Positions 1-63,556 of a stretch of 63,556 nt of DNA are shown one piece after another. Origin of the DNA: a virus. Position 1 is the stretch's first letter, and each line of letters opens with the position of its first letter. A model generated the notes under the pieces. That model saw only the letters and a list, made by a program, of their open reading frames with translations. It made no database searches and was not told the origin of the DNA. The position numbers and the translations under genes are program-made. The stretch is from positions 1 through 63,556 of the IMG/VR virus record IMGVR_UViG_3300010157_000064; one strand, 5' to 3'.

Positions 1-233
1 TTTAATTTGTTTACAATTATTTTTTCACCAAAATGTTTTTCCAAAACTTCTATATGGCTCTTATCTAAAGAATTCAATAGATCTAGCACACTTTTTGATC
101 CAAGGCCACCCAGAACAGATATGGTTTTTCCCAAATGCCACTGATCAAAAAAATGTCTGAACTCCGGAAGAAGTTCTTTTACTTTTTTATCAAAGAAAAT
201 GATTTCTTCAATGTTTTTTAAATTTATTTCCAT
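1..233 (-). CDS. Hypothetical protein, C-terminus outside the window
   Basis: A minus-strand reading frame is open from an ATG at 233 to the window edge, giving at least 77 residues (MEINLKNIEEIIFFDKKVKE...). It is rich in charged and hydrophobic residues, with a central GGLGSKSVLDLL segment and no recognisable catalytic motif. It diverges from the baseplate gene at 284 across a 50-nt spacer. It may be another baseplate or tail gene by position, but that is inference only. I do not recognise the family. Confidence 0.6.
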   Translation of the reverse strand, partial: MEINLKNIEEIIFFDKKVKELLPEFRHFFDQWHLGKTISVLGGLGSKSVLDLLNSLDKSHIEVLEKHFGEKIIVNKL

Positions 234-283
234 GATACTCTTTTAATTTACCCTTACTAAAGTAGTACAAAAGGAGATAAAAA

Positions 284-1282
284 ATGGCCGATGATGTTTT
301 TAGACCACAAATGCCAACAGAAGGATCCGGATTAAATATAAAAGGAAATCCGCCACCCGAATTCCTGAAGATGATGAAAGAAGCTAGAGGAGAAAGCACA
401 GAACCAAAATCGGGTTTTGGGAACATGGCCTCGAACGAAGTTGCTAAGCCTTTCTCCGCTCCTGCGGAGCCAAGAGAAGTTAGTACCGGCCATCTTAAAG
501 AGCTTTTAGATATCATTAAAAGCTCCAACGCTATTTACGAAGAAGTGCAGTTGCCTTCTAAAGGAAAGTTTTATGATGGTACAAATGGTCCTGCCAACGG
601 TGTTGTTTCTATCAGACCCATGACAGGCGAAGAAGAACAGATTTTGGCTACTCCTCGTTTTGTTAAAAGAGGACAAGCTATCAATATGATTTTCGAAAAA
701 TGTATCAAAGAAGGAAAGCAGTTTAGAACTGAAAACTTGTTGACCGTTGATAGAACTTATCTTTTGATATATTTACGAGGAATATCTTATACTCCAAAAT
801 ACGAAGTAGAAATCAAGTGTTCGGAATGCGAATCTAAGTTTTCTCATACCATCGATTTGAGCACAATGCTTGTTGATCAATGTCCTGACGAATACGGACC
901 AAATCTTCAAGATGTATTGCCAACAACAAAGCTTCCATTCTCATACCGACTATCAACAGGCAAAGATGAGCAAGAAATAACAGATCACAGAGAACGTAGA
1001 GTGAAAGCGTTCGGTGATTCAGCCACTGATGATACTCTAACCTTCAGAACTGCTTCTTTGCTACAGGACATTGATGGAATTTCAAATAAAAATGAACTTC
1101 AAATTCTTCTAAAGAATCTGCCTATCAACGATGTTTCTTATATTAGAAATTGTATCAACGAGCCACCTTTTGGAGTAGATACTAATATTTCTATAATTTG
1201 TCCTTCGTGCTATGCAGAGTTCGATATAGATCTACCTCTTGAAGCAAGTTTTTTCTTTCCCAGGCGGAAGAAGGGGCAGTAA
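284..1282 (+). CDS. 26: T4 gp26-like baseplate hub protein
   Basis: The 332-aa product resembles T4 gp26, a baseplate hub assembly protein. Visible hallmarks are the segment VSIRPMTGEEEQIL at about residues 109-122 and two CxxC pairs (CSECES near 179 and CPSCYAEF near 307) that could bind zinc. The start has a good ribosome binding site, AAGGAGAT, 8 nt upstream. The first 60 residues are proline- and glycine-rich and probably disordered. It ends in a basic tail just after a TTTTTTC heptamer; a gp51-like frame continues in -1 from that point, so a longer fused product is likely also made. Downstream is a probable structural protein. Confidence 0.8.
   Translation: MADDVFRPQMPTEGSGLNIKGNPPPEFLKMMKEARGESTEPKSGFGNMASNEVAKPFSAPAEPREVSTGHLKELLDIIKSSNAIYEEVQLPSKGKFYDGTNGPANGVVSIRPMTGEEEQILATPRFVKRGQAINMIFEKCIKEGKQFRTENLLTVDRTYLLIYLRGISYTPKYEVEIKCSECESKFSHTIDLSTMLVDQCPDEYGPNLQDVLPTTKLPFSYRLSTGKDEQEITDHRERRVKAFGDSATDDTLTFRTASLLQDIDGISNKNELQILLKNLPINDVSYIRNCINEPPFGVDTNISIICPSCYAEFDIDLPLEASFFFPRRKKGQ
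1249..1255 (+). promoter_or_regulatory. Candidate -1 ribosomal frameshift site
   Basis: The heptamer TTTTTTC sits in the zero frame as T TTT TTC (AGT codon at 1247-1249, then TTT and TTC), an exact X XXY YYZ slippery site. Slipping -1 here joins the gp26-like gene to the downstream gp51-like frame, which opens only 6 nt before the site (TGA at 1240-1242) and has no usable start codon of its own. I have not verified a stimulatory RNA structure downstream. Confidence 0.7.
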
Positions 1283-1479
1283 ACCCAAGCCTAGAACTAT
1301 GGAAGGGGTTAGCGGATGAAATATTTTTCTTCCAATATCACTTACGTCTGGATCCTGAAAAAACTATGAGATTGCCAATAAATCTTCGAAGATATATGAT
1401 AGAGAAATTTATTGAGCAAAAAGAAAACGAAAACCAAGCAATGGAAAAGTCAAGACGAAAGTCGCAATCTAAGAGGTAA
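1255..1479 (+). CDS. 51: gp51-like extension, probably made by -1 frameshifting
   Basis: In the -1 frame after the slippery site, 74 codons run to TAA at 1477-1479. The sequence resembles T4 gp51 (baseplate hub assembly catalyst): ELWKGLADEIFFFQYHLRLD followed by PEKTMRLPINLRRYMIEKFIEQ. No ATG, GTG or TTG occurs before the internal ATG at about 1371, which would remove the conserved part. Expression therefore most likely depends on -1 frameshifting from the gp26-like gene, giving a fusion of about 398 residues. A sequencing error could also create this arrangement, but the exact slippery heptamer argues against it. Confidence 0.65.
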   Translation, partial: LSQAEEGAVNPSLELWKGLADEIFFFQYHLRLDPEKTMRLPINLRRYMIEKFIEQKENENQAMEKSRRKSQSKR

Positions 1480-1482
1480 AAG

Positions 1483-2223
1483 ATGTCAAAAGAAAGATAT
1501 CAAAACCCCACTGTGGGGGACAGCGTAAATTTAAGGTTGTTTACTTATAACAGCAATAATAGAAGAGATGTTCAAGAAATAGAACAAGTAGAAATCTATA
1601 CGCTGGACCCCACGGAAAGAACCGAGGACAATCCAGAAGGTCTTAGGCTGGTACAAATAATAGATGGATCTTCTGTTGTTAAAGAGGATACTGGTCGATA
1701 TCTTGTAACAATCGATGCCTCTAGTCCTATTTATACAATAGGCGAGTATAAGGATAAGTGGAAAGTAAAGTTTCAAGATAATGATTCTTTTACTGCTACA
1801 ATTGCTAACAACTTTACTCTCTATCCTGATTTGTGGTTTACAACTTCTTTACCACCTGTTTATGATTTTAGTTTTAATTTTAGACCAAATAGAATAAGAA
1901 GAGGTTCTAAGAGATATTTGATTATTCAAGTAGTACCAAATGTGCCAAGAGGCCCAGACTTAGAAAGATATTACGAAAACTTGGCTATAGTCTCAGATTT
2001 AAGAGTATCTATCGAAGTTGACTGTGCAGACTGCGTTCCTGTAGAGCAGGATTTAAGGTTAGTTGTAGATAGACAGATAGTTGATTATAGAGAGAAAATG
2101 TATGCATATTACTTTATCGACACTTCAGAATTAGCGTCAGGAATATACAATGTGTGGTTCGAATTAACGTTTGGAGAAAACACATTCATTTCTGACAAGG
2201 GGGCTTTACAAATACATGATTAA
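1483..2223 (+). CDS. Probable virion structural protein, baseplate-linked
   Basis: The 246-aa product is rich in beta-prone segments and repeated aromatic residues and looks like two or three Ig-like or beta-sandwich modules (for example YFIDTSELASGIYNVWFEL near the C-terminus). A DCADC motif lies near residue 184. It follows the gp26/gp51-like frames by 3 nt with AGAGG just before the ATG, so it is likely co-transcribed with baseplate genes. A structural role is inferred from position and composition. The stop overlaps the ATG of the next gene. Confidence 0.55.
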   Translation: MSKERYQNPTVGDSVNLRLFTYNSNNRRDVQEIEQVEIYTLDPTERTEDNPEGLRLVQIIDGSSVVKEDTGRYLVTIDASSPIYTIGEYKDKWKVKFQDNDSFTATIANNFTLYPDLWFTTSLPPVYDFSFNFRPNRIRRGSKRYLIIQVVPNVPRGPDLERYYENLAIVSDLRVSIEVDCADCVPVEQDLRLVVDRQIVDYREKMYAYYFIDTSELASGIYNVWFELTFGENTFISDKGALQIHD

Positions 2224-3013
2224 AATAGGTTTATATTATCAGTCGGGATATAGATATGTTCCCTGTTTTTATGCTTTAGAGCAATTTAGAAAAGTATATC
2301 CAAATGCACCAATTTCTTTGTATGAAGATAATTCAAACGTACTGTTACCTATAGCTAAAAAGTTTAAATGCGATTATAAAAAAACCATAATTACAGGACG
2401 CAACGGCAATAATAATGGCAGAGAATCTTTTGATTTAAAATCAACAAAAGCTTGGTTTGAAAGAATAAACGAAGCTTGTACTACAGTTTTATCTGAGGCG
2501 GACTGGATCGTTCACTTTGAAGACGATGTTTGGATTAGAAGAGAATTAAGAAGTGAGCCTCCATATGATTTGTCTGGGATTGGTGGGATAGGATGTGATG
2601 TAGGCCTATATGAACACCTACAAACCTCCGTTAGAGGAGCATATGGTTGTGGCGGTTCTATGTTCAATAGAATAAAATTCATAGAAGCATATAAAAAAAT
2701 AAATGAAATTGATTGGGATTTAATGGACAAATTAGCAATAAGTCCAAAGCCATCAGAATGGGCAGATACAGCTATAACAATACTTTTTTTATATTCAAAA
2801 ATGTCTGTTGGTCCATACAACGAACTTGTACAATATAGAAATAGCAAAGCACAAACACTCTTGGACAGAAGAGGTTGGCTTGGATCGATGCAAGAATTAG
2901 AGGAAGAACAAGGAGATGTAGCAATTATACACTGCTGGAAGCCTTACTATTATCCTACAGAAGAAGAAGTAATATATGTTGAAAAAAAATTAGCAAAAAA
3001 AATTTTAAATTAA
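2216..3013 (+). CDS. GT-A-type glycosyltransferase
   Basis: I chose the ATG at 2216 rather than the upstream one at 2171 because AAGGGGGC lies about 10 nt before it and it overlaps the previous stop. The 265-aa product begins MIKIGLYYQSGYRY. It carries WIVHFEDDVWIRRE, where EDD fits the metal- and nucleotide-sugar-binding DxD motif of GT-A enzymes. A later IIHCWKPYYYP segment is histidine-containing. It probably transfers a sugar to a virion or host surface component. Three more glycosyltransferases follow on the opposite strand, ending within 4 nt of this gene's stop. Confidence 0.6.
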   Translation: MIKIGLYYQSGYRYVPCFYALEQFRKVYPNAPISLYEDNSNVLLPIAKKFKCDYKKTIITGRNGNNNGRESFDLKSTKAWFERINEACTTVLSEADWIVHFEDDVWIRRELRSEPPYDLSGIGGIGCDVGLYEHLQTSVRGAYGCGGSMFNRIKFIEAYKKINEIDWDLMDKLAISPKPSEWADTAITILFLYSKMSVGPYNELVQYRNSKAQTLLDRRGWLGSMQELEEEQGDVAIIHCWKPYYYPTEEEVIYVEKKLAKKILN

Positions 3014-3693
3014 AAACATTTTATAATTGGTTTGTTATAATGAGACAACCAAAATTCTTCATTAAAACATACATGTCCCCCTATATCGGAAACACCTCCA
3101 CCTTTTTGTATGACTGCTGCTGGGTATACTAAATATTTATTCTTAAAAGTATTATTTAAATAAATATCTATAACATCAAAGGGTTTATCAAATTTATTTT
3201 CTAATACTTTATCGAAAGATGTGCTGTTAAGGATATATGCTTGAGTGCTAGTGCAACAATCACACTTAATGATGTGGTCCGAATATAGTTTTAGTTCTTT
3301 ATCATGCAAATTTGCTCCAAAATAAAATATATCCCAATTATTTATTTTGGTTAATTCGTTTAATGCTTCTTCGATAATTTGAAGTGCAGTGTAAGTTTCA
3401 TTTTCGTAAAACAAAGCATCATCTTCAAAAATTAAAACATTTTTATATCCTCTATCTTTTGCGATTTGTATTATATTTTTATGTGATAGAGAACAAGCTT
3501 GTCCCAGTAAAAACATTTTATGATTATCATCAACACGATAATCAATAGTATCAAACGCAGAAATTGCTGGGAATCTTTCAACAAACGCATCTAACCCTAG
3601 CCTTTTAAATTGTTCAATCATGAATTCATTTTTATCTTTCCTATGTTCTAAATTTATATAAAACGCACCACTAACAAATTCTTGTATCTTCAT
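3010..3693 (-). CDS. Glycosyltransferase family 25 (LPS-type)
   Basis: The 227-aa protein matches the GT25 / Glyco_transf_25 pattern: an N-terminal YINLEHRKDKNEFM, the diagnostic LGQACSLSHKNIIQIAKD around residue 63, and the acidic LIFEDDALF motif around residue 86. Family members add sugars such as galactose to lipooligosaccharide, or modify collagen in eukaryotes. It is the last gene of a three-gene minus-strand glycosyltransferase run. The acceptor is unknown; host O-antigen change or decoration of virion fibres are both possible. Confidence 0.75.
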   Translation of the reverse strand: MKIQEFVSGAFYINLEHRKDKNEFMIEQFKRLGLDAFVERFPAISAFDTIDYRVDDNHKMFLLGQACSLSHKNIIQIAKDRGYKNVLIFEDDALFYENETYTALQIIEEALNELTKINNWDIFYFGANLHDKELKLYSDHIIKCDCCTSTQAYILNSTSFDKVLENKFDKPFDVIDIYLNNTFKNKYLVYPAAVIQKGGGVSDIGGHVCFNEEFWLSHYNKPIIKCF

Positions 3694-3706
3694 TCGATTC
3701 TTTCTT

Positions 3707-4843
3707 TTAAAATTTATCTAAAAAATTGGTCCACATTGGACCTATATTATTAATGTTAAAATTTTCAAGAATATAAGGGATTCCTTTAGTTCTAATTTCT
3801 TCTTTTAATTCTTGGTTTTCTTCTATCCATTTTATTTTTTCTACAATATTATCAATGGAAGACATATAAGGAGCTGACGTTACTCGTTCCGTCATCATTT
3901 TTTCCATATCGGTTTCTGGTGGAAAATCTAATTTAAAATAATGACCTCCATAGTACTCCTCATGCGAACCTAAAGGATATGAAACAACTATAACCCCCAT
4001 ACCAATAGCTTCAGCCATTGCACAAGAATGTACGTCTTTATAAACGTGACCGTTAGGTGTATACTGTGGGAATATAAAATAATCACTAGTCGCTAATTCA
4101 CTAAATAAAGTTTCCTTATCTATTCCATTACTCAAATCGACATAATCAAATGATTTAAAATTATCACCCCAACCAAGTTTTCTAACAGCATTTAACGCAA
4201 CTTCTCCACCTCTAGACCATTGTGCTGGAAAGATAACTTTTTTATGTTGTCTCTCTAATTTTTTATCTAATATTTCTAACATAACATCTGTGGTCATTGC
4301 GTTGGGTATAATTGAGGTTAATAAATCTGATACATTGTTTCTGAGAAATTCAATATTATCTTTATGATGGCCTTCAGCCCATTTAGATATATTAATATAA
4401 CCCACTTTTAAATTATTTTTAAGTGCGAAATCTTTTAACTCACTTAAATAATAACCCCAAGCTAAATGACACCAATAACATACCGCTTTAGTGATTGTTG
4501 CGTTTAGTTTATCATATTCACCAAACCATAACGAATTAACTAAAACATCAAATTCTGTATTTTTTAAACCATCTAAATTTGGTAGATAAGTATAGGTAAC
4601 ACCATTTACAATGTCTTTACCAGGATTAAAGTTATATCCCCTTTCATTTCTTTGTTTAATTAAATCGTCAGAGGATTTTTCAACGGCAATTACCACATCA
4701 TTACCAGTTTTCGCCAAATATTCAGCAATCAAAATTGATGTGGAGTCTGTTCCTGATAGTCCTGCTTTATTGTATCTCATAGTATCTCCGTTAACGAAGT
4801 TACTTCTTGATCCATTACCGGTTACTGTAAATAATATTCTCAT
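3707..4843 (-). CDS. GT-B-fold glycosyltransferase, GT4-like
   Basis: The 378-aa product starts with a Rossmann-like MRILFTVTGNGSRSN and has the C-terminal donor-binding pattern of GT4 enzymes (SCAMAEAIGMGVIVVSYPLG around residue 280, then SHEEYY). An ATGA overlap with the upstream gene suggests translational coupling. The central CYWCHLAWGYY is unusual and may bind the acceptor. Together with the flanking GT25 and GlcNAc-transferase-like genes it would assemble a short glycan; donor and acceptor cannot be read from the sequence. Confidence 0.65.
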   Translation of the reverse strand: MRILFTVTGNGSRSNFVNGDTMRYNKAGLSGTDSTSILIAEYLAKTGNDVVIAVEKSSDDLIKQRNERGYNFNPGKDIVNGVTYTYLPNLDGLKNTEFDVLVNSLWFGEYDKLNATITKAVCYWCHLAWGYYLSELKDFALKNNLKVGYINISKWAEGHHKDNIEFLRNNVSDLLTSIIPNAMTTDVMLEILDKKLERQHKKVIFPAQWSRGGEVALNAVRKLGWGDNFKSFDYVDLSNGIDKETLFSELATSDYFIFPQYTPNGHVYKDVHSCAMAEAIGMGVIVVSYPLGSHEEYYGGHYFKLDFPPETDMEKMMTERVTSAPYMSSIDNIVEKIKWIEENQELKEEIRTKGIPYILENFNINNIGPMWTNFLDKF

Positions 4844-6081
4844 ATCTTTTTTTCATACCTTTCGCTCCATTGTTTCTCTTTATCAAATAAATACATAACA
4901 ATTTTTTCTGGCTTATCTTGGGAATAAAAATCTGCTAAGTATCTACTGCTTTTCAGCGTGACTAGATCTGGGGATTCTGCTAATGTAAAGTCTTTTCTAA
5001 ATATCTCTTTGCCAGAACTATTATGAATACCAATCGTTAGAAATTCAGGATTGTTAAAATTCGCTTTTTCAAAAAATCCTAAATCCCACTCGCAATTAAT
5101 ATTGTATTTTTGAGAAACAAACTGATTTTCCCAATCTATTGGATTGGGCGGTTCATTAACCTTCAATGTGTAGTCCTGAATTCTACATTTTTTAAAATCA
5201 AAGCCCCCAAAAACTTCGTAATCATGAAGTGTTCTTTTAGTTCCTAGCCCATACTTTGTCATATCTATTTTATGATCTTCTTGCCCAAATAGCTGCCTTG
5301 TTTTGTTGCGAGCAAAAACGTCTCTTTCTCCACTTGTTTTTTTTGTTTTAGAAACAACACCATGATCTTCCCAGTGTTTAGGCCTATTATTTCTAGTGTA
5401 TTCGTGCCAAATATATTGCCGATAAGGACTATAAAAATCATACCCCCAAGTAAAAGCTCTAACACTCAAAGTCGTTTCTTCTGTGTATCCTCCAAAATAA
5501 ATGTCGGGGTCATATGGTACTTCTTCAACAAAACTTCCATCCGCCAAACAAAAGTGAGCACTTATAGTTCTTGCTTTTATAACCTTGGATCTTTGTTTGT
5601 AGTCCATGATGTGATATGGCCTACTCATAAGCAAGCTGTCATAACTAAACTCGTATTGACTCATAAGACATGGTGAAGCTTCATAAACAGTTTGTTCTGG
5701 TTGAAAGGGTGTTAGATATGTTGTTAAAACAGGCTTTTCAGAAAAAGATTTAGACTGATTAAAATCTTCTAACATCATAACATCCCAATTCTCTAGAAAC
5801 CTATGATGACTATCTAATTGCAAAACAAGATCTTCTCCGTTATAAAGATTGTTTGTTATTGCTCTAGCCCATCCTAGACCTTGGCTGTCACTATAATGAT
5901 GTTTGCTTACTCTAAAATTAGAATTTCCATCATACAAGTTGATGTTTTCTGACTCGTCATATTGCCAACAAATACCGAAGACGAATTGGTCGGGATTTTT
6001 TGCTTTTTTCAGCATATCCTCAATTGTTATTGTTAATTGTGGATCTCTATAAGACGCAATTTGAACAAATATTTTACTCAT
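4840..6081 (-). CDS. GlcNAc-transferase-like glycosyltransferase (PF11397 type)
   Basis: The 413-aa protein begins MSKIFVQIASYRDPQLTITI, the hallmark start of the family related to the Dictyostelium Skp1 polypeptide GlcNAc transferase. It also contains LVLQLDSHHRFLENWD (a DxH-type metal motif near residue 93) and a conserved SAHFCLADGSFVEEVPYDPD block. The ATG at 6081 is preceded by CGGAGAAA. It leads the three-gene minus-strand set. Family members put GlcNAc on protein hydroxyls, so glycosylation of a phage or host protein is plausible. The C-terminal 100 residues look like a separate beta-rich module. Confidence 0.7.
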   Translation of the reverse strand: MSKIFVQIASYRDPQLTITIEDMLKKAKNPDQFVFGICWQYDESENINLYDGNSNFRVSKHHYSDSQGLGWARAITNNLYNGEDLVLQLDSHHRFLENWDVMMLEDFNQSKSFSEKPVLTTYLTPFQPEQTVYEASPCLMSQYEFSYDSLLMSRPYHIMDYKQRSKVIKARTISAHFCLADGSFVEEVPYDPDIYFGGYTEETTLSVRAFTWGYDFYSPYRQYIWHEYTRNNRPKHWEDHGVVSKTKKTSGERDVFARNKTRQLFGQEDHKIDMTKYGLGTKRTLHDYEVFGGFDFKKCRIQDYTLKVNEPPNPIDWENQFVSQKYNINCEWDLGFFEKANFNNPEFLTIGIHNSSGKEIFRKDFTLAESPDLVTLKSSRYLADFYSQDKPEKIVMYLFDKEKQWSERYEKKI

Positions 6082-6122
6082 TTAGTTTCTCCGTAAACTA
6101 AGCGAGTAAGAGAATTATTTTT

Positions 6123-6299
6123 TTAAGTTGCAGCATTGCAGGGTCCCGGTCCTCCAGCAACTCCGCAAGCTTTTACATCTCTGGGTTTTGGACCTGCGTC
6201 TCTAGGGCCCGGCTTAAAAAGGCTAGCTTGTGCCTTGCCTTTACTTATAAACATTTCTTTTAATTTTACCCACTCTTTAAATGTTTTGAATTGTGCCAT
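6123..6299 (-). CDS. Small protein with capsid-targeting-like N-terminus
   Basis: This 58-aa protein starts MAQFKTFKEWVKLKE. The initial aromatic motif followed by LKE (residues 13-15) matches the N-terminal pattern shared by many proteins in this window and resembles the T4 capsid-targeting sequence. The rest is glycine-, proline- and alanine-rich. There is no Shine-Dalgarno sequence, but TATATATA lies 5 nt upstream. A longer frame to 6533 exists on this strand, but it lacks the pattern and would run across the divergent gene at 6322. Confidence 0.5.
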   Translation of the reverse strand: MAQFKTFKEWVKLKEMFISKGKAQASLFKPGPRDAGPKPRDVKACGVAGGPGPCNAAT

Positions 6300-6304
6300 A
6301 AAAC

Positions 6305-6312
6305 TATATATA
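6305..6312. promoter_or_regulatory. TATATATA in divergent spacer, candidate late promoter
   Basis: This symmetrical box lies in the 22-nt gap between divergent starts at 6299 (minus) and 6322 (plus). It is 5 nt from one ATG and 9 nt from the other. Neither gene has a clear Shine-Dalgarno sequence. Confidence 0.35.
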
Positions 6313-6321
6313 CTTAAAGAT

Positions 6322-6537
6322 ATGATTAAACAAATACTTGTGACTTTTATTATTATTTTTATTATTTGTGCTTTTATTTCACTGAAAGAAACAGAAGAAC
6401 TTGGGGGAACAACCTGCGAAGACACAACCGATTGCCTCGAAGGACAAACAGCAGGTAAAAATAAAAAATTAAATGCAATTAAATGGCTAGTAAACAAAGA
6501 ATACAGAAGGGGATATGTTGTAGGGTCTAACAACTAA
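6322..6537 (+). CDS. Small membrane or exported protein
   Basis: From the ATG at 6322 the 71-aa product begins MIKQILVTFIIIFIICAFIS, a hydrophobic helix that could be a membrane anchor or signal sequence. A polar tail follows with two cysteines (TTCEDTTDCLEG). An in-frame extension upstream to 6136 is antisense to the small minus-strand gene and is GC-rich and unlike coding sequence, so I exclude it. The next gene starts 4 nt after the stop, so the two are probably co-transcribed. Function unknown. Confidence 0.5.
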   Translation: MIKQILVTFIIIFIICAFISLKETEELGGTTCEDTTDCLEGQTAGKNKKLNAIKWLVNKEYRRGYVVGSNN

Positions 6538-6541
6538 AAAT

Positions 6542-6793
6542 ATGAAACAATTTCAAGAATGGATAATAAACGAAGCAGAAAACTCAAGCAATAAAACCAA
6601 AGCTATGGTTGCATTAGTAGACGCACTAAGAGACGTATTTGGTAAATACGATATAGCAACAAGAAAAAAAGTATGGGAAGAAATTACATCAGCTCATGGA
6701 AAAGAACTAGTCGCTAAGCTGGTGCGGAATCCGAAAACATATTTAAGCGATAGCGAGTTTATCAAACTAATACAAAAAGGCAGTAAAAAATAA
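6542..6793 (+). CDS. Small protein with capsid-targeting-like N-terminus
   Basis: The 83-aa protein starts MKQFQEWIINEAEN. Residues 9-12 read INE then A, which is a textbook fit to the T4 gp21 protease rule [LI]xE followed by a small residue. The remainder is helical and charged (ALRDVFGKYDIATRKKVWEEI). It is translated just after the small membrane protein. A packaged internal head protein is the leading inference; no enzymatic motif is visible. Confidence 0.6.
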   Translation: MKQFQEWIINEAENSSNKTKAMVALVDALRDVFGKYDIATRKKVWEEITSAHGKELVAKLVRNPKTYLSDSEFIKLIQKGSKK

Positions 6794-7201
6794 TCAAACT
6801 AATTTGTGAACAGAAAATTCTTGGTCTTTATTGGAGTAAACTATTTTTTTAAATCCTAATTGTTTTATCATTTCCATACAACCACCGCATGGCTGACTAT
6901 TGTCTAGTTTATTATTCCTGTTTATACGGGTATTCACGATAGTTAGACCGGAACAATTATCATACCCTAATTTTATCACAGAACTCATTTCTGAATGTGT
7001 ACCAACTACATCGCTTATATTGTGCTTTTGTTTATTTCTGTAATTGTACTTCAAGTTTAATGGATGAGTTTTAGGACTATTGCACCCTATAGACAAAAGC
7101 CTTTTATTGTCAAATATAAAGCTAAAGTGCTTACACCTCTTGTTGTGTCGGCACTTACCAGCTAAAGCAAAACTTATTTCTATTACTTTATCTAAATTCA
7201 T
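6794..7201 (-). CDS. Cytidine/deoxycytidylate deaminase-like protein
   Basis: The 135-aa protein carries the zinc deaminase signature: GTHSEMSS with H69 and E71, and PCGGC with C105 and C108. This matches the [HC]xE...PCxxC motif of the cytidine/dCMP deaminase superfamily. Family enzymes deaminate free nucleosides or nucleotides, or modified bases in nucleic acid. It is shorter than typical dCMP deaminases and close to cytidine deaminase in size. It shares an ATGA overlap with the upstream PD-(D/E)XK-like gene, so the two are coupled. Substrate unknown. Confidence 0.75.
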   Translation of the reverse strand: MNLDKVIEISFALAGKCRHNKRCKHFSFIFDNKRLLSIGCNSPKTHPLNLKYNYRNKQKHNISDVVGTHSEMSSVIKLGYDNCSGLTIVNTRINRNNKLDNSQPCGGCMEMIKQLGFKKIVYSNKDQEFSVHKLV

Positions 7202-7776
7202 CTTGCTTTTTCTCGAAATAAAATATGTGTATTTTCTTCAATATAATTTTTTGCTTTAGGAGTCCATAATTTTTTAATTATGTGTCCTGTCTCTATCATT
7301 TTGTCTATTTCTTTCATAAAAATTCGCACAGCACGATCCGTTTTTGAAAAACCATGATATATTTTATGATCATATTTATCAAGAAAAAACTTGCAAGTTT
7401 CTTTAGGTATCATATAATACATTCCTAATCTCGGAACAACAATATATGCGTCCTGATTACAACAACATTGCAAAGAATAAACCTTAAAGGTAAAGAACTC
7501 TGTATACCGCTCTTCTATTGTTTTTATTTCTATTTTGATTGTTCTGCCATCGTCAAAGTGGTAGATCTTATCAACATTGTGATTAGGCAGTCTTCCTTTG
7601 ATCAATTTGCCTTCGTTGTCTACGCCATGCTCTACAACAGAGCATGGAAACCCACGTTCAGTAAAATCATATCTTAAAGTTATTCCCCAATAGAATTCAC
7701 GTTCGGTAAAATCTTTGATATTTTCTTCAAAAACTTCTTCAGAACGAACGTCTCTTCTTTTTTCCAAGCTATTCAT
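7198..7776 (-). CDS. Possible PD-(D/E)XK nuclease-like protein
   Basis: The 192-aa product has VDKIYHFDDGRTIKIEIKT, in which an acidic residue, a spacer and ExK (EIK, near residue 83) are arranged as in PD-(D/E)XK nucleases. A beta strand (DAYIVVPR) and a helix follow. The start has AGGAGATGATCT upstream. It precedes the deaminase with a 4-nt overlap, and an RNA ligase lies upstream. The nuclease reading is an inference from motif spacing; a non-catalytic fold relative is possible. Confidence 0.35.
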   Translation of the reverse strand: MNSLEKRRDVRSEEVFEENIKDFTEREFYWGITLRYDFTERGFPCSVVEHGVDNEGKLIKGRLPNHNVDKIYHFDDGRTIKIEIKTIEERYTEFFTFKVYSLQCCCNQDAYIVVPRLGMYYMIPKETCKFFLDKYDHKIYHGFSKTDRAVRIFMKEIDKMIETGHIIKKLWTPKAKNYIEENTHILFREKAR

Positions 7777-7806
7777 AGATCATCTCCTAATCAATATTAT
7801 AGTTGA

Positions 7807-8832
7807 TTAGGAGGCTTGTTCAATATCAAATTTAGGATTTGCTACGATCATATCCCATATACAATCCTTTGGATCTTTTTTATCTAATAAATGAAATAAT
7901 ACTTTTGGATGTTTTTGCTGTAGAATATACATAGCTGCTTCTTTTCTAGTAGGAAACTCTTTGTACACAGCTTTTGATTGATTTAAAATTTCATTATATT
8001 CATCCGTCATTCTTTTTTGAACCTTTTTGACCCAATTATAAAACTCATCAGGCACTTTATCTAAAAACACATCCATAGAATGTCCGTTCCGCAAAGTTTC
8101 TAGAATCAATTTCTCAGTAACTCCCGTAACGATTCTATGAAGCCGGACGTATTCCTCTCCCTTTATCTTAATCCGTGTGCCAGACTTGAATCTAATCACA
8201 AATCCTTCTTGATCGTCTTTTATCAAAGACTTGATTAAAGACAAATCTTTGATTCCATCGTATTTTTTAACAATAGGAAATGCGTTCTTTTCTTGGTACA
8301 AATCGTATTCGTTGCCGTAATTATCAAACTTAGCAAGTAAAACTATATCTTCTTTGTCGCCATAGTCACATACTATTTTGTTCCATTTGACAATTAATTC
8401 AGCACAGTAGCTTTTAGTGCTATCTAATTGGCTTAAATCATATTTAGATAAAATTCTTTTTGCTTCGTTTGAATGGGCACTGTTGAAAGACGCCTTGGAA
8501 GCGACCACCATTTCGCCTTTATACCAAGCAATTACGATTAAAGACCCGTCTAATTTCTCGTAAACATCAAAAGGTTCGTTGGGAATATCTCGAAGTTCTT
8601 CTATATTAAAAAACTTATCAAAACTTTTAGCCACAACAAGGCCCTCCTGGTCCGTTATAAGGGCTCTACATTTTAGGGTTATATTATCCCATAATTTGTC
8701 GTATTGGACCGTAGGAGAGTAATTCCAGATGATTAGAGGCAAACTAGGATGTGTTTGCTTCATTAAAAGTCTATTTTTATAATATTCCTCTAATTTTGCT
8801 ATATCGAATCTATTTTGTTGGGGTTTGCACAT
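7807..8832 (-). CDS. rnlA: RNA ligase, T4 Rnl1 family
   Basis: The 341-aa protein has the nucleotidyltransferase motif I EKLDGSL with K93 as the likely adenylated lysine, and KFFNIEEL just upstream as in T4 Rnl1. It also has EGFVIRF (motif IV) and RIKIKGEEYVRLH (motif V). Rnl1 enzymes seal RNA 5'-phosphate and 3'-OH ends, classically to repair tRNA cut by host anticodon nucleases. No polynucleotide kinase/phosphatase is visible in this window. The start overlaps the DUF3431 gene by 34 nt; a later in-frame ATG is possible. Confidence 0.85.
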   Translation of the reverse strand: MCKPQQNRFDIAKLEEYYKNRLLMKQTHPSLPLIIWNYSPTVQYDKLWDNITLKCRALITDQEGLVVAKSFDKFFNIEELRDIPNEPFDVYEKLDGSLIVIAWYKGEMVVASKASFNSAHSNEAKRILSKYDLSQLDSTKSYCAELIVKWNKIVCDYGDKEDIVLLAKFDNYGNEYDLYQEKNAFPIVKKYDGIKDLSLIKSLIKDDQEGFVIRFKSGTRIKIKGEEYVRLHRIVTGVTEKLILETLRNGHSMDVFLDKVPDEFYNWVKKVQKRMTDEYNEILNQSKAVYKEFPTRKEAAMYILQQKHPKVLFHLLDKKDPKDCIWDMIVANPKFDIEQAS

Positions 8833-9533
8833 AATTTTGGATTATACTTATATTTTTCAGAAGATATAAAGGCTCCATTCGGCTTACAATACCAGTTGCC
8901 ACCAAATAAAAAACAAAGATTATTTATTTCTGCGTCAAGTTTAGATTTATCGTTTTTATCAAAAAGAAGGTGCCATGTGACTTCAAAAAACGCCCCTATT
9001 CTATAGCTTGTGGCGTTATCCTCCATACACAAACAGCAATTATACAGCTTTTGGTAAAAATGTAAAGGATGAGATCTAATCCGCTCTTTACTGACTAAAA
9101 ATTGAGCAAAAGGCTCAAAAACAAGCTTGTCAGGTATTTGTCCCAAGGATTCAGCATATATTTGCTTCCACCAATCTCTAAACGAATTGTTTGGAATAAA
9201 TATGTAGTAATAACTTTCGTTTATAGCTTGAAAATCTTTTTCTTTATACTTTTCTATAGCGTCGAAAATATGAATATGTTGATGAGAAGCTGTTTCGTGG
9301 CCATGTATAAAAACAATTTTATCAGGCAAAACATCCCAATAATTAATTATATACCACAAATACGACGAAGCTTCATTTCCTTTATTGGGAAGAATATGAA
9401 AAGCTTCATATTTTGACCCATCAACAGTGTTTCCTCCTTCTTTTCCCACAATAATTACAGGATAAGGAGATTTTTCTAACCAAATAATATCTTCCTTGTA
9501 ATGAGAAGAAACTATTGTTACATTTTCATTCAT
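8799..9533 (-). CDS. DUF3431 family protein
   Basis: The 244-aa product contains NKGNEASSYLWYIINYWDVL followed by PDKIVFIHGHETASHQH, the central signature of DUF3431. Members occur in fungi, bacteria and giant viruses and are often near glycosyltransferases; the biochemical role is not established. Conserved His and acidic residues in the HGH...H segment suggest a metal or sugar-nucleotide site. It lies 1 nt after the stop of the ADP-ribosyltransferase-like gene and overlaps the RNA ligase, so all three are likely one transcript. Confidence 0.7.
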   Translation of the reverse strand: MNENVTIVSSHYKEDIIWLEKSPYPVIIVGKEGGNTVDGSKYEAFHILPNKGNEASSYLWYIINYWDVLPDKIVFIHGHETASHQHIHIFDAIEKYKEKDFQAINESYYYIFIPNNSFRDWWKQIYAESLGQIPDKLVFEPFAQFLVSKERIRSHPLHFYQKLYNCCLCMEDNATSYRIGAFFEVTWHLLFDKNDKSKLDAEINNLCFLFGGNWYCKPNGAFISSEKYKYNPKLCANPNKIDSI

Positions 9534-9534
9534 A

Positions 9535-10200
9535 CTATTTTGAAATCTCAGAATTCCAATCTATTTTATCATCATTTGGTTTGGGTAAAACGGGCTGTTT
9601 AATCATTAAAGGTTCTTTTTTCTTTCCAGTATCGCACTCAAATTGGTCGATCAGTTGAAGTGCAGAAGGATTATAAACAACAACATGCTGTCTTGTGTTG
9701 TGCTGGTGTGCCCAGAAATCTATTTTATCGTGTAGTTTGTAACCCCAATCTTCACTGCTATGTACATCGTTTTTTGTATATCCTATCAAATTGTTGACGC
9801 CTAACGCCTCAAGCTGATTATACACATAATGTTCTTTAGATGCACAATATTTCCAAATAGGATGTTCCGGCCAAAAACCAGTTACCAGACCTCTACTTCC
9901 CTCTTTGATAGTAGCTAAAACAACGTGATCGCCCCAAAGGTCTGCGTAATCCTTACAGCTTTTCATTGCAAATCCTTTTGGATCTTGTCCGGGAGGAATA
10001 ATTCCAAAATACAATCCTGGTCCGTACATCTGATCATCGCTAGTATCACCATATTTTTTGTAATAATTTGCTACGTTGCGATGTTTGTCTTGAAGTTGAA
10101 ATCCAACCTTCTTTATAGAATCTGATCCCTCTTGTCGCACCGCTTTCATAAGCACAATTTGATTAGACGATTCTGTGAGCAGCCAATTTTTAAAATCCAT
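9535..10200 (-). CDS. ADP-ribosyltransferase-like protein with capsid-targeting-like N-terminus
   Basis: The best start is the ATG at 10200, giving 221 aa beginning MDFKNWLLTESSN; an upstream ATG at 10236 lies in the terminator region. LTE at residues 8-10 fits the prohead protease cleavage rule. MYGPGLYFG at about 58-66 resembles the GxGxYF motif of PARP/diphtheria-toxin-like ADP-ribosyltransferases, and HVVLATIKEG could form the following strand. T4 packages its ADP-ribosyltransferase Alt in the head and injects it, so the combination is suggestive. The catalytic triad is not fully identifiable. Confidence 0.45.
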   Translation of the reverse strand: MDFKNWLLTESSNQIVLMKAVRQEGSDSIKKVGFQLQDKHRNVANYYKKYGDTSDDQMYGPGLYFGIIPPGQDPKGFAMKSCKDYADLWGDHVVLATIKEGSRGLVTGFWPEHPIWKYCASKEHYVYNQLEALGVNNLIGYTKNDVHSSEDWGYKLHDKIDFWAHQHNTRQHVVVYNPSALQLIDQFECDTGKKKEPLMIKQPVLPKPNDDKIDWNSEISK

Positions 10201-10220
10201 ACAATTATATAGAGTAACAA

Positions 10221-10252
10221 CAAAAAAACCCAGCAATCTTTCGACTGCTGGG
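10221..10252 (-). terminator. Rho-independent terminator
   Basis: On the minus strand, CCCAGCA, a 10-nt loop and TGCTGGG form a 7-bp GC-rich stem followed by seven T. It ends transcription of the gene at 10276-10701. Confidence 0.85.
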
Positions 10253-10275
10253 CTATTTGAACTATTTATTTAAAA

Positions 10276-10701
10276 TTAATAGCAATATTCGTAACTAAAA
10301 GCTCCGCCTGCTTTGATAATTACCCAATCATAACGATGGTCATTCTCTGAACCGCCGTGTAGAACGAACCCGCTAAGTTTAGCATCTAGTGGCCATTCGT
10401 TATTATTATCGTCTAGATTGTCGCCATACTGATCTAGCTTTTCAGTGTGTGAAGGACGATATCCTGAACCATCGTTGTTAGCCCAATCGGTTTGTGTTAC
10501 CAAAATAACATATTTATCAGGGCTAGATGGTAGACTTGGAAATGTTATAAGAGTCTGCCAGCACTCATCGTTGTATACTTGACCAGCAAGTACAATGTGT
10601 GGGCCGTTTAGACTTTGATAAATATTTCTTCCGTTACCTGGACCTTTATTTAGTCCTTCAGATGAACCAGTACCAGTTCCTTGAGTTGTTGTAGCTGACA
10701 T
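10276..10701 (-). CDS. Hypothetical protein, possible virion surface component
   Basis: The 141-aa product starts with a low-complexity MSATTTQGTGTGSSEGLNKG, then a beta-rich body with aromatic and Asp/Asn-rich segments (DNLDDNNNEWPLDAKLSG) ending SYEYCY. The ATG has AAGGAG upstream. A strong terminator follows the stop. The Gly/Thr-rich head and beta-rich body are usual in phage fibre or decoration proteins, but I do not recognise the family. Confidence 0.5.
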   Translation of the reverse strand: MSATTTQGTGTGSSEGLNKGPGNGRNIYQSLNGPHIVLAGQVYNDECWQTLITFPSLPSSPDKYVILVTQTDWANNDGSGYRPSHTEKLDQYGDNLDDNNNEWPLDAKLSGFVLHGGSENDHRYDWVIIKAGGAFSYEYCY

Positions 10702-10723
10702 TTTTATACTCCTTTATTTAAAG

Positions 10724-11071
10724 TTAAGCTTTAACGACCATGAAAACCATGTAATCTTCAACCATTTCGGCTGAAACTACGTTGTAAGAAACACCTTCTG
10801 ATTCGACAAGAACAGTTAGGTTTGCACATTCAGTAGCATTAACAGTTGAAAGAACTTTGAGTGCTTTTTTGCAAGTGTCAACAACAGCTTCTACAGCTAA
10901 CTTGACAACAACAACGGATACTTCTGCACCGTTTACAGTCTTTGATGCTTTTACAATCTCTTTAACGTTTGAAAGAGATTTGATTGCATTCTTAGGACCA
11001 TTGCCAGACTTAACAGTCATTTTTGCTTTCTGGTCTACATTAACATTATCTAGAAATGTTTTGAAATCCAT
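10724..11071 (-). CDS. Hypothetical protein with capsid-targeting-like N-terminus
   Basis: The 115-aa protein begins MDFKTFLDNVNVD, which fits the aromatic part of the shared N-terminal pattern but lacks an [LI]xE site nearby. The rest alternates Val-rich strands and helices (GAEVSVVVVKLAVEAVVDTC). SD GGAG lies just before the ATG, and TATATATA lies 48 nt upstream. It is followed after 22 nt by the 141-aa gene, so the two probably share the terminator at 10221. No known family recognised. Confidence 0.5.
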   Translation of the reverse strand: MDFKTFLDNVNVDQKAKMTVKSGNGPKNAIKSLSNVKEIVKASKTVNGAEVSVVVVKLAVEAVVDTCKKALKVLSTVNATECANLTVLVESEGVSYNVVSAEMVEDYMVFMVVKA

Positions 11072-11119
11072 ATTTTACTCCTTTAAAATAAAACTAGCAA
11101 CCACCTTGGTCGCCTAATG

Positions 11120-11127
11120 TATATATA
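11120..11127 (-). promoter_or_regulatory. TATATATA, candidate late promoter
   Basis: Lies 48 nt upstream of the SD-containing start at 11071 in a 128-nt spacer that holds no other feature I can see. Confidence 0.35.
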
Positions 11128-11199
11128 TTCAATTTAAAGCAATTTTTTTATCTAAAATTTAATTGATTGTGAAAAATTGTTAGATTGGGGCTGATTTTT

Positions 11200-11367
11200 T
11201 TAAATTGTTTTTAAAATTTCTTTAGCCTTGTCCAATTCTTCTTGCGTTTTAAATTTTAAAGTTGTCACAGAATCTTTTGTTTCTAAAATCCTGCTGGCTA
11301 CATTTTCTTCATTGAGAATATCTCTGAATTTTTCAAGTTTTTCATTAGCAACATCTAAATTAAACAT
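11200..11367 (-). CDS. Small coiled protein
   Basis: A 55-aa frame begins MFNLDVANEKLEKFRDILNE and ends EELDKAKEILKTI. The ATG is preceded by AAGGAG, and the frame starts 9 nt after the stop of the giant adhesin. The composition suggests a short helix, strand and helix. It could be a small chaperone or assembly factor for the adhesin by position, which is inference only. Confidence 0.5.
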   Translation of the reverse strand: MFNLDVANEKLEKFRDILNEENVASRILETKDSVTTLKFKTQEELDKAKEILKTI

Positions 11368-11376
11368 TTTTCTCCT

Positions 11377-14300
11377 TCAAGATTTTAATATTGATTCAAG
11401 TAAGTGGTTCCATCCGCCATCCCATTCTCCTCGGGGAGCTTCATTATATAAATCCCAACCCAAAACATATATTTTGCCGCCTCCATAAGGAATCATAGTG
11501 ACCACTGATTGATCGCTTCCATCACCTTCGTAAATAGTAATTGAACCCTCAGGAAGTGTTTCTTTGCTTATTGAAGATGTAGCACTCCAAGAGGGAATTG
11601 TATTACTTTCTTGTGGAAAAAGTTCAGCACCAGCCTGTGTTAAATTAATTGGTTCAGTAGCACCGCTAGTATCTAAATCAAATCCGAAAACAGCGTTTAA
11701 TACAATTGGTAGATCTCCAAAGCTATTTGGATGAAACATAATAAGCTTTCCACCATTATAAACAAGGCCCGCTATGGCAGATCTAATATCGTTAGTTAAA
11801 TCAGGATTTAAGTCGCCTTTTTCTAACTCCGGTATGATAATGGTGCCTTCCAAGCTAACTTCTGAAAATGATGTGAATGTTTTATGAGAAATTCCAACAC
11901 TATTCATAAAATCAATAAGATTGTTTACTTCGTGGCTGTGGCTACTTCCGAGATCTGCAACGTAATCGACATAATTGTTGTTAATAAAAACACTAATTAA
12001 TACTTGCTTTTTTAGAATTGAACCAAGTGCATCGGCCAAAGTTTTAGGAACTTGGCTAAAAATTTCTCCATCTTTACTTGATACAACTTTTCTGTTTCCG
12101 CAACTATCAACAATCTCAAAATAACCAGTTCTTTGAATGGAGACACGCTTGCCAGTTATCGGGGCAATCACCAATGAAGTATCCATGTTGCCTTCGCCGT
12201 CAAAACGATAATTAGGAAATTTATCTGGATTATCTGGACTTAAGTCCAATTCATACGTTGCTGTGCTGCAATCATTAGTACCTAGTCCTATTACTTCCAA
12301 GAACTTAGCTGCAATAGCTTTTGCCCCTTCGGTTGTCATTGCCACTGCATTAGCTTTACCCAGACAAAGAAAGAATAGTTTTGTTTTTCCCTCAAGCCCG
12401 GTGATGCAGTGCTCATCTCCCCTTGCGGTTGGATCGTAAAACTGCTCGATTCCATCTCCTTTACCATCAACGATTATGATGTGGTTTATAGAAGGATCAC
12501 CATCGCCATAATTGGTCTTAAAATAGGCGGTGTAAGTGTTACCACCAGCATTTATTGGATAGATATCAACTGCATCGACACCATCTCCATCCGTGCCTAT
12601 ATTGCCGGTTATTGAAAACTGCGTGATGTTGATATTGTTTGCCACAAGCACGAACATGCCGGGAAACATAGCTGTGAAGTAGCTGCTCCCTTCACCGAAA
12701 TATCCATCCCCGACCACAACACGACTGTCGCAAACAGGAAGATATCTATACTCGTCCAACCCTGGATCATAAAAGTCTTCTTCTGGGTCATCATCCCATG
12801 CTTGAGTGTGAGTGGAAGGAATGCTACTGTTAGTGTTAAGCCCACAAATAACTCCGGCTTCGGGACATCCACAAGCTCCTTCGCCGCCGCTGATAACATT
12901 ATCTCCACCGGGATTGCCATTGCTTTCGCCTCCATAACACTTAATATAAAGATAAGGAAGGGTCAGATTGGTATTTAAGTAATTTGCTCCGTCGTACATG
13001 TCGTCCATGCCATCATTTATTCCCATCTGCTTGAAAGCAGGCAGAACGCTCCACTCTTGCAGCACCCCATTTGTGTCCAATTTGGCATACTGAAATCTTG
13101 CTGCATGGTTGTAGTCAGTAAAGCTTCCAGCTACATATATGTTTCCAACTGAATCTAATTTGATGTCGTTTGTTGCTGGTCCCCAATTATAACCTGCGGG
13201 AGTAAATCCAAATACACTATTGAAACTTTCATCTTTAGAACCATCAGAATTCAACCTAAATATTTCATTTGCACTGGATCCATCTGCAAGGTTAAAGTAT
13301 CCTCCAACAATTACTTTCCCATTTTCTTGTTGGGCTATTGATGTTACAGTTCCAATATTAGTGTTGCTATTATATAAATTTGCTGCATACGACTCATCCA
13401 GAGAACCATCACTATTTAATCTAACCAATCCATTATTGCATTGGGTTCCATTGTAGTATTTGCTACTGTGTCCAGCTAATATCTGTCCATTTGATAATGG
13501 AAGTATTGAAAAAACTCCATTCTGTTGAAAGGTATTGCCAGTGAAACCAGTTCCCGGTTCAAAAGAACTATCTACCGATCCATCGCTGTTAAGCCTCTTG
13601 ATTGCTTCTGAGAAAGTTCCTCCAATTAGTATTTTGCCATTGCTATCAATAGCAATTGTGGAGACAGAATCACTCAAACCTAGGCTTAAAACATTGGTAG
13701 CAAAACCTTCATCTATAACTCCATCGCTGTCTATTTTTGCCAAATAAGGGGATTCTACATTATCATAATGAGTAAAATGTCCTCCAACTAAAACACTATC
13801 ATCGTTCAATAATTTTATTGCATAAACTTGTAAGGGAACACCACTTATTGCCCTGTCCTCAAAGCCAACATCTCCACCATCTCTCTTACTCAGAGAACCA
13901 TCAGTTTTCAAGCAAACCATTCCACCAATATTTACTATATTGCCGTCTATTGTTGGGTTCCAATTTGGCTGTGATATTGTTATTGGGAAAGCAGGATTCA
14001 ATGTTATGTTGCTGTCGAGTCCAACTACCCAGTAATTTGAAGATTCATTAAAATAAGAGCTAATTACGGTTCTTGTACTAGAATCTTGGAATGTCACGGT
14101 CCAACCCACTTCGACTATATTTGCAGAATAAGGCAGAAGTAGTCCATTTCCATTCAAGCCGGTTCCACCTTGATAGTCAGCATCAAAGGTTATTGATCCG
14201 CTGTTGGATGGTCCATCAAACCTTTCAACATTAAGAAAATTGCCGCCCACAACCAACCTTCCATCACTCATCTGAACAACGCTGTTTACCATTCCGTTAA

Positions 14301-15243
14301 GTCCAAAAGATGGAGGAGTGAACGATTCATCTTCATTTCCACTAACATCTATTCTTCTTAAATATTTTGATCCATCAAGTGTTCCCGACAGCCCACCAAC
14401 CACAATTTTGCCGTCTTCTTGTATGCATACTGTTGTGCCAATTCCTAATTCATTGAAATTAGGGTCTATGCCATTTCCTTCTCCCATGTCTATGTCAGCA
14501 TCGTCTGAGAACAAAAATGGACCCTCAACAAGATCAGTTACTTGAGAATAACCCGTCTTGAGACCGGTAAGCTGGGCATTTAATTCTGTGTCGTCGGAGA
14601 TGCCATTTGCTTCATAAACATTGATAGTGAGGTTTGTGAAGTATGCCGTGCCTTCATCGTAGTCAGCATCAAATCCAATTCTGTAAGGACCTCCATCCAT
14701 CAACTTCTCATGTAAAACAATGGTGTCAAGAACAGTTCCCAAGGTGTTCGCTCCCTCATAGGTGGCGGCAGTGACGGTTCTGGCGGCTGGGTTATATGTG
14801 ACCTTAAAGGTGTAGATGCCACTCCCTAGAACCTCAGAACCTGATTGGCCTGTGGAATTTCCATAATGCTCACCATCATTGTTTACAAACTTATTTGTTC
14901 CGTAAAGGAAAGGCACTGGGCAATTTATTTGAAATGCTATCCTTGATTGGTCGGGACTCCATTTCCAATTTGGAGAGTTGCCATCATTATAAAAACACAT
15001 GCCTTGATCTGAGCAAACGCTGTGATCGACTGTGAATATGACCTCGCAGGCCTGGTGTCCACTGATGCTCCAGTTGGTTCTTACGCTGTAGGCCGGCGCT
15101 AGCTCTAAAGGGCTAGCACTCCCAACGAAATACATACCATCAGGATCAAAACCAAAGTCAACATCTAAGGTTTTTCCAGTTGCATCACCATAGGTTCCGA
15201 GCCAATCTGGTTTCGAAGTGAGGTCGCTGGTGTATGTTTTCAT
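11377..15243 (-). CDS. Giant delta-60-repeat adhesin/tail fibre
   Basis: The 1288-aa protein has a LamG-like beta-sandwich N-terminus (residues about 1-215, DVDFGFDPDGMYFVGSA). A long region of delta-60 repeats follows (about 250-770), with units such as NGKILIGGTFSEAIKRLNSD and ENGKVIVGGYF. These repeats build beta-propeller-like folds. After a Gly/Cys-containing middle, the last 150 residues resemble a ThuA/glutamine-amidotransferase-like domain (GGKLIMFHPNSFGD, GGKIYVLGWDLY). The ATG has AGGAGATTTC upstream. A receptor-binding fibre is the most likely role. The amidotransferase-like tail is unusual. Confidence 0.65.
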   Translation of the reverse strand: MKTYTSDLTSKPDWLGTYGDATGKTLDVDFGFDPDGMYFVGSASPLELAPAYSVRTNWSISGHQACEVIFTVDHSVCSDQGMCFYNDGNSPNWKWSPDQSRIAFQINCPVPFLYGTNKFVNNDGEHYGNSTGQSGSEVLGSGIYTFKVTYNPAARTVTAATYEGANTLGTVLDTIVLHEKLMDGGPYRIGFDADYDEGTAYFTNLTINVYEANGISDDTELNAQLTGLKTGYSQVTDLVEGPFLFSDDADIDMGEGNGIDPNFNELGIGTTVCIQEDGKIVVGGLSGTLDGSKYLRRIDVSGNEDESFTPPSFGLNGMVNSVVQMSDGRLVVGGNFLNVERFDGPSNSGSITFDADYQGGTGLNGNGLLLPYSANIVEVGWTVTFQDSSTRTVISSYFNESSNYWVVGLDSNITLNPAFPITISQPNWNPTIDGNIVNIGGMVCLKTDGSLSKRDGGDVGFEDRAISGVPLQVYAIKLLNDDSVLVGGHFTHYDNVESPYLAKIDSDGVIDEGFATNVLSLGLSDSVSTIAIDSNGKILIGGTFSEAIKRLNSDGSVDSSFEPGTGFTGNTFQQNGVFSILPLSNGQILAGHSSKYYNGTQCNNGLVRLNSDGSLDESYAANLYNSNTNIGTVTSIAQQENGKVIVGGYFNLADGSSANEIFRLNSDGSKDESFNSVFGFTPAGYNWGPATNDIKLDSVGNIYVAGSFTDYNHAARFQYAKLDTNGVLQEWSVLPAFKQMGINDGMDDMYDGANYLNTNLTLPYLYIKCYGGESNGNPGGDNVISGGEGACGCPEAGVICGLNTNSSIPSTHTQAWDDDPEEDFYDPGLDEYRYLPVCDSRVVVGDGYFGEGSSYFTAMFPGMFVLVANNINITQFSITGNIGTDGDGVDAVDIYPINAGGNTYTAYFKTNYGDGDPSINHIIIVDGKGDGIEQFYDPTARGDEHCITGLEGKTKLFFLCLGKANAVAMTTEGAKAIAAKFLEVIGLGTNDCSTATYELDLSPDNPDKFPNYRFDGEGNMDTSLVIAPITGKRVSIQRTGYFEIVDSCGNRKVVSSKDGEIFSQVPKTLADALGSILKKQVLISVFINNNYVDYVADLGSSHSHEVNNLIDFMNSVGISHKTFTSFSEVSLEGTIIIPELEKGDLNPDLTNDIRSAIAGLVYNGGKLIMFHPNSFGDLPIVLNAVFGFDLDTSGATEPINLTQAGAELFPQESNTIPSWSATSSISKETLPEGSITIYEGDGSDQSVVTMIPYGGGKIYVLGWDLYNEAPRGEWDGGWNHLLESILKS

Positions 15244-15271
15244 GAAATCTCCTAAAAAAAATGCTTTAAAT

Positions 15272-15277
15272 TATATA
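15272..15277 (-). promoter_or_regulatory. TATATA, candidate late promoter
   Basis: Lies 28 nt upstream of the SD-containing start of the giant adhesin at 15243. Confidence 0.35.
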
Positions 15278-15296
15278 TTGTTATTAATCTATTTCT

Positions 15297-16331
15297 TTAC
15301 GAAACACTAACCAAAGAAACAAATTCTTCAAATTTATACATTGGAAATTCATTTACATACTTTATTTTCACATTTATTGGCGAATTCAAAGTGTTTTTAA
15401 TCAAATCAATAAAATCTTCTTCTCTGTCCCCTAAAGGCTCCGAAATTATATGTGCTTCTAAATCATGTAGAGTAGTCTGCACTATTTTGTATCTTTTAAT
15501 TCCAAATCTTTCGTAATAATCTCTTGAACCAAAAAGAGGCCATTTTTTATCTCCATTTGGAAGAATAAACATATTTCTTACTCTTCCATTAATCTTTTCT
15601 ATAGCTTGCAGTCTTCTACCACATGTACATTCACCAAGTTCTATGTGGTCCCCGTGCTTGTACCTCTTAATGTAAGGATTAGTAGTAGTAGTTATGATTA
15701 TTCCACCATCAGAATCTACCTCTACTATTTGATTCTCCATAACATGATGAAAATTAGGATTATCAGGACATCTTATGGAAATAGTACCACACTCCTCGCT
15801 AGAGTACATAGATCCACCAGCTTCTCCTGTGCCCTTACAATCTATCAAATTAGATATCTTAGATAAATCTAGCTGGGCAACTATGGATGGAGCACAATGT
15901 AAATAGTGAGGATTCTTTTCTTCTAACCAACATTGAAGTTCTGATATCGGGGCGTATCCATTGACAAATGACTTTCCTTGATTTTTGTTAATACAAACGG
16001 GTATTCCCCAAGACTTCTTGTCTTGTTTTTCACGACCGGGTTTTATTATAGCTATATTCTTTGTTACGTCCCACTTTCTCCATCTAATCTCTCTTATATT
16101 TGTAGCAACATACCAAATATGATCAAGAATAGTCTTTTCCACAGTAACAGGCTCGCCAGTAGATCCAGAAGTTTTAGTAGAACTTAAATATTTTTTCATC
16201 TTTAAATTACGTAGATCACTTCTTGTCATAATCTTAAAACTAGAAGAGCATTCAAAGTTCACAGTGTGATTCCACTGCGAAATTTCAAAAAAGTTTAAAA
16301 GACTTTTTATTTTTTCATTTGTATTAATCAT
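15297..16331 (-). CDS. CapK/PaaK-like adenylate-forming enzyme
   Basis: From the ATG at 16331 the 344-aa protein contains SSTKTSGSTGEPVTVEKT, the AMP-binding P-loop of the phenylacetate-CoA ligase / CapK group. It also has KGTGEAGGSMYSSEECGTIS (motif around the conserved E), TTNPYIKRYKHGDHIEL and CTCGRR, as in this family. CapK-like proteins act in capsule or polysaccharide biosynthesis. The protein is shorter than PaaK (about 430 aa) but keeps the core motifs. I know of few phage examples. TATATA lies 9 nt upstream, and I prefer this start to 16358. Confidence 0.65.
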   Translation of the reverse strand: MINTNEKIKSLLNFFEISQWNHTVNFECSSSFKIMTRSDLRNLKMKKYLSSTKTSGSTGEPVTVEKTILDHIWYVATNIREIRWRKWDVTKNIAIIKPGREKQDKKSWGIPVCINKNQGKSFVNGYAPISELQCWLEEKNPHYLHCAPSIVAQLDLSKISNLIDCKGTGEAGGSMYSSEECGTISIRCPDNPNFHHVMENQIVEVDSDGGIIITTTTNPYIKRYKHGDHIELGECTCGRRLQAIEKINGRVRNMFILPNGDKKWPLFGSRDYYERFGIKRYKIVQTTLHDLEAHIISEPLGDREEDFIDLIKNTLNSPINVKIKYVNEFPMYKFEEFVSLVSVS

Positions 16332-16340
16332 GGGGTTTAA

Positions 16341-16346
16341 TATATA
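16341..16346. promoter_or_regulatory. TATATA in divergent spacer
   Basis: Sits 9 nt from the minus start at 16331 and 21 nt from the plus start at 16368, in a 36-nt divergent gap. Confidence 0.3.
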
Positions 16347-16367
16347 AGATACTATCAATATAATTAT

Positions 16368-16817
16368 ATGGAAATAAAAAAAGATACAGAATATTGGCAG
16401 AATTTGAGCCCTCCACTATGTCCAAACGACTACGAAATTAGTTTGTACAAAAAACATATAAAAGGATGCTCGCCCGTATGCCTTTTAGGCATGACTAAAG
16501 ACATGCAACCACTTTGCGACTATATGGTCGAATTGCATCCTACAAAACAATCGAAGCCAGTTATCAAAAAAAATTGGAACGAATTTGAAGAATATGCCGA
16601 CGCTATAATCGGGGACGGTGTTATAAACCTAGAAGGTTTGCAATTAGTTGAAAAAATGATGACTAAATGCAACAAATTAGTTTGTAGGGTTTTTCTTAAA
16701 AAATTCTCTTGGATGAAATACGCAACTCACTTTCCTCAAGAATTTCCAAATGCCAAAATAGTGATCCCCACTCAAGAAGATGTAGCCATGGTAGTTTGGG
16801 AGAATTCTACTATATAA
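16368..16817 (+). CDS. Possible SAM-dependent methyltransferase-like protein
   Basis: The 149-aa product has CSPVCLLGMTKDM, similar to the glycine-rich motif I of class I methyltransferases. It continues with DYMVELHP and ADAIIGDGVINLEG, which could be the motif IV region. It lacks the upstream helix and downstream strands of a full-length enzyme, so it may be a minimal or non-catalytic member. It diverges from the CapK-like gene and is followed by a membrane protein gene. Assignment is by motif spacing only. Confidence 0.4.
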   Translation: MEIKKDTEYWQNLSPPLCPNDYEISLYKKHIKGCSPVCLLGMTKDMQPLCDYMVELHPTKQSKPVIKKNWNEFEEYADAIIGDGVINLEGLQLVEKMMTKCNKLVCRVFLKKFSWMKYATHFPQEFPNAKIVIPTQEDVAMVVWENSTI

Positions 16818-16831
16818 AGCATAGGAGACTA

Positions 16832-17230
16832 ATGATTAAAATTATTGCACGCTCAGTTTTTTACAACTGGTTAATTCTTTTTGTAGGAATAGCACTAGGA
16901 TTCATATTTAATGCAGAATGGTCTGGTAGAAAATACGCTATTATCGAACATTCAATCAACAACATATTCTTTCCAGCAAATAAATACAACAAAGATGTTG
17001 AACAATATGTTCGATTTATGGGGTCTATTAGATTGAAAGACGCCCACGATTATCCAGAAGATTTTACCATTCTAAAAGATGAAATTTTAGACGAAGAGTT
17101 CTACAGTGCAACAATCAGATATACTGACCCTAAAACAGGCAAAATAGTAGAGAAAAAAGAAGGAACAAGGGTAAGATGGAGACCATGGGAATACTACTAC
17201 CAAGATGTAGAAAGAACATTAGCTAAATAA
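16832..17230 (+). CDS. Single-pass membrane protein
   Basis: The ATG at 16832 has AGGAG upstream and gives 132 aa. An earlier in-frame ATG at 16709 overlaps the previous gene and lacks support. Residues 10-27 (VFYNWLILFVGIALGFIF) form one membrane helix. The rest is a soluble charged domain with YVRFMGSIRLKDAHDYPEDF and a WRPWEYYY segment near the C-terminus. The family is not recognised. It converges on the gene ending at 17231. Confidence 0.55.
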   Translation: MIKIIARSVFYNWLILFVGIALGFIFNAEWSGRKYAIIEHSINNIFFPANKYNKDVEQYVRFMGSIRLKDAHDYPEDFTILKDEILDEEFYSATIRYTDPKTGKIVEKKEGTRVRWRPWEYYYQDVERTLAK

Positions 17231-17737
17231 TCAACCAATTTTACCAGGAGGATTATAAGTTAATTCGTATTCGACCTTAGCAATACGATAATATTTGCCT
17301 TCATCTTCTTTTACTAAATAATCACCAGGTTTCAACACCATACTCTCTCCCCAAGGTGCCATAAAAGAAACAGCAACATTGCCTGTGTAAACCGCAACGT
17401 TTCTAGGAGATTGCTCAGGATGTACCGGTCCTCCCATATTACCAACATATAATTTAGGGAATTTAGCAGACTTCAAAACATATTGCTCTCTGCTAGGACC
17501 ACTCATTATTATATCATTTGGCTCTGCTGTGTTTTGAGTCTCTTTTCCATCGCTAGTCATTGTTACAACAGGCATCTGCTGGTTTGCAACAGCATAACTC
17601 ATAGGTGGCATGTTATCTGTAGACTGGACATATTGATACATTAATTTCTTCTTGGTTGTAGGCTGAAATTGTAAGCCACTAGCAATTTGATTAATGTCTA
17701 CTTGTTGATTTTCAAGCCACTGATGAAAAGTTTTCAT
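17231..17737 (-). CDS. Hypothetical protein with capsid-targeting-like N-terminus
   Basis: The ATG at 17737 gives 168 aa starting MKTFHQWLENQQ, very close to T4 MKTYQEFIAE over the first eight residues. The body is beta-rich (YTGNVAVSFMAPWGESMVLK followed by PGDYLVKEDEGKYYRIAKVE) and may be a small beta-barrel. It lies 2 nt after the stop of the ParB-like gene. Three neighbouring genes in this block share the motif, suggesting a cassette of packaged proteins. Confidence 0.55.
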   Translation of the reverse strand: MKTFHQWLENQQVDINQIASGLQFQPTTKKKLMYQYVQSTDNMPPMSYAVANQQMPVVTMTSDGKETQNTAEPNDIIMSGPSREQYVLKSAKFPKLYVGNMGGPVHPEQSPRNVAVYTGNVAVSFMAPWGESMVLKPGDYLVKEDEGKYYRIAKVEYELTYNPPGKIG

Positions 17738-17739
17738 TT

Positions 17740-18771
17740 TTAATAATTCTTTTTGATTCCTGATAGTATCGCCCACTCGTTCAAACTAGGGCCGTTATTG
17801 TCCGTGTGTGCAACTTGTTTTTGTTGTCCTTGTGTCCAATTAACTGCTCCTTTTTGCAATTCTTGTGCGAATTTTCCACCTGAATCTGTTTGTGGCATAA
17901 AATCTCTTTTAGATGCTCCGCTTATAGGCTTATTATTCTGTTGCATTTTAGAAACATTTTCCCAAATATACTGTTGAGCATAAGCAATTGGGTCTTGGCC
18001 CTGTGCAACTTGCGAGAAAGCTTGTTTAGCATTTTCACCCATATTTGTCGAAATGTATTCTTTAATTTGTTGTTCGCCCATCAACAATAGATTAGATCCC
18101 TTTACCTCAGCTGTGTTTATTTGTCCTGTTGTTGCTGCTATTGACAGCTGAACTATCTTTAATGCTAATTCTGGATCTGTAATACCATCCATGTTCATTG
18201 CTTGTATTTGAGCATTCGGGTTCATACAATATAATTGGCTCCACCGATGGTGGCCATCTATAATGTATTTTCCACCACATGTTACTATTGCCCCTCCTGG
18301 TGCAAACGTCCCACCTTTGATATAAGACAATATTGTTTGTGCGTTTTCTTTTTTTAATGGAAAAGAAAGAGATTTATCTACGTCTATCTCGTTCTGAGTG
18401 GGCGTTAAGGCGGCACACGATAGTGGTCCAGATGTAAATTTTACCATATCATCTTGAGCAACACGACCATCTTGCAATCCAGCCTGAATGAATGCTAAAA
18501 ATTTAGGGTCACTTACATTGCCTTTCAATTCTTTTACGAATTGTTCGTAATTTTTACCTAGCAAATTTTTTAATTTCCCATCCTCAGCAGGATCAGAACC
18601 CGGTTGTGCTTGCACATTGTTTGCGTTTTGCGAAGCAGCATTTTGTGCAGGATTCTGCATCTGTGGAGCAGCAGCATTTTGTGCAGGATTCTGCATCTGT
18701 GGAGCAGCAACGTTAGGCACAGCATTTGGAACTTGCTCTATGAGCTTTAACATTTCATAAAAATTTTTCAT
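17740..18771 (-). CDS. ParB/sulfiredoxin-fold protein with capsid-targeting-like N-terminus
   Basis: The 343-aa protein begins MKNFYEMLKLIEQ, with LIE at 10-12 as a possible gp21-type site. Residues 20-60 are a Gln/Asn/Ala/Pro-rich linker holding a duplicated PQMQNPAQNAA unit. The IIDGHHRWSQLY motif at about 170-181 is the nucleotide-binding signature of the ParB/Srx fold, whose members bind DNA or hydrolyse or transfer nucleotides. SD AAGAAGG precedes the ATG. A DNA-associated packaged protein is possible; CTPase or nuclease activity is not proven. Confidence 0.6.
   Translation of the reverse strand: MKNFYEMLKLIEQVPNAVPNVAAPQMQNPAQNAAAPQMQNPAQNAASQNANNVQAQPGSDPAEDGKLKNLLGKNYEQFVKELKGNVSDPKFLAFIQAGLQDGRVAQDDMVKFTSGPLSCAALTPTQNEIDVDKSLSFPLKKENAQTILSYIKGGTFAPGGAIVTCGGKYIIDGHHRWSQLYCMNPNAQIQAMNMDGITDPELALKIVQLSIAATTGQINTAEVKGSNLLLMGEQQIKEYISTNMGENAKQAFSQVAQGQDPIAYAQQYIWENVSKMQQNNKPISGASKRDFMPQTDSGGKFAQELQKGAVNWTQGQQKQVAHTDNNGPSLNEWAILSGIKKNY
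18635..18706 (-). repeat. Two tandem copies of a 36-bp unit
   Basis: Positions 18635-18670 and 18671-18706 are identical 36-bp copies inside the ParB-like gene and encode the repeated Ala/Pro/Gln/Asn linker. Copy number could vary by slippage without breaking the frame. Confidence 0.8.
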
Positions 18772-18820
18772 TAAACCTTCTTTAAATTAAGAAATACGAT
18801 CTTGTATTTTAACTCAATAT

Positions 18821-19201
18821 TCATTCGCCAGGATGCCTACCGCCGCCGTATGATGGTAGATGGTAGATGGATGGTTGATTTATTTTATTTGGCCGGGGGC
18901 GGAAGGTATCCCGCTCCCTCTCTTTTTTTTCCATCTCTTTTCTGCGTTGTTCTCTCTCGTATTCTTTCAATGCAGAATCGTTACTAATTTTAAGAGCCAC
19001 TGCTTGCAATCTCTGCTTATACTCTTCATCATCAGCCGCATCAATTTCCCGTTGCAGTTCCTTTATACGCTCCTTTTCCGCAGTAGTTTTACCCATCATG
19101 CCAACGTTCTGCAGTGGCCTTCTTATAAACCCTGGAGTGTAATCCGCAATGCCTTCTTCTATTTTATTTCTTTCTTTTAACCATTCATTAAATTTTTTCA
19201 T
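18821..19201 (-). CDS. Charged coiled protein with capsid-targeting-like N-terminus
   Basis: The ATG at 19201 (AAGGGA upstream) gives 126 aa starting MKKFNEWLKERNKIEEG. Both LKE (8-10) and IEE then G (14-17) fit the prohead protease rule. The middle is a highly charged helix (ERIKELQREIDAADDEEYKQ), and the tail is Pro/Gly/His-rich. An internal head protein is the leading reading. Related genes with the same start lie directly downstream. Confidence 0.6.
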   Translation of the reverse strand: MKKFNEWLKERNKIEEGIADYTPGFIRRPLQNVGMMGKTTAEKERIKELQREIDAADDEEYKQRLQAVALKISNDSALKEYEREQRRKEMEKKERERDTFRPRPNKINQPSIYHLPSYGGGRHPGE

Positions 19202-19227
19202 AATATCCCTTCTAAAATACGACAAAA

Positions 19228-19233
19228 TATATA
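19228..19233 (-). promoter_or_regulatory. TATATA, candidate late promoter
   Basis: Lies 26 nt upstream of the SD-containing start at 19201. Confidence 0.35.
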
Positions 19234-19262
19234 GTTGCTAGGACAGATTTATTTTGACAGAC

Positions 19263-19685
19263 CTACAAACCTATTTTCTCTACATTATTGATATCTTTGT
19301 TTTTTCTCAAACTCTCAAGAAAAGACTTTACATTTTTTAGTCTTTCTATCCTCAATTCGTAAGTATAGTCTTCTTTTTGCTTCACATTAACAACCTGCCC
19401 ACCAGTCAAAGACACTAGTTGCAAAACATTTTCTGCACTAAGATTATTTGTACTCATTATTACTGTAATCTTGTTTTCAACTAAATTAGTATATGTTACT
19501 GCAGACCCAATCACTAACAATAAACACGCAGTTATGGCAAATGCAGAATTTCTACGCCAATTAAAAGAAGAAGGACTAACTATTTGACCAATATCAACAA
19601 CAACGCCTTCGTCAACTTTACCACCACTTCTAATAGATTCTAAGTATTGTGGTAACTTATTGAGATTCATAGGATTATTACTCAA
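19263..19685 (-). CDS. Membrane-anchored hypothetical protein (TTG start)
   Basis: Translation probably starts at TTG 19685, which overlaps the upstream TGA as TTGA and has GAGGGAG at good spacing. The later ATG is too far from that site. The 140-aa product has one membrane helix (SAFAITACLLLVIGSAVTYT) after a 45-residue cytoplasmic head. A following domain contains LSAENVLQLVSLTGGQVVNV, reminiscent of small alpha/beta domains such as secretin N-domains. Family uncertain. Confidence 0.55.
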   Translation of the reverse strand: MSNNPMNLNKLPQYLESIRSGGKVDEGVVVDIGQIVSPSSFNWRRNSAFAITACLLLVIGSAVTYTNLVENKITVIMSTNNLSAENVLQLVSLTGGQVVNVKQKEDYTYELRIERLKNVKSFLESLRKNKDINNVEKIGL

Positions 19686-19810
19686 AATTCACTCCCTCTC
19701 GAAAAACGTCCAATAAAAAATGCCAAAATACCAGTAACTAAAAACAAAAGAACCCACTTCCACAAACCAGTCATCAATGTGTAAAATATAACACCTTCAA
19801 TAATATTCAT
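19682..19810 (-). CDS. Tiny membrane protein
   Basis: From the ATG at 19810 the 42-aa product (MNIIEGVIFYTLMTGLWKWV...) is almost all one membrane helix with a basic end (GRFSRGSEF). There is no SD, but TATATA lies 5 nt upstream. The stop overlaps the TTG start of the next membrane protein. The size and position would suit a holin-like or inner-membrane accessory role, but that is speculative. Confidence 0.45.
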   Translation of the reverse strand: MNIIEGVIFYTLMTGLWKWVLLFLVTGILAFFIGRFSRGSEF

Positions 19811-19815
19811 GTAAA

Positions 19816-19821
19816 TATATA
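19816..19821 (-). promoter_or_regulatory. TATATA 5 nt from a start without SD
   Basis: Mirrors the box at 19831-19836 that serves the opposite gene. Together they fill the 31-nt divergent gap. Confidence 0.35.
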
Positions 19822-19830
19822 GGTACACAA

Positions 19831-19836
19831 TATATA
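19831..19836 (+). promoter_or_regulatory. TATATA 5 nt from a start without SD
   Basis: Lies 5 nt before the ATG at 19842. The spacing would place a T4-late-type transcription start at or next to the start codon. Confidence 0.35.
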
Positions 19837-19841
19837 ATAAT

Positions 19842-20174
19842 ATGAATAGTTCAAGCTTTAAACAATGGTTAACCAATGAAGGTAAAGCACTAGATGTTGG
19901 CACGAAAGCGTTTAAGAACGAACAGCAGGCGTTGAAGGCTGCAATCGTTGTTTGGAAGGGCGATCCTTCAAAGCTCAGAACTCACGTGCAGGACGAAATT
20001 GACGGAACTCCGCCTCCTGATGGGTCAGAAAAAATAACGCAAGAGCGAAGAGAAATGGCAGCGGCACTCCTGAAAGCCGTGAGGGAAAAAAGTGAGATCG
20101 CCCCAACCCTGTACCGAGGGGCAATTTCAGAGAGTTTGGCAATTGTTTCGGAACTTTTCTTTTTTCCTTTTTGA
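19842..20174 (+). pseudogene. Probable N-terminal fragment of an ADP-ribosyltransferase-type gene
   Basis: The 110-aa frame starts MNSSSFKQWLTNEGK (shared N-terminal motif) and contains REKSEIAPTLYRGAIS near residues 82-97. LYRG is the typical first catalytic-motif region (Arg) of VIP2/ExoS-like ADP-ribosyltransferases. Homology then seems to stop: the last 15 residues (VSELFFFPF) look like antisense of the opposing zinc-ribbon gene. The STS and ExE motifs of a complete enzyme are missing. The gene appears cut by a rearrangement near 20100-20150. Confidence 0.45.
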
Positions 20175-20275
20175 CAACAGCTCATACAGATTTTAACAAA
20201 GCCTTCTTCCATCCATTTCTTTTTTGCTTTTACAATTCTTTCTTCTCCACATTCTGGGCACTTGACTTGGTACAT
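19982..20275 (-). pseudogene. Zinc-ribbon/NUMOD3-like fragment of a putative homing endonuclease
   Basis: From the ATG at 20275, with a strong AAGGAG site, the product begins MYQVKCPECGEERIVK, with a second pair CMSCC. KKKSSETIAKLSEIAPR follows and resembles the NUMOD3 motif of phage homing endonucleases. After about residue 55 the frame runs antisense through the ADP-ribosyltransferase-like fragment and no longer looks like protein. The catalytic part (HNH or GIY-YIG) is absent. I interpret it as a decayed mobile endonuclease joined head-on to another broken gene. Confidence 0.45.
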
Positions 20276-20404
20276 GTAGTTTCTCCTTGTTCCTAATATA
20301 GTAACAAAAAAATAGATTCTACTCAATACCTTATTTGTAGGAAATAGTTTTTTACCGATGAGCAATAATGCCCTTGCCCTCAATAGCATTTTGTACAGAG
20401 AAAC

Positions 20405-20437
20405 AAAAAACCCTCCGGTCTTGCGACCGAAGGGTTC
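20405..20437 (-). terminator. Rho-independent terminator of the capsid operon
   Basis: On the minus strand, AACCCTTCGGTC, loop GCAA and GACCGGAGGGTT form a 12-bp stem (one mismatched position) followed by a T-run. It lies 34 nt after the gp23 stop. Confidence 0.9.
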
Positions 20438-20471
20438 TTGTTCATTTGTGACCGCAAAATGCGGTGTAAAA

Positions 20472-21905
20472 CTATATCACAAAATTAGCGATACTCAATC
20501 TTGCATAAAACTTGGCACCCTCACGAAGGAGTTTTTTCCCATACCTTGTTAAAATTCCCTTGCGTGGGCAAAAGGATTCTGGATCGAGAACCACTGGTGT
20601 CTGAGTGAGTGGTACGTAAGGGCAGTAGAAATATCCGCTGTCCATGTAGCTATCACCCTTATATCCCATCAATACTTGATTGCTTGGGAATAGTGGATCT
20701 TTGTATAGTCTCCATCTGTTATTAACAGTACCGACATACTGAACACCTAGTGAGCTTGTGAAAGTTTCACTTGGGGCTGGAGCGAAGCCGGCGGTTGCTG
20801 TCTCAAATATTGAGGCAACTTCTGGGCTTGTTACTAGCCAGTTAGCACCACCACGTAATGTCTTACGATGAATTACGTTACTGATTTCGACAACTTTAAC
20901 ATATAGTGATTCATACTTCTCTTTGATGGTATCACCGAGAGCTGTATTGAAATCCCAAGCTGATACGGTACCAGCGTTGTTACGAAGATCGGTTAGAACT
21001 TCACGGTCGATTTCGAGGTTAATTTCTTGAGCTAGAACAGCGGTTAGCTCAGCTTCAGCATCTAGATTGTGCTGTGAGCGGAGATCTTGCTGAGCTTCGT
21101 AGCTCCAAACTGCTTTCAATTTGCGTGTCTTGGCAGCAATTTCTTCTGACTCGATCACGAGATTGATTTCTGGTAGATCCTGATTGCATTCCATGTTGTA
21201 TTCATAGCTGATTACAACGTGGTTATCACCTGCTGCACTGTCCCAAGTTAGTGATAGTTCGCCACTTACTAGATCTAGTGAACCGCCGGTTGCGTAATCA
21301 CCAGGTGAACCAATTGTGGTAAAGTTGAAGGTACCAGAAGAAGAGACCACGAAGGTCTGTACTGCTGTGTTGCCGTCATAAACTGTACCTGTGACAGTAC
21401 CAGCTAGAATTGGAGTATGTTCTAGAGCGGAGTAGGTTACGGAAGTACCGGTGCCTGGATCGACATTGGTTCTTTCGTTCTGTACAAACTGGCTGCTGTA
21501 GAAAATATCTAGGTTAGCAGTACCGTCTGCCAACTGCATCAAGCTGTTTGAATCATCCGATGGGAATCCGCTTTTGGAAGCACCACGGGTTGCACCCTTG
21601 TTGCTGCCGTAACGGAAACGGAGGTAGTACACTAGTCCGGTTGGTCCGAGTAGTGGCTGTACGCTGACGATCTTGTTAGCGATAAGCTGTGGGTAAATTC
21701 TGCGAACTAGCGGAATGCTGATTCGTTTGAACTGAGCAACGTCACCTGTATCGGTGCTGGTCTCATTCATGAGTCTTTGGTTTTCGAGTAGAACTGCTGT
21801 TGCAGAGCGAGTAAATCTGTCTTGAATGCCTTCGAGGAGACCTGTCTGCGCCCAGCGAGTTTCTAGCTCTTTAGCTTCATTTAGAAATTGTGAATTTGCG
21901 TTCAT
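20472..21905 (-). CDS. 23: Major capsid protein, T4 gp23-like
   Basis: The 477-aa protein has the gp23 architecture. The N-terminal segment contains candidate protease sites (TGLLEG, VLLENQ, LMNETS) in the first 50 residues. Next come VRRIYPQLIANKIVSVQPLL and GPTGLVYYLRFRYGS, the strong gp23/gp24 signature. The C-terminus has PLTQTPVVLDPESFCPRKGI and LTRYGKKLLREGAKFYARL. It forms hexameric shell capsomers after gp21 cleavage. SD AGAAGGAT precedes the ATG. It is last in the order portal, core, protease, scaffold, capsid, as in T4. Confidence 0.95.
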   Translation of the reverse strand: MNANSQFLNEAKELETRWAQTGLLEGIQDRFTRSATAVLLENQRLMNETSTDTGDVAQFKRISIPLVRRIYPQLIANKIVSVQPLLGPTGLVYYLRFRYGSNKGATRGASKSGFPSDDSNSLMQLADGTANLDIFYSSQFVQNERTNVDPGTGTSVTYSALEHTPILAGTVTGTVYDGNTAVQTFVVSSSGTFNFTTIGSPGDYATGGSLDLVSGELSLTWDSAAGDNHVVISYEYNMECNQDLPEINLVIESEEIAAKTRKLKAVWSYEAQQDLRSQHNLDAEAELTAVLAQEINLEIDREVLTDLRNNAGTVSAWDFNTALGDTIKEKYESLYVKVVEISNVIHRKTLRGGANWLVTSPEVASIFETATAGFAPAPSETFTSSLGVQYVGTVNNRWRLYKDPLFPSNQVLMGYKGDSYMDSGYFYCPYVPLTQTPVVLDPESFCPRKGILTRYGKKLLREGAKFYARLSIANFVI

Positions 21906-21937
21906 GTAATCCTTCTAATTTAATTAGAGTTTTAAAC

Positions 21938-22828
21938 TTATTGAGCTTGTTTTAGTCCGGATAGGATCAATAATTGATCTGTTCCAGAGTTTTGTGATGC
22001 ATATTCCGATATGACCACACCATCATCCGACCTTCCTCTCCCCGTTACATTCTTTGCTTTTTCGGTTCTTTCTTTCTGTTCGTTCATTACGGCTTCTTTT
22101 CTAGTTTGCGTAACGACTTTGCGGCTTTCAGTAATTACATCGTGAGCTTGGCGAACTGATTCGTTTAGCTTAGTGTTTTCGGTTGAAAGTCTGATGTTTC
22201 TAGCTTCCATAATGCGAAGCTGTCCTTTCATTTCTTCGATTGATTTATTTGCTTCTTCAACTTTTGCTGAAGAGACAGCAGCGAAACCATCATCAGAGAG
22301 GTAGTTGGCAGTAATATCTACGATCTTATTGAGAGCTACTTTATGTTCGACCATACGTGGATCGTTGATGATTTCACGTTTGGCTTGTTCATAAATCTCT
22401 TGACCTTTAAACTGTAGGAACTGGTCAACTTTATCTACAATATACTCTTTCATCTCAGCAAGTTTATTATCATACTCTTCGTACATTTCTACTTCGAGTT
22501 TTTGATTCTTGCCTTTTTCACCTTTTAGCATTTCGTATGCTTCTTCGTATCCTTCTTCGAGTGCAGCCTTATATTCTTCACCTTGAAGTTCTAAGCGGTT
22601 ACGTAGATCGGCAATTATTGCGTATGCTTCTTCGTATCCTTTTTCTGCTACTTGTTCTGCTTCTGCAACTTCGCTTGAAAGTTCAACATAGGCTTCTTCA
22701 AGTTTTTGATTGAACTCCGCCTCTAGATCTGATTTAGCTGACTCTAGCATTTGTTGCACTGCGGATGAAACTTCATTAACTTCGGTTTCGGGCAAAAGTT
22801 TTTTTAATGCTTCTACTATTTTATCCAT
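21938..22828 (-). CDS. 22: Prohead scaffold protein, T4 gp22-like
   Basis: The 296-aa protein is strongly acidic and helical, with repeated Glu-rich heptads (EEAYAIIADLRNRLELQGEE). A conserved stretch in the second half reads REIINDPRMVEHKVALNKIV. Position between gp21 and gp23 and the composition match the major core scaffold. It is expected to nucleate prohead assembly and be degraded by gp21. SD AGGAG precedes the ATG. The basic tail and the Gly/Ser-rich C-terminus probably interact with the shell. Confidence 0.85.
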   Translation of the reverse strand: MDKIVEALKKLLPETEVNEVSSAVQQMLESAKSDLEAEFNQKLEEAYVELSSEVAEAEQVAEKGYEEAYAIIADLRNRLELQGEEYKAALEEGYEEAYEMLKGEKGKNQKLEVEMYEEYDNKLAEMKEYIVDKVDQFLQFKGQEIYEQAKREIINDPRMVEHKVALNKIVDITANYLSDDGFAAVSSAKVEEANKSIEEMKGQLRIMEARNIRLSTENTKLNESVRQAHDVITESRKVVTQTRKEAVMNEQKERTEKAKNVTGRGRSDDGVVISEYASQNSGTDQLLILSGLKQAQ

Positions 22829-22874
22829 TAGCCTACTCCTAACTTAACGGGTTGTTGTTTTTCTTTTTTTAACA

Positions 22875-23564
22875 TTAATTAAGTTTTTTCTTAATGTTAT
22901 TTGTCTTTTGTTCAATAATTCCACCCAAGCAAGCGACAAGTGCTTCTTTGTTAACAGTATGTATGCAGCTACTGTTATTTTTTGCAGAGTTTTTTTCTAC
23001 AAAAGAAGATCTTGTTACTGTTGGATCGAAACTTTCTTTCTTACCTACTACTTTCTCCTGGAAAGCAGAATAGGTGCTCGGATCGGCTACGGCGTCAAAA
23101 GTGATTAGCTTATAACTTTCGCCAATTACCAAAATTCCATTCTCGTCATTCCTACCGTTGCCTACGCCACGGCTGCTGATTCCAATTCTCACACCATCAT
23201 TTAGAAGACTTCTTAGTATTCTTCCGTGAGGAGTGTTGAGAATTTCTCCTTGCCCCATTAGGCTATTACCTTCCCACCATAGCTTAGTAATAATGTGTGA
23301 ACATTTTTCAAAATGAATTATACTATCTGCTGGGTGATCTAATTCGCCTACTAATCCTCGTGCTTCGATGATAGGTACCAATTTCTTGACATTCTCATCT
23401 AGCACAGCGTATGGGTATATTCTTTTATTTTTATTAACTGCTTCTGCTTCTTGGAATTTACCTTTAAAGCTTGTTAGTCCTTTATCGGTGGACTCATTAA
23501 GGTCTAAGGTAAATCCAGAGTGGTTGCAGCTATCTACAAACAGTGTTAGTTTTGTGGGATCCAT
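22875..23564 (-). CDS. 21: Prohead core protease, T4 gp21-like
   Basis: The 229-aa serine protease of the phage prohead family has RGLVGELDHPADS (catalytic His) around residue 75 and LNDGVRIGISSRGVGNG (catalytic Ser) around residue 130. An acidic VADPSTYSAF follows. It matures the capsid and cuts proteins after [LI]xE. The many window proteins with such a site behind an aromatic N-terminal motif are its candidate substrates. SD AAGGAG is present. Confidence 0.9.
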   Translation of the reverse strand: MDPTKLTLFVDSCNHSGFTLDLNESTDKGLTSFKGKFQEAEAVNKNKRIYPYAVLDENVKKLVPIIEARGLVGELDHPADSIIHFEKCSHIITKLWWEGNSLMGQGEILNTPHGRILRSLLNDGVRIGISSRGVGNGRNDENGILVIGESYKLITFDAVADPSTYSAFQEKVVGKKESFDPTVTRSSFVEKNSAKNNSSCIHTVNKEALVACLGGIIEQKTNNIKKKLN

Positions 23565-23585
23565 TGACGTACTCCTTTTTAAAAA

Positions 23586-25427
23586 TTATTTGACGTCTCT
23601 GGGCATAACTGCACCCTTAACGTAAGGGTTATTTAGATTTGGCCAAGTATCATTTGACTGATTCTGTGCCAATTCATCACCATCATCGACAACTGATTTC
23701 TCTTTCATTTTGTAATCACTTGCCTTTGGTACATAGGGATTATCTAGTGATGGCCAGATATCATTTCCGCCAAGATTGCTCCATCCATTGCTTTGCATTT
23801 CATCATCTAGATCACCGTTGTAGCTTTTACCGTCACTAACAGGGGCAGCACTTTTCCAATCACCGTTGTGAACAGAAGGGGTACCGTCTACTTTAGCCAT
23901 TTTGCTTACATATGGATGATCTCCATATACTGTGTGGTGAGGAGTTGTAACAACATCCCAATCGTTTGAAGCTCCGTCGATATTAGCTTCTAGGAAATAG
24001 GAGATATAATCAGCAACTTCTTCTGCTAGTTCTAGGTCCATCTTGCTTTCTTTGTTTAGTACAGCAGCACACTGTTCTAAAAGATCTTCGGTTTCTCTTA
24101 CGGTTTCAGAATCTTCTGCTTCTACAGCAATTTCACGAACTTCACGTAGAGCGTTGAAAAGATCAACGAACACTTGTAGTTCTTTTGATTCTGATTCATC
24201 AAGCGTTACGTAGAATTGTTCGACTACTTTCTTGAAGCTACCGTATGCATCTTCACATTCTCTGCACTCTGCGGTGATGTCATCTTCTACACCGGCTAGT
24301 ACAGCTATTTTCTTTACACGATCTGTGTATGCGTTATGAGCGGTTCTTAGAATAGCTTCGGCCATAAAAGAGCATATTTCATCGTCATAATTCTTGATAG
24401 CAGCAGATTCTAAAGCGTGAGAAATCTGTGTTGCCAACTCTTCTTCGGTAACGTAGATTAGATCTGGCCAACGGGTGACAATAGCTTCTAGAGTTGTTTC
24501 GAGCGAGCTGTTGTCGGAGATATTGTTATATCTTTTTAGATCTGCCATTGCTTTAACGAAGTTATTGTCTTCTTTAACATTCTTCATCTTGCTACGAACT
24601 ACTTTGACTTCATGGTCTAGTGTGTCCCAATTGAAAGAAAGCACTTTGCCTTCATTCCTTTTTAGGGCGGTTGGAACTGCAATGGCGTTTATTTCGCCAT
24701 TATTATCTTGTCTTACAAATGACTCATTCATTGCTGGGCCGAAGTTTTTGTAATTAATGTAATTGATTACATTTTCAACAAGATTGTTCCATTCTTTCAT
24801 GTGGCTCTTCTTGATTTTTCTTGCATAAACACGTGCACGTGGGTTGCTTGATCCGCCCAATCTCTTTCTCGCTCTTGCTCTTTCTCTTGCGAGTTGTTTC
24901 TTTTGGCTTGGAGACATACGGGCCAAGGTCTTCAGTCTTGATCTAACTCCCTTTGCGACAGCGGATCGATTACGATGCTTGCGCCATTGGGATCCATGTC
25001 TACCAGTTGGTCTAGAGCTTGTTACTTTCCAAGTCGCTTCATTTAAGCTACGTTTTACAGATGGCGAGCTCATATATTGTTCGAACTGGTGAGCGGCGGT
25101 CGCATCTTTATTGTCTATGATTGAATCAACCATTTTTGAAATGATTGAACGATTGCTATTTTTTTCGCTCTCTTGGTCTATTACTAGTTGTTCGATGTTT
25201 TCAAGAATGATACTATCATCCTTAATTGTATAGGTAGCGTGAATATAAGTTCCGTCTGGGGTTTCGTATGTTACTTCTGACTCGCCAAAAGTGAACAACT
25301 CAAGACCTTCTACGCCCAATGCTTCGGCCAAAACATCTTGAGCCTCAATTAATTCTTTCTGAGCATTTGTGAGTGATTGTTCTTCTATTTTTTTGAACAC
25401 ATCAAAACTAATTAGTTTTCTTTTCAT
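23586..25427 (-). CDS. Large prohead core/internal protein candidate
   Basis: The 613-aa product occupies the place of T4 genes 67 and 68 between portal and gp21. It starts MKRKLISFDVFKKIEEQ, a variant of the shared motif with IEE. Residues about 140-210 are very basic (SRLKTLARMSPSQKKQLARE then RARARKRLGGSSNPRARVYA), as in DNA-condensing internal proteins. The centre is acidic and helical. The C-terminus holds two copies of an NDxWPxLxNPYV unit. A core protein that is cleaved and partly left with the DNA is inferred. Confidence 0.55.
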   Translation of the reverse strand: MKRKLISFDVFKKIEEQSLTNAQKELIEAQDVLAEALGVEGLELFTFGESEVTYETPDGTYIHATYTIKDDSIILENIEQLVIDQESEKNSNRSIISKMVDSIIDNKDATAAHQFEQYMSSPSVKRSLNEATWKVTSSRPTGRHGSQWRKHRNRSAVAKGVRSRLKTLARMSPSQKKQLARERARARKRLGGSSNPRARVYARKIKKSHMKEWNNLVENVINYINYKNFGPAMNESFVRQDNNGEINAIAVPTALKRNEGKVLSFNWDTLDHEVKVVRSKMKNVKEDNNFVKAMADLKRYNNISDNSSLETTLEAIVTRWPDLIYVTEEELATQISHALESAAIKNYDDEICSFMAEAILRTAHNAYTDRVKKIAVLAGVEDDITAECRECEDAYGSFKKVVEQFYVTLDESESKELQVFVDLFNALREVREIAVEAEDSETVRETEDLLEQCAAVLNKESKMDLELAEEVADYISYFLEANIDGASNDWDVVTTPHHTVYGDHPYVSKMAKVDGTPSVHNGDWKSAAPVSDGKSYNGDLDDEMQSNGWSNLGGNDIWPSLDNPYVPKASDYKMKEKSVVDDGDELAQNQSNDTWPNLNNPYVKGAVMPRDVK

Positions 25428-25474
25428 AGGTCAATTGACTCCCTGTGTATTGGTTTCCTAAAATCCTGATGAGT

Positions 25475-25482
25475 TATATATA
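25475..25482 (-). promoter_or_regulatory. TATATATA, candidate late promoter of the core genes
   Basis: Lies 47 nt upstream of the 613-aa core gene start at 25427. Confidence 0.35.
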
Positions 25483-25533
25483 AATTCTAGGTTAAATTTT
25501 TTTCAATAACTCAATTATTTTATTATCGTCTGA

Positions 25534-25539
25534 TATATA
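25534..25539 (+). promoter_or_regulatory. TATATA, candidate late promoter
   Basis: Lies 36 nt before the SD-containing ATG at 25576. The earlier ATG at 25543 is only 3 nt away and would probably be at or before the transcription start. Confidence 0.35.
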
Positions 25540-25575
25540 GGTATGCATCACCATTCAAAATTTAGGAGAGTTAAG

Positions 25576-26163
25576 ATGAGAAAATTTGTAGAATATGTAA
25601 AGCTGCGGGAAATGTCCGCTATGAATATGGGAAAAGATATATTTGGCGGGGCAAATAATGTAAGCCTAGATGCGAATTCTGAAGCTGCTGTAGACACGGC
25701 CCTTCAAGCTTTTTTGCTTATATTGGGAGCTAAAGGAAGTCAAACTATCGGCATGTTAAAGAGTATTGTGCAGAGTGTTCCAGAAGTTAAAGATCAAGTG
25801 GAACAAATGTTATCTCAACATGATTTTGATAGTTTGAAAGATCTAGGTGTTGCTGCTAGTAGAGCTGCCAAGAGAATTTCATCTAATTCGTCTAAGGGGT
25901 TAGGAGATGTTTCTAGTGGTGATGCCTCTATGGGCAACGCCGGTTCTCCTCAGCAGCCATCTAATGCGATGGTTCCTAATGCTGCTGATTCTTACAAAGG
26001 CGAAGCTTATTTGATTGAAACAAAAGCTATTTGCAGTAGATGTGGAGCAGAAGCAAGAGCTTCAATATATGATATTAATGCTGGCAAAGCTAAGTGCCGT
26101 GAATGTGGCGGGTTTTTGAACAAGTCAGACAAGCCAGAGAAGAAGAGAAAATCTAGAGATTGA
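25576..26163 (+). CDS. Zinc-ribbon protein with capsid-targeting-like N-terminus
   Basis: The ATG at 25576 has AGGAG at ideal spacing and gives 195 aa beginning MRKFVEYVKLREM, with LRE at 10-12. A helical domain follows (ALQAFLLILGAKGSQTIGML), then a Ser/Gly/Pro linker, then a zinc ribbon (CSRCGAEA ... CRECGG) and a basic tail. The zinc ribbon and Lys/Arg tail suggest nucleic-acid binding. It is a lone plus-strand gene inside the head module and converges on the next gene with 11 nt overlap. Confidence 0.6.
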   Translation: MRKFVEYVKLREMSAMNMGKDIFGGANNVSLDANSEAAVDTALQAFLLILGAKGSQTIGMLKSIVQSVPEVKDQVEQMLSQHDFDSLKDLGVAASRAAKRISSNSSKGLGDVSSGDASMGNAGSPQQPSNAMVPNAADSYKGEAYLIETKAICSRCGAEARASIYDINAGKAKCRECGGFLNKSDKPEKKRKSRD

Positions 26164-26395
26164 ACCAACATTTTTTTGCTTTAATCAAGATATTTTCATC
26201 TAGAACAAACCCACATTTGTCTCCTACTAAACAGTCTGCGAGGCAATGTGGGCATATTCCAGTTTCGTTATTATCTGTATATTCTGTTACTTCTTTGGGA
26301 TCGAATATTTTACAACAATGATAACATCCTACTGAGGAGGATTGTTTTATAATATTCTTATTCTTCATTGATATTTTAGGAAACAAATTGATCAT
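26153..26395 (-). CDS. Small zinc-binding protein
   Basis: The 80-aa product has SVGCYHCCKIFDP and GICPHCLADC, two CxxC pairs in the pattern of a small bacterial cytoplasmic zinc-ribbon family (CYHC...CPHC...D). It overlaps the portal stop as ATGA, so it is translationally coupled to the portal gene. Its role in a head operon is unclear. It may be a regulator or an assembly factor. Confidence 0.6.
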   Translation of the reverse strand: MINLFPKISMKNKNIIKQSSSVGCYHCCKIFDPKEVTEYTDNNETGICPHCLADCLVGDKCGFVLDENILIKAKKCWFNL

Positions 26396-29300
26396 TCATC
26401 ACCTACGCTATAATCTATATCTTCTAGATCTTGTTCTGCTTCATATCCTTGTAGTTCTAGATCGTACTTCTTAATATCTTCTTCAGAAGGATCTTCTAGA
26501 CTAGTTGGTTCGGCAGGTTGTTCACCGGTTTCAGGTGGTGGTTGTTCGCCTGTGGGCTCTTGTGGAGCTTGAGGGCCCTCAAGATTAGCTTGTTCTGCGT
26601 CTTCTGGTTGTGGCATTGCGTTGGGGCCACCTGCTTGTGTTCCTAGTTCTGGATTTGATTGTTCTTGACCTGGAATTCCCACTCCTAGAAGTTGTGGATT
26701 CTGTGCCATTACTTGTAGTTTGAGATCTTCTAGTTTTTGAATTTTCAATCTTGCGAGCATTTCTTCTGTTTCGTTTTCGCCATATTTCAAAATTCTCGTC
26801 ATTATGTCATAATCAGACATAAGAACGCTACTTTTCAATGTTCCTGCATTGCCATATCTTGCTGATGTGACTTCCGCTCTTGATAGTTCTCTCCAGTCGG
26901 ATGGAGGAGTCATCTTTATTTTTAAATCTTGATAAGATTTTTCTGGGAACCCTCGTAGCTGCAAGTGTCTTTCTGCCAGTTCTAATATTCCGTCTTCGAA
27001 GTTGCTTTGCAATCTTTCGATCATTCTTGCGAATTTAACATCTTGTGAGCTTAATGTTATTCTGGTTGAATTGGGGTCTTCGTTATTGAAATAATTTTTA
27101 GGAAAGTTTAATGCTGTTAGTAGTTTGTTTCTGAAATAGATAGCATCATCTATTTCGCCAAGATTTTCTGCCCCTGGTAGTGTTTCTATTCTTGTGTTGC
27201 TATTTGGTCTAGTTGGCAACCAGTAATCTTCATCTTGTGCGGGTGGTTGCCATCTTTCTTCAACTTGATTTGCACCTGGTGTATTTCCTCTATTGCTTGT
27301 TACTTTTCTTTTTCTGAACTGATCTTTAATTCGATCCAAGAATGCTTCTGCTTTAAATGGAGGAAGTTGACCAACGTCAATGTAGAAAACACGCCTCTCA
27401 GGAGCGCGAGTGTTGTGAACGATTATGCCGTTTGCCACAAAATTATGCATTTCGTTATCAACTGTTAAGTCGTAAACTTCTTCTTGTCCTGCATATTCTA
27501 CTGCTATTACATTTTCATATTTTGGAAGCTCTTTATTAGAAACTGTGACCGACCAACATTCGGTTGGTGGCATCTTTCTTCCTTTTTCAATTTCGTGACC
27601 ACCCTTACGCTTTCTGTTAACAATTTTTCCTGAGCAGAGTCCGATTGAGGACCATAGTTCCTTTGTGTCTTCTACAAGGTTTTTATTGCATAATTCTATA
27701 GTCGAGAACCAAGTTCCGGCTTTGGTGCGTCTTTTGCAACCATCAGCATTTGATAGTCCTTCTACAAAAGCTCTTCTTATTTTCTTGGACGCATTAAACA
27801 CCCAGCTTGGGATTCTTTTGTTTTTAACTCCTTTGATATAGCCCATTGACAATAAAATTTTACAAGCAACAGTTGAGTCGACGACATAGTTGCCTAAATT
27901 CTTGTTGTTGCTTCTTTTTTCTCTTTCGAATCTAACTTTGCCGAAATATTTTTCAAGTATATTTTTATAAAATACATTTTGTTTTTCATCTAAGCCTGCA
28001 GAAAAAGTTAATTGGTAGTTATTTTTCCTTATAGATCCATCGCCTATTAAGAAGCCAAATAATTTAGCAAATTCTTCATCTACAAACTTCGGCAGCATTA
28101 TTCTTTCGGAATTTGCTTGTCCTTTATTGGTTGTTACAAGTTTGTTTTTCTCTAAACCAAAAACATCACATATCTTTTTAGCTTGATCAGCAGGCAGGGC
28201 CTTACCTTCGGTATAAAGAAACTGTCTTATTCTATTTATATCTCCGCATTTTCTCATCAATGCAGATTTATTTTTATAAATTGTATTTCTGAAGGCGGTT
28301 CTTTGAGAGACATCAAGTTTGGCCCATGTCTCTCCAAGTATATTTGGTATCTCCGTTTCAGACTCCTCATCTTTAGTTATATTTATGATTTTGTCTTTAC
28401 CAACGATTAAGTCTTGAATATCGACATACTGGATGATTCCTTCTCGATTTACAAGTATGGGGTGCGTAGCAGTTCCTGTTATTTGTACATGTTTGCTACG
28501 AACCGTGTAGACATCTTTCATGCCATTATTTACAAAATTAATCACTTTGGCTCTTAGTGTTTCGCCTATTGAATTATAAGAATAAACAAAATCGTCATTT
28601 TTAATATTCTTGATATACGCATATCCATCTGGAGTTCTGATTCTTGTGTCTCCAACCAAGCAGAGCCTATAAATCACCATTGCATCTTCTAAAAGTCTTA
28701 GATTATGTGCGGGTCCTCTTGCTGGTTCTATTAGTGATTGTCCGTATGGAAAAAATGTTTTTCTATCATCTCCGATTTTGAAATGTATTATTTGATTAGT
28801 AGCAAAACGTATTGCTGTTGTGTGATTTAGTTCTGTATTGTTTAGGTCGTCTACTGGGCCTCTGATTATTGCTTGATAATCTGGTCCTTCTTTTGCTTGT
28901 TGATATTCTATTGTTCTACCTTTGACAGTTTCTATTCTATACATAGTTTCTGGTGGTAGTGGCACTGCTTTGTATATTCCTTCTTTGGGGTTATCTGGAT
29001 TGATTACTGTTTCTACGAAGTGATCTCCCATAATACACAAACTTTTGAACCAGCTCCATCCTGCTCTGTTGAGGTTGAGCATTTTGCGATGTAGCAGTAC
29101 GAACTCTATTTCTTTTTTAATATCTTCGTTGTTAGTTAATACTTTTAATATATTTCCTGTTTCATCTTTTTGACAATTATGAACTATGATGCTATCTGTT
29201 GCGAAGCATGCGTGTTTTTCAACAGACATATCGTACACAGGTTGTTCTTCATCATTGTGATGAATGTTTAATATTGTTCTTTTATCTTCTAGTTTGAATA

Positions 29301-30165
29301 ATTCTTTTGTTTCTTTATGTGTAAATCCTTGTCTGTTCATCCATTTTTCTAGGGTGTGCCAGTCTACATCCATATGTTCTTCTATTTTCACGACAGGAAT
29401 TCCGGCTCCTATCATTTTCATTGCTTTATTTATTGCGGCATTTTTTGGGTCAACTTTTCCGGTCTTCCAATCATCGACAAATTGTCTTTCGTGTATCCAT
29501 CCTTTGTTGAGTGTAAAAATTCTTGGATATTGTTTTTGAGTTAATTTTGTAAGACGAAAATTTGCTGGCTTTCTGTAGAACGGCATAAGCTCATCGTTCA
29601 TTTTTAGTTTTCCAGCTTCGCACCAGCTACCGTCTCTTTTTAATATTCTATGGTCGTGCGTACATGTTATTGTTGATCCGTTATCAAAAACTATTGTTAA
29701 TGTTTTTGCATCTTTTACATATCTGGGTGCGTATGCCCAGCCTAAAGTGTAGTCTCTTTTTTCAAAATCATAACAATATGCGAGGAATCTTTCATCCCCT
29801 TTTGTCTCAACTAATTCTTTTATACTGATTGGTCCGAATGGAGTAGATATTCTTGTATCGCCTGAGACGCATGCTTCGTCTGAGAATACTGTCATTGCCA
29901 TTTCTATTTCTGGGACATTTCTTAATCTTTCGTACTCTTTATATCTCATCGCTCGATTGGTGAGAGTAGTAGTATCGATCATATCTGTAGTTTGTCGGAA
30001 GTTCGACATACCAGAATTTGGCCCGCCGCCAGTAAAATCGACTCCTAGAGCTTCCGGTTGAGCTATACCTGCTCCTTGGAACTGTCTGTAGTCTTTTTGT
30101 TTAGATAATGGGTCTTGCTCACCAGCGTATGTGAACAATTTAAAAAAGTCGCTCCATATAGGCAT
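26392..30165 (-). CDS. 20: Portal protein, T4 gp20-like, interrupted by two inteins
   Basis: The 1257-aa precursor has extein segments at residues 1-98, 331-501 and 919-1257, giving a 608-aa mature portal (T4 gp20 is 524 aa). Signature portal segments include FKIGDDRKTFFPYGQSLIEP, RAPERRVFYIDVGQLPPFKA and LPTRPNSNTRIETLPGAENL. The dodecameric portal forms the DNA channel and starts head assembly. Inteins occupy 99-330 and 502-918. The C-terminal 100 residues are Gln/Pro/Glu-rich. It heads the head operon. Confidence 0.92.
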   Translation of the reverse strand: MPIWSDFFKLFTYAGEQDPLSKQKDYRQFQGAGIAQPEALGVDFTGGGPNSGMSNFRQTTDMIDTTTLTNRAMRYKEYERLRNVPEIEMAMTVFSDEACVSGDTRISTPFGPISIKELVETKGDERFLAYCYDFEKRDYTLGWAYAPRYVKDAKTLTIVFDNGSTITCTHDHRILKRDGSWCEAGKLKMNDELMPFYRKPANFRLTKLTQKQYPRIFTLNKGWIHERQFVDDWKTGKVDPKNAAINKAMKMIGAGIPVVKIEEHMDVDWHTLEKWMNRQGFTHKETKELFKLEDKRTILNIHHNDEEQPVYDMSVEKHACFATDSIIVHNCQKDETGNILKVLTNNEDIKKEIEFVLLHRKMLNLNRAGWSWFKSLCIMGDHFVETVINPDNPKEGIYKAVPLPPETMYRIETVKGRTIEYQQAKEGPDYQAIIRGPVDDLNNTELNHTTAIRFATNQIIHFKIGDDRKTFFPYGQSLIEPARGPAHNLRLLEDAMVIYRLCLVGDTRIRTPDGYAYIKNIKNDDFVYSYNSIGETLRAKVINFVNNGMKDVYTVRSKHVQITGTATHPILVNREGIIQYVDIQDLIVGKDKIINITKDEESETEIPNILGETWAKLDVSQRTAFRNTIYKNKSALMRKCGDINRIRQFLYTEGKALPADQAKKICDVFGLEKNKLVTTNKGQANSERIMLPKFVDEEFAKLFGFLIGDGSIRKNNYQLTFSAGLDEKQNVFYKNILEKYFGKVRFEREKRSNNKNLGNYVVDSTVACKILLSMGYIKGVKNKRIPSWVFNASKKIRRAFVEGLSNADGCKRRTKAGTWFSTIELCNKNLVEDTKELWSSIGLCSGKIVNRKRKGGHEIEKGRKMPPTECWSVTVSNKELPKYENVIAVEYAGQEEVYDLTVDNEMHNFVANGIIVHNTRAPERRVFYIDVGQLPPFKAEAFLDRIKDQFRKRKVTSNRGNTPGANQVEERWQPPAQDEDYWLPTRPNSNTRIETLPGAENLGEIDDAIYFRNKLLTALNFPKNYFNNEDPNSTRITLSSQDVKFARMIERLQSNFEDGILELAERHLQLRGFPEKSYQDLKIKMTPPSDWRELSRAEVTSARYGNAGTLKSSVLMSDYDIMTRILKYGENETEEMLARLKIQKLEDLKLQVMAQNPQLLGVGIPGQEQSNPELGTQAGGPNAMPQPEDAEQANLEGPQAPQEPTGEQPPPETGEQPAEPTSLEDPSEEDIKKYDLELQGYEAEQDLEDIDYSVGDE
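27412..28662 (-). mobile_element. Intein 2 of the portal, with LAGLIDADG endonuclease
   Basis: This 417-aa intein starts at Cys502 (CLVGDTRIRTPDG) and ends NGIIVHN before Thr919. Block B is TGTATHPI. A LAGLIDADG-type homing endonuclease lies between (LFGFLIGDGSIRKNNY and FVEGLSNADGC). Block F is EVYDLTVDNEMHNFVANGII. All splice residues (Cys1, terminal His-Asn, Thr+1) are present, so it should splice, and the endonuclease could drive homing into intein-less portal genes. Confidence 0.93.
29176..29871 (-). mobile_element. Intein 1 of the portal, without recognisable endonuclease
   Basis: This 232-aa intein starts at Cys99 (CVSGDTRISTPFG) and ends DSIIVHN before Cys331. Block B is TCTHDHRIL and block F is QPVYDMSVEKHACFATDSII. 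The central 100 residues (LNKGWIHERQFVDDWKTGKV...) contain no LAGLIDADG or clear HNH motif. It is either a mini-intein with a leftover linker or holds a degenerate or unknown domain. Splice residues are intact. Confidence 0.92.
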
Positions 30166-30235
30166 TTTTTGTCTCTTTTATTCTCTTTTAAATTTTAATT
30201 TCTATATCTATAGTAGATAAGTCGGCAGAATTTTC

Positions 30236-30850
30236 ATGAAAAAAATAACTTTAATAAATAGTCATTGTTATTCAGGTTCATCTGTTTTGTATGATGCTAT
30301 GTGTGAGTGTTCTAATATTCAGGGTTATAAATCCAAAGATTTAGATAATAATTATTTCAGTAATATTAGTCTTTTAAATTTAACAAAAAAAGATCATAAA
30401 AAAAGAAATAGGTCCGCTCTTTATTTAGACGAGATTCTTTATAATTATTCTTTATCTACTAAGTTAGACTTTTCAAATTGTTTTTTTATAATTGTTATTA
30501 AACGTCCAGAAGGTGTTTTGCGTAGAATGATTTTAAACAATAAGTTAAAGCCTACATTTGCTGTTAGGCACTACACTTATAGGTTGAGACGTTTGTGTGA
30601 GATGACGAAGTGTTGTTCTAATTACGTTTTATTGACATTCGAAGACTTAAAAAACAATATTGGAACTGAATATATATCAAATTATTTAAAGCTGAAAGAA
30701 ACAATAACTCTCGAAAAAGAATCTTTAGATTTTTTGGATAAAGAATTAGATGTAAAATCGCTTAAATACGAGCATATAAAAGAAGCGGAAAGCTCTTATG
30801 AAAGATATTTTTATTTTTTAAAGCAACAAAAGAATCTAGTCAATTTTTAA
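30236..30850 (+). CDS. Sulfotransferase-like protein
   Basis: The 204-aa product begins MKKITLINSHCYSGSSVLYD, in which SGSS resembles the 5'-phosphosulfate-binding loop of PAPS-dependent sulfotransferases. It continues with FIIVIKRPEGVLRRMI (3'-phosphate-binding-like) and YVLLTFEDLKNN, the usual YEDL motif. Such enzymes transfer sulfate to sugars or proteins. It is somewhat short and divergent. It overlaps the end of the convergent peptidase gene by 11 nt. A role in modifying glycans alongside the glycosyltransferases is possible. Confidence 0.5.
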   Translation: MKKITLINSHCYSGSSVLYDAMCECSNIQGYKSKDLDNNYFSNISLLNLTKKDHKKRNRSALYLDEILYNYSLSTKLDFSNCFFIIVIKRPEGVLRRMILNNKLKPTFAVRHYTYRLRRLCEMTKCCSNYVLLTFEDLKNNIGTEYISNYLKLKETITLEKESLDFLDKELDVKSLKYEHIKEAESSYERYFYFLKQQKNLVNF

Positions 30851-31868
30851 TTATTTTTAAAATAGACTTTTGGTGGCTATAGTATTTGTTTTCTATTCCA
30901 AGATTCTCTTCATCTTCGATTTGGTCATCGAATCCTGCTTTTATTTCAACAAGTGGTGCTTCTTGTAGGAAAACTTTGAATGCTTTCCATGTCTTTTCAA
31001 ATTCTTTATTGATTTGTTCTGGCTTGGGTCTTATTTGGTTTACCCCGAATTCTACAATAAGTGAAAAGGCTCCATTTCTATAGTACCAATCTAGTTCTGT
31101 TCCTTTGATGGGTCGCAAATAGAAGTTGCAGCATTGTTCATATTTATAATCAGATAAGTCTGACATCTTTTTGATTATATTGTCATAATCGGATTGGTTT
31201 GGGCATTTCTTTCTATTATCTGCGTATGGGATTTGGTAAGTTCTTCCATAAGCGTGTCCAGATAGTACTGCATCGGGCTTTATTCTGTAAAAGAATTCTT
31301 GTATTTCTTGGACAGATTTAGACACGGATTTATTTTTACTTTTTGGACTAGGAAAGTCTCTATTTGGATCTACTTTATCGACCATTCTTTTTGTTGGGTA
31401 GCTATCTGGGGATAATACTGGTACGAAGTAGATATCTCTATTTTCTAGCAATTCTTTAACTTCTAGATTAGTTTTTTGTTCATGTAGAAGATTTCCTATA
31501 TAGGCCATTACACAGCCTGTTGATAATGATTCATCTCCGTGGATACATCCAGTAACAAGCACTTTTGGACATTCTTTTTTAAGATCTCCAGAAATCCTTA
31601 TGTAGTAAAGGTCTTTGTTTTGAGATGTCTTTCCGTAAACGCCTATTTCTGTAACTTCTGGTGCTTCATTGTTCCAGAGTTTTAGTTGTTCGATTATTTG
31701 AGGATAATCTAGATGTGCTGGAGTTTTGACAGATATATTTTTTTCTATCTTTTTTATTTCTGGTTTTTCTTTATGTTCTTTATCAAAATGAACATATCCA
31801 GTTTGCATTCCTAGGAACACAGCAAAGCATACATTTAGAATAAGCAGTAATTTTGTTAAATTTTTCAT
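30840..31868 (-). CDS. M14 zinc carboxypeptidase with N-terminal export signal
   Basis: The 342-aa protein has a hydrophobic N-terminus (LTKLLLILNVCFAVFLGMQ) and the M14 signature: GCIHGDES with H110 and E113, DPNRDFP, SGHAYGRTYQIPY (third zinc His) and NGAFSLIVEFG (catalytic Glu). M14 enzymes trim C-terminal residues from peptides, or peptidoglycan stems in bacterial relatives. SD AAGGAGGGC precedes the ATG. Export to the periplasm is likely. A late cell-wall remodelling role is an inference. Confidence 0.85.
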   Translation of the reverse strand: MKNLTKLLLILNVCFAVFLGMQTGYVHFDKEHKEKPEIKKIEKNISVKTPAHLDYPQIIEQLKLWNNEAPEVTEIGVYGKTSQNKDLYYIRISGDLKKECPKVLVTGCIHGDESLSTGCVMAYIGNLLHEQKTNLEVKELLENRDIYFVPVLSPDSYPTKRMVDKVDPNRDFPSPKSKNKSVSKSVQEIQEFFYRIKPDAVLSGHAYGRTYQIPYADNRKKCPNQSDYDNIIKKMSDLSDYKYEQCCNFYLRPIKGTELDWYYRNGAFSLIVEFGVNQIRPKPEQINKEFEKTWKAFKVFLQEAPLVEIKAGFDDQIEDEENLGIENKYYSHQKSILKIIKN

Positions 31869-31902
31869 AGCCCTCCTTGGACATTTAAATTAAAATCTTC
31901 AA

Positions 31903-31910
31903 TATATATA
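31903..31910. promoter_or_regulatory. TATATATA in divergent spacer
   Basis: Sits 34 nt from the minus start at 31868 and 31 nt from the plus start at 31942, nearly central in a 73-nt gap. Confidence 0.4.
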
Positions 31911-31941
31911 TTGATATAAAAAATATTTTTGGATTCCATTT

Positions 31942-32184
31942 ATGCAAAATTTTAAAAATTGGTTGACTAAACTTGAATACTATGGTGGGTCTGCCAACAA
32001 TCCTTCTGGAGTTGAGGATGAGGGCGATGGTGGCGATGGTGTTAAGAATAAACTTGAGAGACCGGGTGCTTTTCCGACTTATGGTGGCGACGATCTACCG
32101 ATAACGTCTAAAAACAAAAAGAGGAAAGAAGATTTTCCTCTTTCCTCTAAGAGAAGTATTTACAGGGGAAAAGATTCAAAATAA
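31942..32184 (+). CDS. Small Gly/Asp/Lys-rich protein with capsid-targeting-like N-terminus
   Basis: The 80-aa protein begins MQNFKNWLTKLEYYGG, then becomes low-complexity (GVEDEGDGGDGVKNK) and ends in a basic tail (KNKKRKEDFPLSSKRSIYRG). The acidic-then-basic composition is like small internal head proteins. SD is weak. It overlaps the convergent papain-like gene by 9 nt. No fold is recognised. Confidence 0.5.
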   Translation: MQNFKNWLTKLEYYGGSANNPSGVEDEGDGGDGVKNKLERPGAFPTYGGDDLPITSKNKKRKEDFPLSSKRSIYRGKDSK

Positions 32185-32859
32185 TATTGGTTGCAATATA
32201 TAATCTTTTTTATAATCCCCTTGCTCTTTATTTCTATCAATTATTGGTATTGGATATGATTTAGTGTATTTTTTAGGCACAATATCTTTATCTGCATAGA
32301 TCACACAGATCCATCCAGCCCATCTTTGATTGAATTCTTTCATTGTCCATGTTCTTATTTTCAAACTTTTATCGCTATTATTGATATATTTAACAATTCC
32401 TGCTACTTCATCATAATGAATTAGGGTCATAGCGTGACCTGGTACATCAAATAAACATCCTCTTCGTTCTTTTACAACAGATTTTATTAATAAACTTCTA
32501 TCTGATCTACTTGTGGTTTGTTCGAATTTGATATTTAGTTTTCTAAGTTTTGATGCAAGAGACGTAGGGTTTGCGTAGCTTTTGCATTCGCTATCATTGG
32601 TTAGTCCTATGAGTTTGGGCTCTTCTGCATACCGTCCTATGCACTCTGTGGAGGCCCATACGCATTGAATTCCTGTTTTATTATAAACTCTATCCTTCAT
32701 AGGAATAGGGACCATTACGTTAGTAAGGTCTTCGTCTACATAGCCTTCATAGGCTGAGACTGGGTTTGCTGTATTTGTTGAAGGGTTATATACATCCTCT
32801 TTTGTAGGTTGTATATCTAGACAAAACAAAAATATAAAACAATATGTCAGCTTGTTCAT
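32176..32859 (-). CDS. Papain-like cysteine peptidase with signal peptide
   Basis: The 227-aa product starts with a signal-like MNKLTYCFIFLFCLD. NKTGIQCVWASTECIG gives the Gln-Cys site typical of papain-fold enzymes (CxxxS/T helix). DVPGHAMTLIHYD supplies the catalytic His, and KYINNSD gives the Asn/Asp. The layout matches C39/C70-like peptidases. The start has a strong AAGGAGG. It is one of five predicted peptidases between 30 and 49 kb. Confidence 0.65.
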   Translation of the reverse strand: MNKLTYCFIFLFCLDIQPTKEDVYNPSTNTANPVSAYEGYVDEDLTNVMVPIPMKDRVYNKTGIQCVWASTECIGRYAEEPKLIGLTNDSECKSYANPTSLASKLRKLNIKFEQTTSRSDRSLLIKSVVKERRGCLFDVPGHAMTLIHYDEVAGIVKYINNSDKSLKIRTWTMKEFNQRWAGWICVIYADKDIVPKKYTKSYPIPIIDRNKEQGDYKKDYILQPILF

Positions 32860-32966
32860 GAACCTCCTTGTTCTGCTGATACATCTTTACATCCTGTAAA
32901 GGTGTGGTGTTTCCACCATAATTATATAGTATTTTTTTTGTTCATTTCAATTTAGATTATTACCAA

Positions 32967-33170
32967 TCAACTACTAATAGCGATTCTTCTAAAGGAATAG
33001 CCCAAGAACTTAGGATTATCTTCTTCGAACTCAGTCTTGCTGACTATGACATATGGTCTGTGGGTGAGAAATTGAATTTTCCTTAGCAACGGATTGACCA
33101 AGAGTTTCAGCGGTGTTTTATGACACCAATTGTTTCCTTCGAGAACGTAGTATTTATCTTTATACGTCAT
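32967..33170 (-). CDS. Small hypothetical protein
   Basis: This 67-aa frame overlaps the upstream membrane zinc-ribbon gene as ATGA. It is beta-rich and basic (MTYKDKYYVLEGNNWCHKTP). It is the third gene of a coupled minus-strand trio with the acidic protein and the membrane zinc-ribbon protein. No family recognised. Confidence 0.45.
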   Translation of the reverse strand: MTYKDKYYVLEGNNWCHKTPLKLLVNPLLRKIQFLTHRPYVIVSKTEFEEDNPKFLGYSFRRIAISS

Positions 33171-33472
33171 TCGGCTTCGGATTTCTCTTGTTTGTTATTT
33201 TGCTTCTGATTCAACATCTGTTGTTTCAGCCGCTCTAAATCCTCTTGAGAGAGCGGACATCTTGGGCATTTTGTGATCGGCCCGGTGTCTTCGCCACGCC
33301 ACTTTGTGCCGCAGCCGTTGCAAACCCTGATGATGCGTTGCGGGGCGGGTGGAGTTTTTGGATAAGGCTCTGTTGTTGGCCAAAACAAAACACAAAAGGC
33401 GATAACACAAAATAATCCAAACAAAAACACGGCTCGGTGCTCATTAAGCTTGTCTTGTTCCCATCCACTCAT
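33167..33472 (-). CDS. Membrane-anchored zinc-ribbon protein
   Basis: The 101-aa product has one membrane helix (VFLFGLFCVIAFCVLFW, about residues 15-31), a proline-rich linker and a zinc ribbon (CNGCGTKWRGEDTGPITKCP then RC). A Gln/Lys-rich helical tail follows. It overlaps both neighbours as ATGA, so the three are coupled. The topology suggests a soluble zinc domain on one face of the membrane. Function unknown. Confidence 0.55.
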   Translation of the reverse strand: MSGWEQDKLNEHRAVFLFGLFCVIAFCVLFWPTTEPYPKTPPAPQRIIRVCNGCGTKWRGEDTGPITKCPRCPLSQEDLERLKQQMLNQKQNNKQEKSEAE

Positions 33473-33984
33473 TCACTACCCCATTCATCTTCATCTTCAT
33501 CTTCATCTTCATCTTCATCTTCATCTTCATCTTCATCTTCATCTTCATCTTCATCTTCATCTTCATCCCACTCATTATCTTCATCATCGTCGTCTTCATC
33601 ATCATCATCGTCGTCTTCATCATCATCATCATCATCGTCATCGTCTTCATCATCATCCCAATCATCATCATCATCCCAATCATCATCTCCATCCCAATCA
33701 TCATCATCTTCGTCTTCGTCTTCATCATCGTCTTCATTATCGTCATCCCAATCCTCCTCGTCCCCATCATCGTCTACCACGTGCAGAATGCCTCCTTCCC
33801 AATCTTCATCTTCATCCTCGTTCTCATCCCAATCGTCTTCGTCTTCATCTTCATCCTCGTCCTCATCATCTTCATAAGAACAAATAGGAGTATCAGGACA
33901 AATAGAGGTAAAAAAATAATTTAAAAAATTACAAGAACTTTTGATTCTATCACTTTTATTTAAATTGCTAAAATTAACTAACAT
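33469..33984 (-). CDS. Extremely acidic Asp/Glu-repeat protein
   Basis: The 171-aa protein has a 35-residue ordinary N-terminus (MLVNFSNLNKSDRIKSSCNF) followed by about 130 residues that are almost entirely Asp and Glu with scattered Trp. GGAGC before the ATG and the coupled downstream gene support this strand; the opposing Ser-rich frames are shadows. Poly-acidic proteins can mimic DNA or bind divalent cations, but no mechanism can be assigned. The hexanucleotide tract at 33485-33567 could change length by slippage. Confidence 0.6.
   Translation of the reverse strand: MLVNFSNLNKSDRIKSSCNFLNYFFTSICPDTPICSYEDDEDEDEDEDEDDWDENEDEDEDWEGGILHVVDDDGDEEDWDDDNEDDDEDEDEDDDDWDGDDDWDDDDDWDDDEDDDDDDDDDEDDDDDDEDDDDEDNEWDEDEDEDEDEDEDEDEDEDEDEDEDEDEWGSE
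33485..33567 (-). repeat. Hexanucleotide array (CTTCAT on +; ATGAAG on -)
   Basis: About 13-14 near-perfect copies of CTTCAT encode alternating Asp-Glu at the C-terminus of the acidic protein. More irregular ATC/ATCGTC repeats continue to about 33880. Confidence 0.85.
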
Positions 33985-34032
33985 ATTTGCTCCTTTTTTA
34001 TTACTTCCTGATACATAATTATAGGAGGAACC

Positions 34033-34488
34033 ATGAAATTTTTTTCAAATTTTATATTTTTTTTAATATTTTTATCTTTTTCTGGGTGTTCATTTGAACC
34101 ATTTAGAACACAACCTGTGGTTTCTGGGGTTATTGTTTGGAGAAACACCGAGGCCAACAAATACTATAGCGAAGACATAAAAACATTATATAAAAGCACC
34201 AAAATGGCCTTAAAAGAGCTTAATTGTATGGTTATCGAAGACAGAGCTGACAGGAATTCTTTCTATTTAAAGGTCGGGGCTGAGGGTGCGTTTACAATAA
34301 AAATATACGAAACAAATCAACAAAAAAATAATATAAAAATAAAAGTAAATTTGCCTGTTAACATACCCTATGCTGAGATGGTTTATAATCAAATAGATAT
34401 AAACTTAAACAGCATAGAGTATGATAATCAGGGCAATCCTACTAAGTCAAAGAGAAAAGATTTCAATTGGAACAGACTCCTCTACTAA
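34033..34488 (+). CDS. Lipoprotein, DUF3568-like
   Basis: The 151-aa product has a lipoprotein signal (FFLIFLSFSGCS, lipidated Cys about residue 19). The following domain, ALKELNCMVIEDRADRNSFY, resembles DUF3568 lipoproteins. SD AGGAGG precedes the ATG. It should be anchored in a membrane facing the periplasm. Phage lipoproteins can act in superinfection exclusion or in lysis (Rz1-like); neither is shown here. It converges on the metalloprotease gene with 26 nt overlap. Confidence 0.65.
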   Translation: MKFFSNFIFFLIFLSFSGCSFEPFRTQPVVSGVIVWRNTEANKYYSEDIKTLYKSTKMALKELNCMVIEDRADRNSFYLKVGAEGAFTIKIYETNQQKNNIKIKVNLPVNIPYAEMVYNQIDINLNSIEYDNQGNPTKSKRKDFNWNRLLY

Positions 34489-36169
34489 TTGCTTGTCCTA
34501 TTTTATAAGTCTTCCCCATGCAGCTTTTTAATGCTGAATAGCAGCTTGTTTTTCTTTTTGGTAGTTGTTCAGGCTGAGAACAGTCACAGCTTCTTGGCAA
34601 ACACTTTGTTCCTTGGCACGCAGAACAACTAGAATTGTTTGCTGGTTTCCAAGGTTTTTGATATTCTGGTGCATTTGGGTCACAATAATTTGGCAAGCCA
34701 CATTTACATACCATTTGTTTCCTCACTAGTTTCCCTTTTTTGATTTCAAACAAAGAGGTTCTATAGTTTCCTACTAAGTGATTTGAATTTAAAAATTCTA
34801 CACAGCTATATGCGGACTCTATTGCTTCTTCGTCTGTAGTATCAATAATATCGAACAATTTATTATTTTCATCAAAATAATATCCTTTTTGGCTAGGAAC
34901 TTCTATTTCTAGCGACAATAAAGGATTATTATTTAATGCTGATACTCCGTCAATTTCTGACAACTTAATTGTTTTGTTAGAAAATGTACGTAGCATTTTA
35001 TTATTATCTAGCAATTGTATTTCGTATGGATCTTTTACTATTGCTTTTACAGAGCTAAAATCCATATCGTTTAACATTAAAACCTTTGAAAGCAATATAT
35101 TTCTGCGTGTGAACAGATCCGATATTACGGTTTGATATTTGCCTCCCTCGCTTTTATCTATCTGTATTATCTGTCTAGCCATAGCGTCGAACAAACGAAC
35201 TGTGAGCGGTACCGTGGAGGTGGCTTTCAATAAATATCTTGAAACTACATCTCTGGATATTTTAATAGAATCTATAGCAGATTTGCCTGTTGCTATATTT
35301 TGTTCTGCTATTTTTACGAACATTTCATAGAAAGCTCCGCTAAAAACACGACTAAAGCTGTGGCATTCGTTTGAAAGCACGTTGTCAGGAGTAGAATCAG
35401 AAAGTGTTTCTGGTTTTACATAATTGTAAACTATGGAAAGATCTCTTAGACATGTTTTTAACATTCCTGTTTTATCCCTAGAAACATCATATAGTCCCGT
35501 CCCCATTTCGGCAGCTAGTCTGGTCAAAACATTAGATAGCATTAGATTGCCTTTAGTTTCAATGAGAGCCCTATTTATTAAATCGTCGTACTGTAGAGAT
35601 GCGATCAAGGCGGTCATATCTCCAAACGCTTCGTGATACGCCCACACTTCTGTAGATTGTGTGGACCAAAAATCAGGACGAATTGAATCTAGCAACGCAT
35701 GTCCAAATTCATGACACACAACGGAGTTTGAATCTGCTGTGTAAACTGTTTTCTTTTTTGCTCTATTTTGAAAATAAAAGAATTTCAAAGAAGAACGATC
35801 ATAATATGCATTTATATCAACCCCTGCTCTTGAATTAATGGTCAATGAGCTTGTTGCAGCCCATCCCGTTAATTTTTTTGCAGAGCTAGCGAGCCTATAG
35901 GATACCAACATGTAGGACAAAACGTTATTTACCATTATTTTACAAGCACTTGCTTGTTGCTGTGAGGTTCCAAGGGCGAACCCTCCCCCTTGATCACCCA
36001 CAGATTTCATGGCAAAAGATGTATTTACGGGTGGATCTTGCTCTAAGATCAAATCTGGCGTGGTAGGGTCGTTCAAATAAAACTTAGTCTTGGTCCCTAC
36101 AGACTTTGGTGCAGCAACCGCCTTTTTCTGGTTAAGTCCGCTTAACCATTTTCTTAAAAAATGTAACAT
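34463..36169 (-). CDS. Gluzincin metalloprotease (HEFGH) with Cys-rich tail
   Basis: The SD-supported ATG at 36169 gives 568 aa. VVCHEFGHALLDSIRP (zinc HExxH at about 153-157) is followed 22 residues later by HEAFGDMTALI, the glutamate helix of thermolysin/M4-like enzymes. About 120 residues precede the domain; it has no clear signal peptide, but the N-terminus MLHFLRKWLSGLNQ is somewhat like the shared aromatic motif. The C-terminus has many cysteines (CKCGLPNYC, CSACQGTKCLPRSCDC). Packaged or secreted, it would cleave protein substrates. Confidence 0.7.
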   Translation of the reverse strand: MLHFLRKWLSGLNQKKAVAAPKSVGTKTKFYLNDPTTPDLILEQDPPVNTSFAMKSVGDQGGGFALGTSQQQASACKIMVNNVLSYMLVSYRLASSAKKLTGWAATSSLTINSRAGVDINAYYDRSSLKFFYFQNRAKKKTVYTADSNSVVCHEFGHALLDSIRPDFWSTQSTEVWAYHEAFGDMTALIASLQYDDLINRALIETKGNLMLSNVLTRLAAEMGTGLYDVSRDKTGMLKTCLRDLSIVYNYVKPETLSDSTPDNVLSNECHSFSRVFSGAFYEMFVKIAEQNIATGKSAIDSIKISRDVVSRYLLKATSTVPLTVRLFDAMARQIIQIDKSEGGKYQTVISDLFTRRNILLSKVLMLNDMDFSSVKAIVKDPYEIQLLDNNKMLRTFSNKTIKLSEIDGVSALNNNPLLSLEIEVPSQKGYYFDENNKLFDIIDTTDEEAIESAYSCVEFLNSNHLVGNYRTSLFEIKKGKLVRKQMVCKCGLPNYCDPNAPEYQKPWKPANNSSCSACQGTKCLPRSCDCSQPEQLPKRKTSCYSALKSCMGKTYKIGQAISRGVCSN

Positions 36170-36206
36170 CAACAACTCCTTTTGTTTGTGGTTACTCTTG
36201 ATATAA

Positions 36207-36212
36207 TATATA
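36207..36212. promoter_or_regulatory. TATATA in divergent spacer
   Basis: Almost exactly central: 37 nt from the minus start at 36169 and 35 nt from the plus start at 36248, both SD-supported. Confidence 0.4.
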
Positions 36213-36247
36213 GCGGAAATAAAGCCAAAAATAAAAAAAGGATGATA

Positions 36248-36766
36248 ATGAGTTATGAACAAGCCATAAAAGAAGCAAGAACTATCGAAGCCATGAAAAA
36301 TGGATATATGGGGTTAGGTGGCAAATTTTGTTCGATAGCCAAGAAGTTAGGAGGCTCAATTATTAGACAGGGAGGCATGTATGTAGACTCCACAGAGTTT
36401 GGAGATCCATTTTATGAAGAAGATAATGAAAATATACCGATCATGGATGAAACAGAAGCCACGACAGATATAGGGCTACAATTTGATGGTTTGTCCCGTG
36501 GAATAAATCTTTCAATAATAATAAAGTTTCATCTAAGAGAAATATCTGTGTATTTTGAAGGAGCCTTTGTTTATCATGAAGTTTCTGGGGAACTTGAGAT
36601 GTATGTTCCTAAAAAGGAATGGGAAGAAAAGATTGAATATTTATATGAAATTACAAAGAAAATTGATAAAGAAAATAAACCGGTAGAAAAAGAGCAAAAT
36701 GAAAAGAAAAAAGAAAAAGAAAAAGAAAAAATACTAGAAAAGCTAAGAAAAACTTGGGGAATTTAG
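36248..36766 (+). CDS. Hypothetical protein with charged helical tail
   Basis: I place the start at ATG 36248, 6 nt after an AAAAGG site; an ATG at 36242 is too close. The 172-aa product has an N-terminal helix (SYEQAIKEARTIEAMKNGYM), a beta-rich middle (FHLREISVYFEGAFVYHEV) and a very Lys/Glu-rich tail. It leads a three-gene plus-strand run ending in the alginate-lyase-family gene. Family unknown. Confidence 0.5.
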   Translation: MSYEQAIKEARTIEAMKNGYMGLGGKFCSIAKKLGGSIIRQGGMYVDSTEFGDPFYEEDNENIPIMDETEATTDIGLQFDGLSRGINLSIIIKFHLREISVYFEGAFVYHEVSGELEMYVPKKEWEEKIEYLYEITKKIDKENKPVEKEQNEKKKEKEKEKILEKLRKTWGI

Positions 36767-36886
36767 ACTATTCTATAATACAATCATTTGGAATTATATA
36801 TGGGCGATCCAAAAAACATAACAAGATGGTTGCAAGCAAGAAAAATAAATTTAGAAAAATTTGGAAAAATAATTTTAGGGGATAAA

Positions 36887-37387
36887 ATGAATAACAATGT
36901 AGAGAAATGGGTTTTAGAAGATGGAAGAAAAGCAGAAAAAATAGTCACAGAAAGCAAATTGAACGAAAACGAAGTCGAAAGAACTATTGAGATAAAAGTG
37001 GAAGAAGAAAGACCTCTCAATGTTCAACAAAGAATTATAGAGAAAACAAAGCCTTTTGTGTATGAAAGACGAATAGAAACCATCAACACAAAGACCGGAG
37101 AAGTTATTGACCAAAGAGTTGAAACCATTGATCCGCAAGCAAAGATGCACACAACAGAAAATAATGATGTTAATTATGTTACCAAAAACGAAATGGTAGA
37201 TGCCATTGTTGCGGCGATCAAATCTATTAAAGAAAAAGACTCACAATCTGAAGTAAAGAGTCTTGGAATGGTAGATAAGATAAGAAAAGTTAATGAGCCC
37301 TATGTTTATTCTGTAAGGGATATAGTATTATCAGTAATTATTCTTGTTCAAGTATTTGGATTAGCATATTTAATAACAGTTAAATGA
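36887..37387 (+). CDS. C-terminally membrane-anchored hypothetical protein
   Basis: The ATG at 36887 has AGGGG upstream and gives 166 aa. Upstream in-frame starts at 36788 (TTG) and 36800 lack a site. The body is charged, with repeated ETI and strand-like segments (YERRIETINTKTGEVIDQRV). The last 25 residues form a membrane helix (VLSVIILVQVFGLAYLITV), as in tail-anchored proteins. The stop overlaps the start of the polysaccharide lyase gene as ATGA. Confidence 0.5.
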   Translation: MNNNVEKWVLEDGRKAEKIVTESKLNENEVERTIEIKVEEERPLNVQQRIIEKTKPFVYERRIETINTKTGEVIDQRVETIDPQAKMHTTENNDVNYVTKNEMVDAIVAAIKSIKEKDSQSEVKSLGMVDKIRKVNEPYVYSVRDIVLSVIILVQVFGLAYLITVK

Positions 37388-38529
37388 AAGTAAAAATGTT
37401 GTTGATAAACGAACAAAGACTGACATCTCTTCCGCAAGAGATAATAAATAATTTTATTGAAACAAATAGTAATTTAGTAAATGTAGAAAACATCTCTATA
37501 ACCAACAACAAATCTTCTATAAAAGCTATAGTCGGAGCAAACAACTATGTAAGCTTGGCGGTATATTGGCACCCTAATCCGGACACTCCTACTGGTTATC
37601 CTTATGTGAGAAGAGATGGCGTTCGCAATAAGGACGTTTCGACTGTGTCGGACTCCCGAGAAATTTATTTGCTTATAAAAAATTTATATTCTTTGACTTT
37701 GCTTTATTATTTTACAAAATCAGAAGTTTATGCACAAAAAGCTATTGAAATGCTGAGGGTGTTTTTTATAAATGAAGAAACAAGAATGAATCCAGATTTA
37801 ACTTATAGTGGCATTGTTATGGGGGACAATCAGTCTGATTTTAAAATAAGAGGTGCAGTCATAGACACTAATCGCTTATCTATGATTGTAGATTTGATAG
37901 AAATCTTAAAAAGTAGTCACCAATGGACGCCTTCAGATGATATTAGCATGAAGGCTTGGTTCAGCGATATCTCTGATTGGTTTCAAAATAGTCCGAGAGG
38001 TCTATTGCAGTCAGGCTATTTACATAACATTCGAACATCTCATACTTTGCAACTGGCTGCTTATTTGTGTGGGGCTGGGCGATCTGCGGAGGCTGCTACA
38101 TATTTGAACAATAATGTTCCAAATATTTTGTACAATCAAATAAACGAAGAAGGACTGCAAGTTTTAGAAATGGATCGAGTAGCAAACAGACATTATAGTA
38201 ACTTTAACTTGTTTCTACTTTGTGAACTTGCGAAAATAAGCCAAAGCTTGAATATTGATATATGGAATTATGTAGATGAAGGTGGAAGAGGAAGTATAAA
38301 AAATGCAATGAGATATATGTGTGGGTTTGCCAATGATGTTGTGGCATGGCCATTTTCTGAGGAAAAATATAACTCGGCAATGACTAGAAAGTTTTTAGAA
38401 TCTGGTGCTATGGTTTATGATGATAATTTAATCAGAAATACTTACGAGCCAATAAAAATGATAGACACTTACGCTTTTCTTGAAGAATATTTAACTATTC
38501 CTTCTAGCCTCGTACCCAGTACCATATAA
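37384..38529 (+). CDS. Alginate-lyase-family protein (PF05426-like)
   Basis: The 381-aa protein matches the alpha-toroid alginate lyase family: YWHPNPDTPTGYPYVRRDGV near residue 60, IRTSHTLQLAAYL near 215, and LQVLEMDRVANRHYSNFNLF near 257 (Tyr of the active site). The family cleaves acidic polysaccharides by beta-elimination. No signal peptide is visible, so it may work as a virion depolymerase or be released at lysis. It is coupled to the membrane protein upstream and converges on a fibre gene with 26 nt overlap. Confidence 0.65.
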   Translation: MKVKMLLINEQRLTSLPQEIINNFIETNSNLVNVENISITNNKSSIKAIVGANNYVSLAVYWHPNPDTPTGYPYVRRDGVRNKDVSTVSDSREIYLLIKNLYSLTLLYYFTKSEVYAQKAIEMLRVFFINEETRMNPDLTYSGIVMGDNQSDFKIRGAVIDTNRLSMIVDLIEILKSSHQWTPSDDISMKAWFSDISDWFQNSPRGLLQSGYLHNIRTSHTLQLAAYLCGAGRSAEAATYLNNNVPNILYNQINEEGLQVLEMDRVANRHYSNFNLFLLCELAKISQSLNIDIWNYVDEGGRGSIKNAMRYMCGFANDVVAWPFSEEKYNSAMTRKFLESGAMVYDDNLIRNTYEPIKMIDTYAFLEEYLTIPSSLVPSTI

Positions 38530-40621
38530 TTCCGGGGTTTACATTGTCCCCCTCGGCTCCTCCGGCGGCTCCGATCCACGGGGCGGGAAAAAATCCACAT
38601 CTTGAAATCAAAGTACCATACCACTGGTCGCCCGAGCTTGCACTTGTCGTTAGCCACGCACACTCCCCAATGGGTGCGATCCAAGGCATTATTTCTTCTA
38701 TTGAAGCATTATTGTATGTCCATGTGCCGAACTTAGTGTTAAGAGTCACTGCGGTTTGTGAATTATCTGTTTTGACAAAAGAATAAGATATAGGAGCCGA
38801 CCAAATGCCACCAAAATGTGCTCTTTGACCGGCATCTATCATATATTGAAAGGTGGACCCACTTCCTCTTAAATAGTCGGCATAGCTTACTATGGAATAA
38901 TTGTTTGATACAGATGGAGACTCTGTATTTTTTTCTAATACCTCAGCATATGTCCAGTCGGGTTGCGACGAGTTGGTCATCAACAACGTCCATCCTCCAC
39001 CATCGGTGGTCATGTCTGCATATATTTGAAATGGAGTTCCGCCATTTATGTTGTCATTTTTTATCCAATACAAACCATCTGTCGATGAGGGATAGTCTGT
39101 TTTAATTTGTTTAGCACTATCTCCTGCGGTACCGGAGGAGAGCCCATTACCGCCAGTTGGTGTTGGTGTTGGAGTGCTAGTTGGTGTTGGAGTGCTAGTT
39201 GGTGTTGGAGTGCTAGTTGGTGTTGGAGTGCTAGTTGGTGTTGGAGTGCTAGTTGGTGTTGGAGTGCTAGTTGGTGTTGGTGCTGGTGCTATTGATTGAA
39301 CACAAATATCAGTAACGCCTTGATTGAGCGTCAGAATTGGGAAAAATACATACAGTGGACTAGTTACTTCTTGTAATGAAGTATAAACCAAACCATCATT
39401 GTAGTAGTATTTAACGTGTGTTCCATCATATTCAACTTTGAATATATCACTAGTGGTTATATTCCCACTTTCAAATACTGTTTGAACATTACTAGAGTTT
39501 TCATATATCTTTAGATTGTTACCTTCAGCATAGATTCCAAAAGTCGCATTAACATAAGTACTGGATTCGAGGGTGGGATTGAATGAAAATCCGCCCATAA
39601 CATTGATTGCATTAGATGAAATGCGAAAAGTAACTGAAACTGGACCAGTATAAGTTTGCGTAGAATATGCTGAGGCATCCCATCCGCCAGAAGATGTTTT
39701 GATTGCAGAATTTCCAGTTGTATTCGCATTGACGCCCACAAAAGTAAGTGTGTCGCAACAGGGGAAATTAGGTCCGTCTGAGGACCATATAACACTTCCA
39801 TTGTTTGTGGCTGATTTATTCAAGCCGCTAGAATCGTCAAGATATGTTTCAGCCGTTTCTGTTAACAAGAGTAATTTGGTTCCACTGATAGCAGTAAGTG
39901 GTGATGTAGGCACTGTTATAGTGCTCTGTGTTCCATCATATACTGAACTTCCTTTAACCCATCTAAAATTGGTTATTTTGCCATTCCACCAATTACTGCT
40001 ACCAAATCCTATTTTTAAAGGATCAGTATTGTTGGTCACATCATTAGGAGTAGAATAATTTATTATTCTAGATCCGTTTTGATACACAGAGGATGTTCCG
40101 CTTTGTCTTACCACCGCAAAGTGAACCCATTGATTTAAATAGTTTGCTAAACTTACTGAGCCGTACAATTGAGTCCCGTTGTTTACCCAAAATATGAAAG
40201 TTCCATTTTCAATACTTACGGCGATTGAGTGGTTTGGATAATCTCCAACTTGAAAAAGTCTGCTATACAATGGAGGCTCGGCAGCGGTTTGATATTGCCA
40301 CCATTCGATACAGAAGTCTCCCGTTCCTAGTGCCCAATCGTTATCACCGGCAAAAGAAATATACTTATTGTCAGCACCAAAGACTAAACTACCAGTATGA
40401 CAAGTGGAGCTTGTTGGAGTTGGAGTTGGAGTTGGAGTTGGAGTTGGAGTTGGAGTTGGAGTTGGAGTTGGAGTTGGAGTTGGAGTTGGAGTTATATTAT
40501 TCCAATCTCTAGGAATAAGCAGTTTGTTCCTATAAAAGGGAAAGTTTGGCCATAGCCTTTTCACAAGTCTTTGTGTTAGATTGTAGTGGCCAGATCCCAG
40601 CCATTTTTTTCTTGATGGCAT
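38504..40621 (-). CDS. Tail fibre with LamG-like and fibrinogen-like domains
   Basis: In the 705-aa protein a short basic head is followed by a (TP)n linker (about residues 44-70). Two concanavalin/LamG-like sandwiches come next ([39 protein letters not shown]). A second linker made of TPTPTS units precedes a fibrinogen-C-like domain ([20 protein letters not shown]). It probably binds host surface sugars. Repeat-encoded linkers could vary in length. Confidence 0.7.
39155..39282 (-). repeat. 18-bp tandem repeats encoding TPTPTS
   Basis: About seven copies of GTTGGTGTTGGAGTGCTA (plus-strand reading) encode the second linker of the fibre. The frame is kept when copy number changes. Confidence 0.85.
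40413..40490 (-). repeat. Thirteen perfect GTTGGA hexamers encoding Thr-Pro
   Basis: The 78-bp tract is thirteen exact 6-bp units in the first linker of the fibre gene. It is perfect enough to suggest recent expansion. Confidence 0.9.
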
Positions 40622-40632
40622 AATTATACTTT

Positions 40633-41445
40633 TTAAGGAGTGACAAGGTCTTCGTCTGCTAAAACATAAGGAATTTCTGTGACTGAGGATGGGTTTGTAT
40701 TGGAAGATGTGTAGTTATAATTAATTTTTCTTGCAAAATCACCAGCGACTGCACCTGCTGGGTATTCTATTATTTGAGTTATTCTATCGCTGCCGTCCAC
40801 TGTTATTTTTTGAAATGTAAAAAGACCTGAGGCTCGGCCTTTAACTAATTGCCAATCTTCCTTCATGTCCCCAACAACAAACCCTGCTTCTTCTATAATT
40901 GGAATATCTACTTCCGAATCGGTTTCATCCAAAAGAATAATCTGACCCATTCCGTCTTGCACGAATCTATTTTCAATTGTATGTTTTGAAAAATAAGAAG
41001 GTAGCTCTGCTACTCCTGCGAACTTGTTAAAACGCATCTTTTTCTCTGCGCCGCTATTGCTGATCCACATTTTTATGGTTTTTTTTGCACGACCAGGCTT
41101 AGCTTGGATCAAAACACTATTATTATTTATTTGTGCCAAAAACATATCAGCAAAAGTTAAATCATTATTTAAAATCGCAACTACTTCTCCAACAGTAGTT
41201 TCAGAAGGAGAGTATCCTGCTACATTTATTTCTAATGTTGCGTAATTTTTAAAATCAGTGTCCCACGCATAATTTAGCGTTAAAGTATTATCGCTACTAA
41301 AATCCCATGGTCCTATATTGTATGCATATTGAAAATCAGAACTATTTCTATTTGCAGGGCACGCAAAAGTCAAAGAATACTGTCTATCGCCCAGTACCCA
41401 GTTGCCCCTAAACTCTTGATTAAATACATTTTGATAAAAAGACAT
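40633..41445 (-). CDS. Probable virion structural protein
   Basis: The 270-aa product is beta-rich with no signal peptide (WVLGDRQYSLTFACPANRN; IQAKPGRAKKTIKMWISNSG). It lies directly upstream of the fibre gene (11-nt gap) with GAGGTCA before the ATG, and both probably belong to one late transcript. A fibre attachment or baseplate accessory protein is likely by position. The family is not recognised with certainty. Confidence 0.5.
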   Translation of the reverse strand: MSFYQNVFNQEFRGNWVLGDRQYSLTFACPANRNSSDFQYAYNIGPWDFSSDNTLTLNYAWDTDFKNYATLEINVAGYSPSETTVGEVVAILNNDLTFADMFLAQINNNSVLIQAKPGRAKKTIKMWISNSGAEKKMRFNKFAGVAELPSYFSKHTIENRFVQDGMGQIILLDETDSEVDIPIIEEAGFVVGDMKEDWQLVKGRASGLFTFQKITVDGSDRITQIIEYPAGAVAGDFARKINYNYTSSNTNPSSVTEIPYVLADEDLVTP

Positions 41446-41466
41446 ATATTGTGACCTCTATGAAAT

Positions 41467-41515
41467 AAAAATACCCACTTTTCACTCGTATCTAGAGTGA
41501 TCAGTGGGTATTTTT
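41467..41515 (-). terminator. Rho-independent terminator, possibly bidirectional
   Basis: TACCCACT and AGTGGGTA flank a second inner stem (ACTC/GAGT), with A-runs and T-runs on either side. It ends the minus-strand transcript of genes 41533-43930. Its symmetry would allow termination in both directions. Confidence 0.85.
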
Positions 41516-41532
41516 TTTAAATTTTAAAAAAA

Positions 41533-41844
41533 TTATACGCCGGTTTCCACAAGGCTAACCAGAGTTTTTCTTACTAATGTACTTTTAGAGACTGAAAACT
41601 TCTTCCTTTGTTCTAAACGAAGATTATTCGTCTTAGCAATTTTGCTCCTAATATACGTTTTAATAGGGGCATTTGAAGAGACCCTAACAATATTGCCTTC
41701 TCTTAGTTCGTAGCCAGAAATGTGGGTTTTTTTAGATTCTGTGACCAACACAGTTCTACGAACAGGATGGGTGTGATTCCCCTTGTAACAGAACCGAGCA
41801 ACAGGAAGGTTATCGACTACATCGTACTTCATTGTGATTTTCAT
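41533..41844 (-). CDS. Small basic hypothetical protein
   Basis: The 103-aa protein (MKITMKYDVVDNLPVARFCY...) is beta-rich and basic with a C-terminal SVSKSTLVRKTLVSLVETGV. It overlaps the CYTH gene as ATGA and ends just before a strong terminator. It could be a small nucleic-acid-binding or WYL-like regulatory protein, but no diagnostic motif is visible. Confidence 0.5.
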   Translation of the reverse strand: MKITMKYDVVDNLPVARFCYKGNHTHPVRRTVLVTESKKTHISGYELREGNIVRVSSNAPIKTYIRSKIAKTNNLRLEQRKKFSVSKSTLVRKTLVSLVETGV

Positions 41845-42380
41845 TGTAATTCCTTTCGTATTTCTTGTAATAATTGTGAAGCGTACCTAGCATCTCCTAA
41901 CAGTTTATTAGAAAACCGTATGTCGGTCAAGGGCACGGAATATAATAAATTGTCTTTAATTATACCAGGAATAGAATAAGGCTCATATTGATCTTCAGGA
42001 AGTTCTATTTCTGCTACAGCCATATATGTATTTTCTTTATAGTCTTTAAAAAAGTCTATTTCCCAATCGTTTCCTTCATGGGACAAAATATATCTTACTT
42101 TTTCAAGTCTATTAAGTGCGATATTCCATAGATCATCAAAATCACGCTCATCCATTTTCTTTTCTAGCTCTATAGCCCTTCCAGATGTGGTTGCTTTTAG
42201 CGTAAAATAATATTCTGCTTTTTTATTTTTTCTTTTAACAAGTTTTCGAATACGAACGGTAATTCCTCTGGTGGCGATCAGGTATCCTTGGGAGATATCA
42301 TATGCCGCCGAGGATTTTTCCATAATAATAGACTCTATTTTAGAATCTATTATGTATTTCCTTTCATTTTCAGTTGGCAA
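41841..42380 (-). CDS. CYTH-domain phosphohydrolase (TTG start)
   Basis: The TTG at 42380 has AAAGGGAG at good spacing and gives 179 aa beginning MPTENERKYIID, the ExExK motif of CYTH proteins. Basic and acidic strand pairs follow as expected (VRIRK, YYFTLKATTSGRAIELEKKM, YMAVAEIELPED). CYTH enzymes hydrolyse triphosphates (thiamine triphosphate, RNA 5' triphosphate, polyphosphate) or make cAMP. The substrate here is unknown. It is flanked by coupled genes. Confidence 0.75.
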   Translation of the reverse strand: MPTENERKYIIDSKIESIIMEKSSAAYDISQGYLIATRGITVRIRKLVKRKNKKAEYYFTLKATTSGRAIELEKKMDERDFDDLWNIALNRLEKVRYILSHEGNDWEIDFFKDYKENTYMAVAEIELPEDQYEPYSIPGIIKDNLLYSVPLTDIRFSNKLLGDARYASQLLQEIRKELQ

Positions 42381-42381
42381 A

Positions 42382-42822
42382 TTATTCTCCCTTTAAAATT
42401 TGACGGTAACGATCTACGTCTTCTCTACTTTTTTGTACTTGACCTTCTAGAAATATTTCTAACCATTGTCCATCTACTCCGCCTAGTTCTTCTGCATCTT
42501 TCATTCTGTTTACATAATTTGTAACAACTTCTTCTTCCATAGAAAGAGCGTATTGAATTATGTCTTTTGGAGAAGTAAATTTTTCAAAAGAATTTGACTC
42601 ATGAGTGGCTGTTCCGCCCAAACCTATGATTAAATCTGAAAACTCGGTCACATGACTCATTTCTCCAGCAGCTTCTTCCAAGAAAAGCTCTTTGTATTCT
42701 TCAGAATGAAGCCCTGTAACCGCACTAGCGTGGTACAGATAGAATCGTAGATGTTTCCATTCGTTCTTTAGGTCACTGTTCAATAAAGACAAAATTAATT
42801 CATTGGTCATTTTGGTATACAT
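42382..42822 (-). CDS. Ferritin-like four-helix protein
   Basis: From the SD-supported ATG at 42822 the 146-aa product has helices with EWKHLRFYLYHASAVTGLHS, FLEEAAGEMSHVTEFSDLII and MEEEVVTNYVNRMKDAEE. These carry the Glu and ExxH residues of a di-iron ferritin-like site, although the last helix has EGQVQKS in place of the usual ExxH. Iron storage or Dps-like protection is possible, but the incomplete site leaves this open. Confidence 0.6.
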   Translation of the reverse strand: MYTKMTNELILSLLNSDLKNEWKHLRFYLYHASAVTGLHSEEYKELFLEEAAGEMSHVTEFSDLIIGLGGTATHESNSFEKFTSPKDIIQYALSMEEEVVTNYVNRMKDAEELGGVDGQWLEIFLEGQVQKSREDVDRYRQILKGE

Positions 42823-42823
42823 G

Positions 42824-43930
42824 TTATTTCCTTTCGTTTGATTCTGGGAATTCTTGGTGTCCATGATCGTGTCTCAAATCCAATTCTTTAAAAACTTCAT
42901 TATTGAATGTAGGTCGGATATTTGCATTCGCTATATTCCAACTTAGTTCAAATGCATATTTTGCTACTTTAGAAAGACCTTCGAAATTTATTTTATCTGC
43001 TGTGTCGCTTGGTTTGTGATAGTGCGGATGAAGCCCTGTATGCAAAAAAGCTATTGGTATTCTTTTATTGTAAAAACAAGCATGATCACTTCCTCCAGTG
43101 CTTCTACTTGTTATCCCTTTTGCAAAAGAGTATTTGTTAGACAAATTATCTATAGTTCTTTTTATATCAAAAGAACTATCTCCATCACTGAAAGAAACTG
43201 GATTTTCTCCTTTGCCCAAATAGCCAACCATATCCATATTCAACATAAATACATGTTTGTTTATATCTGGAGCGTCTTGGGGAAAAATAGGATCATTACA
43301 ATAAAACTTACTTCCAATTAATCCCATCTCTTCTGCTGAAAATGCAACAAAAACAACAGTTCTGCCAACTTTATTCTTTAGCTTAGAAAACGCTTTTGCA
43401 ACTTCCAACAAAGCGACTGTGCCAGAAGCATTATCGTCTGCTCCCGGATGTATCTTGTTTCCTCCGAATCGACTCATCTGGGGACCGTATCCGATATGAT
43501 CCATATGAGCCCCCACTACAATGATTTCGTTTTTTAATTTCTCATCATTGCCATCCACCCAAGAGCAGATGTTTTGTGTGAAATCCTCGCCAATTTCATT
43601 CTTTGGACCGGGATTCATTCTTTTTATGTTGAATTTTTGATAAACTGTTTCTAATTCAAACTCTTCAAATTTATCTTTTATGAACTTTGCAGCTAAAACA
43701 TTACCATTTTTTCCAGACATTCTTCCTTCTAATTGGTCTGATGCTAGATATTCGAGATTCTTTTTAATATCCTCTTCTGAGATACTTTCTAAAGCTTCAT
43801 CAAAAGTTGTCTCTTTTTGAATTGGTTCTTTTTGTACTTGAGATTCATTTTTTTTGTATATTTTTTGTACAAAATAAACAGAGAACAAAGCTATTCCTAA
43901 AAGCGTTATTATAAGTGCTGATTTACGCAT
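42824..43930 (-). CDS. M28 aminopeptidase with N-terminal membrane anchor
   Basis: The ATG at 43930 gives 368 aa. Residues 5-22 (ALIITLLGIALFSVYFVQ) form an uncleaved anchor or signal. The zinc peptidase motifs are VVGAHMDHIG (His), HPGADDNASGTVALLE (bridging Asp), VFVAFSAEEMGLIGSKF (catalytic Glu) and FLHTGLHPHYHKPSDT (His). M28 enzymes are mostly extracytoplasmic aminopeptidases or carboxypeptidases. It diverges from terminase across 87 nt and starts the four-gene minus operon that ends at 41533. Confidence 0.85.
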   Translation of the reverse strand: MRKSALIITLLGIALFSVYFVQKIYKKNESQVQKEPIQKETTFDEALESISEEDIKKNLEYLASDQLEGRMSGKNGNVLAAKFIKDKFEEFELETVYQKFNIKRMNPGPKNEIGEDFTQNICSWVDGNDEKLKNEIIVVGAHMDHIGYGPQMSRFGGNKIHPGADDNASGTVALLEVAKAFSKLKNKVGRTVVFVAFSAEEMGLIGSKFYCNDPIFPQDAPDINKHVFMLNMDMVGYLGKGENPVSFSDGDSSFDIKRTIDNLSNKYSFAKGITSRSTGGSDHACFYNKRIPIAFLHTGLHPHYHKPSDTADKINFEGLSKVAKYAFELSWNIANANIRPTFNNEVFKELDLRHDHGHQEFPESNERK

Positions 43931-43947
43931 TATTTCACCTAAATTGA

Positions 43948-43953
43948 TATATA
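43948..43953 (-). promoter_or_regulatory. TATATA, candidate late promoter
   Basis: Lies 17 nt upstream of the M28 peptidase start at 43930, with an AGGTGA site between. Confidence 0.35.
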
Positions 43954-44017
43954 TTTTCACCAATACAACTAATGTAATTTATAAGCAGGCTTTGTTCAAG
44001 CCCATTTCAGGAGATAT

Positions 44018-45832
44018 ATGTCAGAAAAATTTTGGCAAAAAAGCCACAAAAACTTAAAAGACTTTTATTTAAGCGGAGGTATTCTCGACAAGAAAACTGG
44101 GAAATATCAATTCGATCCAGAATATTACGAATTTGATAAATATGAACTTCAGATCGATCCTTGCGAAACATTAGAAGAAGTTGAAAATTACGATTCAGAA
44201 AGACGTCAAAAAGAAATAATAAAGTGTTGCAATTCTTTTTCTTATTTTTGTCATAAGTATGTAAAAATTCTACATCCTATGAAGGGATTGGTACCATTTG
44301 TTTTGTATAAGTATCAGAAAAAAGTAATTAAAGATTATGAAGACTATAGATTTAATATCATTAGCAAATTCAGACAGGGTGGTTTGACAACATGTACTCT
44401 TTTATGGGGTCTTTGGAGATGCGAATTTCAAATGGATCAACAAGTAATGCTTCTTTCCAAAACAGATAGAGAAGCCACAAACATCGGAATGATGGTAGAC
44501 AGAGCTTGTGAAAATCTACCGAGCTGGTTAAAGCCTAAAAAAGAAGGCAAGTGGAATGATCATATAAAGCAATTTACAGATACTGGTTCCGCTTTGCAAT
44601 TTTATTCTCCCGAGGCCGCTCGTGGTAAGTCAGTAACATTTTTAATCATTGACGAAGCGGCATTTATTGACGATATGGACAAGCACTGGAAGGCTATGTG
44701 GCCTATACTTTCTACTGGAGGTTCTTGTGCATTGGTTTCTACTGTGAACGGCTTAGGCAACTGGTACGAGAAAACATACAAAGAAGCAAAAAGCGGTTCA
44801 AATAAGTTTCATGTTATAGATTTAGATTATTGGGAACACCCTGATTACAATGATGAAAATTGGGCCGCAGAACAAAAAGCTCAGTTAGGAGAAAAAGGAT
44901 TTTCTCAGGAAGTTTTAAGAGAGTTTTTGGGATCTGGAGAGACGTATTTTCCTACTAGGGTGCTCAAACAATTAAGCGAACAAACTAGAAAAAATTATCC
45001 TAGTAGAAAATTGTTCCCACAATGGAACAACAAAATAAAAACGCACTCGGAAAATGAAGAATTAAAAGGAGCTTTTTGGGTATGGAAAGAGCCTATAGAA
45101 GGACACGATTACATCATAGGAGCAGATTGTGCCGAAGGACAAGGCGAAGAGAACGACAATTCATGTTTTGAGGTAATTGATAGCACAACATTGGAACAGG
45201 TAGGAGAGTTTTATTCCAATGTTGTCTTGCCTCACGAATTTGCAAAAGTTCTCAATGAAGTAGGGCTTTATTACAATAATGCTTTATTAGCTATAGAACA
45301 TATGGGTCCTGGTGGTGCTGTTATAAGCAACCTACAGCATAATTTTGGATATGATAATTTGTATTATGATACAAGCAAAGTAACTTCAACTACGAAGCCT
45401 GGCATAAAAGTAGGACAAACAAACAGAATTCTTTTTCTAGAATCTTTGCAAAACAGGCTAATCAACCAAACCATCAGAATAAATAGTATGCGTTTTTCAA
45501 GAGAAATAGACACTTTTGAATACAATTCGACCACAAAAAAAGCTCAAGCTCGAAAAGGACAACATGATGACGCAATAATGGCGATGTGCATGGCTTTATA
45601 TGTTAGAGAATCAATAGCCAGAGATATGCCAGTAGGAGCAGAACCTATCAGAGAAGTAAGCTCTTTGATAAAGTCACAAATCTATGACGAAATTAAGAAA
45701 GAACTAGAAGAAGGAAGATTAGAAAACTTTTTAGAAGACGAAATAGATGTCTTGGCTCCAGAAATGGACTACAATCCTTTGATGGGCTTGCAAAGAAAGA
45801 ATGAAAATATACTCCGAGAATTTGGATGGTAA
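44018..45832 (+). CDS. 17: Terminase large subunit, T4 gp17-like
   Basis: The 604-aa packaging motor has a Walker A variant SKFRQGGLTT (about 116-125), Walker B FLIIDEAAF (about 208-216), and a coupling motif in LVSTVNGLGNWYEK. The RNase H-like nuclease has IGADCAEGQ, AIEHMGPGG and GQHDDAIMAMCMAL. SD CAGGAG precedes the ATG. In T4 it lies just upstream of tail genes and the portal; here small genes and accessory genes separate them. The small terminase gp16 is not recognised nearby. Confidence 0.95.
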   Translation: MSEKFWQKSHKNLKDFYLSGGILDKKTGKYQFDPEYYEFDKYELQIDPCETLEEVENYDSERRQKEIIKCCNSFSYFCHKYVKILHPMKGLVPFVLYKYQKKVIKDYEDYRFNIISKFRQGGLTTCTLLWGLWRCEFQMDQQVMLLSKTDREATNIGMMVDRACENLPSWLKPKKEGKWNDHIKQFTDTGSALQFYSPEAARGKSVTFLIIDEAAFIDDMDKHWKAMWPILSTGGSCALVSTVNGLGNWYEKTYKEAKSGSNKFHVIDLDYWEHPDYNDENWAAEQKAQLGEKGFSQEVLREFLGSGETYFPTRVLKQLSEQTRKNYPSRKLFPQWNNKIKTHSENEELKGAFWVWKEPIEGHDYIIGADCAEGQGEENDNSCFEVIDSTTLEQVGEFYSNVVLPHEFAKVLNEVGLYYNNALLAIEHMGPGGAVISNLQHNFGYDNLYYDTSKVTSTTKPGIKVGQTNRILFLESLQNRLINQTIRINSMRFSREIDTFEYNSTTKKAQARKGQHDDAIMAMCMALYVRESIARDMPVGAEPIREVSSLIKSQIYDEIKKELEEGRLENFLEDEIDVLAPEMDYNPLMGLQRKNENILREFGW

Positions 45833-45833
45833 A

Positions 45834-46766
45834 ATGTCATATAAAAAATACATAGAAATTAAAAATCAAATAAAATCAGAAGTATCAATAGAAAAATACA
45901 AAGAAAAATTATCTGAAAATATTTCTGCGTTGTTTCTGAATCCAGATCCGGTTGTTGTCGAACAAGTGAAGAAAAATTTAATTGATGAATTTGAAATACA
46001 AACTCTATTGCAGGAAAAACTATATCCAAATCAAGAAAGATTGATGATAGCTATTAAAACAGGAGATCCAAAAAAAGTAGCAGCAGAAAGAAAAAGTTTT
46101 AACGAGTGGTCTTTCGATAGACAAGACAAATTAACAGAAAAAATAAAAAACATTTTATTGTTATATGAAAACGGCTTTTATTCCAACACCATAACCTCAA
46201 AAGAAATAGACAGCATTGTAAATTCTTACACGACACAATCTTTGAGGAAAGTAAATGAGATAGGTAGTTCGATAGACTTAACTATTGATAAAATAAAATG
46301 GCACAATCACAATGTACTTATAGAAGCAATTTACCCCGATCAAGATTTCACCCCAACTGAGGCTCTTGTTTCTGTTGGAAGCAGCTATGTCAAAAGCTTT
46401 ATAGTAAATCTAGTTGATAATCAAATAACAAATATTCCAAACGATCAACTACCAAAAAAGTTAAAGGAAGATTGTGATTGTTTGATGGAAAATTTATTTA
46501 AAAACTCTAAAGAAAAAAGAATTATAAGCTTATATTTTAACACTCCGATAAATGAAAGAAAGTTTATAGAAAACATTAAGAAAGAAATAGTATTAGGAGT
46601 AAAACAATACTTGCCATATAATACAACACTAAAAAAAGAAGCTACGATATTAGAAGGACAAGACGCATGGAAGGTGACACTAGATGAAAGCAATATAAAA
46701 AGAAATGGAGATGTTTTTCTGGTTTTGTCTGAGGACGTTGCTGTAAAATGGATAAAAAGAATATGA
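45834..46766 (+). CDS. Hypothetical protein downstream of terminase
   Basis: From the ATG 1 nt after the terminase stop, 310 aa begin MSYKKYIEIKNQIKSEVSIE. The protein is largely helical with lysine-rich segments and a C-terminal alpha/beta domain (KRIISLYFNTPINERKFIEN, WKVTLDESNIKRNGDVFLVL). Its position and co-transcription suggest a packaging or virion role, but I do not recognise it. Confidence 0.5.
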   Translation: MSYKKYIEIKNQIKSEVSIEKYKEKLSENISALFLNPDPVVVEQVKKNLIDEFEIQTLLQEKLYPNQERLMIAIKTGDPKKVAAERKSFNEWSFDRQDKLTEKIKNILLLYENGFYSNTITSKEIDSIVNSYTTQSLRKVNEIGSSIDLTIDKIKWHNHNVLIEAIYPDQDFTPTEALVSVGSSYVKSFIVNLVDNQITNIPNDQLPKKLKEDCDCLMENLFKNSKEKRIISLYFNTPINERKFIENIKKEIVLGVKQYLPYNTTLKKEATILEGQDAWKVTLDESNIKRNGDVFLVLSEDVAVKWIKRI

Positions 46767-47029
46767 AAAATAACACATTTCAGGCTAAATTCTATTTAGA
46801 AAAAGCTCTTTCCAATATATCATCAGATTTTTCTTTAATAGATGTAAAACAAAACATACGCACAGCTATATCGAAAATAAACGAAGTAGAAAATAAAAGA
46901 AATAAAAGAGAAGTTTTAAAAAATAAAAGACAAAACAAAAAAGAGAAATATGCTCCAGAAGCAATCAATATAATTGACGTAATGATAGAAGAAGAAAAAA
47001 GTAAACAAAACAATAAAGACGATGAGTGA
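46763..47029 (+). CDS. Small helical protein
   Basis: I favour the ATG at 46763, which overlaps the previous stop as ATGA (an in-frame ATG at 46748 is an alternative). The 88-aa product is Lys/Glu/Asn-rich and helical (ISKINEVENKRNKREVLKNK). It belongs to the plus-strand run behind terminase. Its size and composition would suit a small terminase or assembly factor, but no DNA-binding motif is evident. Confidence 0.4.
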   Translation: MKNNTFQAKFYLEKALSNISSDFSLIDVKQNIRTAISKINEVENKRNKREVLKNKRQNKKEKYAPEAINIIDVMIEEEKSKQNNKDDE

Positions 47030-47040
47030 AAAGGAATCAT

Positions 47041-47550
47041 ATGAAAAAAAATTGGCACGGATTAATGAAAATTATAGACATTCAACACGTTAGAGGTTCG
47101 AAGGTAATATGGGAACAAAAAAACATTTATAATTATCTTCACACATTGGGAGAAGAGTTTTTACTGAAGTGTTGTTTTGCAACAGATGCTACTCATCCAC
47201 CAGCTCAATATTATTTTGGACTAGACAATAGATCGTCTATCAATATAGCGGACACAATGACGTCTGTAACAAACGAAGCTATTGGCAGTGGATATTCTAG
47301 AAGATCTGTTTCTTCTAGCAGTGGATTTACAATAGAACAAATTGGCGGCGTCTATAGGGCTGCTAGTCAGATTATAACATTTACATCTAGTGGAAACTGG
47401 ACTTCTGTGAATACTTTATTTTTAACCAATTTAAATTCTAACAGTGGAACGCTTATTTCTTCTGCCTCTTTATCTTCTGCTGTGTCTTTACAGAGTGGAG
47501 ATTCTGTGAACATGAGAATGTCTCTTTCTCTGCAGGACGTTTCTAGCTGA
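47041..47550 (+). CDS. Probable virion structural protein
   Basis: The ATG at 47041 has AAAAGGAA upstream and gives 169 aa. The first part has HVRGSKVIWEQKNIYNYLHT then LGEEFLLKCCFAT, followed by a Ser/Thr-rich beta domain (TSSGNWTSVNTLFLTNLNSN). This pattern is common in small phage proteins that accompany tail or fibre genes. It ends the run behind terminase and converges on the next gene with 8 nt overlap. Confidence 0.45.
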   Translation: MKKNWHGLMKIIDIQHVRGSKVIWEQKNIYNYLHTLGEEFLLKCCFATDATHPPAQYYFGLDNRSSINIADTMTSVTNEAIGSGYSRRSVSSSSGFTIEQIGGVYRAASQIITFTSSGNWTSVNTLFLTNLNSNSGTLISSASLSSAVSLQSGDSVNMRMSLSLQDVSS

Positions 47551-47953
47551 TTGTTTGCAACAAAACCTCTATAGGTTTTATCTCTATGAAGTGAACAATA
47601 TTAAAATTATTTTTATCTTTTGTTGTTTTAGAATATTGTTTAAAGGTCATTTCCTCACAACCCCCATCTTTAACATCTAGCAATCTTATCGAACTAGGTG
47701 TTTTTGAATTTATAAAAATTTGAGGTAAATTTAAAGTATAGCCATCAGGATTAGGGGTTATAGGAATAGATTCTTTTATGTTGGTAAGATAATATTTACA
47801 AAAAACTTCAATTGCTGGTTCGCTTGTGTTTATTTTATCAATCCAAACAGGCACATTAAAACCAATGGTTTCTATTGGATTGCCTTCAAAAAGGCTATAT
47901 CTTTCCTCCCTATTGAGGAAAATATAATGAGAAATTGTTAATGTTGTAAACAT
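47543..47953 (-). CDS. Hypothetical protein
   Basis: The 136-aa product (MFTTLTISHYIFLNREERYS...) is beta-rich with conserved-looking FNVPVWIDKINTSEPAIEVF. No SD is visible; TATATA lies 6 nt upstream, so it may be leaderless. It diverges from the trypsin-like protease gene. No family recognised. Confidence 0.4.
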   Translation of the reverse strand: MFTTLTISHYIFLNREERYSLFEGNPIETIGFNVPVWIDKINTSEPAIEVFCKYYLTNIKESIPITPNPDGYTLNLPQIFINSKTPSSIRLLDVKDGGCEEMTFKQYSKTTKDKNNFNIVHFIEIKPIEVLLQTIS

Positions 47954-47959
47954 AAATAA

Positions 47960-47965
47960 TATATA
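47960..47965. promoter_or_regulatory. TATATA in divergent spacer
   Basis: Sits 6 nt from the SD-less minus start at 47953 and 39 nt from the SD-containing GTG start at 48005. Confidence 0.4.
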
Positions 47966-48004
47966 ATACTAAAGTGTTTCCAAGTCAATATAACTAGGAG
48001 GATT

Positions 48005-48877
48005 GTGAATAGATTTTTTATGTTGATTTTGTTTGTTTTCTCTAGCTCTGTGTGTTGCTCAGCACCTGTCGAGATTGATCCTCTCGATAAGATGCCAATT
48101 ATGGAGAATTTGCCTTCGAGCTTAAGAGGCTATTCTCCAACAGAAGAAAGAGGCATAGAATACAGAAAATTCTTAGCTGCATCAGTGAAAATAGGATTTT
48201 TAAACGCAAGTGGTTCGGGTACCATAGTTTATTATGATGTAGAAAAAAATATTGCGTATGTTGCCACTTGTGGACACTTATGGGATAATGGGACAATGTC
48301 AGCAAAAGAAGGTGCTGCCAAAAAAATGAAATGTAAGGTAATAGCGTATTATCATAATAAAGAAAAATTAAAAGAAACAAAATCATATCCAGCAGATGTA
48401 ATTTTTTACAGCCATACAGCCGACCAAGATACAGCACTAATAACATTCAAACCTGATTGGGTTCCCGAATATTATCCAATAGCCTCATCAAATTATGTTT
48501 ACAAAAAAAATTCTATTGTCCATTCGTGTGGGTGCGATGGAGGAAGAGAAGTAGCACACTATTCTGTGAAAATCGATCAAGTCAATGATAATGTTATCAC
48601 TAAAATGAACAGTCCTAGACCTGGTAGATCTGGTGGTGGTTTGATGGATGATTCTGGATACTATATCGGTACGTGTTGGGGCACGCAGTATATCGATGGA
48701 AGTGGAATTGGTTATTTCACGCCGCTAGCTGATATTCATAGTTTTTGGGGAAAACAGTCTGGTTATGAGTTTTTACTAAACCGACCTCTTAAAGTAAAAT
48801 TCGCTCAAACAATTCCTATAAAAGATCACCAACAAAAAAAATCATATATCTCACCAGATTATATTTTAATCCCTTAA
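48005..48877 (+). CDS. Trypsin-like serine protease with signal peptide (GTG start)
   Basis: A GTG start with AGGAGGATT upstream gives 290 aa. The N-terminus (MNRFFMLILFVFSSSVCCSA) is a signal peptide, possibly lipoprotein-type. The chymotrypsin-fold triad is visible: H91 in VATCGHLW, D142 in HTADQDTALITF and S209 in RPGRSGGGLM. Such enzymes act outside the cytoplasm. It is followed by a convergent DNA methylase gene with no gap. It is the clearest of the exported peptidases in this window. Confidence 0.75.
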   Translation: MNRFFMLILFVFSSSVCCSAPVEIDPLDKMPIMENLPSSLRGYSPTEERGIEYRKFLAASVKIGFLNASGSGTIVYYDVEKNIAYVATCGHLWDNGTMSAKEGAAKKMKCKVIAYYHNKEKLKETKSYPADVIFYSHTADQDTALITFKPDWVPEYYPIASSNYVYKKNSIVHSCGCDGGREVAHYSVKIDQVNDNVITKMNSPRPGRSGGGLMDDSGYYIGTCWGTQYIDGSGIGYFTPLADIHSFWGKQSGYEFLLNRPLKVKFAQTIPIKDHQQKKSYISPDYILIP

Positions 48878-49717
48878 TCAAAAATTCTTAATTATCAACT
48901 CTTTGCCTTTTTGCTTTGTTTTACTGGCACCATCCGCACTGGATGTGCCTGAGTACGTCCATTGCTCGCTTGATAAATTATAATCTTTGTACAGATTGCG
49001 AATAAAGGAATTATCATCGTAAGATAAAACAAACTTATGCTTACATTGCTTTATATCTGAGGCAAGCTTTTCGTGATCTGCAACTTCGAAGTTTTTATCA
49101 TACAGCCTAGAAGACTCAGGCTGCTGAGTATTACAGAAATATGGTGGATCTATATAGACCAAAACATCTGTGCCGTCCTCAAACAAAGGTGTTTCATAAC
49201 TACCTGATGTTATCTTCACATCTTGTAAAACTTGTGCAGCTTTTTCTAATTTGTTGGTCTTAACTATATTCCAGCCACTAGGATTAGAAAAATACATCCT
49301 TGATTTCATGCTATATCTGACTCTGCCACCCCAGACTGTTCTGTTAATGAACAAATATCTTAATGCTTGATCCATGCTTTCATCTTCAGAAAAAGCATCA
49401 AATATTTTTTTTAATTGAGCACTATAAATTGCTTTGCCATTTTTTGCAGCAATTAAACTGTCTTTTTTAGAAGCAGGTAGTATATTTTTACATTCTTTTA
49501 TGAAATCTGCTGATCTATTTTTCAAAGCAAGATATACAGATATCAAATTAGAGTCTATATCGTTGGCCCATCTTTTCAAATTAAGAGGAGCAGAAAATAA
49601 AATTCCACCTCCACCTGTCATGATGTCTCTAAGCTCTAGATATTTTTCTGGAAAAGATTGAAATATTTTCTCTTTAACAGATTTTCTACTTTTTCCACCC
49701 GGATAACGAAATATCAA
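48878..49717 (-). CDS. dam: DNA adenine methylase, Dam/MT-D12 type (TTG start)
   Basis: The first in-register residues of the family (M-IFRYPGGKSRKSVKEKI) follow a TTG at 49717 that overlaps the upstream TGA as TTGA and has GGAGAG before it. The ATG at 49750 would add an atypical 11-residue leader. The 279-aa enzyme has the FRYPGGK SAM-binding motif, GGGGILFSAPL, and the catalytic DPPYF. It methylates adenine N6, classically at GATC, which may protect phage DNA from host restriction. Confidence 0.8.
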   Translation of the reverse strand: MIFRYPGGKSRKSVKEKIFQSFPEKYLELRDIMTGGGGILFSAPLNLKRWANDIDSNLISVYLALKNRSADFIKECKNILPASKKDSLIAAKNGKAIYSAQLKKIFDAFSEDESMDQALRYLFINRTVWGGRVRYSMKSRMYFSNPSGWNIVKTNKLEKAAQVLQDVKITSGSYETPLFEDGTDVLVYIDPPYFCNTQQPESSRLYDKNFEVADHEKLASDIKQCKHKFVLSYDDNSFIRNLYKDYNLSSEQWTYSGTSSADGASKTKQKGKELIIKNF

Positions 49718-50502
49718 GATTTCTCTCCAGTTAATGAATAAAAAGAACACATCTTTTTATATTCGCATCTTCTACATTGATCTCCAACTCTACCATAAAC
49801 ATCATTTGGGTTTGTTGATGTTATATGCTTGAAAGTGTCGTGAAGCTCTTTTTGTGCCGAAACCAAAGACTCTTCTGTAAACTTTGTGGCAACAAGATCT
49901 CCGCCATCCAGATAATACAAAGCTGCACGTATATTTTCAGGCTTTGCACCAAATTCTAGTTGAGCTACTCTAGCGTAGCACCTTAACTGTAGATCTTTCC
50001 TAATTGTATTGGCGTTCTTTCTCCATCTTCCCTTTTTCGTAGTCTTGTAATCTAAAATGAAAAATTTATCTCCCCGAACAATCAATCTATCAATAACGCC
50101 TGTTAAAAAATGATTATTGGGCGGATCTAAATCAAAATGAAAGAAATGCTCGACTTTCCCATCATAACCAATTTTGTCTGTGAGCGTTTTTATATTTTTC
50201 ACATGCTCTGCAAGCTTTTTCTTATATTCATTTTCTATAATAGCAGGCCCTTTTCCTTCTTCAACTTCAATTTTACCAGATAAACATTCTTTAGTTATTT
50301 CGTTTATATCTTTTTTGCCTTGTTCTTGAACATAGACTTCGGCAATTTTATGAACTAATTTTCCATAAATAAAATAAGGTTGCACTGGCTCGTCCGAAAC
50401 AAGCTTTAAGTGGTATTTATACCTGTATTTCGCCTGACAATCACTCCAAGTTTGTTGTCTAGATACCGAAATGTGCTCACATATCAACGTTTCTTCTGAC
50501 AT
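49714..50502 (-). CDS. Cas4/RecB-like PD-(D/E)XK nuclease
   Basis: The 262-aa product has an N-terminal WSDCQAKYRYKYHLKLV with FIYGKLVHKIAE (conserved His) and GVIDRLIVRGDKFFILDYKT as the core D...DYK nuclease motif. C-terminal QCRRCEYKKMC, with the early Cys, would bind a 4Fe-4S cluster as in Cas4/AddB. It cleaves or trims DNA ends. It is coupled to the methylase and diverges from primase, so it belongs to a replication or recombination group. No cas genes or CRISPR array are nearby. Confidence 0.8.
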   Translation of the reverse strand: MSEETLICEHISVSRQQTWSDCQAKYRYKYHLKLVSDEPVQPYFIYGKLVHKIAEVYVQEQGKKDINEITKECLSGKIEVEEGKGPAIIENEYKKKLAEHVKNIKTLTDKIGYDGKVEHFFHFDLDPPNNHFLTGVIDRLIVRGDKFFILDYKTTKKGRWRKNANTIRKDLQLRCYARVAQLEFGAKPENIRAALYYLDGGDLVATKFTEESLVSAQKELHDTFKHITSTNPNDVYGRVGDQCRRCEYKKMCSFYSLTGEKS

Positions 50503-50536
50503 AATCTGTATTGCCTTTTGATAAGATATACTTTAT

Positions 50537-50542
50537 TATATA
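50537..50542. promoter_or_regulatory. TATATA in divergent spacer
   Basis: Sits 34 nt from the minus start at 50502 and 33 nt from the plus start at 50576. Confidence 0.4.
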
Positions 50543-50575
50543 GCAGATCTTTCCCCCGCACAATAGAAAATCAAG

Positions 50576-51637
50576 ATGGCCATTGATTCTAAAAAATTTG
50601 AAAAATGGGCTATATCAAAATTTGGCAAGGATAATGTACAAGTAAAAGGCAAAGAGATAAAAATAAACACAATATTTGAACCAGATGATACTGGTCATCA
50701 TTTGTGGTGTAATCCTGCTGGAGGCCGGAAGAAACATAAATACGGCGTTTTTCATTGTTTTAAAACAGACAAAAAAGGAAGTTTGGTAAAGCTTGTACAA
50801 ATTGTCAATAGTTGTGACCGTGAAAGTGCAATAGATATTTTAAAGGGCAGAACGCCCATAAGAGAATTAGAAAAAAAACTAGAAGAATTGTTGTCGCACC
50901 ACGATGAAACAAACAAAGAAGAAATCAAACCAACGTTTAGACTGCCGCCCGAATGCTATTTAATTTCAGAACTGGGTAACAACAATTGGTGGAAGAAAAA
51001 AGCTGTTGATTATCTAGTTGGCCGGAAAATACCTATCGATGGGTTGTACATTTGCACAGGAGATAGATATAAAAATCGAATACTCATACCGTATTACGAT
51101 GAACATGGCAAGTTGATTTATTGGAACACAAGAGCACTAGGAAATTCTAAGTGTAAGTATCTAGGACCACCTAAAGAAGTTGGAGTGGGCAAAGAGGATG
51201 TAGTTTATATGGCGGGCAAATGGCCAGAATCTGGTCAGACTGTGTATATTTGCGAAGGAGAATTCAACGCAAAAAGTTTACAATTAGCAGAACTAAATGC
51301 TGCGGCCTGCGGTGGGAAAAACATGGGCAAAAAACAAGCAATTTTATTATCTAATTACAAGATTGTTTTATGCTTAGATAGAGACAAAGCAGGAAAAGAC
51401 GGCACTTCAAAGATGAGTTCCATTATCACATCGTTAGAAACAGCAAAAAGTGATGGAAAAGATAAAATTATGTTTGTAATTCCTCCAAAAGGATACAATG
51501 ATTGGAATCAGTTTTTAGTTAAAAACAGTGCGGAACTCTTATATCATTACATTATAAAAAATCAAAAAACAATAGATTACTCCGGACCTAGTGGAACGGT
51601 ATGTGATTTCTTTGGATTTAGCGACATATGGAGATAA
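50576..51637 (+). CDS. DNA primase with Toprim domain
   Basis: The 353-aa protein has a zinc-finger-like N-terminal part (HHLWCNPAGGRKKHKYGVFH followed by CF) and a Toprim core: VYICEGEFNAKSL (catalytic Glu) and IVLCLDRDKAGKDG (DxD). This corresponds to T4 gp61-type primases that make RNA primers for lagging-strand synthesis. The helicase partner gp41 is not in the window. SD is weak. The next gene follows after 1 nt. Confidence 0.8.
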   Translation: MAIDSKKFEKWAISKFGKDNVQVKGKEIKINTIFEPDDTGHHLWCNPAGGRKKHKYGVFHCFKTDKKGSLVKLVQIVNSCDRESAIDILKGRTPIRELEKKLEELLSHHDETNKEEIKPTFRLPPECYLISELGNNNWWKKKAVDYLVGRKIPIDGLYICTGDRYKNRILIPYYDEHGKLIYWNTRALGNSKCKYLGPPKEVGVGKEDVVYMAGKWPESGQTVYICEGEFNAKSLQLAELNAAACGGKNMGKKQAILLSNYKIVLCLDRDKAGKDGTSKMSSIITSLETAKSDGKDKIMFVIPPKGYNDWNQFLVKNSAELLYHYIIKNQKTIDYSGPSGTVCDFFGFSDIWR

Positions 51638-51638
51638 T

Positions 51639-52049
51639 ATGAAAATAACAACACTAAAAAAAATGCAAGATTTTGTTGGAAAGGTTTGTACAATTCTTAC
51701 AAGCTCTGTTTGTAAACCTAATTTTACAGACATTCAATTTCCAGATTTCTTTTTAGGAATCGTAGAAAGTATAGATGAAGATGGGATATTTGCTAAACAC
51801 CCAATGACGGGGTGTCAAAGCTTTTATAACTGGATCCACGTTGTTGGAGTGTTTCAAGAACAAGTAATATTAGAAGACGATCCTCAGTACGAAGAGCTAG
51901 TAAAAGAAATAAAGAAAGCTCCACCTCAACAACAAGCGAATATAGTTCCCGTAGATCCAAGTAAATCTCCATTTGTAGATCCTGAAAGCATGGCTAAATT
52001 AGCCAAACAAGCTCAAGATTTTCAAAAAATAATGATTCAAAAAAACTAA
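51639..52049 (+). CDS. Hypothetical phage protein
   Basis: The ATG at 51639 has GGAG upstream and gives 136 aa. An N-terminal beta domain (VGKVCTILTSSVCKPNFTDI then a DFFLGIVESIDEDGIF segment) is followed by a proline-rich linker and a helical tail (PESMAKLAKQAQDFQKIMIQ). The SH3/KOW-like first half could bind RNA or protein. It is co-transcribed with primase and its end overlaps the convergent 819-aa gene. Confidence 0.45.
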   Translation: MKITTLKKMQDFVGKVCTILTSSVCKPNFTDIQFPDFFLGIVESIDEDGIFAKHPMTGCQSFYNWIHVVGVFQEQVILEDDPQYEELVKEIKKAPPQQQANIVPVDPSKSPFVDPESMAKLAKQAQDFQKIMIQKN

Positions 52050-54505
52050 CCACGAAGTTTATTTTTTAAATATTCGACTTTTTCAAAAATTGATTTGAAT
52101 GATAAAACGTTCCAATCTAGTTTTGGAGCCTCCTCATCAGGAGCTTCTTGTTGTCTTTGTCGATATGCTGCTAACCCACCTCCTATAATTGGAGCCTTAA
52201 GAGCAGGAGGTCTAGACACATCCGGTGGTTTTGGGACAGACAATTGAGGTGCAGGTACAGCACCGCCGATCCTAGGTGCAGAAGACATTTTTTCAACTTG
52301 AGCTGTTATAATTGTTTTTGGCACATTATCTTGTATCCAAGAAAGAATCTGGGCGTTTATTTGCTCATCAGTTTTGCCCGCATTTTTCAATTTCTCTTTA
52401 ATATCACCGTAGAATTTTCTTTCTCCTTTTTGTTTTTCTTCGCTATATGCATCTAAAGGATCGCCCATTTCAACGCTTTTTCTTATGTTTTTAAGTTCGG
52501 CAGCAGCAGCGGCCAGCATTTCATGTTTATCCCAGAGACTAGGAGCTACATGTCTGTATCTTATACCCGCTTCTGGTCTTTCTCCTGTGCTCGAAACATC
52601 AATATTTCCTCCTTCTGTGTCTGTTAGGCTTCCAGTTCGTGTGTTTGGTCTACGCCTTGTTCCTAGATCTTCTCCACCTAATCCATATCTTGATATGCGC
52701 TGAAGAATGCTAGAGGTTTTGGTTGCAGCAAACAATCTTCTTCCTTTGGCTGTTTCTAATTGGTCCGCACCCTTAGTCCTCTTTGCCATCATGTATATTA
52801 TTTGGTGTATGTCCTGCATTTGTCCTCTTGCAAGATCTCGCACAGCATCAGAGGCACCACCAGACATATTCCCTTCAATAGCATTTCTAATACCTTCTAA
52901 AAACTCTTTAACTCCATCAAATGTCACCATGTCATCTGTTGGAGTCTCAACTTCTCTGGCATACATGGCATTCTTTTTTCCTGTTTGAAAAACAAACTTA
53001 TTTGTCTGTAAATACTCCTCTTCTACTTCTTTGTCCCTTTCTAAAGACCCAGTTCTGGTCTGTGCCATTGTATTTTTATTAAGCGTGGGGCCGAATGTTT
53101 TTGTTCCCATAGTAGGACCAAATTCTAAAGAACTAAGCTTTGGCTCTCCTGTTTTAGAATCTACTATCTCATGTTTTGTCCAAATAGGTAATTCCGAAGG
53201 TCTTGTTTCGTCGTGCCACTTCTTTCTTAAAGATTTTGAAAGCCCTTCATGTTGTGAGTGGTCACTATTTATTTTTTTCAAATAAGTGGATGGTTTCACA
53301 AGAGGAGTCCACTTTTCTTCTCCATTTATAATCTTTTTTTCATGTGGCAAATAAATATTAGGCTTTATTATTTTATTGCCAATTTCGCCATCCTTATCTT
53401 TTTTTTCTATTATTCGAAACACTCTTTCTTCTTTAGAAAGGCCTTCTTCTTTTATTGTCCCATCATCGAGTAATACAGGGCCTGGAACCTTCGGAGCAAA
53501 TAATTCTCCTCTTTCTACTTTTTCGTTTACAATTTTTATTGCTGAGGCCTGTGCTTCTTCTTCAAATTTATCTCTTACGCTAGCAGGAACAGAATCGATT
53601 CTGATTTTTCTTTTTTTTACTCCTGTTACGGGGTTTCTTTCTTCAGGAGAGTCTTCTCCGGAATCTTTGGCTTTGGCTTTAAGATACTCGGTTATTTTCA
53701 TTTCTAATATATTTTCTTCTATGCTTTCTAGAGTCCAATCATATGTTGGATCATCTAAACCCACGGACATCCACATAATTCCATGATCTTTTTCTCCTAA
53801 AAGTTGATCTCTTACTTTATTGTGCGTGCCAAAATGACCATGAGAAGCATGTTGAAAATAATTTTTCAAATCTCTCTCCCATTGCTCATCCCCTACCCAA
53901 TTCGTTCCTCTAGAAATTTTCTTTGGTTTTGCTAACGGTTTGTTTTCCTCATCATGAGTTATTGTTTTTGGATAAGATAAATCATATCCATATTGACCTA
54001 TACCTGTGTTTTCAGATTCGGATTCTGGTAGGTGTGGTTCTCCACGAGTTCTTTCTAGTCTGTGATAAAGTCTATTAAGATAAGGCTTTGCTTTTACTTT
54101 GTAGTCCTTCTTACTTCGATAGCGTCTTAGACCTTTTTTTTCTACTCTTGCCATTGCTTTGAAATTAAATTCTTCTTCTTCATCTAAACCTAATTTTTTT
54201 AAGTTTTCTGTTCTTTTTTTAACTTCTTCAAAGGCATCATCATGGCCTGGCGATTTTGGATCTAATGCGTGTGGGAATTCTTTTTTGATCATATCCATTC
54301 TAATTTCATGAAGTTTTATCAACGCATCATGCAATTTGTGATATCTTAGAGACATAGCACTCTCCCAATAGTTGGAAGGAAATTGCTCTAGAAACTCTAA
54401 ATCATCTTTGTCGAAATTTAAAGGTATTCGGGAAGCCTCTCCTTCCATTTCGCCTTCTCCTCGTCTGGACATTTCTAAAAACATATTAAAAGACATTAGC
54501 GGCAT
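52046..54505 (-). CDS. Large unknown, possible internal virion protein
   Basis: The SD-supported ATG at 54505 gives 819 aa starting MPLMSFNMFLEMSRRGEGEM, containing the shared aromatic motif from residue 5. The body is highly charged with many Lys/Glu helices and little hydrophobic core (KARARVEKK-type patches). Lines such as HASHGHFGTHNKVRDQLLGE and GGASDAVRDLARGQMQDIHQ recur as short islands. The C-terminus is Pro/Ala/Gln-rich and ends in a helix (SIFEKVEYLKNKLRG). No known enzyme motif is visible. Confidence 0.5.
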   Translation of the reverse strand: MPLMSFNMFLEMSRRGEGEMEGEASRIPLNFDKDDLEFLEQFPSNYWESAMSLRYHKLHDALIKLHEIRMDMIKKEFPHALDPKSPGHDDAFEEVKKRTENLKKLGLDEEEEFNFKAMARVEKKGLRRYRSKKDYKVKAKPYLNRLYHRLERTRGEPHLPESESENTGIGQYGYDLSYPKTITHDEENKPLAKPKKISRGTNWVGDEQWERDLKNYFQHASHGHFGTHNKVRDQLLGEKDHGIMWMSVGLDDPTYDWTLESIEENILEMKITEYLKAKAKDSGEDSPEERNPVTGVKKRKIRIDSVPASVRDKFEEEAQASAIKIVNEKVERGELFAPKVPGPVLLDDGTIKEEGLSKEERVFRIIEKKDKDGEIGNKIIKPNIYLPHEKKIINGEEKWTPLVKPSTYLKKINSDHSQHEGLSKSLRKKWHDETRPSELPIWTKHEIVDSKTGEPKLSSLEFGPTMGTKTFGPTLNKNTMAQTRTGSLERDKEVEEEYLQTNKFVFQTGKKNAMYAREVETPTDDMVTFDGVKEFLEGIRNAIEGNMSGGASDAVRDLARGQMQDIHQIIYMMAKRTKGADQLETAKGRRLFAATKTSSILQRISRYGLGGEDLGTRRRPNTRTGSLTDTEGGNIDVSSTGERPEAGIRYRHVAPSLWDKHEMLAAAAAELKNIRKSVEMGDPLDAYSEEKQKGERKFYGDIKEKLKNAGKTDEQINAQILSWIQDNVPKTIITAQVEKMSSAPRIGGAVPAPQLSVPKPPDVSRPPALKAPIIGGGLAAYRQRQQEAPDEEAPKLDWNVLSFKSIFEKVEYLKNKLRG

Positions 54506-54534
54506 AGTATTTCCTCAACATTAGCGGGTTGAAA

Positions 54535-54540
54535 TATATA
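54535..54540 (-). promoter_or_regulatory. TATATA, candidate late promoter
   Basis: Lies 29 nt upstream of the SD-containing start at 54505. Confidence 0.35.
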
Positions 54541-54573
54541 TCATCAATATTATGTTTTCTCTTACGGATTGAA

Positions 54574-54579
54574 TATATA
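54574..54579 (+). promoter_or_regulatory. TATATA 5 nt from a start without SD
   Basis: Precedes the neck protein ATG at 54585 by 5 nt. A transcription start at T4-late spacing would fall at the start codon. Confidence 0.4.
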
Positions 54580-54584
54580 ATACT

Positions 54585-55457
54585 ATGAGCAACAACACAC
54601 TTTTTATTCCTCGGCCAACTAAAGAGGATTACAATCAACTTTGCGGCCAAAGCTGCAATAACAGTCTCGGACCTACAGATCCTCTGTCAAAAATAGGCCC
54701 TAGAAGACAAAGAATAAAAGTTAGAGAACAAATAAAAGATTATGTTCTCACTATGTTAGGGGCTCCTGTGTTGCCTCTTGAGCTAGATAATCAACAATTA
54801 GAAAATGCAATAGACTTTGCACTGCAGATATTCGAAGATTATGCACCAATGGAATATTTTCAATATTACACATTTTACACAACACCTGGCCAAAGCGTTT
54901 ATAATCTTCCTCCCGATGTGGGATTTGTTAGACATGTATCATACAAAGAAACAGCAAATTATGCATTTAGTGCATCTGATCTTGGTGGTGTTATTCCTTT
55001 AGAATACATGGGAGCAGGAGCTTATGGCTCAATAGCGGGTGGAATAAATCCCCAACAACCTGTGTGGGGAAAGATGGGCGATTGGGTCATGTACAAACAA
55101 TACGAAGACATGTATAATAGAATATCTGGTCAACAAGGCGGTTGGGAATGGCTCGCTGGATACAACACTATCAAATTGTATCCTATTCCGTATAGAAGTT
55201 ATCCTGTTGCTGTGAGATATCTACAAAGACGCCCAGATTTCAATCAAGTTACACAAGGCATGCAAGAAGGTGCGTTAGCGTTTGCTAAAATTATACTCGG
55301 CAGAATTAGAAGTAGAATTCAGAATCCACCGGGTCCAAATGGTGGAGTTCAATTAGACGGCCAGCAAATATTGCAGCAAGGCATCGAAGAGAAGAAACAG
55401 TGGCAAGAAGACCTTCTTTTTAGATACGGCGATATTTTGGGCCCAAGGATGATGTGA
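54585..55457 (+). CDS. 13: Neck protein, T4 gp13-like
   Basis: The 290-aa protein has REQIKDYVLTMLGAPVLPLE with LDNQQLENAIDFALQIFEDY, the signature of gp13-type head-completion proteins. A beta-rich part follows (YTTPGQSVYNLPPDVGFVRH), then a helical C-terminal third that includes GAYGSIAGGINPQQPVWG and WEWLAGYNTIKLYPIPYRSY. It forms the neck ring joining the filled head to the tail. The gp14 partner, expected next, is replaced by an endonuclease-like gene. Confidence 0.7.
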   Translation: MSNNTLFIPRPTKEDYNQLCGQSCNNSLGPTDPLSKIGPRRQRIKVREQIKDYVLTMLGAPVLPLELDNQQLENAIDFALQIFEDYAPMEYFQYYTFYTTPGQSVYNLPPDVGFVRHVSYKETANYAFSASDLGGVIPLEYMGAGAYGSIAGGINPQQPVWGKMGDWVMYKQYEDMYNRISGQQGGWEWLAGYNTIKLYPIPYRSYPVAVRYLQRRPDFNQVTQGMQEGALAFAKIILGRIRSRIQNPPGPNGGVQLDGQQILQQGIEEKKQWQEDLLFRYGDILGPRMM

Positions 55458-55516
55458 TGTAAGTATGTACACTAGCTAATGCACCTTGTCGAACAGATTC
55501 TTTCTTTGGACAATAT

Positions 55517-57232
55517 ATGATTCTCTATAAAAAAACTAAAGATGAATTAAATGTAGATTTTGATAATTGCAAAGTTTACGCCGAGATATTTTGCGAATGC
55601 GATTATTGTGGAGAAATCTTCAAAAGATCTAAAAGAAATATTCTTGTTGGAAGAAAAACAATACAAAAAGAATCTTGTAAGTCGAAGACATGCAATAAAG
55701 CAAAAAGAGAAGAATCTCAATTTAAGCTTTATGGGGTTAAAAATTTTGGGGGATCTAAAGAATCTTTAAAAAAATGCAAGGAAACATGTTTGAAAAAATA
55801 TGGAGTTGAAAACACATCGACTTTGCCTGAAGTAAAAGAAAAAATTAAAAATACAAACTTAAAAAGATATGGAAAATCTTCTTATTTAGCCACAAAAGAA
55901 TGCAAGGCTGCTACAAAAATAAAGGCCCAAGAATTATATGGGGTAGATAATTACGCTGAGGCCGGTGTTGTAAAACAAAAAATGAAAGAAAGTAATTTAA
56001 AAAACAATGGCGTGGATTACCCCATGCAAAGCGAAACTATAAGAAACAAATCTAAAAAAACTTGCTTAGAAAAATATGGATTTGAAAATGTTAATCAATG
56101 CAAAGAAATAAAAGATAAACAAAATGAAACTCTTATCAAAAGATATGGTTTTAAACATCCTTTGCAAATCAAGGAGTTCAAACAAAAACAACAAGACACA
56201 TTATTTAAAAACTATGGAGTCAATGTTCCTTTGCATTCTTTAAAATTAAGACAAAAATCTAAAGAAACATGTTTGAAAAAATATGGTGTTACAAGCCCTT
56301 TAAAAAACAAAGAAATATTTAGAAAAGTTCTTGAAACTAAAAAAGAAAGATACGGATCATATTATCCAAATTTTAAAAAATCAGAGAGCGAAATAAAAGA
56401 TTGGCTAAATGGTTTTGGTTTTAATTTTGAATCTGATGTCAATGTTTTGGATGGAAAAGAACTAGACATGCTTGATAAAAACTTATCATTAGCGATTGAG
56501 TATTGCGGTTTATTTTGGCACAACGAAAACTCTCCACAGTCAAGAGATAAAAACTACCACTTTAAAAAATATAAAGACTGTTTGGATGCTGGAATAAACC
56601 TGATCACTATTTTCGAAGATGAGTGGCTCCAAAGAAAGACGCAATGTAAAAACTTTATAAAATCAAAACTTAAAATTTTTGATAAAAAAGTATTTGCAAG
56701 AAAATGCAAGATACAACAAGTATCCAAAAAAGAAGCAAAAGAATTTTATGAAGAAAATCACATTCAAGGTCCATCCAAAGGATTGTTAGCGGCATATGGT
56801 TTGTTTAATCAAGAAGAATTGTTAGGCGTAATGTCTTTAGGTCGCCACCACAGAGATTCTTCAAAAATTACCTTGGATAGATTTTGCATTAAAGAAGGAT
56901 TATGTGTTGTTGGTGGAGCCAGCAAATTATTCAAAGCGTGTGTGGGTTGGGCAAAGCAAACAGGATACTCAAAAATAATTTCTTGGAGCGACAATAGATG
57001 GAGCGATGGGAATGTTTATAAGGTTTTGGGATTTAAACTCGAAGAAGAATTGATCCCTGATTATAGTTATGTTAATACAAAAAATCCCAATAAAATTCGT
57101 ATTAGCAAACAGTCCCAATCCAAAAAAAGAACAAGCTGCCCAGAGGGCAAAACAGAAAAAGAGTGGTGTCTAGAAAGAGGCTTTTCAAGAATCTGGGATT
57201 GTGGCAAAAAACGTTGGGTTTTTGAATTATAG
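55517..57232 (+). CDS. Putative homing endonuclease with CLKKYGV repeats
   Basis: The 571-aa protein has a zinc-finger-like CDYCGEIFKRS, then about nine copies of a unit like KETCLKKYGVENxxQ over residues 65-270 (DUF7487-type repeats, probably DNA-binding). Next comes a Vsr/PD-(D/E)XK-like nuclease core (LDMLDKNLSLAIEYCGLFWH). A GNAT-like region (VMSLGRHHRDSSKITLDRFC, WAKQTGYSKIISWSDNRWSD) follows. It sits right after the neck gene, a common place for homing genes in T4-like phages. Confidence 0.6.
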   Translation: MILYKKTKDELNVDFDNCKVYAEIFCECDYCGEIFKRSKRNILVGRKTIQKESCKSKTCNKAKREESQFKLYGVKNFGGSKESLKKCKETCLKKYGVENTSTLPEVKEKIKNTNLKRYGKSSYLATKECKAATKIKAQELYGVDNYAEAGVVKQKMKESNLKNNGVDYPMQSETIRNKSKKTCLEKYGFENVNQCKEIKDKQNETLIKRYGFKHPLQIKEFKQKQQDTLFKNYGVNVPLHSLKLRQKSKETCLKKYGVTSPLKNKEIFRKVLETKKERYGSYYPNFKKSESEIKDWLNGFGFNFESDVNVLDGKELDMLDKNLSLAIEYCGLFWHNENSPQSRDKNYHFKKYKDCLDAGINLITIFEDEWLQRKTQCKNFIKSKLKIFDKKVFARKCKIQQVSKKEAKEFYEENHIQGPSKGLLAAYGLFNQEELLGVMSLGRHHRDSSKITLDRFCIKEGLCVVGGASKLFKACVGWAKQTGYSKIISWSDNRWSDGNVYKVLGFKLEEELIPDYSYVNTKNPNKIRISKQSQSKKRTSCPEGKTEKEWCLERGFSRIWDCGKKRWVFEL

Positions 57233-57241
57233 TCTGTTACA

Positions 57242-57247
57242 TATATA
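57242..57247 (+). promoter_or_regulatory. TATATA 4 nt from a start without SD
   Basis: Lies within ATATATAT, just upstream of the ATG at 57252. Confidence 0.3.
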
Positions 57248-57251
57248 TCTC

Positions 57252-57791
57252 ATGAACTTTTACGAACTAGCTTTGTTAATTGAAAATGAAGAATCGAATA
57301 TTATACTGCGTAGTGTATTGAATTACCCTAATGTCTACATAGAAAAAGATCCGAAGTTTCATGGCGAAGAGGCTACTTGGGATTATCTTAATTCACGGTT
57401 AGAAGTTAAAATAATAATATACAAGGACTATTTAGAAAACTCGCATAAAAATCTAACTACGCAAGAATTTCATAAGAATTTTTTTCATCCTGACTTTGGC
57501 GTTATTCCCCATGAGTTGTTGGAGGGAGAACTGACTGGATTAATTATGCAGGAGAGATTTGAAGAGATACCATTTAAGTTCAAGGCCTCTTTTAATCATT
57601 ATTGGAATGATTTTAACAGATTGTTTAAAAAATACGAGTTCGATAAAAATGCTATAAATAATAATGAGCGTGCTTATAATGAGTTTGGTGGCTATGTTCA
57701 CGAAGTTATAGTGAATTCCACACCTGGTTATGATGCTTGGGGCAACTATGTTTATGATAAAATATTCAAGAAGGCTGTTTTTGAATTGTGA
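57252..57791 (+). CDS. Hypothetical protein with capsid-targeting-like N-terminus
   Basis: The ATG at 57252 gives 179 aa beginning MNFYELALLIENEE, with LIE at 9-11. The body has GVIPHELLEGELTGLIMQER and several aromatic-rich helices. HELLEGE superficially resembles a metalloprotease helix but lacks the HExxH spacing. It heads three consecutive plus-strand genes that all show the shared N-terminal motif. Function unknown. Confidence 0.5.
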   Translation: MNFYELALLIENEESNIILRSVLNYPNVYIEKDPKFHGEEATWDYLNSRLEVKIIIYKDYLENSHKNLTTQEFHKNFFHPDFGVIPHELLEGELTGLIMQERFEEIPFKFKASFNHYWNDFNRLFKKYEFDKNAINNNERAYNEFGGYVHEVIVNSTPGYDAWGNYVYDKIFKKAVFEL

Positions 57792-57812
57792 ACAAAAATA
57801 CTAAATAAGTTT

Positions 57813-58397
57813 ATGAGAAGCTTTCAAAACTGGCGACAGGGTAACAATTTAACAGAAATTAATATCAGCAAAGAAGACTTTGTTAATATATGCAAAGGGT
57901 ACTTCGATTGTAACTTAAAAAATTCTTTACCAACATATTCAGAACATGTAATTAAGCCCATAATAGAAGCTGTAGAGACTTCGAGATATTCTGTAGAAGT
58001 TAATTATCGCACAACGGCTGATGAGTCTCTTGAGGGTTTTGCAAAGATTTGTTTAGGATACGTAAGTGCAGCTCTTAAGAAGTATGGATATCATACAAAG
58101 CACGTGTTTACAGAGAAGCCTTTGAGAATATTAGTTTCATCTAGAAACTGGGACGATGGCGAGTGGGCAGGCCTAGTAACTTGGAATCCTGATCATTCTT
58201 GTTTTGTTGTTAGCAAAGGGTTTTACAATAAAAATCGTAAAACCATATCCATACAAAAATCTACAAAATGCACAGGCAAGTCTGCTTCAGATATTACCCG
58301 TGAACTTCACAACATGATGTACTCTCTAAGGAACGAGCCTAATAATCACACAGAAAAACTTAAACCGGTTCCTTTAAAACGTGGTCCCAAAAAATGA
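57813..58397 (+). CDS. Hypothetical protein with capsid-targeting-like N-terminus
   Basis: The 194-aa protein begins MRSFQNWRQGNNLTEIN, with LTE at 13-15. The body is alpha/beta (SVEVNYRTTADESLEGFAKI; LRILVSSRNWDDGEWAGLVT) and ends in a basic tail. Its stop overlaps the Nudix gene start as ATGA. I cannot assign a family. Packaging into the head is inferred from the N-terminus only. Confidence 0.5.
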   Translation: MRSFQNWRQGNNLTEINISKEDFVNICKGYFDCNLKNSLPTYSEHVIKPIIEAVETSRYSVEVNYRTTADESLEGFAKICLGYVSAALKKYGYHTKHVFTEKPLRILVSSRNWDDGEWAGLVTWNPDHSCFVVSKGFYNKNRKTISIQKSTKCTGKSASDITRELHNMMYSLRNEPNNHTEKLKPVPLKRGPKK

Positions 58398-58789
58398 AAT
58401 TCTCAGAATGGATGACACAAAAAGCACACGAAAAAGGTGCAGGAATTTTGTTTACAGACGGCAAAAAGGTACTTCTTTTAAAAAGACTAAGTAGCCATAG
58501 AGGAACATGGGTTCCGCCGGGAGGTGGGCCGGAAGAAAATGAAATTCCAATAGAAACGGCTAGAAGAGAATCCAAAGAAGAATGCGGATTCAACAAAGGA
58601 AAAGCACTTGTAAAGTTTAAATCAAGAAATGGATTTTATACATTTGTAGTTCGTTTAAACAAAACTTTTAAACCTAAAATATCAAGCGAACACTCAGAAG
58701 CAAAATGGGTTGATATAAAAGACGTAGAAAAATACAAACTACATCCGGATTTCAAAAAAGATTGGCGCGAATTACTAAACTTAATATGA
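58394..58789 (+). CDS. Nudix hydrolase
   Basis: The 131-aa enzyme has an intact Nudix box at residues 44-66 (GGPEENEIPIETARRESKEE, then CGF), matching Gx5Ex7REUxEExGU. Nudix enzymes hydrolyse nucleoside diphosphates linked to another group (NDP-sugars, NADH, dNTPs, RNA caps). The first residues MKFSEWMTQKAHEKG fit the aromatic N-terminal motif. It is coupled to the gene upstream and is followed by sugar-nucleotide-related genes, which may hint at an NDP-sugar substrate. Confidence 0.85.
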   Translation: MKFSEWMTQKAHEKGAGILFTDGKKVLLLKRLSSHRGTWVPPGGGPEENEIPIETARRESKEECGFNKGKALVKFKSRNGFYTFVVRLNKTFKPKISSEHSEAKWVDIKDVEKYKLHPDFKKDWRELLNLI

Positions 58790-58792
58790 TGA

Positions 58793-58798
58793 TATATA
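58793..58798 (+). promoter_or_regulatory. TATATA, candidate late promoter
   Basis: Lies 11 nt upstream of the ATG at 58810, with AAGGAAA between. Confidence 0.3.
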
Positions 58799-58809
58799 GA
58801 AAGGAAATA

Positions 58810-59385
58810 ATGCAACACAGCTCTTTAGAAAAAGCACTCAAAGATATACAAACAACCAATTTGGATTCAATGCCTATTGTCAACAACATTCATGGCGTTG
58901 AAGTACGAAGACCAACAGTCCACAACGATCACCGTGGTCGGCTATTTGAAGTATTTCCCGGCACTAACACCACAGATATTTTTTGGGAAAAACCTGTAGT
59001 CTATTGCTACATGTTTAGTATTCGGGCAAACCAAATTAAAGGATGGGGTTTACACGAGCATAAAGATGACCGCTATACTTTAATCAAAGGAGAAGTGCTT
59101 AATGTGCTTTTTGATGCTCGTTTTGATTCGCCCACCTACCTAAAGACACAAAATGTATACCTCAGTGAACAGGGAAACCGTTCGTTAAAAATACCAACAG
59201 GAGTTTGGCATTGTAATATAAATATTTCTGATACCGAAACCCTGTTGGTGAATCATCCTACCAAAGTTTACAAACACGAGGCCCCAGATAGGTTGCTTTT
59301 GCCTTGGAATTCACCCGAAATACCAATTGATCTAAGAAAATATTTTCCTATCCAACAAATGCAACACGAAGAATGTTCGTGCTAA
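58810..59385 (+). CDS. RmlC-like cupin (dTDP-sugar epimerase type)
   Basis: The SD-supported ATG at 58810 gives 191 aa with HNDHRGRLFEVFPG, KGWGLHEHKDDRYTLIKGEV (conserved His and core strand) and KIPTGVWHCNINISDTETLL. These align with the cupin core of dTDP-4-dehydrorhamnose 3,5-epimerases (RmlC). The enzyme would alter a nucleotide sugar for glycan synthesis. The next gene is a GT2 glycosyltransferase, so the pair may build a phage- or host-surface sugar. Confidence 0.65.
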   Translation: MQHSSLEKALKDIQTTNLDSMPIVNNIHGVEVRRPTVHNDHRGRLFEVFPGTNTTDIFWEKPVVYCYMFSIRANQIKGWGLHEHKDDRYTLIKGEVLNVLFDARFDSPTYLKTQNVYLSEQGNRSLKIPTGVWHCNINISDTETLLVNHPTKVYKHEAPDRLLLPWNSPEIPIDLRKYFPIQQMQHEECSC

Positions 59386-59401
59386 ATTAAAGAGAATAAG
59401 C

Positions 59402-60088
59402 ATGGTAATTGCATCTATCCTAATTCCGACTCATAACCACGGTGAACTCATCAATTTCGCTGTACGTTCAGTTCTAGAACAAACTGTACAAGACTTTGAA
59501 TTGTTTATTATTGGAGACGGTCCAACAAAAGAAACACGTATCGCTGCTCAGGCTCTTGTGGACGAGAGGATTAAATACGAAGAATTCCCCAAAGCAGGGC
59601 GAACCGGCGAACCACACCGTCATCAGATAATCACTCAAAAAACAACTGGCAAATACATTTTTTATTTAAGCGACGATGATATTTGGACTAAACGACACCT
59701 TGAAACAATGTTGCAAGCTCTCCAGACTGGAAACTTTTGTCACTCAAAATACATTGAAGTCATGGGAAAAGCTCACCATGAACACTTGTTGCCAAAAGAC
59801 AAGAAGCTATTAATGAAACAAAACTTCATTCCGCTTTCTTGTGGAGCACATAGTAGAGATCTATACTCTAAACTTCAAGAAGGATGGACGGAGACACCAG
59901 AAAAATATTGTACCGATCATTATATGTGGAAAAAACTAGTTTCCCACCCCGATTGCCTTTCGACAAATTCAAAGCATACAACTGTTATAAATTTTCCTAG
60001 TAAAACTAGACCGAAGGAGAGCATTGATTCACGCAAGCAAGAGATGGAAAAGTGGTTGTCAGAAAACACCCAAAAAATGACTACGTGA
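59402..60088 (+). CDS. Family 2 glycosyltransferase
   Basis: The 228-aa protein has the GT2 start MVIASILIPTHNHGELINFA with VRSVLEQTVQDFELFIIGDG, and the DxD motif YLSDDDIWTKRHL near residue 96. It would transfer a sugar from an NDP donor with inversion. It follows the RmlC-like gene by 16 nt. A basic C-terminal tail replaces the usual membrane helix, so it is likely soluble. The acceptor is unknown. Confidence 0.8.
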   Translation: MVIASILIPTHNHGELINFAVRSVLEQTVQDFELFIIGDGPTKETRIAAQALVDERIKYEEFPKAGRTGEPHRHQIITQKTTGKYIFYLSDDDIWTKRHLETMLQALQTGNFCHSKYIEVMGKAHHEHLLPKDKKLLMKQNFIPLSCGAHSRDLYSKLQEGWTETPEKYCTDHYMWKKLVSHPDCLSTNSKHTTVINFPSKTRPKESIDSRKQEMEKWLSENTQKMTT

Positions 60089-60111
60089 AATGCTAGCTAT
60101 TTTTATCTTTA

Positions 60112-60240
60112 CTATTGTCGGCGGGCAATCCATGCACCTATCGATAATCCTATCAAGCCGAAAAAGTCGGAGGCACTAAACGACATACCGATCAAAACCA
60201 AAACGATTCCTAAAACAACACCAGAAATAAATCTTATCAT
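60112..60240 (-). CDS. Tiny membrane protein
   Basis: The ATG at 60240 overlaps the stop of the gene upstream as ATGA. The 42-aa product (MIRFISGVVLGIVLVLIGMS...) has two short hydrophobic segments separated by SASDF and ends in WIARRQ. It could be a small membrane accessory or holin-like protein. Function is not assignable. Confidence 0.45.
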   Translation of the reverse strand: MIRFISGVVLGIVLVLIGMSFSASDFFGLIGLSIGAWIARRQ

Positions 60241-61070
60241 TTGTATTCGGTCCAGTCTCCTAATCTTTCTGCTCCGCCTGCCCATCTGGTGCCTGGTGCT
60301 GGGGTTTGTGGTCTCCAATTTGGATTTAATCCTGCTCTTTGTGCTGATCGTCTTTTTAGTTGATCAGTAGAATTATCTATCTGCTGTTGTGATGCCTGTT
60401 GACCCTGTTGTGGGGCTTGTTGTGGGGCTTGTTGTGGGGCTTGTTGTGGGGCTTGTTGTGGGGCTTGTTGCTGAGGAGGTGCCTGCTGGCCCTGTTGTTG
60501 CTGTTGACCCTGTTGTGTTTGGTTTTTAGATCCCATATAGGTAGATGCTCCTGTGGCCGTGGCTGGTTCAACATTTGTGTTAAACATAGAAACCTTTTCT
60601 TGTTGTTTCTTGAGCTGAGACATTATATTTTGTAGTTCGCCTACTAAATTTTTAGCTTCTGGATCTCTTGTTGCAGCAGCTTGAACTCCTTGGTTTGATT
60701 GAAGTTCATTGGAAAGAGCCTCTAAAGCTGAAAGGGCACTTCTGTATCTTGCTTCAGGGCCAAATAATTCAGCCCTAACTACTTTTCCTGCTGTTCCTAG
60801 TGTTTGCATACCTGAATTTGCTGTTTGTCCAAGCCAACCGCCTATTGCACCGCCTGCTTTTCTTGCTGCATGTCCTAGATTATCCCAAAATCCTTCTTGA
60901 AGAACTTGTTGGCGTCTATCTTCTAGACGAATCACCATATCAGAATCATTTTTATAGTTTTCTATTAAATAAGCCCAAGGCTCAACGTTCATCTCTACCA
61001 TTAAACGGGCAATTTCTTCAACTAGAAAATCTGATTTTTTCTTTCCAACAAATCCTGTGAATGTCTGCAT
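60237..61070 (-). CDS. Gln/Pro-repeat protein, possible internal virion protein
   Basis: The 277-aa protein begins MQTFTGFVGKKKSDFLVEE, a variant of the shared motif. A helical part follows (VVRAELFGPEARYRSALSAL), then a Gln/Pro-rich stretch made of PQQA units, and a charged tail. SD GGAG precedes the ATG. The low-complexity linker resembles those of T4-type internal or scaffold proteins. No enzyme motif is visible. Confidence 0.5.
   Translation of the reverse strand: MQTFTGFVGKKKSDFLVEEIARLMVEMNVEPWAYLIENYKNDSDMVIRLEDRRQQVLQEGFWDNLGHAARKAGGAIGGWLGQTANSGMQTLGTAGKVVRAELFGPEARYRSALSALEALSNELQSNQGVQAAATRDPEAKNLVGELQNIMSQLKKQQEKVSMFNTNVEPATATGASTYMGSKNQTQQGQQQQQGQQAPPQQQAPQQAPQQAPQQAPQQAPQQGQQASQQQIDNSTDQLKRRSAQRAGLNPNWRPQTPAPGTRWAGGAERLGDWTEYK
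60412..60472 (-). repeat. 12-bp tandem repeat encoding APQQ
   Basis: About five copies of GCTTGTTGTGGG (plus-strand reading) lie in the Gln/Pro-rich gene. Additional degenerate Gln/Gly codon repeats flank them to about 60515. Confidence 0.8.
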
Positions 61071-61099
61071 TTTTTCTCCAAAAATAAGTAAGATGAAAT

Positions 61100-61105
61100 T
61101 ATATA
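61100..61105 (-). promoter_or_regulatory. TATATA, candidate late promoter
   Basis: Lies 29 nt upstream of the SD-containing start at 61070. Confidence 0.35.
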
Positions 61106-61123
61106 TGGCAATATTTTTATTTT

Positions 61124-61582
61124 TTAGCCTTTAATAATTTCCACACCATCTATTGGGGACTCATTCAAGAGAACATCGGGTTTTGTGGCAGAAAGATCAC
61201 CTGTTGAGTCGTTAAACTGTTCGGTTGGGCTTTCGTTTACAACTACATGTTCTACTTTTCCTTGAACCGTGATAGTATCAGGCTGGTCTAGTACCAATTT
61301 ATTTTCATTCATATTGTTTCGCTCCTTTTTATCTTGGGGTACTACTTCTTCAATAAATTTCAACAAATTCATTGGATGTCCGACCCATTTCATATAATAG
61401 CTATCTCCTTGAAATCTTTTTCTAGGACCTATTGTACGACTCCCACTAACTGTGGGCTTGGGAAGGTTTAGATCCCCATCTGTGTTGTTCTCATAAATAT
61501 AAATGCCGGTCCCAGTCATATTATTTATGATTTTATTTTGATGGTGAGTCTTTTTTTCTTGCTTTGTAAATCTTTGTCTCAT
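61124..61582 (-). CDS. Hypothetical protein
   Basis: The 152-aa product has a basic head (MRQRFTKQEKKTHHQNKI), a central GTGIYIYENNTDGDLNLPKP segment and an acidic tail with two LNESP-like repeats (VVNESPTEQFND, LLNESPIDGVEI). AAGGAAAT precedes the ATG and TATATA lies 10 nt upstream (61593-61598). The composition suggests a mostly unstructured protein with a small folded core. No family recognised. Confidence 0.5.
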   Translation of the reverse strand: MRQRFTKQEKKTHHQNKIINNMTGTGIYIYENNTDGDLNLPKPTVSGSRTIGPRKRFQGDSYYMKWVGHPMNLLKFIEEVVPQDKKERNNMNENKLVLDQPDTITVQGKVEHVVVNESPTEQFNDSTGDLSATKPDVLLNESPIDGVEIIKG

Positions 61583-61592
61583 TTTATTTCCT

Positions 61593-61598
61593 TATATA
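61593..61598 (-). promoter_or_regulatory. TATATA, candidate late promoter
   Basis: Lies 10 nt upstream of the start at 61582, in a divergent spacer. Confidence 0.3.
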
Positions 61599-61658
61599 AC
61601 TTTACTAAACTCTGCATTACTATTATAGTCATGTAGGCACACAAATTAAGGGAAAAAT

Positions 61659-61991
61659 ATGAATAATCAAAAAGTTTTACCGAAATGGACAGATGTTTAT
61701 CCACAGGGAACAAAAGAAGGAGACGAAGAACAAGATTTGTTTAAATGTTTAGCAAGACATCCAAAATGGACTTACAGATCAGTAGCTCAAATCGCAAAAG
61801 AAACAAATTTGACCAAAGAAAGAGTAGAAGAAATATTGAATAAATACTGGAGGCGGGGCATGGTTATTCAGAATTCTTCTAATGAAGATCAGTGGGCATA
61901 TTGGGAGCGAGTGCCAGATATGGTTCCTAAAACAACTAAGTCAATAACAAAAGAAGACCAAAACAGCAGAATAGAAAAACTTAAACCATGA
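61659..61991 (+). CDS. Winged-helix-like protein
   Basis: The 110-aa protein contains a compact helix-turn-helix candidate, LARHPKWTYRSVAQIAKETN followed by LTKERVEEILNKYWRRGMVI, typical of winged-helix DNA-binding domains. The C-terminus is basic. AGGGA lies upstream of the ATG. It could regulate phage or host transcription or act as a small terminase-like DNA binder. A direct role is not shown. Confidence 0.5.
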   Translation: MNNQKVLPKWTDVYPQGTKEGDEEQDLFKCLARHPKWTYRSVAQIAKETNLTKERVEEILNKYWRRGMVIQNSSNEDQWAYWERVPDMVPKTTKSITKEDQNSRIEKLKP

Positions 61992-62022
61992 AAATTTTAA
62001 GCTTGCACGAAAAAGATTCATT

Positions 62023-62556
62023 TTATCGAAGTTCGTCGTACGATCTTTTGATTGGATCGACGTATCCTGCGGTGCCGCCCATGCCGCCGTAGGGCCCGCC
62101 TGCCAGTCTTTTACTTAAGTCAATATTGAGAGAAGTCAGTAGCTCTTCAAGGTTCGTTCCGATCATTAGATCGCCGTTCAGGATCTTTTCCTGTTCTTTT
62201 TTTCCATTGTTGATTTTCTGTAGATTTTCTTTTGTTTGATTTGCTGCAGAGTTAAAGTCCAACACTGATTTCTGCAATCTCTCTCTCCAAAGGTTGATCC
62301 CCGAATTATTTCTTTTGTCTTGTTTGCTTGCTTCCAAAACTTTTTTCAATTCGTCTACGGTAGAAAAAATATAGTGGTCTGCTTGAGTTCTGTCAACGAT
62401 TAAGAGTCCTTCGAGGTTCTGCCCCCGCATTGATCTACCGGGATTCAAGAAAATACCTGCACCAAGCAGATATTCGAAATTCCTAAATGCCACGGGATTT
62501 GATGCGAAGGCTTCATTCATCGACTTTGACTCTAAGAATCTGTAAAAACTGATCAT
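62023..62556 (-). CDS. Hypothetical protein with capsid-targeting-like N-terminus
   Basis: From the ATG at 62556 the 177-aa product begins MISFYRFLESKSMNEAF. MNEA at 13-16 is a near fit to the protease rule. The body has NPVAFRNFEYLLGAGIFLNP, which resembles a conserved block of T4-type head-associated proteins, and a Gly-rich C-terminus. It follows the 66-aa gene by 4 nt. The two probably form one unit of packaged proteins. Confidence 0.5.
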   Translation of the reverse strand: MISFYRFLESKSMNEAFASNPVAFRNFEYLLGAGIFLNPGRSMRGQNLEGLLIVDRTQADHYIFSTVDELKKVLEASKQDKRNNSGINLWRERLQKSVLDFNSAANQTKENLQKINNGKKEQEKILNGDLMIGTNLEELLTSLNIDLSKRLAGGPYGGMGGTAGYVDPIKRSYDELR

Positions 62557-62560
62557 TTTT

Positions 62561-62761
62561 TTAGCCTTTTCTGTCAGGTTTGTGATTGCCCATCTTTTGT
62601 AGAGCATCAGCAGCAGATGGAACAAAATAAAGATCTGGATACTGTTGGCGAGCATAAGCATCTGGATAGGCCCAGTGAGCAATGCCAGCACGATGTGTTT
62701 TCTCAGATATCATTGGAAGTTCTTTTTTCTCCACTTCAGCCCATTGCATAAACGTTTTCAT
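62561..62761 (-). CDS. Small protein with capsid-targeting-like N-terminus
   Basis: The 66-aa protein starts MKTFMQWAEVEKKELPMISE. Its first residues resemble T4 MKTYQEF. The remainder has HRAGIAHWAYPDAYARQQYP, rich in aromatic and charged residues. AGGAA precedes the ATG. It leads a two-gene operon with the 177-aa protein. An internal head protein is likely but not proven. Confidence 0.5.
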   Translation of the reverse strand: MKTFMQWAEVEKKELPMISEKTHRAGIAHWAYPDAYARQQYPDLYFVPSAADALQKMGNHKPDRKG

Positions 62762-62903
62762 ATTTTAAATTCCTGAGTTTAAAGTTACTAGCTTAATTAT
62801 ATGTATGTATGTGTGTATTATTTTTTACAAAAATCTACAATCAAAAAATAATATAGTGATTTGATTACTATTTTAAATCAACCGTGCAATTAAAGGGGAA
62901 AAC

Positions 62904-63134
62904 ATGAAAAACACACTTTCAGTAAAAATTACAAATGCAAAAAATGGCGGATTCGAAGGAACTGTAAGTATTGCCGGACTAAAACCAACTAAATTAGCAA
63001 GAAAATTAGATGGCAGAACAGATTTCCCTACAAAGTCTTCTATAGGTGGTGCGGCTAGAAACATTGCTAAGTCCCTAGGCTTTACAGATATCGAATTGTC
63101 CGACGAAACAAAAGCCACTGTCACAAAGAGCTAA
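62904..63134 (+). CDS. Small basic hypothetical protein
   Basis: The 76-aa product (MKNTLSVKITNAKNGGFEGT...) is a strand-rich basic protein with LDGRTDFPTKSSIGGAARNI, perhaps a small nucleic-acid-binding fold. AGGGG precedes the ATG. It ends overlapping the convergent gene by 14 nt. The 142-nt spacer upstream holds an inverted repeat (TTGATT/AATCAA near 62871) and a short motif repeated at 63417. Confidence 0.45.
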   Translation: MKNTLSVKITNAKNGGFEGTVSIAGLKPTKLARKLDGRTDFPTKSSIGGAARNIAKSLGFTDIELSDETKATVTKS

Positions 63135-63396
63135 TGAATTCTGCACCCTTTATTTGATTTATTTCGTGCATGAACTTCAAGCAGTTTTTTGATTCTTCTA
63201 AAGAATTGAAAAACTTATGGATCTTTTCTGCTTTTGGTAGCAATTCCTGCAGTGAGTCTTTTTCGTAATGATCTGAGTCCGGTGGATAGCTTAGACTAAT
63301 TTGTTCGTCGAAATAAAATGCATGAAATATCATTTTTGCTATTTCGTTTATTTCGCTCTGATAAGCGAGATTTTTTTCTGTTATTTCTTTATTCAT
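63121..63396 (-). CDS. Hypothetical protein
   Basis: The 91-aa product (MNKEITEKNLAYQSEINEIA...) is helical with a central FYFDEQISLSYPPDSDHYEK. AGAGG precedes the ATG. I recognise no family. It lies at the edge of the window between two plus-strand genes. Confidence 0.45.
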   Translation of the reverse strand: MNKEITEKNLAYQSEINEIAKMIFHAFYFDEQISLSYPPDSDHYEKDSLQELLPKAEKIHKFFNSLEESKNCLKFMHEINQIKGAEFISSL

Positions 63397-63453
63397 AATG
63401 CCTCTTTAAATAATTGTCAAAAATAATATAGTGTAAAATTTGTATTTTTGAAA

Positions 63454-63459
63454 TATATA
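63454..63459 (+). promoter_or_regulatory. TATATA 4 nt from a start without SD
   Basis: Precedes the ATG at 63464 by 4 nt, matching the arrangement at 54574, 57242 and 19831. Confidence 0.3.
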
Positions 63460-63463
63460 AGAT

Positions 63464-63556
63464 ATGGAAGAAAAGAAAGGGTGTGGTTGCGGTAAATCCA
63501 GTCCGCAAAATGAAAAAGAATTAAAAAGAAAACAATTGCTAAATAAAATGAGCAAA
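63464..63556 (+). CDS. Partial protein with Cys-rich N-terminus
   Basis: From the ATG at 63464 the frame is open to the window end (31 codons): MEEKKGCGCGKSSPQNEKEL. CGCGK near the N-terminus is typical of small phage proteins with a possible metal-binding CxC motif. There is no SD, but TATATA lies 4 nt upstream. The end is missing. Confidence 0.4.
   Translation, partial: MEEKKGCGCGKSSPQNEKELKRKQLLNKMSK

Follow-up and report, generated by a model that had tools for sequence, protein, structure and literature searches.

A conserved slippery heptamer in a gp26-like gene supports -1 frameshifted expression of a tail assembly chaperone in a large-genome T4-like phage lineage

Introduction

Tail assembly chaperones (TACs) comprise a short product and a long product, the latter being the minority form; they bind the tape measure and tube proteins, and neither is found in the virion. 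The TAC gene usually lies between those for the tail tube and the tape measure, a position that is typical rather than strictly defining. In lambda, gpG coats the tape measure and the extra domain of gpGT recruits tail tube subunits, with the ratio of the two set by slippage (PMC5009743). The same 2016 review described T4 as the exception to the conserved tail chaperone frameshift (PMC5009743).

TAC-N and TAC-NC were subsequently reported in T4-like phages by Vladimirov, Gautam and Davidson (Virology 2022, 566:9-15), a study considered here as two later papers relate it (PMC10885494, PMC12846349). According to the PRFect paper, that study found that some T4-like phages have a short gene and a longer fusion gene with no frameshifting (PMC10885494), and the Adele paper cites it for poly-T -1 sites in the TAC-N genes of T4-like phages (PMC12846349).

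Results

Layout of the locus

The stretch of DNA analyzed, hereafter the window, is a virus record of 63,556 bases that has T4-type head genes. The features of its candidate chaperone locus are:

284..1282, plus strand: putative TAC-N ORF, gp26-like, 332 aa by standard translation (PF12322 T4_baseplate, E 8.9e-18; phrog_150, E 3.9e-20)
1249..1255, plus strand: slippery heptamer T_TTT_TTC in the zero-frame phase (61 of 63 unique relatives; top synonymous constraint in the gene)
1255..1479, plus strand: putative TAC-C, 74 codons of the -1 frame after the slip, plus TAA stop at 1477-1479 (44-row alignment, dN/dS, AF2)
1280..1282, plus strand: zero-frame TAA closing the short form (sequence reading)

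The 3' end of ORF 284-1282 reads GAA GCA AGT TTT TTC TTT CCC AGG CGG AAG AAG GGG CAG TAA, with the heptamer ending eight codons before the zero-frame stop. Overlapping it is the -1 ORF 1243-1479, which is preceded by a TGA at 1240-1242 and has its stop at 1477-1479. The architecture can be read directly from the DNA: the heptamer has the X_XXY_YYZ form of programmed -1 frameshift sites, is in the zero-frame phase and lies 5' of the zero-frame stop, and the two frames overlap with the second having no start of its own, as in TAC genes. In the -1 frame, the earliest ATG, GTG or TTG comes at 1366, some 37 codons beyond the slip and within the conserved domain. Re-reading of the sequence confirmed the coordinates, frames, T TTT TTC position and 74-residue count of an initial annotation of this DNA, as well as its claim that the -1 frame has no start upstream of its conserved part. 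The predicted slip product would have 324 + 74 = 398 residues.

Conservation of the heptamer

In the 8,239 codon positions of the 16 large ORFs of the window, T_TTT_TTC occurred once and canonical A/T-type X_XXY_YYZ heptamers 43 times; the chance expectation of a canonical A/T-type heptamer within the 13-codon overlap was ~0.07. A chance origin of the heptamer is untenable because relatives conserve it. An IMG/VR search identified 80 relatives, and the heptamer was counted in the 63 unique loci that did not run off their contigs. Retention of the heptamer in related phages, a check that the initial annotation had proposed, was evident in 61 of these 63 window-type loci, and the other two had C_TTT_TTC. 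The identical heptamer was also present in 80/80 cyanophage loci examined. Both families thus have, toward the 3' end of the first ORF and in the correct phase, the conserved slippery sequence characteristic of TAC genes.

Codon analysis used a set of 50 loci from which redundancy at 93% protein identity had been removed. The Phe codon pair of the slip site was TTT and then TTC in 50/50 loci, and the codon before it ended in T in 49/50, whereas eight other conserved Phe columns in the same loci mixed TTT and TTC. Synonymous constraint at codons 321-324 was the maximum of the ORF (z 7.5-8.0 versus the rest of the gene). Strong synonymous constraint extended to codon 321 (GCA, 1244-1246), just 5' of the heptamer, which in most relatives is part of a second, overlapping A_AAT_TTT site. 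GCA at codon 321 is also kept in the window, where AGT follows it.

A downstream RNA stimulator is common in programmed -1 ribosomal frameshifting and is not required. None with covariation on both sides was detected in the window family, and the helix predicted in that family pairs the slippery site itself. The S-PM2-type cyanophages have a hairpin ~9 nt 3' of the heptamer (z -4.5 in S-PM2, L018:4876-4966), with apparent compensatory changes in relatives (loci L019-L041); the window family showed no such hairpin.

The -1 frame as a protein

The substitution pattern of the -1 frame indicated that it is under purifying selection. Downstream of the zero-frame stop its mean pN was 0.29 versus a mean pS of 0.91, and its median dN/dS was 0.19 (68 pairs with dS < 2). 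The AF2 model of the C domain had three helices (pLDDT 85). Among the best matches to this domain in the viral fold library (BFVD) were a cyanophage Gp51 and several tail assembly chaperones, none of them with a significant E value. Searches of PHROGs and Pfam with the C domain alone identified no useful family; a match to Tma16 was dismissed as its score (19.2 bits) was below the cut-off of that family (22.7).

The possibility that the C domain is a separate small gp51-like gene, with its own start (ATG 1366) or translated by reinitiation after the stop at 1282, is highly improbable. Annotation starts the S-PM2 "gp51" at an ATG immediately 3' of the gp26 stop, and many cyanophage loci have an ATG at the matching place, but in the cyanophages the conserved region continues 5' of the annotated start as far as the slip site. 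In the window, translation from 1366, the first start, would halve the conserved domain. The position of the first start differs widely among relatives, in most cases falling between a point just ahead of the stop and ~60 nt past it, and neither an own start nor reinitiation explains the synonymous invariance of TTTTTTC. The initial annotation had recognized that an independent gp51 start in relatives would count against it; the window family has no conserved start.

We consider it just as improbable that the long form arises by transcriptional rather than ribosomal slippage. There is a homopolymer run at the junction, and a mixed mechanism would be compatible with the sequence. However, the T run in the window-type and cyanophage families is of six (five in two loci), always C-terminated and never longer, and the codon phase T_TTT_TTC is that required for ribosomal slippage.

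The junction falls within a run of six T, and the initial annotation had therefore raised an indel error, but a sequencing or assembly indel dividing one continuous gene is vanishingly unlikely, as dozens of relatives from different samples exclude it, with the same frame relation in 63 unique loci from many metagenomes and in sequenced isolates (e.g., cyanophage S-PM2 and Atu_ph07). Both the indel and the independent start were rejected because the -1 frame evolves as a protein, the heptamer is conserved and the start position is not. The conserved heptamer and the selection on the -1 frame gave good support to the programmed -1 frameshift that the initial annotation had assigned to the gp26-like gene.

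Relationship to T4 gp26 and gp51

The zero-frame product falls in PF12322 and phrog_150, the families of T4 gp26, and its PF12322 score of 65.2 bits (cut-off 24.5) places it with the T4-like TACs. The matches of T4 gp26 and gp51 to PF12322 each span the length of that family (8.8e-64 and 3.9e-52, respectively), and beyond it only gp51 continues, by a C-terminal region. These profile matches indicate that gp26 and gp51 are paralogs, with gp51 consisting of the whole gp26-type domain and an extra C-terminal domain. As the initial annotation stated, T4 genes 26 and 51 are separate: they are on opposite strands, divergently transcribed, and involve no frameshift.

A profile search identified two PF12322 genes in T4 and one in each of twelve other records, and the frameshifting records examined carry one such gene versus two in T4. 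No PF12322 gene was identified in Mel-JY01 at the limit used, its member being too diverged for the Pfam model. Since T4 has two PF12322 genes, with gp51 spanning both domains, gp26 and gp51 are interpreted as the short and long forms encoded by separate genes, both of which the window would produce from one gene. By the same comparison, the long product of the window is the counterpart of T4 gp51 itself and not of gp26 joined to gp51. The joining of gp26-like and gp51-like proteins in the initial annotation was consequently correct as to there being one frameshifted product, but not as to its being a fusion, since gp51 already holds a complete gp26-type PF12322 domain.

Direct comparisons with T4 were less informative. 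BLASTP of the C domain or the N domain against T4 gp51 and gp26 gave nothing significant, and HHalign of the window C domain alone against the gp51 C-terminus was not significant (E 0.88). HHalign matched almost the entire window-type fusion to the cyanophage fusion (E 1.7e-9). The cyanophage fusion in turn aligned with T4 gp51 over the full length (E 2e-18), and the cyanophage C domain aligned with the C-terminus of gp51 (E 1.3e-8), while gp26 aligned only to the N part. The "gp51-like" label given to the 74-residue part was therefore not apparent from direct BLAST or HHalign against T4 gp51 and held only through the cyanophage intermediates. A mixed-clade alignment was dropped as a search query as it was too diverged. 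Searching the PDB for folds similar to the N model gave no significant match; ranked fifth and seventh were two tail-assembly-type structures, 2ob9 (the HK97 tail assembly chaperone) and YqbN 3klu. In one T4-like isolate the gp51 homologue (locus L188, 3001-3746) has a frame break, the ORF stopping after 120 aa, which may reflect either a sequencing error or a genuine disruption.

One of the closest known counterparts of the window locus was gp26/gp51 of S-PM2 (Kyanoviridae), which shares T_TTT_TTC, the overlapping -1 C-terminal domain and alignment of the fusion. The S-PM2 gp26 gene ends TCT TTT TTC GCA TAA, and its annotated 57-residue "gp51" is the end of the overlapping -1 frame. In the cyanophages the heptamer is one codon before the stop (all 80 loci), versus eight in the window, a tape-measure-sized ORF is directly 3' of the gene (the next ORF in S-PM2), and some loci have the downstream hairpin.

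Gene neighborhood

The gene is just 5' of a tape-measure gene or tape-measure-sized ORF in S-PM2, SP-15, LIS04, immuto and Mel-JY01. The order tail tube, TAC, tape measure was found in SP-15, LIS04, immuto and Mel-JY01, and in S-PM2 for the downstream ORF. No tape measure was recognized beside the gene in the window or in its large-genome relatives. The window gene is flanked by ORFs for proteins of unknown function at 3-233 (minus strand) and 1483-2223 (plus strand), which are conserved neighbors in 76/81 and 80/81 related loci, respectively. Directly 3' of the cassette is a cluster of glycosyltransferase-like ORFs (2219-6081), the first two of which (2219-3013 and 3010-3693) were not found in related loci. 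Elsewhere in the window, the portal protein ORF (26392-30165, minus strand, 1,257 aa) is interrupted by segments that, judged by their matches to helicase- and terminase-family profiles, are probably two inteins.

A sister clade with a net +1 frame

Starting from Microcystis phage Mel-JY01 and the 484-kb record LR756508, we reached a sister clade of PF12322-type chaperones whose start-less C domain is in a net +1 frame (73/77 unique loci). Most of these loci have [TC]TT TTT TGG CCT, or a close variant, 5' of the stop. This pattern is consistent with a +1 slip on TTT_T while TGG occupies the A site. The TTC TTT TGG variants favor +1 over -2, because a -2 slip there would mispair.

Discussion

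Based on these data, we propose that -1 ribosomal frameshifting produces the tail assembly chaperone of the window phage as TAC-N (332 aa) and TAC-NC (398 aa), in the manner of lambda gpG/gpGT, a reading to which we assign a probability of roughly 0.93. Standard translation of 284-1282 would yield the abundant short form. At T_TTT_TTC (1249-1255) a minority of ribosomes would slip one base back, with both Phe tRNAs re-pairing on TTT TTT. The slipped ribosomes would pass the TAA at 1280 and append the 74-residue helical C-terminal domain. The slippage, its rate and the chaperone role in this phage are inferred. By analogy with lambda, TAC-N would coat the tape measure protein and tail tube subunits would be recruited by the C-terminal domain of TAC-NC, with the slip frequency setting how much of each form is made. 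The likeness drawn to gpG/gpGT is one of mechanism. T4 would obtain the same two products from its paralogous genes 26 (short) and 51 (long).

The tail assembly chaperone link made in the initial annotation is well supported. Its connection of genes 26 and 51 to this strategy had been published before (Vladimirov et al. 2022). As related in the two later papers, the TACs of that study have a poly-T -1 slippery site in several groups of T4-like phages and separate short and long genes in others; relative to these, the lineage of the window is one of large genomes (532,729 and 595,163 bases in relatives), and its gene has no recognizable tape measure neighbor. The frameshift strategy is in essence published, and the window adds a further lineage. 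T4 genes 26 and 51 are reportedly named in the abstract of the 2022 study.

This reading would settle what is encoded by a gene that annotations of giant T4-like phages usually call baseplate hub, together with a hypothetical ORF, and it extends the frameshifted tail chaperones by a well-sampled lineage. In addition, what is annotated as "gp51" in cyanophages is probably the end portion of a frameshift product. The T4 exception of the 2016 review (PMC5009743) is explained by a short and a long gene replacing slippage, an explanation since published and independently reproduced here. We tentatively suggest that there may be three routes to the long form among homologous T4-like chaperones, namely -1 slippage at T_TTT_TTC in the window phage and cyanophages, +1 slippage at TTT_TGG in the large sister clade and, in T4, duplication to give genes 26 and 51; the duplication route is published and the +1 route may be new. 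If this suggestion is correct, the three routes would form a natural series for how frameshift signals switch direction or yield to gene duplication.
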